Assembly (NCBI GenBank): GCA_030831315.1
Contig: JAURLI010000017.1
Location: 1 to 43,263, forward strand
Direction: 5' to 3'
Length of the DNA stretch: 43,263 nucleotides
DNA from: Alphaproteobacteria bacterium
GTDB taxonomy: Bacteria > Pseudomonadota > Alphaproteobacteria > SMXQ01
Made by a program: the position numbers and the translations under genes. Shown in pieces: positions 1 through 43,263 of the stretch (the first letter of the stretch is position 1; each line of letters starts with the position of its first letter). The notes under the pieces are model-generated. The model worked only from the letters and a program-made list of their open reading frames with translations, had not been told where the DNA came from and did not search any database.

Positions 1-35
1 AGGCCAAGTCCTTGGAACGGTCCGGGATCAGGCAC
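1..35 (-). CDS. possible 5' end of cdsA (phosphatidate cytidylyltransferase), cut by window edge
   Basis: A GTG at 33-35, overlapping the last codons of uppS, opens a frame that stays open to base 1 (VPDPGPFQGLG). In many proteobacteria cdsA directly follows uppS, so this may be its beginning. Only 11 codons are visible, there is no clear ribosome binding site, and no family motif can be seen. The call rests on gene order alone. Confidence 0.2.
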   Translation of the reverse strand, partial: MPDPGPFQGLG

Positions 36-756
36 CGGAGGCGCCGTAGCGTCGTTCACGCCGGGAAAATTCGCTGATGGCCGCTTCAAGATCGCGCTTG
101 GCGAAATCGGGCCACAGGATGTCGAGGAAAACGAATTCCGCGTAGGCCGACTGCCACAGCAGGAAATTCGAGATGCGCTGCTCGCCCGAGGTGCGGATCA
201 GCAGGTCGGGATCGGGCAGTCCTTCGGTCAGCAGCCAGCCGGCGAAGCGTTCCTCGGTAATGTCCGAAGGATCGAGACGGCCGAGGCGAACTTCCTCCGC
301 CGCCTTGCGTGCCGCCTGAACGATGTCGGCGCGTCCGCCGTAATTGAGCGCGATATTGAGATTGAGGCGGTTATTGGCCCGCGTCAGGGCCTCGCCCTCT
401 TCCATCAGGCGGCGCAGGTCGGGCGAAAACGCCGCCCTTTCGCCGACAATGCGCAAGCGAACATTGTTCTTGTGCAGCTCCGCGATCTCTCCGCGCAGAT
501 AGCGTTCGAGCAGCGACATCAGGTCGCGGATTTCAGAGGCCGGACGCTTCCAGTTTTCGGACGAAAACCCGAACAGCGTCAAATGCTGGATTCCGAGCTC
601 GATCGAGGCTTCGACCGCACGGCGGACCGCTTCGGCACCCTGGCGGTGTCCGGCGGTGCGCGGCAGGCCACGGGCAGCGGCCCAACGGCCGTTGCCATCC
701 ATGATGATGGCAACGTGCAGGGGCGCCTCGCGCTGTGTGCCGTCCTCGCCAGCCAT
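28..756 (-). CDS. uppS: undecaprenyl diphosphate synthase (UppS, cis-prenyltransferase)
   Basis: Condenses isopentenyl diphosphate units onto farnesyl diphosphate to make the C55 lipid carrier used for peptidoglycan and other envelope polymers; cytosolic face of the inner membrane. The 242-residue protein has the family signature HVAIIMDGNGRWA at 14-26, with the catalytic Asp as D20, the FGFSSENW segment near 63-70, and the C-terminal RTSGEQRISNFLLWQ motif that binds the diphosphates. The length is normal. It starts 4 bases after the frr stop, without a strong ribosome binding site of its own, so translation is probably coupled. It is the last complete gene of the rpsB-tsf-pyrH-frr-uppS run. 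Confidence 0.97.
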   Translation of the reverse strand: MAGEDGTQREAPLHVAIIMDGNGRWAAARGLPRTAGHRQGAEAVRRAVEASIELGIQHLTLFGFSSENWKRPASEIRDLMSLLERYLRGEIAELHKNNVRLRIVGERAAFSPDLRRLMEEGEALTRANNRLNLNIALNYGGRADIVQAARKAAEEVRLGRLDPSDITEERFAGWLLTEGLPDPDLLIRTSGEQRISNFLLWQSAYAEFVFLDILWPDFAKRDLEAAISEFSRRERRYGASGA

Positions 757-760
757 TGCG

Positions 761-1318
761 TCAGATCTGCCTGATTTCCTTGTCCTTGTCGGTAAGCATC
801 TGGTCGATCTCCTTGATCGTCCGGTCGGTCAACTTCTGGATGTCGTCGCTTTTCCCGCGTTGATCGTCCTGGGAAATCTCGCCGTCCTTTTCCATCTTCT
901 TGAGCTGTTCCATGCCATCGCGGCGCACGTTGCGCACCGACACCCGCGCCTGTTCGGCGTAGCGATGGGCGACCTTGGCAAGCTCCTCGCGGCGCTCGGC
1001 GGAAAGATCGGGCACCGGAACCCGGATGACCTGCCCCGCGGCAGCGGGATTGAGGCCGAGGCCGGCTTCGCGGATCGCCTTTTCGACGGCGGCCGCGTTG
1101 CCCTTGTCCCAGACGTTGACGGTCAGCAGGCGCGCTTCGGCGACGCTCACGGTCGCAACCTGCGCAAGCGGCATGTCGTTGCCGTAGCAGTTGACCACGA
1201 CCCGGTCGAGCAGACTGGTCGAGGCACGGCCCGTGCGCAGGCCTGTGAATTCCTCATGCAGCACCTTGACCGCGCCCTGCATGCGCCCTTCCAGATCCTT
1301 GATATTGAAATTGGCCAT
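761..1318 (-). CDS. frr: ribosome recycling factor
   Basis: Splits post-termination ribosomes together with EF-G. The protein has 185 residues, the standard family length, with the typical N-terminal helix ending in [10 protein letters not shown], the central [15 protein letters not shown] strand region and the C-terminal helical stretch ending [10 protein letters not shown] ribosome binding site (GGAG, 8 bases before ATG) supports the start. It lies between pyrH (43-base gap) and uppS (4-base gap), the usual order in proteobacteria. Confidence 0.98.
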
Positions 1319-1361
1319 GGGTCAGTCTCCGTAAACGTAACGCCCGGGCTGCCGGGACCTG

Positions 1362-2087
1362 TTATTTGGAATCCTCGATGATCGTGAAACGGCCACGACC
1401 ATGGATCACATCGTGCAGCGCACCGGGATTGTGTACCGAAAACACGAGAATCGGAATCCCGTTTTCACGCGCGAGCGAAATGGCCGAAGCATCCATCACC
1501 TTGAGGTCCTTGGTCAGAACCTCGTGATAGGTCAGCCGGTCGAACCGCGTGGCGGCCGTGTCCTTCTTGGGGTCTGCCGTGTAGACCCCGTCCACCTGGG
1601 TACCCTTGAGCAGCGCCTCGCAGCCGAGTTCCGCCGCCCGCAGCGCCGCCGCCGTGTCGGTGGTGAAGAAGGGGTTGCCGGTACCCGCGGCGCAGATGAC
1701 GACGCGGCCCTTTTCCATGTGCCGGATGGCACGGCGGCGAATGTAGGGCTCGCACACCTGCTGCATGGAAATGGCGGACAATACGCGGGTGGGCACCCCC
1801 GCCCGCTCGAGCACACCCTGAAGGGCGATGGCATTCATCACAGTGGCCAGCATGCCCATGAAATCGGCGCTGGCGCGCTCGATCCCGTGTCTGGAGCCGC
1901 CGACGCCGCGGAAGATGTTGCCGCCGCCGACCACCAGGCCGACCTGGATGCCGCCCTTGACCACGCTAGCGATGTCGGATGCAAGGGCCTGCAGGGTTTC
2001 GGCCTCGAGACCGAAATCCTGCCTGCCCATCAGGGCTTCCCCGGACAGCTTCAGCAGTACACGGCGATACGGGCCCCGATCGGCCAT
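1362..2087 (-). CDS. pyrH: UMP kinase (uridylate kinase)
   Basis: Phosphorylates UMP to UDP in pyrimidine nucleotide synthesis; amino acid kinase fold, hexameric in bacteria. The chosen start gives 241 residues ([19 protein letters not shown]...), the usual length. The frame extends upstream into tsf, but the ATG at 2087 has GGGGGA five bases before it; a second ATG at 2099 would add four residues. Visible motifs are KLSGEALMG near the N-terminus, [10 protein letters not shown], the long middle segment ending [17 protein letters not shown], and TADPKKD near 170. It lies 37 bases downstream of tsf, in the common tsf-pyrH-frr order. Confidence 0.96.
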
Positions 2088-2124
2088 GGCGTCCCCCATT
2101 GCCCGGCGCCCGCCGGCGGCCCGC

Positions 2125-3051
2125 TCAGTTGCCGAGCTGGGCCGCGACTTCCGCCGCGAAATCCTTCTGTTCGCGCTCGATGCCCTCACCCAGGGCGAAG
2201 CGCACGAAACCCGCGACCTTGACCGGCGCGCCGATGACCTTGGCAGTCGCCTCGACCACCTTGGACACCCTGCTTTCGCCGTCGACGACGAAAATCTGCT
2301 CGGTCAGGACGACTTCCTCATAGAACTTGCGCAGGCGGCCTTCGACCATCTTGGCGATGATGTCGTCGGGCTTGCCCGAGGCCTTGGCCTGAGCCGACAG
2401 CACGTCGCGTTCGCGCGCGATGGCGTCCTGGTCGAGGCTGGCGACGTCGACCGACTGCGGATTGGTCGCCGCCACATGCATGGCAAGCTGGCGGCCGAGC
2501 TCTTCGAGCTTTGCCTTGTCCCCGGTCGATTCGAGAGCGACCAGAACGGCGATACGGCCGAGGTTCGGCGCGGTGGCCGAATGGACGTAGCTGACCACGA
2601 CGCCGTTGCTGACGGCGAGACCGGCGGCGCGACGAACATTGAGGTTTTCGCCGATAGTGGCGATCAGATCGGTGACCTTTTCGGCAACCGACTTGCCCGC
2701 GCCCGGATAGGCCGAAGCGAGCAGCGCCGCATGATCACCCTTCGCGGCCAGCGCGAGCCTGGCGATTTCATGGACGAACGCCTGGAAGTCCTCGTTGCGG
2801 GCGACGAAGTCGGTCTCCGAGTTGACCTCGACGACGACGCCGGCATTGCCGTCGGTCAGCGCCGCGACAAGGCCTTCGGCGGCGACGCGGCCGGCCTTCT
2901 TGGAAGCGGCCGCGAGGCCCTTCTTGCGCAACCAGTCGACGGCCGCTTCGATGTCCCCATTGGAGGCGGTCAGCGCCTGCTTGCAATCCATCATGCCGGC
3001 GCCGGACTTCTCGCGAAGTTCCTTGACCAGTGCCGCTGTGATCTCAGCCAT
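2125..3051 (-). CDS. tsf: elongation factor Ts
   Basis: Guanine nucleotide exchange factor that recycles EF-Tu. The start at [19 protein letters not shown] gives 308 residues; the frame extends 11 codons upstream, but this start matches the family. The UBA-like N-terminal domain (1-50) carries [15 protein letters not shown], and the core has the diagnostic [10 protein letters not shown] motif near 78-87, which contacts EF-Tu. It lies 53 bases after rpsB. The rpsB-tsf pairing is one of the most conserved in bacteria. Confidence 0.98.
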
Positions 3052-3104
3052 AAGTGCAGTCCTTACGTGAGAGTCGCTATGCAACTCATTGAATTTATAT
3101 CTGA

Positions 3105-3878
3105 TTAGGCCTTTGCGGCTTCCTCTGCAGCACCGAGGTCCTCAGCCGGCAGTTCGGCCTGGGCACCGATGTCGATACCATGGGAGGTCAGTTCCTCCTG
3201 GATGCCGTCGAGCACCGCGTCGGCCATCAGATCGCAATAGAGATTGATGGCGCGGATGGCGTCGTCGTTGCCCGGCACCGGGAAGGTGATGCCGTCGGGG
3301 CTGGAATTGCTGTCGAGAATGGCGACAACCGGAATGCCCAGCTTGTTGGCTTCGGCGACCGCGATCTTCTCGATGTTGGTGTCGATGACGAACAGGATAT
3401 TGGGCAGGCCGCCCATGTCCTTGATGCCGCCGAGTGCGCGCTGCAGCTTGTCGCGGGCGCGGGTCAGCTGGAGCTGTTCCTTCTTGGTCAGGCCCTGGGC
3501 ATCGCCGCCGAGCCGCTCATCGAGGGTCTTGAGGCGCTTCACCGAGGCCGTCACCGTGCCCCAGTTGGTCATCATGCCGCCGAGCCAGCGGTGATTGACG
3601 TAATACTGGCCGCAGCGGGCCGCAGCTTCGGCAAGCTTTTCCGCCGCCTGGCGCTTGGTACCGACGAACAGCACCTTGCCGCCCTTGGCAACCGTGTCGC
3701 GCACGACCTCAAGCGCCGCATAGAGCATCGGCACGGTCTGCTGCAGATCGATGATGTGAACGCCGTTGCGCTCGCCGTAGATGTACTGAGACATCCGCGG
3801 ATTCCAGCGACCCGCGCGATGACCAAAATGAACGCCAGCTTCCAAAAGCTGGCGCATGGTGAAGGTAGGGATAGCCAT
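3105..3878 (-). CDS. rpsB: 30S ribosomal protein S2
   Basis: Small-subunit protein on the back of the 30S head-body junction. The start at [20 protein letters not shown] (257 residues) is supported by the family N-terminus and by GGAGAAG seven bases upstream; the longer open frame upstream is the leader. Visible motifs are [29 protein letters not shown] and the central helices rich in Lys and Arg. The C-terminus ends in an acidic, Ala-rich tail. First gene of the tsf-pyrH-frr-uppS operon. Confidence 0.98.
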
Positions 3879-3981
3879 GTCGCTTCTCCGGTTAAGCGTC
3901 CACGGGGGTGTGACCGGATGATCCGGCACCGGAGCGACGAAAACTTTCCGCCGCGACCCCGTGTGCGAATTTACGGGCGCC

Positions 3982-4010
3982 TTGATACCCTTGAACCGGG
4001 CGGTTTGCAA
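3982..4010 (-). promoter_or_regulatory. predicted sigma-70 promoter of rpsB operon
   Basis: On the minus strand TTGCAA (4010-4005), a 17-base spacer and TATCAA (3987-3982). Each hexamer matches the consensus at four positions. Transcription would begin near 3975 and give a leader of about 97 bases before rpsB, which contains a small CCGGA-TCA-TCCGG hairpin. It lies just after the dnaE terminator. Whether the leader binds S2 cannot be judged. Confidence 0.5.
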
Positions 4011-4059
4011 GGGGAAACGGGGAATTCCGGGCTGTCCGGCCGACACTCCGGGGGACCGG

Positions 4060-4083
4060 AAAAGCGCGGATTTCCGGGCTTTT
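4060..4083 (-). terminator. intrinsic terminator of dnaE
   Basis: Seven bases after the dnaE stop is a hairpin with ten-base arms (one mismatch at the centre) and an ATTT/AAAT loop. The arms end in AAAA and TTTT, so it could work in both directions. It separates dnaE from the rpsB promoter. Confidence 0.6.
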
Positions 4084-4090
4084 GCCTGAT

Positions 4091-7000
4091 CTAGATTTCC
4101 CGCACGGCGACGACGCCCGGCAGCGCCCGCAGTTCCATGACGGCCACCGCCCCTACGGCGAAACGCCCGGGCAGAGCCAGTTCCACCGTCTCCCCGGGGG
4201 CGATATCGAGGATCAGGCTGACCTCGCCCTTGCCCCGCGGCGCCCCGGCGATGATATCGCGCACCTGGTCGAGGACCGAGGCTTCCGCCACCTCGACCTT
4301 GAGACCGGGGGCGGCATTGGCCACCGCGACATCGAGCGCCACCATGTCCTGGACCGTGAGGCGGTAGCCCTCCCCCTCGCGCCGCGCCTCGCAGGTGGCA
4401 AGCACGTTCTTGCCCGCCTCCAGCAGGTCGCGGGCCTTGCCCAGCACTTCCGAAAACACGGTGACTTCGAACATGCCCGACGCATCCGACATCTGGACGA
4501 AGGCGAAGCGGTTGCCGCGCGCAGACGTGCGCTCCTTCTTCGAAATCACCGTGCCAGCGACTTTCAGGCGCGTGGCCTCGTGAGTGCCTGCGCGGTCAAG
4601 GATGGAGGATGACGAAACCACCTTGAGCCGTTCCAGCCGCGAGCCGTAGGCATCGAGCGGGTGCGCCGACAGGTAGAAGCCGATGGCCTGGAACTCGTGA
4701 TTGAGTTTTTCCATCACCGACCACGGCTTCACGGACTTGAGCGGCTGGTTGCCCGCAGCCCCTTCGTCCGGGCCACCGAACAGGCTGGCCTGCCCGCTTT
4801 CGCGTTCGCTCGCCGCCGCACTCGCGTGCTGGGTCATCAACTCGACATTGCCGAACACCACGGCACGGTCAGCCAGTACCGAATCGAAGGCGCCCGCCGC
4901 GGCGAGACTTTCCAACTGGCGCTTGTTGACGACCTTGGAATCGCAACGCACAGCGAAGTCGAAAAGATCCTTGAACGGGCCGCTCTGGTTCCACTCGGCC
5001 ACCAGCGCGTCCATCGCCGCCTTGCCCACGCCCTTGACCGCGCCGAGCGCGTAGCGGATCGCCTTGGCGCCGCCCTCGTCGCGCTCCACAGTGAAGACAG
5101 AATCGGAACGGTTCACATCGGGCGCCAGAAGCGCGATATCCAGGCGCTGCAATTCCTGGCGGAACACGTTGAGCTTGTCGGTATTGCCCATGTCCAGCGT
5201 CATCGAGGCGGCAAGGAATTCGACCGGGTAATTGGCCTTGAGCCATGCCGTCTGATAGGCGATCAGCGCGTAGGCGGCCGCATGGGACTTGTTGAAGCCG
5301 TAGCCCGCGAATTTTTCGACCTGTTCGAAGATGTGGCCCGCCTTGCGCTTGTCGACGCCGCGCGCCACCGCGCCATCAACGAACTTGGAGCGCTCGGCAT
5401 CCATCTCGGACTTGATCTTCTTGCCCATGGCGCGGCGCAGGATGTCGGCGCCGCCGAGCGAATAGCCCGACAGCTCCTGCGCGATCTGCATGACCTGTTC
5501 CTGGTAGATCATGACGCCGAAGGTTTCCTTGAGAATGCCTTCCAGCGACGGATGCAGGTAGTCGGGCTTTTCGCGTTCGTGCTTGCAGGCGACGTAGCGC
5601 GGAATGTTGTCCATCGGGCCCGGACGGTAGAGTGCCACCAGCGCGATGATGTCCTCGAAAACGTCGGGCCTGAGGTTGCGCAGGACGTCGCGCATGCCCG
5701 AGCTTTCCAACTGGAACACGCCGGTGGTGTCGCCCTTGGCCATCATGGCGTAGGTGGGTGCATCGTCGAGCGGCAGGGTAGCGAGATCAAGCGCCCCCTG
5801 CCCCTGCGCCTTGCGGTCCTCATTGACCAGCTTCATCGCAATGGCCAGCACCGTCAGCGTCTTGAGGCCGAGGAAGTCGAACTTCACTAGCCCGGCCGCT
5901 TCCACGTATTTCATGTTGAACTCGGTCACCGGCATGTCCGAGCGCGGATCGCGGTAGAGCGGCACCAGCCGGTCGAGCGGGCGGTCGCCGATGACGACGC
6001 CCGCCGCATGGGTCGAGGCGTGGCGATAGAGGCCTTCCAGATGAAGGGCGATCTCCATCAGCTTGGCGACGGTTTCGTCCTCGTCGCGCATCTGCTGCAA
6101 CAAGGGCTCGCCGGCGATGGCATCCTTCAGGGTGACGGGGCTCGCCGGGTTGTTCGGCACCAGCTTGCAGATGCGGTCGACCTGCCCGTAGGGCATGCCG
6201 AGCACCCGCCCGACGTCGCGCAGCACGGCACGGGCCTGAAGCTTTCCGAAGGTGATGATCTGGGCGACGCGGTCGCGGCCGTAACGGTCCTGGACGTAGC
6301 GGATCACCTCGTCGCGCCGGTCCTGGCAGAAGTCGACGTCGAAGTCAGGCATCGAGATGCGTTCGGGATTGAGAAAGCGCTCGAACAGCAGCTTGAAGCG
6401 CAAAGGGTCAAGGTCGGTGATCAGCAGCGACCACGCCACCACGGAACCGGCGCCCGAACCGCGTCCGGGTCCCACGGGAATGCCCTGCTTTTTTGCCCAG
6501 CGGATGAAGTCCGAAACGATCAGGAAGTAGCCGGGAAAGCCCATCTGCTCGATCACGCCAAGCTCGTAATCAAGGCGTTCGCGGTAGGGCTTTGCCGCCG
6601 CCTCGCGCGCGGCTTCGTCCATGTCGGGAGTGAGCACATGGGCGGCAATCCGCGCCTCGAGCCCGGCGTGGGCTTCCTCGCGCAGCACCGCCGCCTCGCT
6701 CGCGGTGCGCCCCTCGCCTTCCTCCTTGGTGAAGGGCGGCAGGATCGGCTTGCGTTCGGGACTGGCGAAGGCGCAACGGCGGGCAATCACCAGCGTATTG
6801 GCCACGGCCTCGGGCAGGTCGGCGAACAGGGCTTTCATTTCCGCAGGTGTGCGGAAACGATGATTGGGTGTCAGGCGTCTGCGGTCGGTATCGGAAACGA
6901 GTGCGCCTTCGGCGATAGCGAGCAAGGCGTCGTGCGCCTCGAACATGTCCTCGGAAGCGAAGAACGCTTCATTGGTGGCGACCAGCGGCAGGTCATGGGC

Positions 7001-7597
7001 ATAGGCGAAGTCGATCATCTGCGTCTCGATGCGGTCCTCGGCCTCCATGCCGTGGCGCATGAGTTCGACATAGAGACGGCCTTGGAACATGTGCTTGAGC
7101 CGGTCGAGCGCCGCTTCCGCCTCGCTGATACGATTTTCCAGCAGCAAGCGGCCAACGGTGCCCTCGGGCCCCGCGGTCAGCGCGATCAGGCCTTCGGTAC
7201 GCCCCTCGATGCGGTCCCAGGAGACCTGCGCGGTGCGCCCGGCCTCGGTCTCGAGATGCGCCTCGCTCACCAGCGCGATCAGGTTGTCGTAACCCGCCGC
7301 GTCCTGCACCAGCAGCACCAGCTTGTCGGGCTCGGGTGCCCGCCCGATCTGACCGCGGGCCGGTTCCGGCCCCTCGCGGGTAACGGCCAGCTCGCAGCCG
7401 ATGATCGGCTGCACGCCCGCCTTCATCATCGCCATTGAAAATTCGAGGGCGCCAAAAAGATTGCGCGTGTCGGTGACCGCCACCGCCGGCATCGCGTGGC
7501 GGCGGCAGAGTTCGGCGAGTGCCGGAATCTTGATCGCGCCTTCGAGCAGCGAATAGGCGCTGTGCACCCTCAGATGGACGAAATCGGCATGGGCCAT
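4091..7597 (-). CDS. dnaE: DNA polymerase III alpha subunit (DnaE)
   Basis: Replicative polymerase catalytic subunit of the DNA polymerase III holoenzyme. It has 1168 residues, normal for DnaE1. The N-terminal PHP domain starts at [17 protein letters not shown] (6-22); it lacks the metal-binding His pattern of active PHP domains. The palm carries [10 protein letters not shown] (377-386) and PDFDVDF (417-423) with D420 and D422 as catalytic aspartates. The fingers follow, then the helix-hairpin-helix region, and an OB fold (about 990-1070) with [20 protein letters not shown]. It ends the proS-lolC/E-lolD-dnaE series, 107 bases after lolD; that gap holds an inverted pair of DnaA boxes. Not the error-prone DnaE2, given length and the family pattern. 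Confidence 0.97.
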
Positions 7598-7671
7598 GAC
7601 GCGGCGCTCTCCCTCGCGTCATTGATTCCACGTATGAGCGGCAGGAGCAACATCTGGCGGATCAGGGCGGG

Positions 7672-7699
7672 GCTTATCCACAGGATATTGTGGATAAGC
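7672..7699. promoter_or_regulatory. inverted pair of perfect DnaA boxes between lolD and dnaE
   Basis: TTATCCACA at 7674-7682 and its reverse complement TGTGGATAA at 7689-7697 are separated by GGATAT. Both match the strongest DnaA box. The symmetry extends to 11-base arms (GCTTATCCACA). It lies 5 bases past the lolD stop and about 75 bases upstream of dnaE. No T-run follows on the lolD strand, so it does not look like an intrinsic terminator. A role in DnaA control of dnaE or in DnaA titration is inference. Confidence 0.6.
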
Positions 7700-7704
7700 G
7701 GGCT

Positions 7705-8385
7705 TCAGGCGTCGCGGATGCGGCCGTCCTCGATGGTCACGATACGGTCCATGCGCCGCGCCAGATCGGGGTTGTGGGTAGCGATCAGCGCCGCGCCGCT
7801 GGTATTGCGGAGGGCATCGACGAAAACGCCGAAGACCTGGTCCGCCGTGGCGGGGTCGAGATTGCCGGTGGGCTCGTCGGCAAGCAGGAGGGCCGGCTCG
7901 TTGGCAAGGGCGCGCGCGATGGCGACGCGCTGCTGCTCGCCGCCCGACAGCTGCGCGGGGCGATGGGTGGCGCGGGCTTCGAGCCCGACCAGCGCCAGCA
8001 GCTGCATTGCCCGTGCACGCGCGGCGACGCGTTCCCTGCCCGCGATCATCTGGGGGAGGACGATATTCTCCTCGGCCGAGAATTCGGGCAGCAGGTGATG
8101 GAACTGGTAGACGAAGCCGAGGTTGTGGCGACGCAGGCGCGTGCGCTCGGCATCCCCGGCGGCAGTAACGTCGGTCCCCGCCAGCAGGATGCGGCCGCCG
8201 TCGGCCTGTTCGAGCAGCCCCGCGATGTGCAGAAGCGTCGATTTGCCCGAGCCCGAAGGCCCGACGAGCGCGACCATTTCACCGGGTGCGATGGAAAGAT
8301 CGCAGCCCTTCAATACTTCCAACCGCGTCCCCGCATCGGAAAAAGAGCGGGTGATGCCGTCGAGCTGGAAGATCGCCTCACTCAT
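7705..8385 (-). CDS. lolD: lipoprotein-releasing ABC transporter ATPase LolD
   Basis: ATPase that powers extraction of mature lipoproteins from the inner membrane for LolA. The 226-residue protein has Walker A GPSGSGKST near 43-51, the signature LSGGEQQRVAIARAL, Walker B LLADEPTGNLD and the switch His in ATHN. The start MSEAIFQLDG overlaps the end of the permease gene by 8 bases, so the two are translationally coupled; the upstream open frame is not used. The MacB/FtsE/LolD subfamily is told from its partner gene. Confidence 0.95.
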   Translation of the reverse strand: MSEAIFQLDGITRSFSDAGTRLEVLKGCDLSIAPGEMVALVGPSGSGKSTLLHIAGLLEQADGGRILLAGTDVTAAGDAERTRLRRHNLGFVYQFHHLLPEFSAEENIVLPQMIAGRERVAARARAMQLLALVGLEARATHRPAQLSGGEQQRVAIARALANEPALLLADEPTGNLDPATADQVFGVFVDALRNTSGAALIATHNPDLARRMDRIVTIEDGRIRDA

Positions 8386-9625
8386 AGCGCAGCGCCTCCA
8401 CCGGATCGAGGCGCGCCGCCCGCCACGACGGATAGAGCGTCGCGAGGAAAGAGAGCGCCAGCGACATGGCAACGACGCTCAAGACCTCGCCCGGGTCGAT
8501 CTTGGCGGGCAGTTGGGAGAGGAAATAGATTTCGGCCGAAAAGACATCGGTGCCGGTCAGCTTTGACACCCAGCCGCGGATCGTTTCGATATTGGCGGCA
8601 AAGGCCGTCCCCAGCACGAAGCCGACGACGGTGCCCAGCACGCCGACCGAAGCGCCGGCCATGAAAAAGATACGCATGACGGCGCCGCGCGTCGCCCCCA
8701 TGGTGCGCAGGATGGCGATATCGCGGCCCTTGTCCTTGACCAGCATGATCATGCCGGAAATGACGTTGAAGGCGGCCACCAGAATGATCAGCGTCAGGAT
8801 CAGGAACATGACGTTGCGTTCGACCTGGATCGCCGTGAAGAAGCTGGAATTGGCCTGCTGCCAGTCGCGCACGCGCGTCTGTGGCCCAAGCTCGGCGGTG
8901 ATCCGCGACACGGCCGGGCGCAATGCATCGGGATTGGACAGCATCACCTCGATCACCGAGGCCCTGCCCTGTTCGCGGAAGAAAAGCTGCGCCGCGTCGA
9001 AAGGCAGGTAGACGAAGTTGTTGTCGTATTCGTACATGCCCACTTCGAACAGGCCGACGATGCGGTAGCTTTTCGAGCGCGGCAGGGTGCCGAAGGCGGT
9101 GACGTTGCCCGAAGGCGCAACCAGCGTTATGTGATCGCCGACGGCGAGGTTGAACCGCGTGGCAAGGCGGACGCCGATCAGCGCCGTATCGGAGGCGCCG
9201 AAGGCCGCAAGGCTGCCGGTCTTGATATTCCCGGCAATGATCTTGCGCCGCGACAGGTCATCGCGCGAAATGCCCTGCACGGCGACGCCGCCCGCGCGGC
9301 GGCCCACCGTCAGCATCGCCTGCCCCGTGACCAGAGGTGCTGCATCGACGATGCCCTGAACCTTCTTCAGGCGCGCCGTGACATCGGCGTAGTTGGTGAG
9401 TGGGCCGGGCGCACCATACACGGTGACATGGCCGCCGACGCCGAGGATGCGGGTCAGCAGTTCGGCCCTGAAGCCGTTCATCACCGCCATGACGATGATC
9501 AGCGTGGCGACGCCGAGCGATATGCCCGCCAGCGAGAACCCGGCGATGACCGATATGAACCCTTCCTTGCGCCGCGAGCGCAGGTAGCGTCGCGCGATGA
9601 AGCGTTCGAAGGGGCCGAAGATCAT
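8378..9625 (-). CDS. lipoprotein-releasing ABC transporter permease, LolC/LolE family
   Basis: Inner-membrane partner of LolD. The 415 residues begin IFGPFERFIARRYLRSRRKEG, the family N-terminus, then TM1 (about 24-50), a large periplasmic domain (about 50-260), and three C-terminal helices (about 270-300, 315-345, 375-400), i.e. the MacB-like layout. The end DPVEALRYE is typical. Only one permease gene lies next to lolD here, in contrast to the lolC-lolD-lolE set of enterics; alphaproteobacteria commonly use a single such permease, presumably as a dimer, so I give no LolC or LolE symbol. It follows proS by 8 bases. Confidence 0.93.
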   Translation of the reverse strand: MIFGPFERFIARRYLRSRRKEGFISVIAGFSLAGISLGVATLIIVMAVMNGFRAELLTRILGVGGHVTVYGAPGPLTNYADVTARLKKVQGIVDAAPLVTGQAMLTVGRRAGGVAVQGISRDDLSRRKIIAGNIKTGSLAAFGASDTALIGVRLATRFNLAVGDHITLVAPSGNVTAFGTLPRSKSYRIVGLFEVGMYEYDNNFVYLPFDAAQLFFREQGRASVIEVMLSNPDALRPAVSRITAELGPQTRVRDWQQANSSFFTAIQVERNVMFLILTLIILVAAFNVISGMIMLVKDKGRDIAILRTMGATRGAVMRIFFMAGASVGVLGTVVGFVLGTAFAANIETIRGWVSKLTGTDVFSAEIYFLSQLPAKIDPGEVLSVVAMSLALSFLATLYPSWRAARLDPVEALRYE

Positions 9626-9633
9626 CCGCCGTC

Positions 9634-10971
9634 TCAGCCGCGTGCCGCCGCCGCGAGGCGGTCGAGTGCAACGGCAAGGGATACCTCGTCGGCAACGGTG
9701 CCGTCGCGGCGCTTGAGTTCAACCTTGCCGTCCTTGATGCCGCGCGGGCCGATCACCATGCGCCAGGGAATGCCGATCAGGTCGGCATCGGCGAACTTGA
9801 CGCCCGGCCGCTCGTCGCGGTCGTCATAGAGAACATCCTTGCCCGCGGACTGGAGCTTGGCATAGGCCTCCATGCAGGCGGCATCGCAGGCTTCATCGCC
9901 CGGGCGCAGGTTGATGATCTCGACATCGAAGGGTGCGACCGCATCGGGCCAGATGATGCCGTTGTCGTCATGGCAGGCCTCGATGATGGCGCCGACGAGA
10001 CGCGACACGCCGATACCATAGGAGCCCATCTCGACCGTCACCGCCTGTCCGTCGGGGCCGGTGACGACGGCGCCCATGGGCGTCGAATACTTCTTGCCGA
10101 AATAGAACACCTGCCCCACTTCGATGCCGCGGCCTTCGTAACGCCGCGCCTCGGGCACGGTCTTCTCGAAATCGGCGGCGACGTGCTTTTCCTCGGTCCG
10201 GGCATAGACCCGCGTGAAACGATCGATGACCGCGCCGAGCGCGCCGTCATCACCGTAATCGACATCTTCGGAAAGGACGTCGATGTCGAGCACCTCGCGG
10301 TCGCAGAACACGGCGCTTTCGCCAGTCGGCGCCAGCACGATGAATTCGTGGGACAGGTCGCCGCCGATGGGGCCGGTGGCGGCTTCCATCGGGATCGCCT
10401 TCAGGCCCATGCGGGCGAAGGTACGCAGGTAGCTCACGAACATCTTGCGGTAGCTGCGCACCGCGCCCTCGTAATCGAGGTCGAAGGAATAGCAGTCCTT
10501 CATCAGGAATTCGCGCCCGCGCATGACGCCGAAGCGCGGCCGCACTTCATCGCGGAATTTCCACTGGATGTGATAGAGCATCTTCGGCAGGTCGCGGTAG
10601 GAGCGCACGGTCGCGGCGAAGATTTCGGTGATCAGTTCCTCGTTCGTCGGCCCGTAGAGCAGCTCGCGCTCGTGGCGGTCGATGATGCGCAGCATTTCCG
10701 GGCCGTAGTCGTCGTAGCGCCCGGACTTGCGCCAGACCTCGGCGGGCTGGATCGTGGGCATCAGCATTTCCTGCGCCCCGGCGTGGTCCTGCTCTTCGCG
10801 CACGATCTGCTCGATGCGCCGCAGCACGCGATGGCCGAGCGGCAGCCATGTGTAGATGCCGGCCGAGGACTGGCGCACCATGCCGGCGCGCAGCATCAGC
10901 CGGTGCGAGGCAATCTCGGCCTCTTTCGGGGTTTCTTTCAGGGTCGGCAGGTAAAACTGGGAAAGACGCAT
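9634..10971 (-). CDS. proS: prolyl-tRNA synthetase, short form
   Basis: Charges tRNA-Pro with proline. Class II synthetase of 445 residues, about 130 shorter than the E. coli enzyme. Motif 2 region [20 protein letters not shown] (about 134-153) and motif 3 region [11 protein letters not shown] are present. The roughly 180-residue editing insertion between motifs 2 and 3 is missing, replaced by a short segment, as is usual in alphaproteobacteria; alanyl-tRNA-Pro editing must then come from a separate protein not seen in this window. First gene of a run with the lol genes. Confidence 0.97.
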
Positions 10972-11059
10972 GTTGGGTTCGGGTCCGGCGCGGTCGCTGA
11001 TGGGAAAAGGTTTCCGACTTTAGGCAAAGGACCGTGAAACTGCAATGCGAGCCGCCGGA

Positions 11060-11539
11060 TCAGCACCCCGGCGCGCCCCCGCCCGCCTGCATGCACAGGC
11101 GCGACAGCGCGTGCTGCTCCTCGCCCGACAGCGGCTGGCCGTTGAACCAGGCCCTTCCGTCCTGAATGTTGACCCGGGCGGAGCCGATATAGGCCTCCGG
11201 CTTGAACAGGTTGGACGTGGCCGGGATGCCGTAGCGTTTGGCGATATCGACCGTGATCGGGATGTGCACCACTTCCGGCATCTTGATCACCGGCGTGCCG
11301 CCGAGGTCGGCCGGGGCCACCGCATTGCCTTCCACATCGACGCCGGGCTTGTATTCGACCCCCGGCGCGGGGACATGCTGGACCAGTTTGGAACAGTCCG
11401 CGCTGGTGATGGTCAGGGTGACGGTTTCGGCCCGCGTCGCTTCCGCAGCACCAAGGGCGAGCACGAAGGCGCAAACGCCTGCGAGCATGTTTTTCTGGGT
11501 ATTCAGGAGCAACATCCGCACCATGATAAAAAATATCAT
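11060..11539 (-). CDS. secreted or periplasmic protein of unknown function
   Basis: No family recognised. The 159-residue frame has a hydrophobic N-terminal segment with a likely signal peptide ending ...LGAAEATRA before ETVTLTI, so the mature part should be periplasmic. The mature part is about 120 residues with a Cys near its start (SADC) and two near its end (RLC, PGC) that could form disulfides. ATG codons at residues 1, 6, 9 and 18 are all possible starts; none has a strong ribosome binding site, and a start at 18 would give the most typical signal peptide. It is divergent from the globin-coupled cyclase gene and its first codon lies in an AT-rich inverted repeat. Confidence 0.65.
   Translation of the reverse strand: MIFFIMVRMLLLNTQKNMLAGVCAFVLALGAAEATRAETVTLTITSADCSKLVQHVPAPGVEYKPGVDVEGNAVAPADLGGTPVIKMPEVVHIPITVDIAKRYGIPATSNLFKPEAYIGSARVNIQDGRAWFNGQPLSGEEQHALSRLCMQAGGGAPGC
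11523..11539. promoter_or_regulatory. AT-rich inverted repeat at start of secreted-protein gene
   Basis: ATGATA-AAAAA-TATCAT, a perfect six-base inverted repeat with a five-base spacer, between two divergent genes. It overlaps the first codons of the minus-strand gene if the most upstream ATG is used. It could be an operator or chance in AT-rich DNA. Confidence 0.25.
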
Positions 11540-11679
11540 TGAATTACAACCGTTTAGAAAGACCTAATTTTACGGCATTCAAGCCAAATTCAATATTTTG
11601 AAAGGGTTAGGCCGTTATAAAGAAGGCTCCCATCCGGCTTAGGCCGAAGGATCAATGTTGCAGGCGTAAAATTTAGACC

Positions 11680-12828
11680 ATGCCCAAGACAGCCAAAACA
11701 GCGACCGCGCCCGCTGCCGCCCCCAGGCCGCGCAAGCCCAAGACCCCGAAGGCGCCCGCGCTGCCCGTAACGACACGTTTCGGGGTTAGCCAGAAGAAGA
11801 TCGGGCGCCGGCTGGATTACTTTCTGATCGGCCCGGATGATGTGGAGGCGATGAAGGAAATCCACGCAATCATCGACCCGATGAGCGAAAGCATCGTCGA
11901 GGCCTTTTACGCCCATATCGGTTCGTTCAACCAGCTGACCAGAATCATTAAATCCAACTCGACCGTAGTGGCCCTCAAGAAGACCCTGACCCGATTTGTC
12001 ACTGAAATCGGCGTCGACATGGATACGATGGAATATGCGGAGAAGCGGCTCCAGGTTGGACTTGTCCATTGCAAGATCGGATTGAAACCGCGCTGGTACC
12101 TGGGCGCCTATGCGCACCTAGAATATATGCTGCACGAAATACTGTCCGACGTCTGCGGACAGGATATAGAGCGCTACAAAAGGCTCTCCGCATCCCTTCG
12201 CAAGGTCATGATGTTCGATGTCTCGCTCGGTATCGATTCTTACCACCTCGATACCATCGGTGCCCTGGAAACGTCCTTGGCAAAAACGAAAAAAAACGAA
12301 GAGGAACTCAGGAGAACTGCGCGTCTCGATGCCCTGACGGGGGTTATGAACCGCCGCTCCATGTCCCATGCACTCAGCAAGGAACTTGAGCGCTCGCGGC
12401 GTTACAACCATCCGCTGGCCCTTGCCTTCATCGACCTCGATCTCTTCAAGAATATCAACGATACCCACGGGCATATTTTCGGCGACCGCGTCATCAAGGA
12501 AGCCTGCCGGGTCATGCGCGAAACCATCCGCATGCCGGACCTCCTTGGGCGCTGGGGCGGCGAGGAATTCGTCATTGGCCTTGTCGAATGCCCGCGCGAA
12601 GACGCCATCATGATCTGCGAACGTCTGCGTCGCGCGGTAGCCGCGAACATCATTCAAAAACGCCTGACCGGTGTTTTTGTACAGATCACCGTTTCCGTGG
12701 GGCTTCACATTCCCGGCCCAGGGGAGGACGTTCGGACGGCCCTGCGCCACGCCGACCGGGCCCTTTACGCGGCGAAGAAGGCCGGCCGCAACCGCGTAGT
12801 CGTGTATGAGCCGGGGCTGGATCAATAA
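11680..12828 (+). CDS. globin-coupled sensor diguanylate cyclase
   Basis: Probably makes cyclic di-GMP in response to a gas bound at heme. Of 382 residues, 1-30 are a Lys/Pro/Ala-rich tail, 40-160 form a protoglobin-type sensor domain with the proximal His in QVGLVHCKIGLKP (H130), 165-215 are a helical linker, and 216-380 are a GGDEF domain. The domain has LDALTGVMNRRS, IDLDLFKNIND and an intact active site GGEEF (293-297). An RxxD inhibitory site (RMPD, 284-287) lies five residues before it, so product inhibition is likely. No transmembrane segments, so cytosolic. No good ribosome binding site precedes the ATG. It is the first of only a few plus-strand genes here and is divergent from the secreted protein gene. 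O2 as ligand is a family expectation, not shown. Confidence 0.92.
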   Translation: MPKTAKTATAPAAAPRPRKPKTPKAPALPVTTRFGVSQKKIGRRLDYFLIGPDDVEAMKEIHAIIDPMSESIVEAFYAHIGSFNQLTRIIKSNSTVVALKKTLTRFVTEIGVDMDTMEYAEKRLQVGLVHCKIGLKPRWYLGAYAHLEYMLHEILSDVCGQDIERYKRLSASLRKVMMFDVSLGIDSYHLDTIGALETSLAKTKKNEEELRRTARLDALTGVMNRRSMSHALSKELERSRRYNHPLALAFIDLDLFKNINDTHGHIFGDRVIKEACRVMRETIRMPDLLGRWGGEEFVIGLVECPREDAIMICERLRRAVAANIIQKRLTGVFVQITVSVGLHIPGPGEDVRTALRHADRALYAAKKAGRNRVVVYEPGLDQ

Positions 12829-12935
12829 AACGTGTTCCGGCTGCTGTGGACAGCGGCCCGCGGGAAGCCCAGAATACTCTTACATCATCACGCGTTGTCC
12901 GGCGGAACCATCTTCGAACCTCAAGGGAGGCAACG

Positions 12936-13205
12936 ATGGATACATCACGCTTCAACGTCGTCAATCTCGGACTGGCACTCGGCATTACCTGGGGGGCATG
13001 GCTGTCCATCGCTGCCCTGCTCGCGCGCCTGACCGGCATCGGCTACGACATGACCTTACTGATTGCCAAGATTTACCCGGGATACGCGCCGACCTTCAAA
13101 GGCACGGTCTTCGGCGGCCTTTGGGGACTTGCCTGCGGCTTCGTCTGCGGCGCGGTCTTTGCCTGGATCTATAACCAGCTTCAGGCACGCAAGCTGTTCG
13201 GATAG
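12936..13205 (+). CDS. small two-helix inner-membrane protein, unknown function
   Basis: 89 residues with a strong ribosome binding site (GGGAGG) before ATG at 12936; longer upstream frames are not supported. Two hydrophobic segments, about 8-30 (GLALGITWGAWLSIAALLAR) and 53-78 (TVFGGLWGLACGFVCGAVFAWIYN), joined by a short loop with IYPGYAPTF. Glycine-rich helices suggest tight packing. Proteins with this layout are sometimes labelled bacteriophage holin in databases, but there is no lysis or phage gene nearby. It ends 5 bases before the convergent tag gene. Confidence 0.8.
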   Translation: MDTSRFNVVNLGLALGITWGAWLSIAALLARLTGIGYDMTLLIAKIYPGYAPTFKGTVFGGLWGLACGFVCGAVFAWIYNQLQARKLFG

Positions 13206-13210
13206 CAAAG

Positions 13211-13762
13211 TCACCAGCCGCCGGGCGGAGACTCCTGCATCCACGCGGGCCGCAATTTCGCTACCACGGCGAACTGCGGACAGGTTTGGTCGTGCGCGCC
13301 GGGTAGATATCCCGTCGACATCATGAATTCGTTGACGACTTCCGGCCCCATGAAGACGAAGGTTTTTTTCATGACCTTCACCCAGTCGGGCAGCCGCAGG
13401 GGATGATGGGCATCGAGAAAACCCTTGATCGAACCGTGTTCCGTCCGCAGGCCCTGAATGCGGCGGGCGTTCTCGATGATGGCCTCGATCTTGCGGCGGT
13501 TGCGAATGATGCCCTCATCCTTGAGCAGCCGCGCCACGTCGCGGGCGCCGAACCGCGCCACGACGTCCGCATCGAAGTCCCTAAACGCCTGCTTCAGCGC
13601 CGCCCGCTTGTTGAGCACCAGCAGCCAGGAAAGCCCGGCCTGCATGATCTCCATACTGATGCGCTCGAACAGGACATCGTCCGCCGTCACCGGCCGCCCG
13701 TATTCCAGGTCGTGATGGGGGCCGTGGACGGGATGGCCGCGGGAGGTATCGCAGTAGCTCAT
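13211..13762 (-). CDS. tag: DNA-3-methyladenine glycosylase I
   Basis: Removes 3-methyladenine from alkylated DNA in base excision repair. The start MSYCDTSRG gives 183 residues, close to E. coli Tag (187). The zinc ligands of the family are in place: C4, H17, and H157/C161 (HDQTC). The HHDLEYGRPV, MEIMQAGLSWLLVLNKR and LLKDEGIIRNRRKI segments are typical, with the Glu of MEIMQ the expected base-recognition residue. It starts 10 bases after the VOC gene and is the last gene of the long co-directional series from nuoA. It converges with the small membrane protein gene with almost no space for a terminator. Confidence 0.93.
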   Translation of the reverse strand: MSYCDTSRGHPVHGPHHDLEYGRPVTADDVLFERISMEIMQAGLSWLLVLNKRAALKQAFRDFDADVVARFGARDVARLLKDEGIIRNRRKIEAIIENARRIQGLRTEHGSIKGFLDAHHPLRLPDWVKVMKKTFVFMGPEVVNEFMMSTGYLPGAHDQTCPQFAVVAKLRPAWMQESPPGGW

Positions 13763-13772
13763 GATGGCCGCG

Positions 13773-14186
13773 CTAGAGATCGCGCCCGTAAAGCTTGCCG
13801 TCGGACGCGCCCTTAAGCTCGACCTCGTTGCCGTCGGGATCGAGGAAATAGATGTTCTCGCCCCTGCCCTCGGCACCATAAGCCGTACCCGATTTGACGA
13901 CCGCCGCACCCGCCGCCTCGACATGGCGGCGGATCGCCTCGACATCGAAGGGTTCCGCACGCAGACAGAAATGTTCGAGGTTGCGGCCCGGGAGATCGCG
14001 GTCATCGACGGGGACGATGTCGATCAGCGCCGTCCCGGCGCGAAGCTGGGTCAGGCCCTTCGACGTCTGGCGCTCAATCGGCAGCCCGAGAACGTCACGG
14101 TAAAAGGCGATCAGGCGGGGGGCGTCGCCAGTGCGCAGCACGATGTGGTCGATATTGCGGATGCCGAAAGGAACTGTACGTGCCAT
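13773..14186 (-). CDS. VOC (glyoxalase/bleomycin resistance) family protein
   Basis: 137 residues, one full vicinal-oxygen-chelate module pair. It opens IRNIDHIVLRTGDAPRLIAFYRDVLGLPIERQ and closes GENIYFLDPDGNEVELKG, with a central EHFCLR. The His in IDHI, the His in LEHF and the Glu in NEVEL are at the usual metal-ligand positions, so it may bind a divalent cation. Substrate cannot be inferred; the family includes glyoxalase I, dioxygenases and epimerases. ATG at 14186 has AGGAG 7 bases upstream. It lies between the DUF1467 gene and tag. Confidence 0.88.
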   Translation of the reverse strand: MARTVPFGIRNIDHIVLRTGDAPRLIAFYRDVLGLPIERQTSKGLTQLRAGTALIDIVPVDDRDLPGRNLEHFCLRAEPFDVEAIRRHVEAAGAAVVKSGTAYGAEGRGENIYFLDPDGNEVELKGASDGKLYGRDL

Positions 14187-14209
14187 GCCGGTCTCCTCTG
14201 TCCTCCGGG

Positions 14210-14449
14210 CTATTGCGGCCCGCGGAAGGTGATCATGCCCGACTCCATGACCCAATAAATGACGGCAAAAACCACCGCGGCGATGCCGGTCGTCACCAGC
14301 GCCTTGAGCCACAGGCGCGGCTTGTCCGGCGCGCTGTCTGCATGGCCGGTCTCCACGGTTTCGGGCGGACGATTGCCCCAGGGCAGGACGGTGAAGAACA
14401 CCATCCACCACACGATCACGTAAACGAGGATGCCGGTAAACCAGTTCAC
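14210..14449 (-). CDS. DUF1467 family small membrane protein
   Basis: 79 residues with two membrane helices, about 5-24 (GILVYVIVWWMVFFTVLPWG) and 48-68. The pattern NWFTGILVYVIVWW...LPWGNRPPE, a polar loop, then a second helix ending WVMESG is that of DUF1467, found mainly in alphaproteobacteria and of unknown function. The start is GTG at 14449 with AGGGG 7 bases before it. It sits 40 bases after rnj, an arrangement I believe is common in the class. Confidence 0.85.
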   Translation of the reverse strand: MNWFTGILVYVIVWWMVFFTVLPWGNRPPETVETGHADSAPDKPRLWLKALVTTGIAAVVFAVIYWVMESGMITFRGPQ

Positions 14450-14489
14450 AAGACGCCCCTTTCCTCGCCAAATCCTACAGGCTTTTCCG

Positions 14490-16181
14490 CTATTGAACCA
14501 CCACGTGGACCTCGGTCACCGGCTTCTTGCCGGTGGCCCGCCGGATAGAGCGCCGCACGACGCGGCGGATGTCCTCTTCGGGCACCGGCTCCGAATGGCG
14601 GCGCCCGTGGGGGCGCGACATCAGCCGCTCGATCTCGGCGATCGCTTCGGCAACGGCCGCGCGTTCCTCGCGCGGATCGCCCGATACGCCCGAGAGCGAG
14701 ATACGGGGATCGGCGGCAAGGCGCCCCTTGCGGTCGACGATGACGGTGACGAAGGCATTACCGCTGAAGGCCGAACGTCGGCGCGGCGCCAGCAGTTCAT
14801 CGGTCACCCGGACCAGACGGTTGCCGTCGAGGCCAAGGCGGCCGACCGGCACTGTGCCGACGATTTCCGGCTCCCCTGGCGCAAGGCGGAGCGCGTGGCC
14901 GTTGGTGACCACGTGGGCCACCGGCACGCCGATGCTGCGGGCAAGAGCCGCATGTTCGATCAGGTGCCGGCCTTCACCGTGCATCGGCACCGAATGGGCG
15001 GGCCGCACCCAGGAATAGAGCCGCTCCAACTCGCCGCGCGCGGGATGTCCGGAAACGTGGATCGGTGCATCCTTGCCGGTGACGATGGTGCAGCCCATAC
15101 GCGCCAGACGGTCCTGCATGGCGTAGATCGTGCGCTCGTTGCCGGGAATGTTGCGCGAGGAAAACAGCACTGCGTCGCCCTGCTCCAACACCACGTTGGC
15201 GTGGTCGTTTGTGGAAATGCGCGCCAGCGCCGAGCCGCGTTCACCCTGACTGCCGGTGCAGATGTAAAGCGCCCGCGCGCGCGGCAGGTGGGCGCAATCG
15301 TATTCGGTGAGGAACTCGGGCAGGCCGCGCAGGTAACCGCAGTCCCGCGCGATCTCGGTCAGCCGCCACAGCGACCTGCCGACCAACGCCACGTGGCGGC
15401 CGTTGGCTTCCGCCACGCGGGCGATCGAATCGATGCGCGCGATGTTGGAGGCGAAACACGCAACCGCCACCCGGCCCTTGAACCGCGCGATGGTGCGCGC
15501 CAGACCGTCACGGGCGAGCGCTTCCGAGCCGGAGACGCCCTCGTTGAAGACATTGGTCGAATCGCAGACCATCGCCAGCACGCCCTTGTCTCCGAGCGCG
15601 CGGAAGGTGGCCTCGTCTGTCGCCTCGCCCAGGAGCGGCTCGGGGTCGAGCTTCCAGTCCCCGGTATGGATGATCGTGCCGTATTTCGTGGTAATGGCGA
15701 GCGCATTGGGTTCCGGGATCGAATGGGTGACCGTGACGTAGCGCACGCGGAAGGGGCCAAGCTCGACCTCGCCGCCCAGGTCGATCTCGTTCAGCGGCAC
15801 TTCGCCGACGAGCCCCGCCTCCGTCAGCCGGGCGCGAACGAGCGCGGCGGTGAACTCCGTCGCATAGACCGGGCATTCAAGGCGCGGCCAGAGATGGGCA
15901 AGCGCACCCTGGTGGTCTTCATGGGCATGGGTCAGCACCACGGCGAGGAGATGATCGCCGATTTCGCGCACGAACCCGATGTCGGCCATCATCACGTCGA
16001 TGCCCGGCGTCTGCTCGTCGCCAAAGGTGACGCCGCATTCGACGGCGATCCATTTGCCGTCGCAGCCGTAGAGATAAAAATTCATGCCGATCTCGCCCGC
16101 CCCGCCAAGCGGCAGGTAGACGAGGCCCTTGCGGGCAGCGGCGATGACCGCCGGAACGTCTGTCTGGACAGTTTCGGTCAT
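14490..16181 (-). CDS. rnj: ribonuclease J
   Basis: Metallo-beta-lactamase/beta-CASP nuclease with 5'-3' exonuclease and endonuclease activity in rRNA maturation and mRNA decay. 563 residues, normal for the family. The zinc motif HxHxDH is H85-A-H-E-D-H90, preceded by YLPLGGAGEIGMNFYLYG at 22-39; IHTGDWKLDP and the beta-CASP part with VSGHPARGEL follow, then a C-terminal domain ending TGKKPVTEVHVVVQ. The start ATG overlaps the coaX stop (ATGA), so it is translationally coupled. Confidence 0.96.
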   Translation of the reverse strand: MTETVQTDVPAVIAAARKGLVYLPLGGAGEIGMNFYLYGCDGKWIAVECGVTFGDEQTPGIDVMMADIGFVREIGDHLLAVVLTHAHEDHQGALAHLWPRLECPVYATEFTAALVRARLTEAGLVGEVPLNEIDLGGEVELGPFRVRYVTVTHSIPEPNALAITTKYGTIIHTGDWKLDPEPLLGEATDEATFRALGDKGVLAMVCDSTNVFNEGVSGSEALARDGLARTIARFKGRVAVACFASNIARIDSIARVAEANGRHVALVGRSLWRLTEIARDCGYLRGLPEFLTEYDCAHLPRARALYICTGSQGERGSALARISTNDHANVVLEQGDAVLFSSRNIPGNERTIYAMQDRLARMGCTIVTGKDAPIHVSGHPARGELERLYSWVRPAHSVPMHGEGRHLIEHAALARSIGVPVAHVVTNGHALRLAPGEPEIVGTVPVGRLGLDGNRLVRVTDELLAPRRRSAFSGNAFVTVIVDRKGRLAADPRISLSGVSGDPREERAAVAEAIAEIERLMSRPHGRRHSEPVPEEDIRRVVRRSIRRATGKKPVTEVHVVVQ

Positions 16182-16972
16182 TGCGGGCGGTTCAGAACGT
16201 GGACGATGGCGATACCGCGCAACGTCAAATCCGGATCAGTCTCGTCGATCACCGAAGTCCCTTCCTTGAAAAGCGCGGCGAGCCCGCCGGTGGCGATAAC
16301 CTTGAAGGGACCTTTATGCTCCGCGCGGATACGCGCGACGATGCCTTCGATCAGGCCGACATACCCCCAGTAAATTCCCGATTCCATCGCGGGAACCGTC
16401 CCCTTGCCGACGACGCCCGCCGGGCGCGCCACCTTGATGCGCGGCAACTGCGCGGTGCCCGCATGCAGGGCATCGAGGGCAAGGTTTACCCCCGGCGCAA
16501 TCACGCCGCCCGCATAGTCGCCGTCTGCCGTCACCACGTCGAAGGTCGTCGCCGTACCGAAATCGAGAACGATCTTGGCCCCTGCCCAGCCCGCGTGCGC
16601 CGCGACCGCGGCGACCAGACGGTCGGCGCCGGCCTCGGCGGGACGGTCGATCAGGACCCGCAGCCCCAAGTTCACATCCGGGGAGCCGATAACCAAAGGA
16701 TCCCTGCCCGTCAGGCCCTTGGCAAAGCCGATCAAGGCATCGCGGGCTGCGGGCACCACGGTTGCGATCGCAGCATCCGTAATGGTCCCGGCGTCGATTC
16801 CGGCCGCTTCAAGGTCCTTGTCGATGCGGGCGCGGTAATCGTCGGACGCGAGTGACGGATCGGTGTCGAGACGGAAGACCCGGACGAAACGCCCCATCGG
16901 CGCGATACCCTCGTAAAGGCCGAACTTCGTGTTGGTATTGCCGCAATCGATCACAAGAAGCATGTCCTTCAC
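16178..16972 (-). CDS. coaX: type III pantothenate kinase
   Basis: First step of coenzyme A synthesis, ATP plus pantothenate to 4'-phosphopantothenate; the type III enzyme is not inhibited by CoA. 264 residues of the ASKHA fold: P-loop-like VIDCGNTNTKFGLYEG near 7-22, DFGTATTFDVV near 125-135 and GGVIAPGVNLALDALHAGTAQLP near 142-164. The start used is GTG overlapping the birA stop (GTGA); an ATG three codons in (16963) is an alternative. The birA-coaX-rnj order is conserved in alphaproteobacteria. Confidence 0.95.
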   Translation of the reverse strand: MKDMLLVIDCGNTNTKFGLYEGIAPMGRFVRVFRLDTDPSLASDDYRARIDKDLEAAGIDAGTITDAAIATVVPAARDALIGFAKGLTGRDPLVIGSPDVNLGLRVLIDRPAEAGADRLVAAVAAHAGWAGAKIVLDFGTATTFDVVTADGDYAGGVIAPGVNLALDALHAGTAQLPRIKVARPAGVVGKGTVPAMESGIYWGYVGLIEGIVARIRAEHKGPFKVIATGGLAALFKEGTSVIDETDPDLTLRGIAIVHVLNRPQ

Positions 16973-17718
16973 GCCCCACCGGCGCGCGCGGGCGTGAAGA
17001 AGACATCGCCCGCGGTAATCTTCTTGAGCCCCGCCGTGCCCAAATCGAGCATCAACGCGCCGCTATCGTCGATGCCGGCAAAGACGCCGTCGAACCGGGC
17101 ATCTTCAAGCCGGACGACGATGCGCTGGCCGAGCCCATGGGCGCAAGCCAGCCACTCCTCGCGCAGCGCCGCGAAGCCCTGGACGGCCCAGCGATCGTAG
17201 CGCGACTTGAACGCGGCACAAAACGCCGCCAGCACGCTGTCAGCCGTGCCCGCGCCGCCCGCCGCAAGGATGGATGTCGCGGGATATGGGGTGTTTTCGG
17301 GGTGAGCGACGACATTGATACCGACACCGAGCACCAGGGCATCTTCGGCGGTCTCGATCAGCAGCCCGGCAACCTTGGCGCCATCGATCAGGACGTCATT
17401 GGGCCATTTGACGGTCACGGTCGTTCCCGCGGGCAGTGCACCAAGGACCGCATCGCGCACGGCGAGAGCCGCGGCGAAGCCGATGGCGCCCGCCGCCTCG
17501 GTGCCGCCCGGCGGACGCAAGATCAGGGAAAGATGCAGGTTGCCCGCAGGGCTGACCCATTCCGTTCCCCGGCGCCCGCGCCCCGCGCTCTGGCGGTCCG
17601 CGGTCACAAGCGTGCCTTCGGCCGCACCGTCACGGGCGCGCGCCAGGGCTTCGTCATTGGTGCTGGCCGTCTGGTCGAGGGCGACCCGGCGGTAAAAGGG
17701 CGAGAGCGGCGGTGTCAT
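16969..17718 (-). CDS. birA: biotin--[acetyl-CoA-carboxylase] ligase, no repressor domain
   Basis: Attaches biotin to the carrier domain of acetyl-CoA carboxylase and other biotin enzymes through biotinyl-AMP. 249 residues; the catalytic domain has SAGRGRRGTEWVSPAGNLHLS (the biotin/ATP loop) and KWPNDVLIDGAKVAGLL with the catalytic Lys, followed by the C-terminal SH3-like domain. The N-terminal winged helix of E. coli BirA is absent, so it cannot repress biotin genes. It follows nuoN by 21 bases. Confidence 0.95.
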   Translation of the reverse strand: MTPPLSPFYRRVALDQTASTNDEALARARDGAAEGTLVTADRQSAGRGRRGTEWVSPAGNLHLSLILRPPGGTEAAGAIGFAAALAVRDAVLGALPAGTTVTVKWPNDVLIDGAKVAGLLIETAEDALVLGVGINVVAHPENTPYPATSILAAGGAGTADSVLAAFCAAFKSRYDRWAVQGFAALREEWLACAHGLGQRIVVRLEDARFDGVFAGIDDSGALMLDLGTAGLKKITAGDVFFTPARAGGA

Positions 17719-17739
17719 CGCGCGGGACGCCCGCCCGCC

Positions 17740-19188
17740 TCAGCCCGGGAACAGTGATTTTGCCGCAACGGCGGCGGCATGCAGCATCGGGCCCGGAATG
17801 ATCAGGAACAATGCGATGAACAGGCCGGTGACGGTCATCACCACGCCCACTTCACGGCCGGGAAGCCGATCGAAGGCATCTGCCGGTTCGTCGAAATACA
17901 TGATCTTGACGATGCGCAGGTAATAGAAGGCCGCCACCACCGACGCCAGAACGCCGATCACGGCGAGGGCGAACATCCCTGCCTGTACGGCAGCCAGGAA
18001 CACGAAGTACTTGCCGAAGAACCCGGCAAGCGGCGGAATGCCCGCCATCGAGAACATGAATACAGCCAGCACCAGCGCCAAGGCCGGGCGATTGCGGCCG
18101 AGGCCCTTGAGGTCATCGAGCCCCTCGACCGCGCGGCCATGCACGCGCATCGCCAGGATGCAGGCAAAGGTGCCGACCGTCATCGCCAGGTAGATGGCGA
18201 GGTAGATGAGCATGCCGCGCACGCCCGCCTCGGTTCCCGCGGCCAGACCAACCAGCATGTAGCCGACGTTACCGATGGAACTGTAGGCCATCAGACGCTT
18301 GATGTTGGTCTGCTTGATCGCGGCGAAGGCGCCAAGAACCATCGACAGTATGGCGATGGCAACGATGATCTGCTGCCACTGGGCAACGATGGACCCGAAC
18401 GGACCGACGAGCACGCGCACGAACAGCGACAGCGCCGCGACCTTGGGCGCGACGGCAAAGAATGCCGTGACCGACGTCGGCGCGCCTTCGTAGACGTCGG
18501 GCGTCCACATATGGAACGGCACCGCCGAAATCTTGAAGGCAAGACCCGCCATGATGAAGACGAGCCCGACCAGCGCCCCGATATTGCCCGGATTGGCGCC
18601 GAGCGACTTGGCGATCCCGGCGAAAGAGGTCGTCCCTGCAAAGCCGTAGACCAGCGAGGCCCCGTAAAGCAGCATGCCCGATGCCAGCGCACCGAGGACG
18701 AAGTACTTCAGCCCTGCTTCCGACGAACGCAGGCTGTCGCGGCGGAACGCGGCGGCGACGTAAAGGGCAAGCGACTGGAGTTCGAGACCGACGTAAAGCG
18801 CGATCAGGTCGTTCGCCGAGATCATCATCATCATGCCGACGGTGGCGAACAGGAACAGGACCGGATACTCGAACCGCGCCATGTCCTCGCGCTCGATGTA
18901 GGAAATCGAGAGGATCACGGCCAGCGCGGTGCCGGTCAGCACCAGGATCTTGGTGAAGCGCGCGAAGGCATCGGCGACGAACATGCCGCCGAACGCGCTG
19001 CCGGGCGATGCTGCGGTGCCGGCCACCAGCCCGCCCGCGACGATAAGCACGGCGACGGCAAACCAGCCCGAGGTACGGGTCTGTGAATCACCGCGGAAGG
19101 CACCGATCAGCAGCAACGCCATGGCGGCGAGCGCGACGAAGATTTCCGGCAGCGCCGCGGTAAATTCGGCGGGAACCCAGCTGGTCAT
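17740..19188 (-). CDS. nuoN: NADH-quinone oxidoreductase subunit N
   Basis: Antiporter-like membrane subunit of complex I, one of three proton channels. 482 residues with about 14 hydrophobic helices; the segment [24 protein letters not shown] carries the conserved Lys of the channel, and [21 protein letters not shown] and [19 protein letters not shown] are typical. GGAGGTG precedes the ATG, which overlaps the nuoM stop by 4 bases. Last nuo gene. Confidence 0.96.
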
Positions 19189-20717
19189 CGGACACCTCCG
19201 ATAAGGGCGGCATGGCCTTTCGCCGCCCCGGCCGCCTTGATTGCGGCCTGATAGTTATCGACCAGGTTCTGCACCGAAACGTGAATGGCATCGAGGAAGG
19301 ACGACGGATAGACGCCCATCCAGATCACCGCGACGATCAGCGGCACAAAAATGACGATTTCCCGGCGGTCGAGATCGAGAATGGTCTTGAGTTCGGGCTT
19401 GTCCAACTCGCCGAAGACGACGCGGCGGTAAAGCCACAGCATGTAGGCCGCACCCAGCACGACGCCCGTCGCCGCCAGCGCCGCCACCCAGGTCGAAACC
19501 TGATAGGCGCCGACCAGCACCAGCATTTCGCCGACGAAACCCGAGGTTCCCGGCATGCCGACCGAACCCAGCATGAACACCATGAAGACGAAGGCATAAA
19601 GCGGCATCCGGTTGACCAGGCCGCCGTAGGTGGCGATCAGACGCGAATGCATGCGGTCGTAGACGACGCCGACGCAAAGGAACAGCGCGGCAGAGACGAT
19701 GCCGTGGCTCAGCATCTGGAAGATGGCGCCCTCGATACCCTGAACATTGAAGGTGAAGATACCGATGGTGACGAAGCCCATGTGCGCGACCGACGAATAG
19801 GCGATCAGCTTCTTCATGTCCTCCTGGGCGAGCGCCACGAGGGAGGTATAGATCACCGCGACGATGGACAGGCCGAACACCAGCGGCGCGAAAAACTCGG
19901 AGGCCAGCGGCATCATCGGCAGCGAGAACCTGAGGAACCCGTAACCGCCCATCTTCAGCAAGACGCCGGCAAGGATGACCGAACCCGCCGTCGGCGCCTC
20001 GACATGGGCGTCGGGCAGCCAGGTGTGCAGCGGCCACATCGGCACTTTCACGGCAAAGGATGCGAAAAAGGCGAGCCACAGCCACATCTGCATCTCGCGC
20101 GGAAGCGCCAGCTTCATCAGGGCCGGAATGTCCGTGGTATCGGCAGTGAAGTAGATGGCGAGGATCGCCACCAGCATCAGCACGGAGCCCAGCAGCGTAT
20201 AGAGGAAGAACTTGAAGGCCGAATAGACCCGGCGCGGCCCGCCCCAGATGCCGATGATCAGGAACATCGGGATCAGCACGCCCTCAAAGAACAGGTAGAA
20301 CAGCACGATGTCGAGCGCGCAGAACATGCCGATCATCAGCGTCTCGAGGACGAGGAACGCGATCATGTATTCGCGCACACGCTCCTTGATCGCTTCCCAG
20401 CTCGCCAGCACGCAGAGCGGCGTCAGGAAGGCCGACAGCACGACGAAGAACACCGAAATGCCGTCCACCCCCATGTGATAGGAAATGTTGAAGGCCGGTA
20501 TCCATGCCGCGCGCTCCTCCAGCTGGAAGGCGGCCGACTTGGGATCGAAATTCGCCCACACCGCAAGGGCCAGCAACAGCGTGATCAGGCTCGTCCACAG
20601 CGCCACGTTGCGGGCGTTGCGGGCGACCACTTCGGCCTCGCCCCGGATCATCAGGATGAAGGCCGCGCCGATCAACGGCACGAAGGTGGTCAGGGAAAGA
20701 AGGGGCCAGCTGTTCAT
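19185..20717 (-). CDS. nuoM: NADH-quinone oxidoreductase subunit M
   Basis: Second antiporter-like proton channel of complex I. 510 residues, about 14 helices. Visible signatures are [19 protein letters not shown] near the N-terminus, the TM5 Glu in [35 protein letters not shown] with the channel Lys, and [18 protein letters not shown]. It lies 4 bases after nuoL and overlaps nuoN. Confidence 0.97.
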
Positions 20718-20721
20718 CGCC

Positions 20722-22647
20722 TTACCTCACGAACAGGTAGTAGCTGACGAACAGGGCGACGCCGATCAGCATGGCAAAAGCGTAATGGTACAGGTATCCC
20801 GACTGAAGCCGCGCCGCGCGCCGGGCAACATCGAGGGTCAGCGCCGCGAGCCCGTTGGGCCCGAAGCCGTCGATGATGCGGCCATCGCCACCTTGCCACA
20901 GAACGCGGCCGAGCCACTTGGCCGGGCGCACGAACAGGACGTCGTAGAGCTCGTCGAAGTACCACTTGTTGTAAAGGAAGGAATGAACGTCGGAGAACTC
21001 CGCCGCCATCGCCGCCGGCAGATTCGGCTTGCGGATGTACATGTACCAGGCGGCGAGAATGCCTGCAAAGGCGACCGCGATCGGCAGCACCTTCAACCAG
21101 AGCGCCACATGGTGGGCATCCTTGAGCGCCGTGTGGTTGGCCGCGACGTAAATCGCCTTGCCCCAGAAGGCCGATGACGCCTCGCCCGTGAACAGCCCCG
21201 CAAGCGCCACGCCCGAGAACACCGCGCCGACGGCCAGCAGCGCCATCGGCGCCGTCATGCTGACGGGCGATTCGTGGACATGATGCAGCACGTCGTGATC
21301 GGCGCGGCTTTCGCCGTGGAACGTCATGAACAGGAGGCGCCACGAATAGAATGCCGTCAGCGCCGCCGCGATGGTGCCCATCCAGAAGGCGAACTGGCCG
21401 ACGCCCGTCTTGGAGGCGAACGCCGCCTCGATGATCAGGTCCTTGGAGAAATAACCCGCGAAAAACGGAACGCCCGCGAGCGCCAGCGAGCCGATCCACA
21501 TGAAGGTGTAGGTCACCGGGATCTTGCGCCAGATGCCGCCCATCTTGCGCATGTCCTGCTCGCCCGACATGGCGTGGATCACCGAACCCGCGCCGAGGAA
21601 CAGGAGCGCCTTGAAGAAGGCGTGTGTGGTCAGGTGGAACATTGCCGCCGAATAGGCCGAAACCCCCGCGGCGAAGAACATGTAGCCCAACTGCGAGCAG
21701 GTCGAATAGGCGATCACCCGCTTGATGTCGTTCTGCACAAGGCCCACGGTCGCAGCGAAGAACGCCGTCAGCGCGCCGACCACCGTCACCACAGTCAGGG
21801 CGGTCTGGGAATATTCGAACATCGGCGACAGCCGGCAGACCATGAACACGCCCGCCGTCACCATCGTCGCCGCATGGATCAGGGCCGAGACCGGGGTCGG
21901 GCCTTCCATGGCGTCGGGCAGCCAGGTGTGCAGACCAAGCTGGGCCGACTTGCCCATGGCGCCGACGAACAGCAGCAGGCAGAGAAGCGTCATCACCTCG
22001 ACGCTGAGGCCGAGGAAATGCACCGTCTTGCCGGCAACGCCGGGAACACCCGCGAAGACCGTGTCGAAGGCCACGGCATTGAACACCATGAAGGTGCCGA
22101 GGATGCCGAGCGCGAAGCCGAAGTCGCCCACGCGGTTGACGAGGAAGGCCTTGATCGCCGCGGCATTGGCCGAGGGCCGGTCGTACCAGAAGCCGATCAG
22201 CAGGTAGCTGGCGAGGCCGACGCCTTCCCAGCCGAAGAACATCTGCACGAAGTTGTTGCTGGTCACCAGCATCAGCATGAAGAAGGTGAACAGCGACAGA
22301 TAGGAGAAGAAACGGGCGATCGACTTGTCGTGGGACATGTAGCCCCATGAATAGGCATGCACCATGCCCGACACGACCGTGACGACGACGCACATGACCG
22401 CCGACAGGGCATCGAAGCGGAGCGCCCAGCTCACCTCGAAGGTGCCGGAGACGATCCAGCGCATGACCTCGACATCGAAGGGCGCACCGCCGAGGACGAC
22501 GCGGGCAAAACCGACGCAGGCGAGCACCGCCGAAATCAGAAGCAGCCCGGTGGTCACCCACTGGGACGCCCGGTCGCCGATCAGGCGCCCGAACAGACCC
22601 GCGATGGCGGCGCCGAGAAGCGGCAGGAATACGATTGCCGAATACAT
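20722..22647 (-). CDS. nuoL: NADH-quinone oxidoreductase subunit L
   Basis: Largest antiporter-like subunit of complex I, at the distal end of the membrane arm, with the long lateral helix. 641 residues; [49 protein letters not shown] (channel Lys and the helix-breaking Pro residues) and [16 protein letters not shown] are diagnostic. The C-terminal hydrophobic end ([20 protein letters not shown]) is the last helix after the lateral one. It follows nuoK by 3 bases. Confidence 0.97.
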
Positions 22648-22650
22648 GCG

Positions 22651-22959
22651 CTAGCCCTTCAGCCTGTTGATGTCCTCGACCGCGATGGAGCCGCGGTTGC
22701 GGAAATAGACGACGAGAATGGCAAGGCCGATGGCCGCTTCCGCCGCCGCCACCGTAAGAACGAACATCGAGAACACCTGCCCCGTCAGGTCGCCGAGGTG
22801 CGACGAAAAAGCGACGAGATTGATGTTCACCGCAAGCAGCATCAGTTCGATCGACATCAGGATGATGATGACGTTCTTGCGGTTGAGGAAAATGCCGAAG
22901 ATGCCGAGCGTGAACAGGATCGCTGCGACGGTCAGGTAATGGGCGAGCGTGATCGTCAT
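22651..22959 (-). CDS. nuoK: NADH-quinone oxidoreductase subunit K
   Basis: Three-helix membrane subunit of complex I at the E-channel. 102 residues, standard. Helix 2 has the conserved Glu in [16 protein letters not shown], and helix 3 the second Glu in [17 protein letters not shown]. Start ATG at 22959 is one base from the nuoJ stop. Confidence 0.97.
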
Positions 22960-22960
22960 C

Positions 22961-23575
22961 TCAGACCCCCTTCCCCACCGGAACGTCCTTGACCTCGACC
23001 GAGGCGTCGCGGCTGCGGGCGACCTGGTCGGCGATATTCTGGCGGCGCACGCCCGGACGGGCGCGCAGCGTCAGCACGATGGCCGCGATCATGGCGACCA
23101 GCAGCACCAGCCCCGATGCCTGGAACAGGTAAACGTATTTCGTGTAGAGGATGCGACCCAATGCCTCGGCGTTGGTCGCCTGCGCCAGCGCCGGCGCCTT
23201 GGCGGCGAGCAGCCCCGTCGCCTCGGGCGAAACAACCCAGGCGCCGATGACGAAGACCATCTCGACCAGCAGGATGACGCCGACCAACGCGCCCACGGGC
23301 AGGTACTGGAGGAATCCCTGGCGCAGTTCGACGAAATTGATGTCGAGCATCATGACGACGAACAGGAACAGCACCGCCACCGCGCCCACGTAAACGATGA
23401 CGAGGATGAAGGCGAGGAATTCCGCTCCCATGAGGACGAACAGCCCCGCCGCGTTGAAGAACGCGAGGATCAGGAACAGGACCGAGTGCACCGGGTTGCG
23501 CGCGGCAATCACCATGACGCCCGAGGCGATGGTGACGGCGGCAAACAGGTAGAAGGCGAGCGCCTGGAGGATCAT
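22961..23575 (-). CDS. nuoJ: NADH-quinone oxidoreductase subunit J
   Basis: Five-helix membrane subunit of complex I. 204 residues from the start [16 protein letters not shown], chosen because it overlaps the nuoI stop (ATGA); the open frame upstream is nuoI DNA in another frame. [46 protein letters not shown] region with the pi-bulge helix is typical. A polar tail of about 30 residues follows the last helix. Confidence 0.96.
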
Positions 23576-24060
23576 CGGTAGGGCGCCTCCGCCGCGAGAC
23601 GCTGCGCGATTTCGCTTTCCCAGCGGTCGCCGTTCGCAAGCAGCTTGTCCTTGTTGTACATCAGTTCTTCGCGGGTTTCGGTGGCGAATTCGAAGTTCGG
23701 CCCCTCGACGATGGCGTCCACCGGGCAAGCTTCCTCGCAGAAGCCGCAGTAGATGCACTTCGTCATGTCGATGTCGTAGCGGGTCGTGCGGCGCGAGCCG
23801 TCGGCGCGCGGTTCGGCCTCGATGGTGATGGCCTGGGCCGGGCAGATGGCCTCGCACAGCTTGCAGGCGATGCAGCGTTCTTCGCCGGTCGGATAGCGGC
23901 GCAGCGCGTGCTCGCCGCGGAAGCGCGTCGACAGCATGCCCTTTTCAAAGGGGTAGTTCAGCGTGACCTTGCGCTTGAAGAAGTACTTCAGCGTGAGCCA
24001 CATGCCGGACACGAGTTCCTTCAGGAGGAAGGATTTTGCGCCTTGCGCGATCATGGACAT
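23572..24060 (-). CDS. nuoI: NADH-quinone oxidoreductase subunit I (2x[4Fe-4S] ferredoxin-like)
   Basis: Carries clusters N6a and N6b that relay electrons toward N2. 162 residues, normal. Two ferredoxin motifs: [13 protein letters not shown] near 62-74 and [13 protein letters not shown] near 101-113. The N-terminal amphipathic segment ([22 protein letters not shown] region) anchors it at the membrane. GGGAGG precedes the first ATG. It lies 18 bases after nuoH. Confidence 0.97.
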
Positions 24061-24078
24061 GACGGTGCCTCCCTTCCC

Positions 24079-25089
24079 TTATTTCGGCAGCCAGCCGAAG
24101 CCGACCAGCACGCCCGCGGTGACAATGACCCACAACAGCGACAGCGGCAGGAAAACCTTCCAGCCCAGCCGCATCAGCTGGTCGTAGCGATAGCGCGGGA
24201 ACGTGGCCCGGACCCACAGGAACAGGAACAGCACGAAGCAGATCTTGAGGGCAAACCAGATCGGCCCCGGGATCAGCGTGAACGGCACCACGTTCACCGG
24301 CGGCAGCCAGCCGCCCAGGAACAGGACGGCGGTCATCGCGCTCATCAGGATCATGTTCGCGTATTCGCCGAGGAAGAACAGCGCGAAGGTCATCGAGGAA
24401 TATTCGACGTTGTAGCCCGCCACCAGTTCCGCTTCCGCTTCCGGCAGGTCGAAGGGCGAGCGGTTGGTTTCGGCGAGCGCGGAGACGAAGAACACGATGA
24501 ACATCGGCAGGAGCGGCAGGACGAACCAGACGTCCTTCTGGGCCTCAACGATCTTGCTGAGATTGAGCGAACCGACGCAGAGCAAGACGGTGATGATGAC
24601 GAAACCGATGGAGATTTCGTAGGACACCATCTGGGCGGCAGAGCGCAGCGCGCCGAGGAAGGCGTATTTCGAGTTCGACGCCCAGCCCGCCATGATGATG
24701 CCGTAGACGCCGAGCGACGAAATCGCGAACAGGTAGAGGATGCCGACGTTGATGTCGGCCAGCACCATGCCCGCATCGAAGGGAATGACCGCCCAGGCGA
24801 CGATGGCCAGCACGAAGGTCACCATCGGCGCCAGCACGAACACGACCTTATTGGCACCCGCGGGAATGACGGTTTCCTTGAGGAAAAGCTTCAGACCGTC
24901 GGCCAGCGGCTGCAGCAGGCCGAAGGGACCGACGACGTTCGGGCCCTTGCGCAGCTGCATCGCGGCGATGACCTTGCGTTCGGCCAGCGTCAGATAGGCG
25001 ACGGCGACCAGCAGCGGCACCAGGATCGCGATGATCTTGCCGACGATGATGGCGCCGGGCAGCAGATAGAGGGACCAGAGCTCAGCCAT
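24079..25089 (-). CDS. nuoH: NADH-quinone oxidoreductase subunit H
   Basis: Membrane subunit that with NuoD forms the quinone chamber. 336 residues, eight helices. [32 protein letters not shown] region near 46-76, the acid-rich loop [23 protein letters not shown] and [18 protein letters not shown] near the C-terminus are the family signatures. Overlaps the nuoG stop by 8 bases. Confidence 0.97.
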
Positions 25090-27145
25090 GGGTGCCGGTC
25101 GCTCCCTTGTTGGGGCCGAGCAGCTCGGTGCAGCGGGCCATGGTGACGGAGGCCCGGCTGATCGGGTCGGTCATGTAGAAATTGGCAACCAGATTGGCGA
25201 AGGGCGCATCGGACATCGCGCCGGCGGCACCGAACGGCCCCCACGTCGCGGGCGTGATCGCGTCCACACGGCCGAATACCGGGTTCGCCTGCGCCATGCG
25301 GGCGCGCAGCTGCGCGAGGTTGTCGTAAGCGAGCGGCTTGCCGATCACCCCCGACATGGCGCGCAGGATGGCCCAGTCCTCCTTGGCTTCGCCCAAGGGG
25401 AAATGGGCCGCGTTGGCGCGCTGCACGCGGCCTTCGGTATTGACGTAGGTGCCGCTCTTTTCGGTATAGGCGGCACCGGGCAGCACGACGTCGGCGCGGT
25501 GCGCGCCCGCATCGCCGTGATGGCCCTGATAGACCACGAAGGCGGAGCCGAGCCTGTTCATGTCGATTTCATCGGCGCCGAGCAACCAAACCAGGCCGAT
25601 CTCGCCCGAGGCGGCGCCGGCCAGGATCCTGGCAACGTCACGCCCGCCCTGCCCCGGCACCAGACCGAGGTCGAGACCGCCGACGCGGCTCGCCGCGCGC
25701 TGCAGCAGGCAGAAGCCGTTCCAGCCGTCCTTTACGACGCCGTATTTTTCCGCGACCGCGCGCGCCGTGGCCAGCACCGCAGCGCCGTCGTCGCGCGCAA
25801 CCGCACCCGAACCGATGATGATCATCGGGCGTTCGGCCGCTTCCAGCACGCGGGCGAAATCATCGCGGCCCTCGAGCACGTCCGAAAGGGTGCGCGGGCC
25901 CGCACCGAGATGCTTGGCGCGATAGGTCAGGTCGACGTTTTCGCCGATGGCACCGACGGAGAACTTTCCCTTCAGCCAGCGCCTGCGAATGCGGGCGTTG
26001 AGCACGGCCGCTTCGGTGCGCGGGTTGGAACCGATGATCAGCAGCGCATCGGCATCGTCGATGCCGGCGATGGTGGCATTGAACAGGTAGGACGCACGTG
26101 CCCCCGCATCGAGCTTGGCGCCATCCTGACGGCAATCGATGTTGGGCGAACCCACGGCGGCCATCAGGTCCTTCAGCGCCAGCATCGATTCGCAATCGGC
26201 GAGATCGCCCGCGATCGCCGCGACCGAGGTAGCAGGCATGGTCTTGAGCTTCGCCGCGATTGCCGCAAAAGCTTCGTCCCAGTCGGCCTCGCGCAAGCGC
26301 CCGTTTTCACGGACATAAGGCCGGTCGAGGCGCTGGCGCTTCAGTCCGTCACAGGCGAAGCGCGACTTGTCCGACAGCCACTCCTCGTTCACGGCCTCGT
26401 TCAGGCGCGGCAGCACGCGCATGACTTCCGAGCCGCGCGCATCAATGCGGATGTTGGAGCCGACGGCATCGAGCACATCGACCGATTCGGTCTTGCGCAG
26501 TTCCCACGGCCGCGCCGTGAAGGCAAACGGCTTGGAGGTCAGCGCGCCGACCGGGCACAGGTCGATGATGTTGCCCGACAGTTCGGACGTCACCATCTGG
26601 CCGATGGTGGTGGTGATTTCCATGTTCTCGCCGCGGCCGATGGCGCCGAGTTCCTCGACCCCCGCCACTTCGGTGGCGAAGCGGACACAGCGCGTGCAGT
26701 GGATGCAGCGCGTCATCTGGGTCTTGATCAGCGGGCCGAAGTCCTTGTCCTTCACCGCGCGCTTGTTTTCCTGAAAGCGCGAACGATCGAAGCCGTAGAA
26801 CAGCGCCTGGTCCTGCAGGTCGCATTCGCCGCCCTGGTCGCAGATCGGACAATCGAGCGGATGGTTGATGAGCAGCATCTCCATCACGCCGCGGCGCGCC
26901 TTCTTGACCATCGGGCTGTCGGTCTTGATCTGCTGGCCTTCGGCCACGGGCAGCGCGCAGGAGGCCTGCGGCTTGGGCGGGCCCGGCGAAACCTCGACAA
27001 GGCACATGCGGCAGTTGCCCGCGATCGACAGGCGGTCGTGATAGCAGAAGCGCGGGATTTCCTTGCCCGCCTGCTCGCACGCCTGCAGCACGGTCGACCC
27101 CGGGGCGACTTCGATTTCAACGCCGTCTACTGTGACCTTCGGCAT
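25082..27145 (-). CDS. nuoG: NADH-quinone oxidoreductase subunit G
   Basis: Peripheral-arm iron-sulfur subunit. 687 residues from [13 protein letters not shown]; the 21-codon upstream extension lies in the nuoF-nuoG gap and the nuoF end and is not supported. The [2Fe-2S] domain has [19 protein letters not shown] (about 34-52); then the His/Cys-ligated cluster region [19 protein letters not shown] (about 94-112) and the tetranuclear site [17 protein letters not shown] with CPVGAL. The C-terminal two-thirds is the molybdopterin-oxidoreductase fold, without cofactor in this family. Confidence 0.96.
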
Positions 27146-27161
27146 TTTCGCTCCCCGCCCC

Positions 27162-28442
27162 TCAGGCCGCCACGCCCTGACGGCGCTTGATGCGGTTTTC
27201 GATTTCACCGCGGAAGTGGCGGATCAGGCCCTGGATCGGCCATGCCGCCGCGTCGCCCAGCGCGCAGATCGTGTGGCCTTCCACTTCGGTCGTCACCTCG
27301 AGCAGCAGGTCGATTTCCTCGATCCGCGCATCGCCGGTGACGAGCCGTTCCATGACGCGCCACATCCAGCCCGTACCTTCGCGGCACGGGGTGCACTGGC
27401 CGCAGCTTTCATGCTTGTAGAACTTCGACAGGCGCGCGATGGCGCGCACGATGTCGGTGGACTTGTCCATGACGATGACGGCGGCGGTGCCGAGGCCGGA
27501 GCGCTGTTCCTTCAGTGCATCGAAATCCATCAGCGCCGTGTCGCAGATCGACTTCGGCAGCACGGGCACGGACGAGCCGCCCGGAATGACGGCGAGCAGG
27601 TTGTCCCAGCCGCCGCGCACCCCGCCCGCGTGCTTTTCGATCAGCTCCTTCAGCGGAATGGACATCGACTCTTCCACCGTGCAGGGCTCGTTCACATGGC
27701 CGGAAATGCAGAACAGCTTGGTGCCGGTATTGTTCGGCCGCCCGAAAGACGTGAACCACGTGGCGCCGCGGCGCAGGATGCTCGGCGTCACGGCGATGGT
27801 TTCGACGTTGTTGACCGTCGTGGGGCAACCGTAGAGGCCCGAGCCGGCCGGGAACGGCGGCTTCAGGCGCGGCTGGCCCTTCTTGCCCTCGAGGCTTTCG
27901 ATCAGGGCGGTTTCCTCGCCGCAGATATAGGCGCCGGCGCCACGATGCAGGTAGAGATCGAAGGCATAGCCCGTGCCGCAGGCGTTGGGCCCGATCAGGC
28001 CGGCCGCGTAGGCCTGGTCGATAGCGCCCTGAAGGTTTTCGGCCTCGCGGTAGAACTCGCCGCGGATATAGATGTAGCAGGCATGGGCGTTCATCGCGAA
28101 GGAGGCGAGCAGCGCGCCCTCGACCAGCTTGTGCGGGTCGAAGCGCATGATCTCGCGATCCTTGCAGGTGCCGGGCTCGCCTTCGTCGGCGTTGATGACG
28201 AGGTAATTGGGACGCCCGTCCTTGGATTCCTTCGGCATGAAGGACCACTTCACGCCCGCCGGGAACCCGGCGCCGCCGCGCCCGCGCAGGCCCGACGCCT
28301 TCATCTCGTTGATGATCCAGTCCGCGCCCTTCTCCATCAGCGCCTTGGTTCCGTCCCAGTCGCCGCGCCGGCGTGCGCCGTCGAGGCCCCAGTCGTCGAG
28401 GCCGTAGAGATTGGTGAAGATGCGATCCTTGTCCGCGAGCAT
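27162..28442 (-). CDS. nuoF: NADH-quinone oxidoreductase subunit F (NADH/FMN binding)
   Basis: NADH-oxidising subunit with FMN and cluster N3. 426 residues from [14 protein letters not shown]; start chosen by family and 2-base gap to nuo[17 protein letters not shown] (about 54-69) is the glycine-rich NADH site, [15 protein letters not shown] binds FMN, and [16 protein letters not shown] near 345-360 holds three cluster cysteines, with the fourth in [13 protein letters not shown]. Confidence 0.97.
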
Positions 28443-28444
28443 GA

Positions 28445-29032
28445 TCAAGCCTTCTTGCCCGTGAGAACCTTGGGACCCGAAGCGGGCGCAGCGCCCGGAC
28501 GGCCGATGCGCGAGCCGGGCTTGGGCGAGCGCCCCGCCTTGATGTCGGCGACGATGGCGCGGACGTCTTCGGCGGTCAGGTCCTCGAAATAATCGTCGCC
28601 GATCTGGAACATCGGCGCATGGACGCAGGCGCCGAGGCATTCGACTTCACGAAGCGTGATGGCGCCGTCCGACGTCGTTTCGCCGAGATGCACGCCGACT
28701 TCGTCTTCCAACGCCGCGACGATGGCGTCGGAGCCGCGCAGCCAGCACGGCGTCGTGGTGCAGACCTCAATGCAGGTGCGGCCAACCGGTTCCAGATTGA
28801 ACATCGTGTAGAAGGTCGCGACTTCCCAGACGCGGATCTCGGCAAGTTCCAGCATCTCCGCCACATGGGCGATTGCCGCGCGCGGCAGCCAGCCGCCGTT
28901 CTGGCGCTGGGCGAGATCGAGCAACGGAATGACCGCGCTCCTCTGCCGGCCCGCCGGGTACTTGGCGATGATGGCATCGGCCTTGGCCTTGTTCTCGGCC
29001 GAGAAAGCGAAGGTCTGCGGTTCGGCGCTCAC
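28445..29032 (-). CDS. nuoE: NADH-quinone oxidoreductase subunit E
   Basis: Thioredoxin-like [2Fe-2S] subunit that partners NuoF (cluster N1a). 195 residues. Cluster ligands are in [11 protein letters not shown] (about 90-100) and [11 protein letters not shown] (about 131-141). Start is GTG at 29032, overlapping the nuoD stop (GTGA). It has a basic Pro/Gly/Ala-rich tail after about residue 170, somewhat longer than in E. coli. Confidence 0.96.
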
Positions 29033-30207
29033 CGGTCGATCTCCCCGAACACGATGTCGAGGGAGCCGATGATCGCCACCACGTCGGCGAGCATGTGGCC
29101 CCGTGACAGGTAATCCAGCCCCTGCAGGTGCGCGAAACCCGGCGCGCGGATCTTGCAGCGGTAGGGCTTGTTGGTGCCGTCCGACACGATGTAGGCGCCG
29201 AACTCGCCCTTGGGGGCTTCGACGGCGGCATAGGCTTCGCCCTTGGGCACGTGATAGCCCTCGGTATAGAGCTTGAAATGATGGATCAGCGCTTCCATCG
29301 AATGCTTCATTTCGGAGCGCTTGGGCGGCGTGATCTTGTGATTGTCGACCTGCACCGGGCCATCGGGCATTTCCTCGATCGCCTGGCGGATGATGCGAAG
29401 CGACTGGCGCATTTCCTCCATGCGCACCAGGTAGCGCGCGTAGCAGTCGTTGGTCTTGCCCACCGGCACGTCGAAACGCATCTCCGCATAAGCGTCATAG
29501 GGCTGCGACTTGCGCAGGTCCCATGCAACGCCCGAGCCGCGCAGCATCGGCCCCGTAAAGCCCCAGTCGATGGCATCCTTCGCCGAGACGATGCCGATAT
29601 CGACGGTGCGCTGCTTGAAGATGCGGTTTTCGGTCAGCAGCCCTTCGACGTCATCGAGGTGCGGCTCGAAACCGTCACAGAAGGCAAGAATGTCTTCGGT
29701 CAAGCCCGGAGGCAGGTCGAGATGAACTCCGCCCGGCCGGAAGTAAGCCGAATGCAGGCGCGCACCCGAGGCGCGCTCGTAGAATTCCATCAGCTTCTCG
29801 CGTTCCTCGAACCCCCACAGCAGCGGCGTCATCGCGCCGACGTCGAGCGCCATGGTCGTGATGTTGAGGATGTGATTCAGGATGCGCGAGATTTCGGCAT
29901 AAAGGACGCGAATGTACTGGGCGCGCGGCGGCGCGGTGATGCCAAGCAGCTTTTCAACGGCAAGCGCGTAGGCATGCTCCTGGGACATCGGCGCGACGTA
30001 ATCGAGCCGGTCGAAATAGGGAACCGCCTGAAGATAGGTCTTGTACTCGATCAGCTTCTCGGTGCCGCGGTGCAGCAGGCCGATATGCGGATCGGCGCGC
30101 TCGACCACTTCGCCGTCCATTTCCAGCACGAGGCGCAACACGCCGTGCGCCGCCGGATGCTGCGGACCGAAGTTGAGGGAGAAATTCTCGATCTGCTGTT
30201 CGGCCAT
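29029..30207 (-). CDS. nuoD: NADH-quinone oxidoreductase subunit D (49 kDa type)
   Basis: With NuoH lines the quinone site near cluster N2; related to the NiFe hydrogenase large subunit. 392 residues, separate from NuoC, as usual outside enterics. [22 protein letters not shown] (13-34) contains the quinone-contacting His; [25 protein letters not shown], and the C-terminal DIVFGEIDR end are typical. Start overlaps the nuoC stop by one base. Confidence 0.97.
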
Positions 30208-30866
30208 CAGGACTTGGCCTCCGGCTTGGGCGCTAGCGTCGCCTTTTCATCGCCCGGCAGCAGGGCGGCGCGCGCAGCCTCGGCGCCTTCCCAAGGGCTC
30301 AGGAAATCGAAGGAACGGAATTCCTGGGTGAGGCGCACCGGCTCGTAGACGACACGCTTCTGGTCGTCGTCGTAACGGACCTCGACATAGCCCGTGAGCG
30401 GGAAATCCTTGCGCAGCGGATGACCTTCAAAACCGTAATCGGTGAGGATGCGGCGCAGGTCCGGATGTTCGGAGAACAGGATGCCGTACATGTCCCAGGT
30501 TTCGCGCTCGAACCAGCCGGCGGCGGAAAAGACGCTGATGACGGAAGGCACCGGCTCGCCCTCGCCCGCCGCGACCTTCACGCGAACGCGATGGTTCTGG
30601 CGCAGGCTGAGCAGGTGATAGACCACGTCGAAGCGCTTTTCGCGCTCGGGGTAATCCACGCCACAGAGATCGATGAGCTGGCTGAGCTGGCAATTGCTGT
30701 CATCGCGCAGCCGCTTGAGGACGCCCGCGATGTTCTCGCGCCTGACGGTGACGTTGAGCTCGCCCACCGCGACCTCGACGCCAAGCACATCGGCGCCGAG
30801 TATAGCCTCGATGTAATCACCGAGCTCCCTGAGCGCGTCGAGCTGTTCCTGTTGCTGATCGTCCAT
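30207..30866 (-). CDS. nuoC: NADH-quinone oxidoreductase subunit C (30 kDa type)
   Basis: Structural subunit of the peripheral arm. 219 residues. The signature [47 protein letters not shown] runs from about residue 120 to 166. An Ala/Lys-rich tail follows. It is 11 bases from nuoB. Confidence 0.96.
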
Positions 30867-30877
30867 CTTACGCGTGC

Positions 30878-31396
30878 CTAACGGAACAGGGTGCCGGTGC
30901 GGCGAATTTTCTTCTGCAGCTGCATGATGCCGTAAAGCAGCGCCTCTGCCGTCGGCGGGCAGCCGGGCACGTAGACGTCGACCGGCACGATGCGGTCACA
31001 GCCGCGCACCACCGAATAGGAATAATGGTAATAGCCGCCGCCGTTGGCGCAGCTGCCCATGGAAATCACCCAGCGCGGTTCCGCCATCTGGTCGTAAACG
31101 CGACGAAGCGCCGGGGCCATCTTGTTGGTAAGCGTGCCGGCGACGATCATGACGTCGGACTGGCGGGGGCTCGGCCGGAACACCAGGCCGAAGCGGTCGA
31201 GGTCGTAGCGAGACGCGGCAACCTGCATCATCTCGACGGCGCAGCAGGCAAGGCCGAAGGTCATCGGCCACAGCGAACCGGTGCGCGCCCAGTTGACCAG
31301 CGCATCGAGGCTGGCCACGACGAAGCCCTTGTCCTGAAGCTCGTGGGCAACGCCGGCGATGATCTGGTCCTGCGACGGATTGGCGAGAGCGTTCAT
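30878..31396 (-). CDS. nuoB: NADH-quinone oxidoreductase subunit B (N2 cluster)
   Basis: Carries cluster N2, the direct electron donor to quinone. 172 residues from [12 protein letters not shown]; this ATG overlaps the nuoA stop (ATGA), so the nine extra upstream codons are rejected. N2 ligands: the tandem Cys pair in [11 protein letters not shown], one Cys in [17 protein letters not shown] and one in [15 protein letters not shown]. Confidence 0.97.
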
Positions 31397-31758
31397 TCCC
31401 ACTCCAGCGCGCCTTTGCGCCATTCGTAGATGAAACCGATGGTCAGCACGGCAAGGAACACCACCATCGACCAGAAACCGAACAGGCCGATGTCACCGAG
31501 CGCCACGGCCCAGGGGAACAGGAAGGCCACTTCCAGGTCGAAGATGATGAAGAGGATCGCCACGAGATAGAAACGCACATCGAACTGGCCGCGGGCATCG
31601 CCGAACGGATCAAAGCCGCATTCATAGGCCGCGAGCTTCTCCGAGTCGGGCTTCTGGCGGGCCACGATGAAGGAGGCAATAACGATGACGAGGGCGAGAC
31701 CGGCGGCGATCCCGAAGAAAATCAGGATGGGGACGTATTGGGCGAGCAGATCCTGCAT
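31393..31758 (-). CDS. nuoA: NADH-quinone oxidoreductase subunit A
   Basis: Three-helix membrane subunit of complex I. 121 residues. Helices at about 8-30, 66-86 and 92-112; the loop has [27 protein letters not shown], with the conserved Cys on the quinone-site loop, and [11 protein letters not shown] in helix 2. First gene of the nuo operon; GGAAGAG precedes it. A tRNA-Asp lies 62 bases upstream on the same strand. Confidence 0.97.
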
Positions 31759-31820
31759 TTAGGCGTCTCTTCCCGTTCGCTCCATCAGTTACGGCAGACC
31801 GTGCCGGTCGGCGGCGGGAC

Positions 31821-31897
<77 letters not shown>

Positions 31898-31917
31898 GAA
31901 TCCCGCGTGACGGCGCT

Positions 31918-31946
31918 GGTGTAAACGGAGCCAGCGCAGGTGTCAA
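31918..31946 (-). promoter_or_regulatory. predicted promoter of tRNA-Asp, perhaps also nuo operon
   Basis: Perfect TTGACA (31946-31941), 17-base spacer, TACACC (31923-31918) on the minus strand, placing the start about 14 bases before the tRNA. I see no comparable promoter in the 62 bases between tRNA and nuoA, so nuo may be read from here. A seven-base inverted repeat GCGCTGG/CCAGCGC (31913-31937) straddles the -10. Confidence 0.5.
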
Positions 31947-32011
31947 CAAGGTTACACCCGGCGCCACGACTGGCGAAAGCGCCGGTTTTCCACAGGGTTG
32001 CCGGAATCGTG

Positions 32012-32689
32012 TCAGCGCCGCGTGACGACGTAACAGGCCGCGCCGCGAGCCTTGAGGGTATTGCAGGTTTCACGGGCCTCTGCGGCGCGTCCGTAAGGGC
32101 CCATGCGGGCCACGTGAAAGACACCGCGGGCGCCGAGATCCGTCGGGCGGAGTTCCACCTTATGGTCGGCCACGAGCGAGGAATAGACCTTGCGGATATT
32201 GCTAACATAGGTCTGGCCGACCGTCTGGCTGCGAAACGCGCCAAGATGAACCCAGCTTCCACCGGCCCGCGGCGCAGCGGCCGACTTTTTCGGAGCAGGT
32301 GCCGGGGCCGGCGCCGCCTTGGCGGCAGGTTCGGCCGACGCCATCTTGTCTTGCGGCGCGCTTGAAGGAGCCGGCGCTCTCGCGTCGTTGGAGGTGGCGA
32401 GGCTCTTCTTCCATTCCTCGACCCGCTTCATCGCCGCCAGTTGCTCGGCCTTGCGCTGCTCGGCGATCTTCTGCTCGCTGTCGGTGCAGCGGAACCAGTA
32501 GCCCGCCCCGCTCCGGCGGTCGAGGATGGCGATGCGCTCATGCTTGGCACATTCCTGATTGGCCAGCCTGACGGCGTCCTCATGGGACGAGGCGTCAATG
32601 ACGGCCTGCTGGCTGTTGGAAACGACGATTTCCGACGCGCAGGCGGAAACGGCCAGGGCCGTGACGATCAGGGCGATATACGGGCGCAT
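32012..32689 (-). CDS. SPOR-domain lipoprotein
   Basis: 225 residues. The N-terminus has a lipoprotein signal with lipobox AVSAC (lipidated C17), and no Asp at +2, so an outer-membrane location is expected. Residues 20-70 form a small Cys-containing region, 75-95 a charged helix, 100-140 a Pro/Ala/Lys-rich linker, and 143-223 a SPOR domain (WVHLGAFRSQTVGQTYVSNI...GPYGRAAEARETCNTLK). SPOR domains bind glycan stripped of stem peptides at division sites, so a division or cell-wall role is likely. TGGAGG precedes the ATG. A TTAA-N7-TTAA site lies about 83 bases upstream. Confidence 0.85.
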   Translation of the reverse strand: MRPYIALIVTALAVSACASEIVVSNSQQAVIDASSHEDAVRLANQECAKHERIAILDRRSGAGYWFRCTDSEQKIAEQRKAEQLAAMKRVEEWKKSLATSNDARAPAPSSAPQDKMASAEPAAKAAPAPAPAPKKSAAAPRAGGSWVHLGAFRSQTVGQTYVSNIRKVYSSLVADHKVELRPTDLGARGVFHVARMGPYGRAAEARETCNTLKARGAACYVVTRR

Positions 32690-32771
32690 GACGCACCTCC
32701 AGTTTCGGCGATCGGAATCCCTGCCCGACCGCTTTCCAAGTAAAACCTGGAGGAATCAAAACAGCCCATGG

Positions 32772-32786
32772 TTAACATCATGTTAA
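32772..32786. promoter_or_regulatory. CtrA-like site and 15-bp palindrome upstream of SPOR lipoprotein gene
   Basis: TTAACATCATGTTAA: fits TTAA-N7-TTAA, the CtrA consensus of alphaproteobacteria, and is also a perfect palindrome around a central C. It is 83 bases before the SPOR gene start. Another factor that reads palindromes could bind instead. Confidence 0.45.
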
Positions 32787-32895
32787 GCATGAGCTAAACA
32801 AAGTAACCGACTGATTATTCAGTCAGAAAAAGCTGCGGATTCTTGACCGAAATTGCCGGATTTCTTGCCGGGGGAGCCGGGCTTCCGGCTGATGA

Positions 32896-32971
32896 TGGTG
32901 GGCGGTGACGGGTTCGAACCGCCGACCCTCTCGGTGTAAACGAGATGCTCTTCCAGCTGAGCTAACCGCCC
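32896..32971 (-). tRNA. tRNA-Val (TAC)
   Basis: 76 bases with CCA encoded. Acceptor GGGCGGT/ACCGCCC is fully paired, the anticodon loop TTTACAC gives TAC, and the T-arm GGCGGTTCGAACCCGTC has TTCGA. It stands alone between the SPOR gene and hup, downstream of the hup terminator. Confidence 0.97.
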
Positions 32972-33044
32972 GTATCGCCCGGCGAACTTCAGGCGAAAGA
33001 TAGCGCAAAACGGATGCGCCAAAAACCTTCCGTAACCAGAAACG

Positions 33045-33074
33045 AAAAGGGCCGGCCACGATCGCGGCCGGCCC
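33045..33074 (-). terminator. intrinsic terminator of hup
   Basis: On the minus strand a nine-base stem GGGCCGGCC/GGCCGGCCC around GCGATCGT, followed by TTTTCG. It begins 22 bases after the hup stop and separates hup from tRNA-Val. Confidence 0.85.
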
Positions 33075-33096
33075 CTCCGTATTACGGGTTGCGGAC

Positions 33097-33369
33097 TTAG
33101 TTCACCAAGTCCTTCAGTCCCTTGCCAGCCTTGAACTTGGGCTGCTTGGAAGCCGGGATGTTGATGGTCGCGCCCGTCCGGGGGTTACGACCAACCGACG
33201 CCTTGCGCTGAACGACATTGAAGGTACCGAAGCCGACAAGGCGAACATCGTCGCCCTTCTTCAGCGCGCCCGAAATCGAATCGAACGTGCAGTCGACAGC
33301 CTTCGCCGCATCAGCCTTCGAAAGGCCAGTCCCGGAAGCAACTGCCGCCACGAGATCATTCTTGTTCAC
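33097..33369 (-). CDS. hup: nucleoid protein HU
   Basis: Small dimeric DNA-bending protein. The start is a GTG at 33369 (VNKNDLVAAVASGTGLSKADA), giving 90 residues, the family length; GAGGGGG precedes it, and the upstream in-frame ATG codons would add residues foreign to HU. The DNA-binding arm has FNVVQRKASVGRNPRTGATINIPASKQPKF. The gene follows lon on the same strand with its own promoter and terminator, so it is monocistronic. Only one HU gene is visible here, so HupA or HupB cannot be assigned. Confidence 0.96.
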   Translation of the reverse strand: MNKNDLVAAVASGTGLSKADAAKAVDCTFDSISGALKKGDDVRLVGFGTFNVVQRKASVGRNPRTGATINIPASKQPKFKAGKGLKDLVN

Positions 33370-33434
33370 TTGCAACCCCCTCTTATTGAGAAATTTGGCC
33401 ACGGCATAAATGTGGAGCACCTATGCAACGCTGA

Positions 33435-33464
33435 AGTCTAGGCAAACCAAAGCTTCCCCGTCAA
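33435..33464 (-). promoter_or_regulatory. predicted sigma-70 promoter of hup
   Basis: TTGACG (33464-33459), 18-base spacer, TAGACT (33440-33435) on the minus strand, giving a leader of about 60 bases before the hup GTG. It lies after the lon terminator. Confidence 0.55.
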
Positions 33465-33552
33465 TCGGAGATGGATGGTTTTCAACAGAAATTTGCGTAA
33501 TCGGCGTTTCGGTCCATATGTGAGGCGACGGCGTTCATGCGCGACACAAAAG

Positions 33553-33581
33553 AAAAGGGCCGGCGCTTTTACCGGCCCTTT
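33553..33581 (-). terminator. intrinsic terminator of lon
   Basis: Stem of ten bases AAAGGGCCGG/CCGGCCCTTT around an eight-base loop, followed on the minus strand by TTTTCTTTTG. It lies about 40 bases after the lon stop. Confidence 0.85.
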
Positions 33582-33619
33582 CATGGTCTTAGCGAAATAC
33601 TTTCGGCTGCGGTGGCAAC

Positions 33620-36034
<2,415 letters not shown>

Positions 36035-36171
36035 CACTTTTTACCCTTCCAACTGGCTGCCGGTATTCGCGTCCGGTAGGGACCGCGCGCCCGGCACCGA
36101 CTTTACGAAACGACTATAGGGCCCCGACCTTGGGATTTGGTTAAGCGACCCTTGCCGCAGCCCGCCGGGTG

Positions 36172-36214
36172 CCCAAAAAGCAAACGGCGCGCCACAACAC
36201 TATGTGGCGCGCCG
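36172..36214 (-). terminator. intrinsic terminator of clpX
   Basis: A 12-base perfect stem CGGCGCGCCACA/TGTGGCGCGCCG with a six-base loop at 36185-36214, followed on the minus strand by TTTGCTTTTTGGG. It lies 37 bases after the clpX stop, upstream of lon. Confidence 0.85.
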
Positions 36215-36250
36215 GAGAGCCAAATCAAGGGGTGCTGTGACAGGGCCGCC

Positions 36251-37516
36251 TCAGGCACTCGATCCCATGTCCTCGCGGCGGTCGGCGTAGATATAGAGCG
36301 GCTTGGCGCGGCCCTCGACCACCTCGCGGTTGATGACGATTTCCTCGACCCCTTCGAGGGAGGGCAGCTCGAACATCGATTCGAGCAGGATGCTCTCCAT
36401 GATCGAGCGCAGGCCGCGGGCGCCCGTCTTGCGGGCGATAGCCTTGAGGGCGATGGCACGCAGCGCATCGTCGGAGAACGACAGTTCGACGTTGTCCATC
36501 TCGAACAGGCGCTGGTACTGCTTGACCAGCGCGTTCTTGGGTTCGGTCAGGATCTGCACCAGGGCGTCCTCGTCAAGGTCGTCCAAGGTCGCGACCACCG
36601 GCAGGCGGCCGACGAATTCAGGGATCAGGCCGAACTTGAGCAGGTCTTCCGGTTCGACCTCGCGCAGGAGCTCGCCGGTCTGCCGGTCCTCGGGCGCGCT
36701 GACCTCGGCGCCGAAGCCGATCGAGGTCGACTTGCCGCGCGCCGAAATGAGCTTCTCCAGCCCGGCAAATGCGCCGCCGCAGATAAACAGGATATTGGTG
36801 GTGTCGACCTGCAGGAATTCCTGCTGCGGATGCTTGCGCCCACCCTGGGGCGGCACGGAGGCGACAGTGCCTTCCATGATCTTGAGCAGGGCCTGCTGCA
36901 CGCCTTCGCCCGACACGTCGCGGGTGATCGACGGGTTGTCGGACTTGCGGCTGATCTTGTCGACTTCGTCGATGTAGACGATGCCGCGCTGGGCACGCTC
37001 GACGTTGTAGTCGGCCGCCTGCAGCAGCTTGAGAATGATGTTTTCGACGTCTTCGCCGACGTAACCAGCCTCGGTCAGGGTCGTCGCGTCGGCCATGGTG
37101 AAGGGCACGTCGATGATGCGCGCCAGGGTCTGGGCCAGCAGCGTCTTGCCACAGCCGGTCGGGCCGATCAGCAGGATATTCGACTTCGCCAGTTCGACGT
37201 CGTTCGACTTCGAGCCGTGGGCGAGGCGCTTGTAATGATTGTGCACTGCAACAGCAAGGACGCGCTTGGCGTGCTCCTGCCCGATCACGTAATCATCGAG
37301 AACCGAATTGATGTCCTTGGGCGACGGCACGCCATCCTGGGAACGGACCAGGGTGGTCTTGTGCTCCTCGCGGATGATGTCCATGCAAAGCTCGACGCAT
37401 TCATCGCAGATGAACACGGTCGGCCCTGCGATGAGCTTGCGCACCTCGTGCTGGCTCTTGCCGCAGAACGAGCAGTACAGGGTATTTCTTGAATCTCCGC
37501 TCGCCGACTTGGTCAT
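36251..37516 (-). CDS. clpX: ATP-dependent Clp protease ATP-binding subunit ClpX
   Basis: AAA+ unfoldase that feeds substrates to ClpP. 421 residues from [11 protein letters not shown], with GGAG before the ATG; the long upstream frame is leader. The zinc-binding domain has Cys 15, 18, 37 and 40; Walker A GPTGCGKT is at 118-125; Walker [11 protein letters not shown] and the sensor/pore segments follow, with the ENPEF-type end ([14 protein letters not shown]). In Caulobacter the family degrades CtrA and other cycle regulators; the same may apply here. It lies 283 bases after clpP with its own promoter. Confidence 0.97.
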
Positions 37517-37673
37517 GTTCACTCCGTTACAGCGTCCCGGCCCCGCCGCATCCTGCGGGCGGCGGCCTAGCATTTTAGCCTGTTTGCCACTTCCCTCCCC
37601 CCGTGACAACGAAAAAAGCACTTTTGTCCACAGGGGAGGCCCAACATGCGGGATGAAGCGACATTGCCGACAC

Positions 37674-37702
37674 AATATAAAGGGGCCGGTTTCGCGCCGC
37701 AA
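37674..37702 (-). promoter_or_regulatory. predicted promoter of clpX
   Basis: TTGCGG (37702-37697), 17-base spacer, TATATT (37679-37674) on the minus strand. The -10 matches five of six positions, the -35 only three. The leader would be about 150 bases. Confidence 0.4.
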
Positions 37703-37766
37703 TTGAACGGGCGACAGGCCTGCCCGATCTGCCCGGGATGATAGGCCGACAGCCTCAAAAATCGGT

Positions 37767-37793
37767 TAAACGGCGGACAAAATAAACGGCGGA
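37767..37793. repeat. tandem direct repeat between clpP and clpX
   Basis: TAAACGGCGGA occurs at 37767-37777 and 37783-37793, a 16-base period separated by CAAAA, just after the clpP stop. It could be a regulator site on one face of the helix about 1.5 turns apart, or chance. Confidence 0.4.
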
Positions 37794-37799
37794 AACCGG

Positions 37800-38435
37800 T
37801 TATTTTGCGTCCTTGGCAGCCGGCGTCGGGCGCGACGAAACCACTTCGTCGATCAGGCCGAAGGCCTTGGCCTCTTCCGGGGTCATGAACTTGTCGCGTT
37901 CGACGGCCTGGGAAATCACGTCGAGGGCCGTGCCGGTGTGCTTGTGATAGATCTCGTTCAGGCGCTGGCGCAGGGCGAGAATTTCGCGCGCCTGGATCTC
38001 GATGTCCGTCGCCTGGCCCTGGGCGCCGCCCGAAGGCTGATGGATCATGATCCGCGAATTGGGCAGGCAGTACCGCTTGCCCTTGGCGCCGGCCGCCAGC
38101 AGCAACGAGCCCATGCTCGCCGCCTGGCCGATGCAGACGGTCGAAACCTCGGGACGGATGTACTGCATGGTGTCGTAGATCGCGAGACCGGACGTCACCA
38201 CGCCACCCGGCGAATTGATGTAGATCGAGATGTCCTTGTTCGGATTCTCGGCCTCAAGGAACAGGAGTTGGGCCGAAACCACCGAAGAAACGGCGTCATT
38301 GACCGGGCCGACCAGGAAGATGATGCGTTCCTTGAGCAGGCGGGAATAGATGTCATAAGCGCGCTCGCCCCGGTTGGTCTGCTCGACCACCATCGGCACA
38401 AGGCTCTGCATGTAGGTATCGATCGGCTCGCTCAT
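37800..38435 (-). CDS. clpP: ATP-dependent Clp protease proteolytic subunit ClpP
   Basis: Serine protease that forms the tetradecameric chamber. 211 residues. Catalytic Ser is S107 in GQAASMGS, His is H132 in IMIHQPSGG, and the Asp follows in the YHKHTG...[12 protein letters not shown] region. The N-terminal axial-loop segment and the [11 protein letters not shown] contact region are present. It lies 44 bases after tig, the usual tig-clpP-clpX order. Confidence 0.97.
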
Positions 38436-38479
38436 GTCGTCCTCGGTCGTCCTCGAATGTTGCAGTGTCCCGGTCAGCC

Positions 38480-39991
38480 CTAGGATTTCTTGGCCGCGGC
38501 CTTCTTCTTGGCCGCCTTCTTGGCGGGCTTCTTCTCGCCCGTCCCCTCGGCACCCTCGTCACCGTCCTCGGCATCGGGGTCGGCCATCAACTCGTCCGCC
38601 GTCACCGGCTTCTCGGTGACCTTGGCAAGTTCGAGGATGAAGTCAACGACCTTGTCCTCGAACAACGGCCCGCGCAGCTGTTCGCGCGCGGCGGCATCCT
38701 TCTGGTAATACTCGATCACCTGGCGTTCCTGGCCCGGGAAACGGCGCGCCTCGTTGACGATGGCGCGATTCAGTTCGTCGTCGGCGACCTTGATGTTGTT
38801 GACGGAGCCGATTTCGGCCAGCAGAAGACCGAGTTGCACACGCCGGCGGGCGATGTCGCGGTACTCTTCCTTCAGTTCGTCCGCCGTCTTTCCCGACTGC
38901 TCCAGCATCTGCTTGAAGCGCTGCTGGGCGATGATGTCCGGACCTTCGTCATGGTGATCATGCCCGTGGCCGTGATCATGGTCATGGTCGTGGTCATGGT
39001 CATGACCGTCGTGTTCGCCAGCCGGCTTCTCGCCCGAGACACTGCGCCAGATCTCGCCGAACTCGAAATCGACCATGCCCTGGGGCAGCTCGAACTCGGC
39101 CACTTCGGCCAGCGAATCGAGCAGGTTGCGCTTGACGCGTACGCGCGCGATCGCGCCGTATTCGGAGGTCAGGCGCTCGCGAATGGCGTTCTTGAGCGCA
39201 TCGAGGTTTTCGAGCCCGACGCCCTTGGCCATCTCGTCATCGACCTTCATGGCGCTGCCGGCACGCAGTTCCTTCACTACGACGTCGAATTCTGCATCCT
39301 TGCCGGCCAGCTCCTGGGAGCCGTAATCGTCGGGGAACTTCACCTTGATGGTCAGGGAATCGCCGGCCTTGGCGCCGACGAGCTGTTCGATGAAGCCCGG
39401 GATGAAATTCTTGGACGACAGCTCAAGCTGGAAATCCTTGGCCGCACCGCCGGCGAATTCCTTGCCGTCGACCTTGCCGGTGAAGTCCACCAGCAGGGCA
39501 TCGTCGGCGGTGGAGGCCCGAGCCTCGTCGGTCTTTTCAAAGACCTTCTGTTCCTGGGCGATGCGCGACAGGGTCTCGTCGACCATCTTGTCGTCAACGG
39601 AAACGACCATGCGCTCGACCTCGATCTTGCCGAAATCGGGCTGCTTGATTTCCGGCATCACTTCGACCGCCATCGTGTACTGAAGGTCCTTGCCCTCATC
39701 GAAAGCCGTGATCGTGATCTTGGGCTGCATGGCCGGACGCACCTTGCTGTCGGCAAGGGCCTTGGCCGAGGTTTCGGAAACGGTTCGTTCCAGAACCTCG
39801 CCGATGACCGAACGGCCGTACTGCTTCTTGACCAGCGAAACCGGCACCTTGCCGGGCCGGAAACCGGGCATCTTGACGGTCTGGGCCAGTTCCTCGAGCC
39901 GGGCATCGACCTTGTCGTCGATATCCTTTGCCGGCACGGTAACGGTGAACTGTCGGCTGAGCCCTTCGCTCTTGGTGACATCGACCTGCAT
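38480..39991 (-). CDS. tig: trigger factor with histidine-rich insert
   Basis: Ribosome-bound chaperone and prolyl isomerase. 503 residues, about 70 longer than E. coli. The ribosome-binding loop is GFRPGKVP (43-50). The FKBP-like PPIase domain is about 160-245, and the C-terminal arms follow. Two differences from the usual form: residues 327-347 in the C-terminal region hold 11 His alternating with Asp and Gly, likely to bind Zn or Ni, and the C-terminus ends in a Lys/Ala-rich tail. The insert is in frame and flanked by normal family sequence. The gene starts the tig-clpP group. Confidence 0.96.
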
Positions 39992-40067
39992 CAGGTTCTC
40001 GCTTTCTTCAGTAAATTCAGGACTGACCGGACCGGAAGGCTGCGGCGCTGGCGCACCGTAAATCCTG

Positions 40068-40081
40068 AGGAGGATCCTCCT
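40068..40081. repeat. 14-bp perfect palindrome in the tig leader
   Basis: AGGAGGATCCTCCT lies 77 bases upstream of the tig ATG. It contains an AGGAGG but no start codon follows at the right distance. A structural or operator role is unknown. Confidence 0.3.
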
Positions 40082-40133
40082 GTCCGGATCGAAATTCCGG
40101 GTGGTGTTATCAGAATTCGCGGCCGCTTACCAG

Positions 40134-40153
40134 CCCGCGTTGCCCCACGCGGG
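40134..40153. repeat. hairpin downstream of tRNA-Leu
   Basis: Seven-base perfect stem CCCGCGT/ACGCGGG around TGCCCC, about 40 bases past the tRNA 3' end. No T-run follows on the minus strand, so it may be a processing or pausing structure, not a classic terminator. Confidence 0.35.
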
Positions 40154-40193
40154 AGGCCCGGAAACCCGTGCGTTCCTCGAGCCGCCAAAAGGC

Positions 40194-40278
40194 TGGTGCG
40201 GGCGGAGGGACTTGAACCCCCACGACTTTCGTCACTGGAACCTAAATCCAGCGCGTCTACCAGTTCCGCCACGCCCGC
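40194..40278 (-). tRNA. tRNA-Leu (TAG)
   Basis: 85 bases with CCA encoded and the long variable arm of a class II tRNA (TGACGAAAGTCG). Acceptor GCGGGCG/CGCCCGC is fully paired; the anticodon loop TTTAGGT gives TAG; the T-arm GGGGGTTCAAGTCCCTC has TTCAA. A TATAGA at 40316-40311 is a good -10 about 33 bases upstream, but no clear -35 is seen. Confidence 0.97.
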
Positions 40279-40367
40279 CGGGCCCGGGCAAATACCCGTG
40301 CGAAGACGGCTCTATAGCATGGCCGCGGGCGGGCGGGCGAAGTGGAATTCAACACTGCGCGGAAACG

Positions 40368-40389
40368 AAAAAAACCCGCCGAAGCGGGC
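40368..40389 (-). terminator. intrinsic terminator of the 99-residue protein gene
   Basis: CCCGC-TTCG-GCGGG followed by seven T on the minus strand, a stable UUCG tetraloop hairpin. It is about 55 bases after the stop of the small gene. Confidence 0.9.
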
Positions 40390-40443
40390 CTGAAAGGCGG
40401 TGGGTTGACGACAGACGCACTTCCGCGCGCCGGGACGCAGCCG

Positions 40444-40743
40444 TCAGTGCGCCTGGAAACGCGCGCCGCTCGCGCGCGCGAGGGAAAGATGCCTAGGACG
40501 CCGTTCAAGATAGTGTTCCGCAAAGCAGGACAGCGACAGCACCCGCGGGCCTTCCTCGAACACGTGATTATCGGCGCGGCCAATGCTCACCCGATAGCGC
40601 ACGGGAGGAATGCCGAGAGAGTCGTCGCGAACAGCCAGCACCGTTGCAGTTTCCACCGTGTTGTCACGGCGGACGCGGCGGTACACGCTACCTGCGCGGA
40701 TCGTATCGAACTCCGGTTCCCGTTTAAAAATCTTGGTCCACAT
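40444..40743 (-). CDS. small conserved-looking cytosolic protein, unknown function
   Basis: 99 residues from ATG at 40743 (MWTKIFKREPEFDTIRAGSVYRR), with GGGGAC upstream; the longer frame to 40935 is an intergenic region and the nnrDE end. The core reads as one small beta-rich domain: TIRAGSVYRR, ETATVLAVRDDSLGIPPVRYRVSIG, then a C-terminal helix SLSCFAEHYLERRPRH. I recall similar small proteins from Rhodospirillales genomes but no function. The gene has its own terminator and a CtrA-like site upstream, so it looks like a single-gene unit. Confidence 0.75.
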   Translation of the reverse strand: MWTKIFKREPEFDTIRAGSVYRRVRRDNTVETATVLAVRDDSLGIPPVRYRVSIGRADNHVFEEGPRVLSLSCFAEHYLERRPRHLSLARASGARFQAH

Positions 40744-40802
40744 GACACGAACGTCCCCAATAAGAAACTTCCTGGAACGTCGCCAAAATAAACCCCGGTC
40801 TT

Positions 40803-40817
40803 TTAATAAGGGGTTAA
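40803..40817 (-). promoter_or_regulatory. CtrA-like site upstream of the 99-residue protein gene
   Basis: TTAA (40803-40806), seven bases, TTAA (40814-40817), a perfect match to the CtrA consensus spacing. On the minus strand TATTTT at 40790-40785 can serve as -10, which would put the site at the -35, the usual activating position. The transcript would begin about 35 bases before the gene. Confidence 0.5.
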
Positions 40818-40931
40818 GGAGAAGATACAAAAACCCTCTAATTTTCAATAAGTTCGACCGTTTCCTTGACCCCCGATTAAAGGGTATTTTCGGTGAAATA
40901 ATGGCGGATTTCTGCGTCTTTGCGGGGGTCG

Positions 40932-42713
40932 TCACACGACTAAAAGGGTACGCAGCACCCCCGGAACCGTATCGGGCAAATCGTCGGCGACGAGGCCCGG
41001 ACCAAAATTATTTGCTCCCTCGCCATGAATCCACGCCGCCATCGCTGCCGCCTCAAAGGATGGCACCCCCTGGGCAAGAAACCCGGTGATCAATCCCGAA
41101 AGCACATCGCCCGAACCTCCTGTCGCCAACCACGGCGGTGCGTTGGTATTGATGGCAGCGCGGCCGTCGGGTCCGGCAATCACGGTATCGGCCCCTTTCA
41201 GCAGAACGACGGCGCCGGAATGCCGGGCCGCCGCCCGGGCACGCTCCAGCCTGCCGCCTTCGGCAGCGATGTCGGGAAACAGGCGCCGGAATTCTCCGTC
41301 GTGGGGCGTCAGGACCGGAACCGGGGCGCCGGCCGCGCACGCATCGGAAATGGCATCGAATAGTCCTGCGGGCCAATCGGCGAAAGACGTCAACGCATCA
41401 GCATCGAGGCAGACCGCCTTTCGATGCGCCAGCGCTGCCCGCGCAAACTGCCGGGTTTCGCGCCCCACACCGTTGCCGGGACCGATCAGCACCGCCCGGC
41501 GCCGCGGATCGGCGAGATAGGCGCCGAATTCCTCCGCCGTCGTCATGGCCTGCACCAGTTGCCCTGCCCGGTCGAGGGCATAAACCGGCACCGCCTCCGG
41601 GGCGCAGGTAACGGTCACGAGACCGGCACCGGCGCGGGCGCAGGCACGGGCCGCCAGCCGCGCCGCGCCGGTCATCTCGGCGCCGCCCCTGATGACCGCG
41701 TGACCGCGGCTGTATTTATGGGCCGACGGTCCCGGAACCGGAAATGCGCCACGCCAGAGCGCCGGCAGATTTTCGAAAGTCGCCGGCGTGATGGCCTGCA
41801 ACACATCATCCCTGATGCCGATGTCGATGACCCGCACCTCACCGCAAAGTTCCCGCCCGGGGTAAAGGACATGGCCCGGCTTCTTGCGAAAGAACGTCAC
41901 GGTCATGTCGGCCTTGAACGACTGGCCGTCGTTTTCCCCGCCAGTGACGAGACCCGTATCGGCGTCGAGGCCGCTCGGCACATCGACAGCCACCACGGGC
42001 AAGGATCTCGATGCGATTTCTTTCGCAATTTCGCGGGCCGGTCCATCAAGCGGCCGCGTGAGCCCGGCGCCGAACAGCGCATCGACCACCAGCCCGGCAC
42101 CATCGAGAAGCGGCGGCGCAATGGGCAGGATCGCCCCCCTGCCCTTCGCCTCGCGCCATCGCCGCGCGTTGAGAGCGGCATCGCCGCGCAAACTTTCTAT
42201 CGGAACCAGCGCGCCCACGCGGACCTGCCAGCCGGCGGCATCGAGATGGCGGGCGATGACATAGCCGTCGCCGCCGTTATTTCCGGGCCCGCAAAGAATG
42301 ACGACCGGCGGGCGCACGGGGAAGCGTTCTATGATCAGGCGAGCCGTGCCCCTGCCCGCGGCCTCCATGAGCTTTACGCCCGCCACACCGCCCGCGATCG
42401 TGCGCCGGTCGGCCTCGCCCATCTCCGTGCAGGTCAGAAGTTCAACAGCGTCATCGTGGCTGAAAGGCACCGCCGGGACCGGTGCATTGGCCGGGCGTGC
42501 GGCTTGGAAGAAATCCTCGGGCGCAAGGTCAAGCCCTTCGGCCCGCGCCGTGGCCAGGATATCGCCCTGCCTTGAGGCCGGGATCTGACCGCGTGACAGC
42601 CACCCCTGCACCGTCGTCGGCGCCACCCTTTTGCCGGTAACATCGGTCAAAGCCCGGGCGAAGGGCCTAACCCCCCCGAACAGATCAAAAATTTTACGAA
42701 TATTCAGAGCCAT
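40932..42713 (-). CDS. nnr: HTH-fused bifunctional NAD(P)HX epimerase/dehydratase
   Basis: Repairs NADHX and NADPHX: the NnrE part epimerises the hydrates, the NnrD part dehydrates the S form with ADP. 593 residues from ATG at 42713 (a GTG at 42740 is in frame). Residues 1-75 form a helix-turn-helix-like domain (IRKIFDLFGGVRPFARAL...APTTVQGWLSRGQIPASRQGDIL), not part of usual NnrDE. NnrE begins at about 89 (VELLTCTEMGEADRRTI) with GPGNNGGDGYVIARHL near 142-157; NnrD spans about 325-590 with LTPHDGEFRRLFPD and the ADP-binding GGSGDVLSGLITGFL. No alternative start in a good position precedes the NnrE part. No ribosome binding site; the predicted promoter suggests a leaderless mRNA. Confidence 0.93.
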   Translation of the reverse strand: MALNIRKIFDLFGGVRPFARALTDVTGKRVAPTTVQGWLSRGQIPASRQGDILATARAEGLDLAPEDFFQAARPANAPVPAVPFSHDDAVELLTCTEMGEADRRTIAGGVAGVKLMEAAGRGTARLIIERFPVRPPVVILCGPGNNGGDGYVIARHLDAAGWQVRVGALVPIESLRGDAALNARRWREAKGRGAILPIAPPLLDGAGLVVDALFGAGLTRPLDGPAREIAKEIASRSLPVVAVDVPSGLDADTGLVTGGENDGQSFKADMTVTFFRKKPGHVLYPGRELCGEVRVIDIGIRDDVLQAITPATFENLPALWRGAFPVPGPSAHKYSRGHAVIRGGAEMTGAARLAARACARAGAGLVTVTCAPEAVPVYALDRAGQLVQAMTTAEEFGAYLADPRRRAVLIGPGNGVGRETRQFARAALAHRKAVCLDADALTSFADWPAGLFDAISDACAAGAPVPVLTPHDGEFRRLFPDIAAEGGRLERARAAARHSGAVVLLKGADTVIAGPDGRAAINTNAPPWLATGGSGDVLSGLITGFLAQGVPSFEAAAMAAWIHGEGANNFGPGLVADDLPDTVPGVLRTLLVV

Positions 42714-42718
42714 GGGGA

Positions 42719-42747
42719 AATGTACTGAAAAACGGTACACTTGGCAA
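42719..42747 (-). promoter_or_regulatory. predicted leaderless promoter of nnr with operator-like repeat
   Basis: TTGCCA (42747-42742), 17-base spacer, TACATT (42724-42719) on the minus strand; only five bases separate the -10 from the ATG, so transcription would begin at or next to the start codon. The inverted repeat TGTAC (42721-42725)/GTACA (42735-42739) covers the spacer and half the -10, where a repressor would block RNA polymerase. Confidence 0.45.
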
Positions 42748-42864
42748 TAACGAATTACATAATATCTGTGTGGTTGTTACATAATCCACTGTTAACTGTA
42801 GTTATTTTTTTATTTTTACATTTCCAAAATGCTTTTTAACCAGCTGATTTAAAACATCTATTCG

Positions 42865-42893
42865 TTGACATGCATCCTTCGGGCTTCCAAAAT
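42865..42893 (+). promoter_or_regulatory. predicted promoter of the sulfite-oxidase-like gene
   Basis: Perfect TTGACA (42865-42870), 17-base spacer, CAAAAT (42888-42893, four of six). The leader would be about 70 bases and contains a CCGC-ATGCA-GCGG hairpin at 42918-42930. Upstream, 42765-42835 is unusually AT-rich for this genome. Confidence 0.5.
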
Positions 42894-42969
42894 CCAACAG
42901 ATAAAAAGAGATACCTTCCGCATGCAGCGGTGGAGCGTCCGTGCCAAACACACAACAGAGAGGTCTTCC

Positions 42970-43263
42970 ATGACGCGCAAAACACCGAAGAAACAGGAAC
43001 GCGGGCTCTGCGAGCTTTACGAAAATGATCCGGAGCGCGCCGACCGCGTGGTCTTCGGGCGCGTCGCGGAAAACGATCGCCGGGGCTTCCTGAAAGGCGC
43101 CGGGCTCGCCACCATGGGCGCTATTGTCGGCACCAGCATTCCCTTCTCGCGCAATATGCCCGCCGGGCTGATCCCGCAGGCGCTCGCGCAGGACAAGAAG
43201 GACTTCAAGATCGAAGGCAAGGAAGGCATGACGGTTCACAACGACCGTCCGATCAACGCCGAA
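42970..43263 (+). CDS. 5' part of a Tat-exported sulfite-oxidase-like molybdoenzyme (cut by window edge)
   Basis: 98 codons open to the window end. AGAGAGG lies 7 bases before the ATG. An unusually long n-region (about 36 residues, charged, ...ENDPERADRVVFGRVAEND) precedes the twin-arginine motif DRRGFLKG, a hydrophobic stretch GLATMGAIVGTSIPF and a likely cleavage site after ALAQ. The mature start IEGKEGMTVHNDRPINAE matches the sulfite oxidase / SoxC family, whose next segment (heme-free Mo-pterin domain) lies beyond the window. Expected role: periplasmic oxidation of sulfite or a related sulfur compound, passing electrons to a cytochrome c. Confidence 0.7.
   Translation, partial: MTRKTPKKQERGLCELYENDPERADRVVFGRVAENDRRGFLKGAGLATMGAIVGTSIPFSRNMPAGLIPQALAQDKKDFKIEGKEGMTVHNDRPINAE

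Follow-up and report, generated by a model that had tools for sequence, protein, structure and literature searches.

An inverted DnaA-box pair upstream of dnaE

What are two perfect DnaA boxes, set face to face, doing in front of a gene for the replicative polymerase? The window, which is the whole stretch of 43,263 nucleotides of alphaproteobacterial DNA that was analysed, reads GCTTATCCACA-GGATAT-TGTGGATAAGC at positions 7672-7699. This inverted repeat, assigned as a whole to neither strand, has arms at 7672-7682 and 7689-7699 that are perfectly complementary over 11 nt, and its 6-nt spacer is also the 6-bp gap between the boxes. The distal box (7689-7697, minus strand) reads TTATCCACA in the direction of dnaE, and the proximal box (7674-7682, plus strand) is inverted, reading TGTGGATAA in the same direction. 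The inner end of the repeat lies 75 bp from the dnaE start codon (7597), and its outer side 6 bp from the lolD stop codon (7705). Our analysis thus confirms the arrangement described in an earlier, sequence-only reading: two perfect facing boxes with a six-base gap, in an 11-base inverted repeat about 75 bases upstream of dnaE.

The dnaE gene (4091-7597, minus strand) encodes the DNA polymerase III alpha subunit (NF004226, 1481 bits, above the cut-off). Its neighbour (7705-8385, minus strand, start taken from the coding-score call) is a lolD-like ABC ATPase gene whose best family, LolD (TIGR02211), scores 251 bits, below the cut-off of 307.75. This neighbour lies outside the element, and its adjacency to dnaE varies among relatives.

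The boxes at 7674 and 7689 are the only perfect ones in the window, and four boxes with at most one mismatch were counted against 2.6 expected; taken alone, the box count in the window is unremarkable. The genome-wide count that the earlier reading had proposed gave 18 perfect boxes (nine per strand; 2.7 Mb in 89 contigs), compared with 12 matches to the reversed control pattern. The arrangement TTATCCACA-N3-14-TGTGGATAA occurs a single time in the genome, at dnaE, and its reversed control not at all. By our own arithmetic (nine boxes per strand, 2.7 Mb), about 4e-4 such pairs are expected by chance per genome. The claim that a pair of this kind is improbable by chance therefore stands, with conservation in relatives as the decisive point, and a chance origin is ruled out by genome-wide uniqueness and conservation together.

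Conservation within the order

Eleven genomes from five genera of the order were sampled, and the dnaE upstream region could be read in ten. A DnaA box with at most one mismatch is found in nine of these ten regions (0.25 for permuted motifs) and a perfect box in seven (0.003 for permuted motifs); when decayed pairs are included, all ten readable genomes carry boxes or their remnants. Both boxes are perfect in G000, G004 and G005, with the same gap of 6 bp. The distal box is perfect (9/9) and its proximal partner decayed in G003, G006, G008 and G009, a single box with one mismatch is present in each of G001 and G002, and the closest relative, G010, has a degenerate pair whose boxes carry two and three mismatches. 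The conservation check in relatives suggested at the outset thus came out in favour of a box kept upstream of dnaE.

An inverted repeat in this position could instead form a hairpin or terminator in the RNA at the 3' end of lolD, and the arms do fold well as RNA (z -2.5), only 6 bp past the lolD stop codon. However, there is no T-run and no terminator was called, and the G+C-rich stem followed by a T-run that characterises an intrinsic terminator is not found. Arm pairing falls to 6-8 of 11 in G003, G006, G008 and G009, where the distal box is nevertheless retained at 9/9, and neither the outer GC/GC pairs nor the hairpin is conserved in the order. Because box identity outlasts arm pairing, an RNA structure is disfavoured. 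It had been proposed that a hairpin kept while the boxes were lost would argue against a DnaA site; the opposite is observed. Moreover, the element persists in G004 and G005, although we could recognise no lolD-like gene upstream of the dnaE pair in either; the site therefore goes with dnaE. We regard a role at the lolD 3' end as extremely improbable.

A predicted promoter at a fixed distance from the boxes

In all ten readable genomes of the order, TTGC stands 20-22 nt before TGGAAT or TGGATT; the full block reads TGGAATC in nine of them and TGGATTA in G003. On the alphaproteobacterial housekeeping consensus, we take TTGC and TGGAATC to be the dnaE promoter, with a predicted -35 element TTGCTC at 7645-7650 and a predicted -10 block TGGAATC at 7624-7630, both on the minus strand. 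Transcription would then start at about 7617, and the predicted centres of the proximal and distal boxes, at about -61 and -76, would be appropriate for a class-I activator. Measured from its first base, the distal box is 65-68 nt upstream of TGGAAT in eight genomes of the order, across which the distance from TGGAAT to the start codon varies from 33 to 76 nt and the neighbouring gene also changes. The locus thus has two features of DnaA-regulated promoters, consensus boxes in the promoter region and a fixed distance from box to promoter, the promoter itself being predicted.

The sequence-only reading had put forward two roles for the pair, coupling of dnaE expression to DnaA and titration of DnaA. 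Coupling is favoured by the sequence evidence, in that a box is conserved, its distance is fixed to the predicted promoter and not to lolD or the ATG, and it is enriched throughout the class (see below). Titration, in which the boxes would merely sequester DnaA and the nearby promoter would be incidental, draws some support from consensus, high-affinity boxes that are scarce in the genome, but it fares less well: there are only two boxes, and sequestration would need no fixed distance to a promoter while the flanking genes and the distance to the ATG shift. A datA-like locus has several clustered boxes with no tie to a promoter, in contrast to the two promoter-locked boxes found here, and we consider titration very improbable.

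The -10-like block also contains GAATC, a GANTC methylation site (7624-7628), in nine of ten genomes of the order. The genome encodes a RAMA-domain protein (CcrM-like), and no GcrA match was found in it.

Distribution across the Alphaproteobacteria

We collected dnaE upstream regions from 79 named loci and a class-wide draw, giving 175 non-redundant regions with the order excluded, and counted boxes within 150 bp, allowing one mismatch, against 300 permuted motifs. Such a box is present in 51 of the 175 regions, whereas the permuted motifs average 2.8 and reach at most 28, the highest value belonging to the box shifted by one base. A perfect box is present in 18 of 175 (permuted mean 0.1). A -10-like block could be recognised in 37 of the 175 loci; 18 of these have a box 48-58 nt upstream of it, and every other 10-nt bin holds 0-3. 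At the named loci, boxes occur at 1.75/kb in the dnaE upstream regions and at 0.092/kb in the remaining sequence, which is mostly coding DNA and thus not a like-for-like comparison.

Several distant lineages also have the inverted pair with its 6-bp gap: with the box as anchor, a gap of 6 is the peak spacing of inverted partners outside the order (L041, G193, G074 and G262). Most lineages keep a single 9-mer, in either orientation. Rows with and without a box are intermingled in the dnaE tree (at least 16-19 changes), pair-bearing lineages are scattered, and losses are frequent, for example all through Magnetospirillum. Many Rhodospirillales dnaE upstream regions have no box (Magnetospirillum, Kiloniella, Nisaea and Thalassobaculum). 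Given these boxless lineages and the degenerate pair of G010, the link between DnaA and dnaE is not essential in the class.

These distributions bear on what kind of protein reads the site. The 24-bp palindrome would suit a dimeric factor, and a weak spacer pattern, ANATNN, is common to the paired loci, as might be expected of an operator for an unknown dimeric repressor. Most lineages, however, have the single 9-mer in either orientation, and tandem 9-mers occur upstream of nrdJ; a protein that reads the 9-mer as a monomer, such as DnaA, therefore fits better, and a dimeric repressor appears quite improbable. An NrdR box, considered on account of the CACAATATCCTGTG core, was rejected: the ACA-to-TGT spacing is 6 here and 10 in NrdR boxes.

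The distribution also bears on the direction of control. DnaA could act at these boxes as a repressor or homeostatic switch and reduce dnaE transcription, perhaps when bound to ATP once initiation has occurred; such an effect is reported for E. coli nrdAB at high DnaA-ATP. Site and nucleotide decide between activation and repression (PMC10532879, PMC3193534), and in L020, L043 and L045 the box lies 28 nt from TGGAAT and directly adjoins the -35 region, where bound DnaA could repress. In the genome studied and in most others, by contrast, the boxes are placed further upstream than the -35 element and leave the core promoter free, as is typical of activators. We therefore consider repression unlikely.

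One could tentatively see here an ancient alphaproteobacterial module in which a DnaA site roughly 50-58 nt before the dnaE -10 element, arranged in part of the class as an inverted pair with a gap of 6 bp, would link the replicative polymerase directly to the initiator, although we find this doubtful. Lineages that lack GcrA, through which DnaA is relayed in Caulobacter, may be the main ones to retain the module. Box presence is associated with GcrA status in an uncorrected Fisher test (p 0.0013), but the anticorrelation loses significance in a test that allows for kinship, and we did not retain it.

DnaA and other box-bearing sites in the genome

The genome encodes DnaA (at C4). Its domain IV aligns with that of E. 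coli (1J1V) at 3.5e-31, with RPRQ and GGRDHTTV unchanged, and 8BTG was also aligned. By analogy with the known E. coli structure, these two stretches would be the ones that read the box; as expected of a genome with a DnaA regulon, the box-reading domain is conserved.

Two other replication-related genes have boxes upstream. The class II ribonucleotide reductase gene nrdJ (L013/L126-L134, contig C79 at about 50851) has a perfect DnaA box 254 bp upstream. Its boxes are in tandem, 3 bp apart and 12 bp from start to start, and tandem boxes are found at -254 to -301 in all eight genomes of the order with enough upstream sequence. The primase gene dnaG (L007, contig C42 at about 16142) has a perfect box about 100 bp upstream. 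This box is retained in G010 and G007 but not in five further order genomes read; G003 has two one-mismatch boxes, and the rest have none. Since nrdJ and dnaG carry boxes, those of nrdJ in an E. coli-type layout, a replication-centred DnaA regulon would be the simplest reading.

Boxes were also noted at sites of other kinds. An intergenic region of about 1.1 kb, extending from a CitE-like lyase gene to a SelT/W-like gene near sdhC (L014/L015, contig C80 7163-8106; L099 in G003), has DnaA boxes at either end and, next to a double box, an AT-rich stretch; it occupies the same place in another genus. This region is a candidate replication origin. An inverted pair located by pattern in G003 (L099) proved to lie here, between citE and sdhC and away from dnaE, and was set aside. 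A conserved stretch of about 180 nt (L014 at about 1520-1700 in G000; L099 in G003, reverse strand) follows immediately on a DnaA box and has long complementary ends, GGGGCGTCAGGC and CCTGACGCCCC. Rfam gave no match to it with E values up to 1, and it is possibly a novel non-coding RNA. Perfect boxes also stand upstream of each of two class II DAHP-synthase-like genes (L001, identified by family scan, and L018, by an N-terminus match). Finally, L002 (1500-1815) has two perfect inverted boxes 38 bp apart, closely followed by a tandem glycine riboswitch and then a GcvT-like gene.

Probable control of dnaE by DnaA

We consider it probable (at roughly 0.75) that the inverted pair is a DnaA operator in the dnaE promoter, most likely an activating one. 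One DnaA molecule would sit on each of the two head-to-head 9-mers, which have a centre-to-centre distance of 15 bp and lie immediately before the -35 element. Placed at about -61 and -76, DnaA would most likely aid RNA polymerase in the manner of a class-I activator, and dnaE transcription would thereby track the level or activity of DnaA. This reading draws on the presence and conservation of the boxes, the constant spacing between them and a conserved promoter-like block, their enrichment in the class and the E. coli-like box-reading domain of DnaA; DnaA binding, the promoter, its start site and activation over repression are what we infer.

Polymerase III alpha is usually regarded as being produced in step with growth. 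If the reading is correct, the protein that fires the origin would also set the supply of the replicative polymerase, and testable mutations follow for any alphaproteobacterium that keeps the dnaE site.

Comparison with known systems

In Caulobacter and E. coli, replisome and nucleotide genes are already known to be under the control of DnaA. In Caulobacter crescentus, DnaA activates gcrA, ftsZ, podJ and nrdB, as well as replisome and nucleotide genes as a group, and its regulon includes gcrA, ftsZ, podJ, nrdB, hdaA and mipZ (PMC3193534, PMC4287350). The dnaE site resembles that system in involving an alphaproteobacterial DnaA and one or a few boxes in a promoter; DnaA activates there, whereas the link proposed here comes from sequence. 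It differs in that dnaE does not appear among the direct targets given in those Caulobacter papers (PMC3193534, PMC4287350). A further difference from Caulobacter is that GcrA has no match in the four order genomes listed by our search.

In E. coli, DnaA favours boxes in tandem with 2-3 bp between them, and double boxes lie upstream of nrdAB, polA and purH (PMC11317965). The dnaE pair is similar in being a set of paired boxes upstream of a replication or nucleotide gene, but it is inverted with a 6-bp gap and thus departs from the tandem E. coli layout. That layout is matched by the nrdJ sites, and E. coli-like double boxes therefore exist in the same order as the dnaE site. In Borrelia burgdorferi, DnaA is reported to control a polymerase III subunit gene at the dnaX-ebfC promoter (PMC9879097); that case concerns another subunit, phylum and site layout. 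We found no published report of DnaA sites at dnaE in the open-access literature, and for this reason the site appears new among known DnaA-controlled genes: on the sequence evidence, dnaE would be a new DnaA-linked gene with an unusual inverted 6-bp geometry, within a known type of DnaA control.
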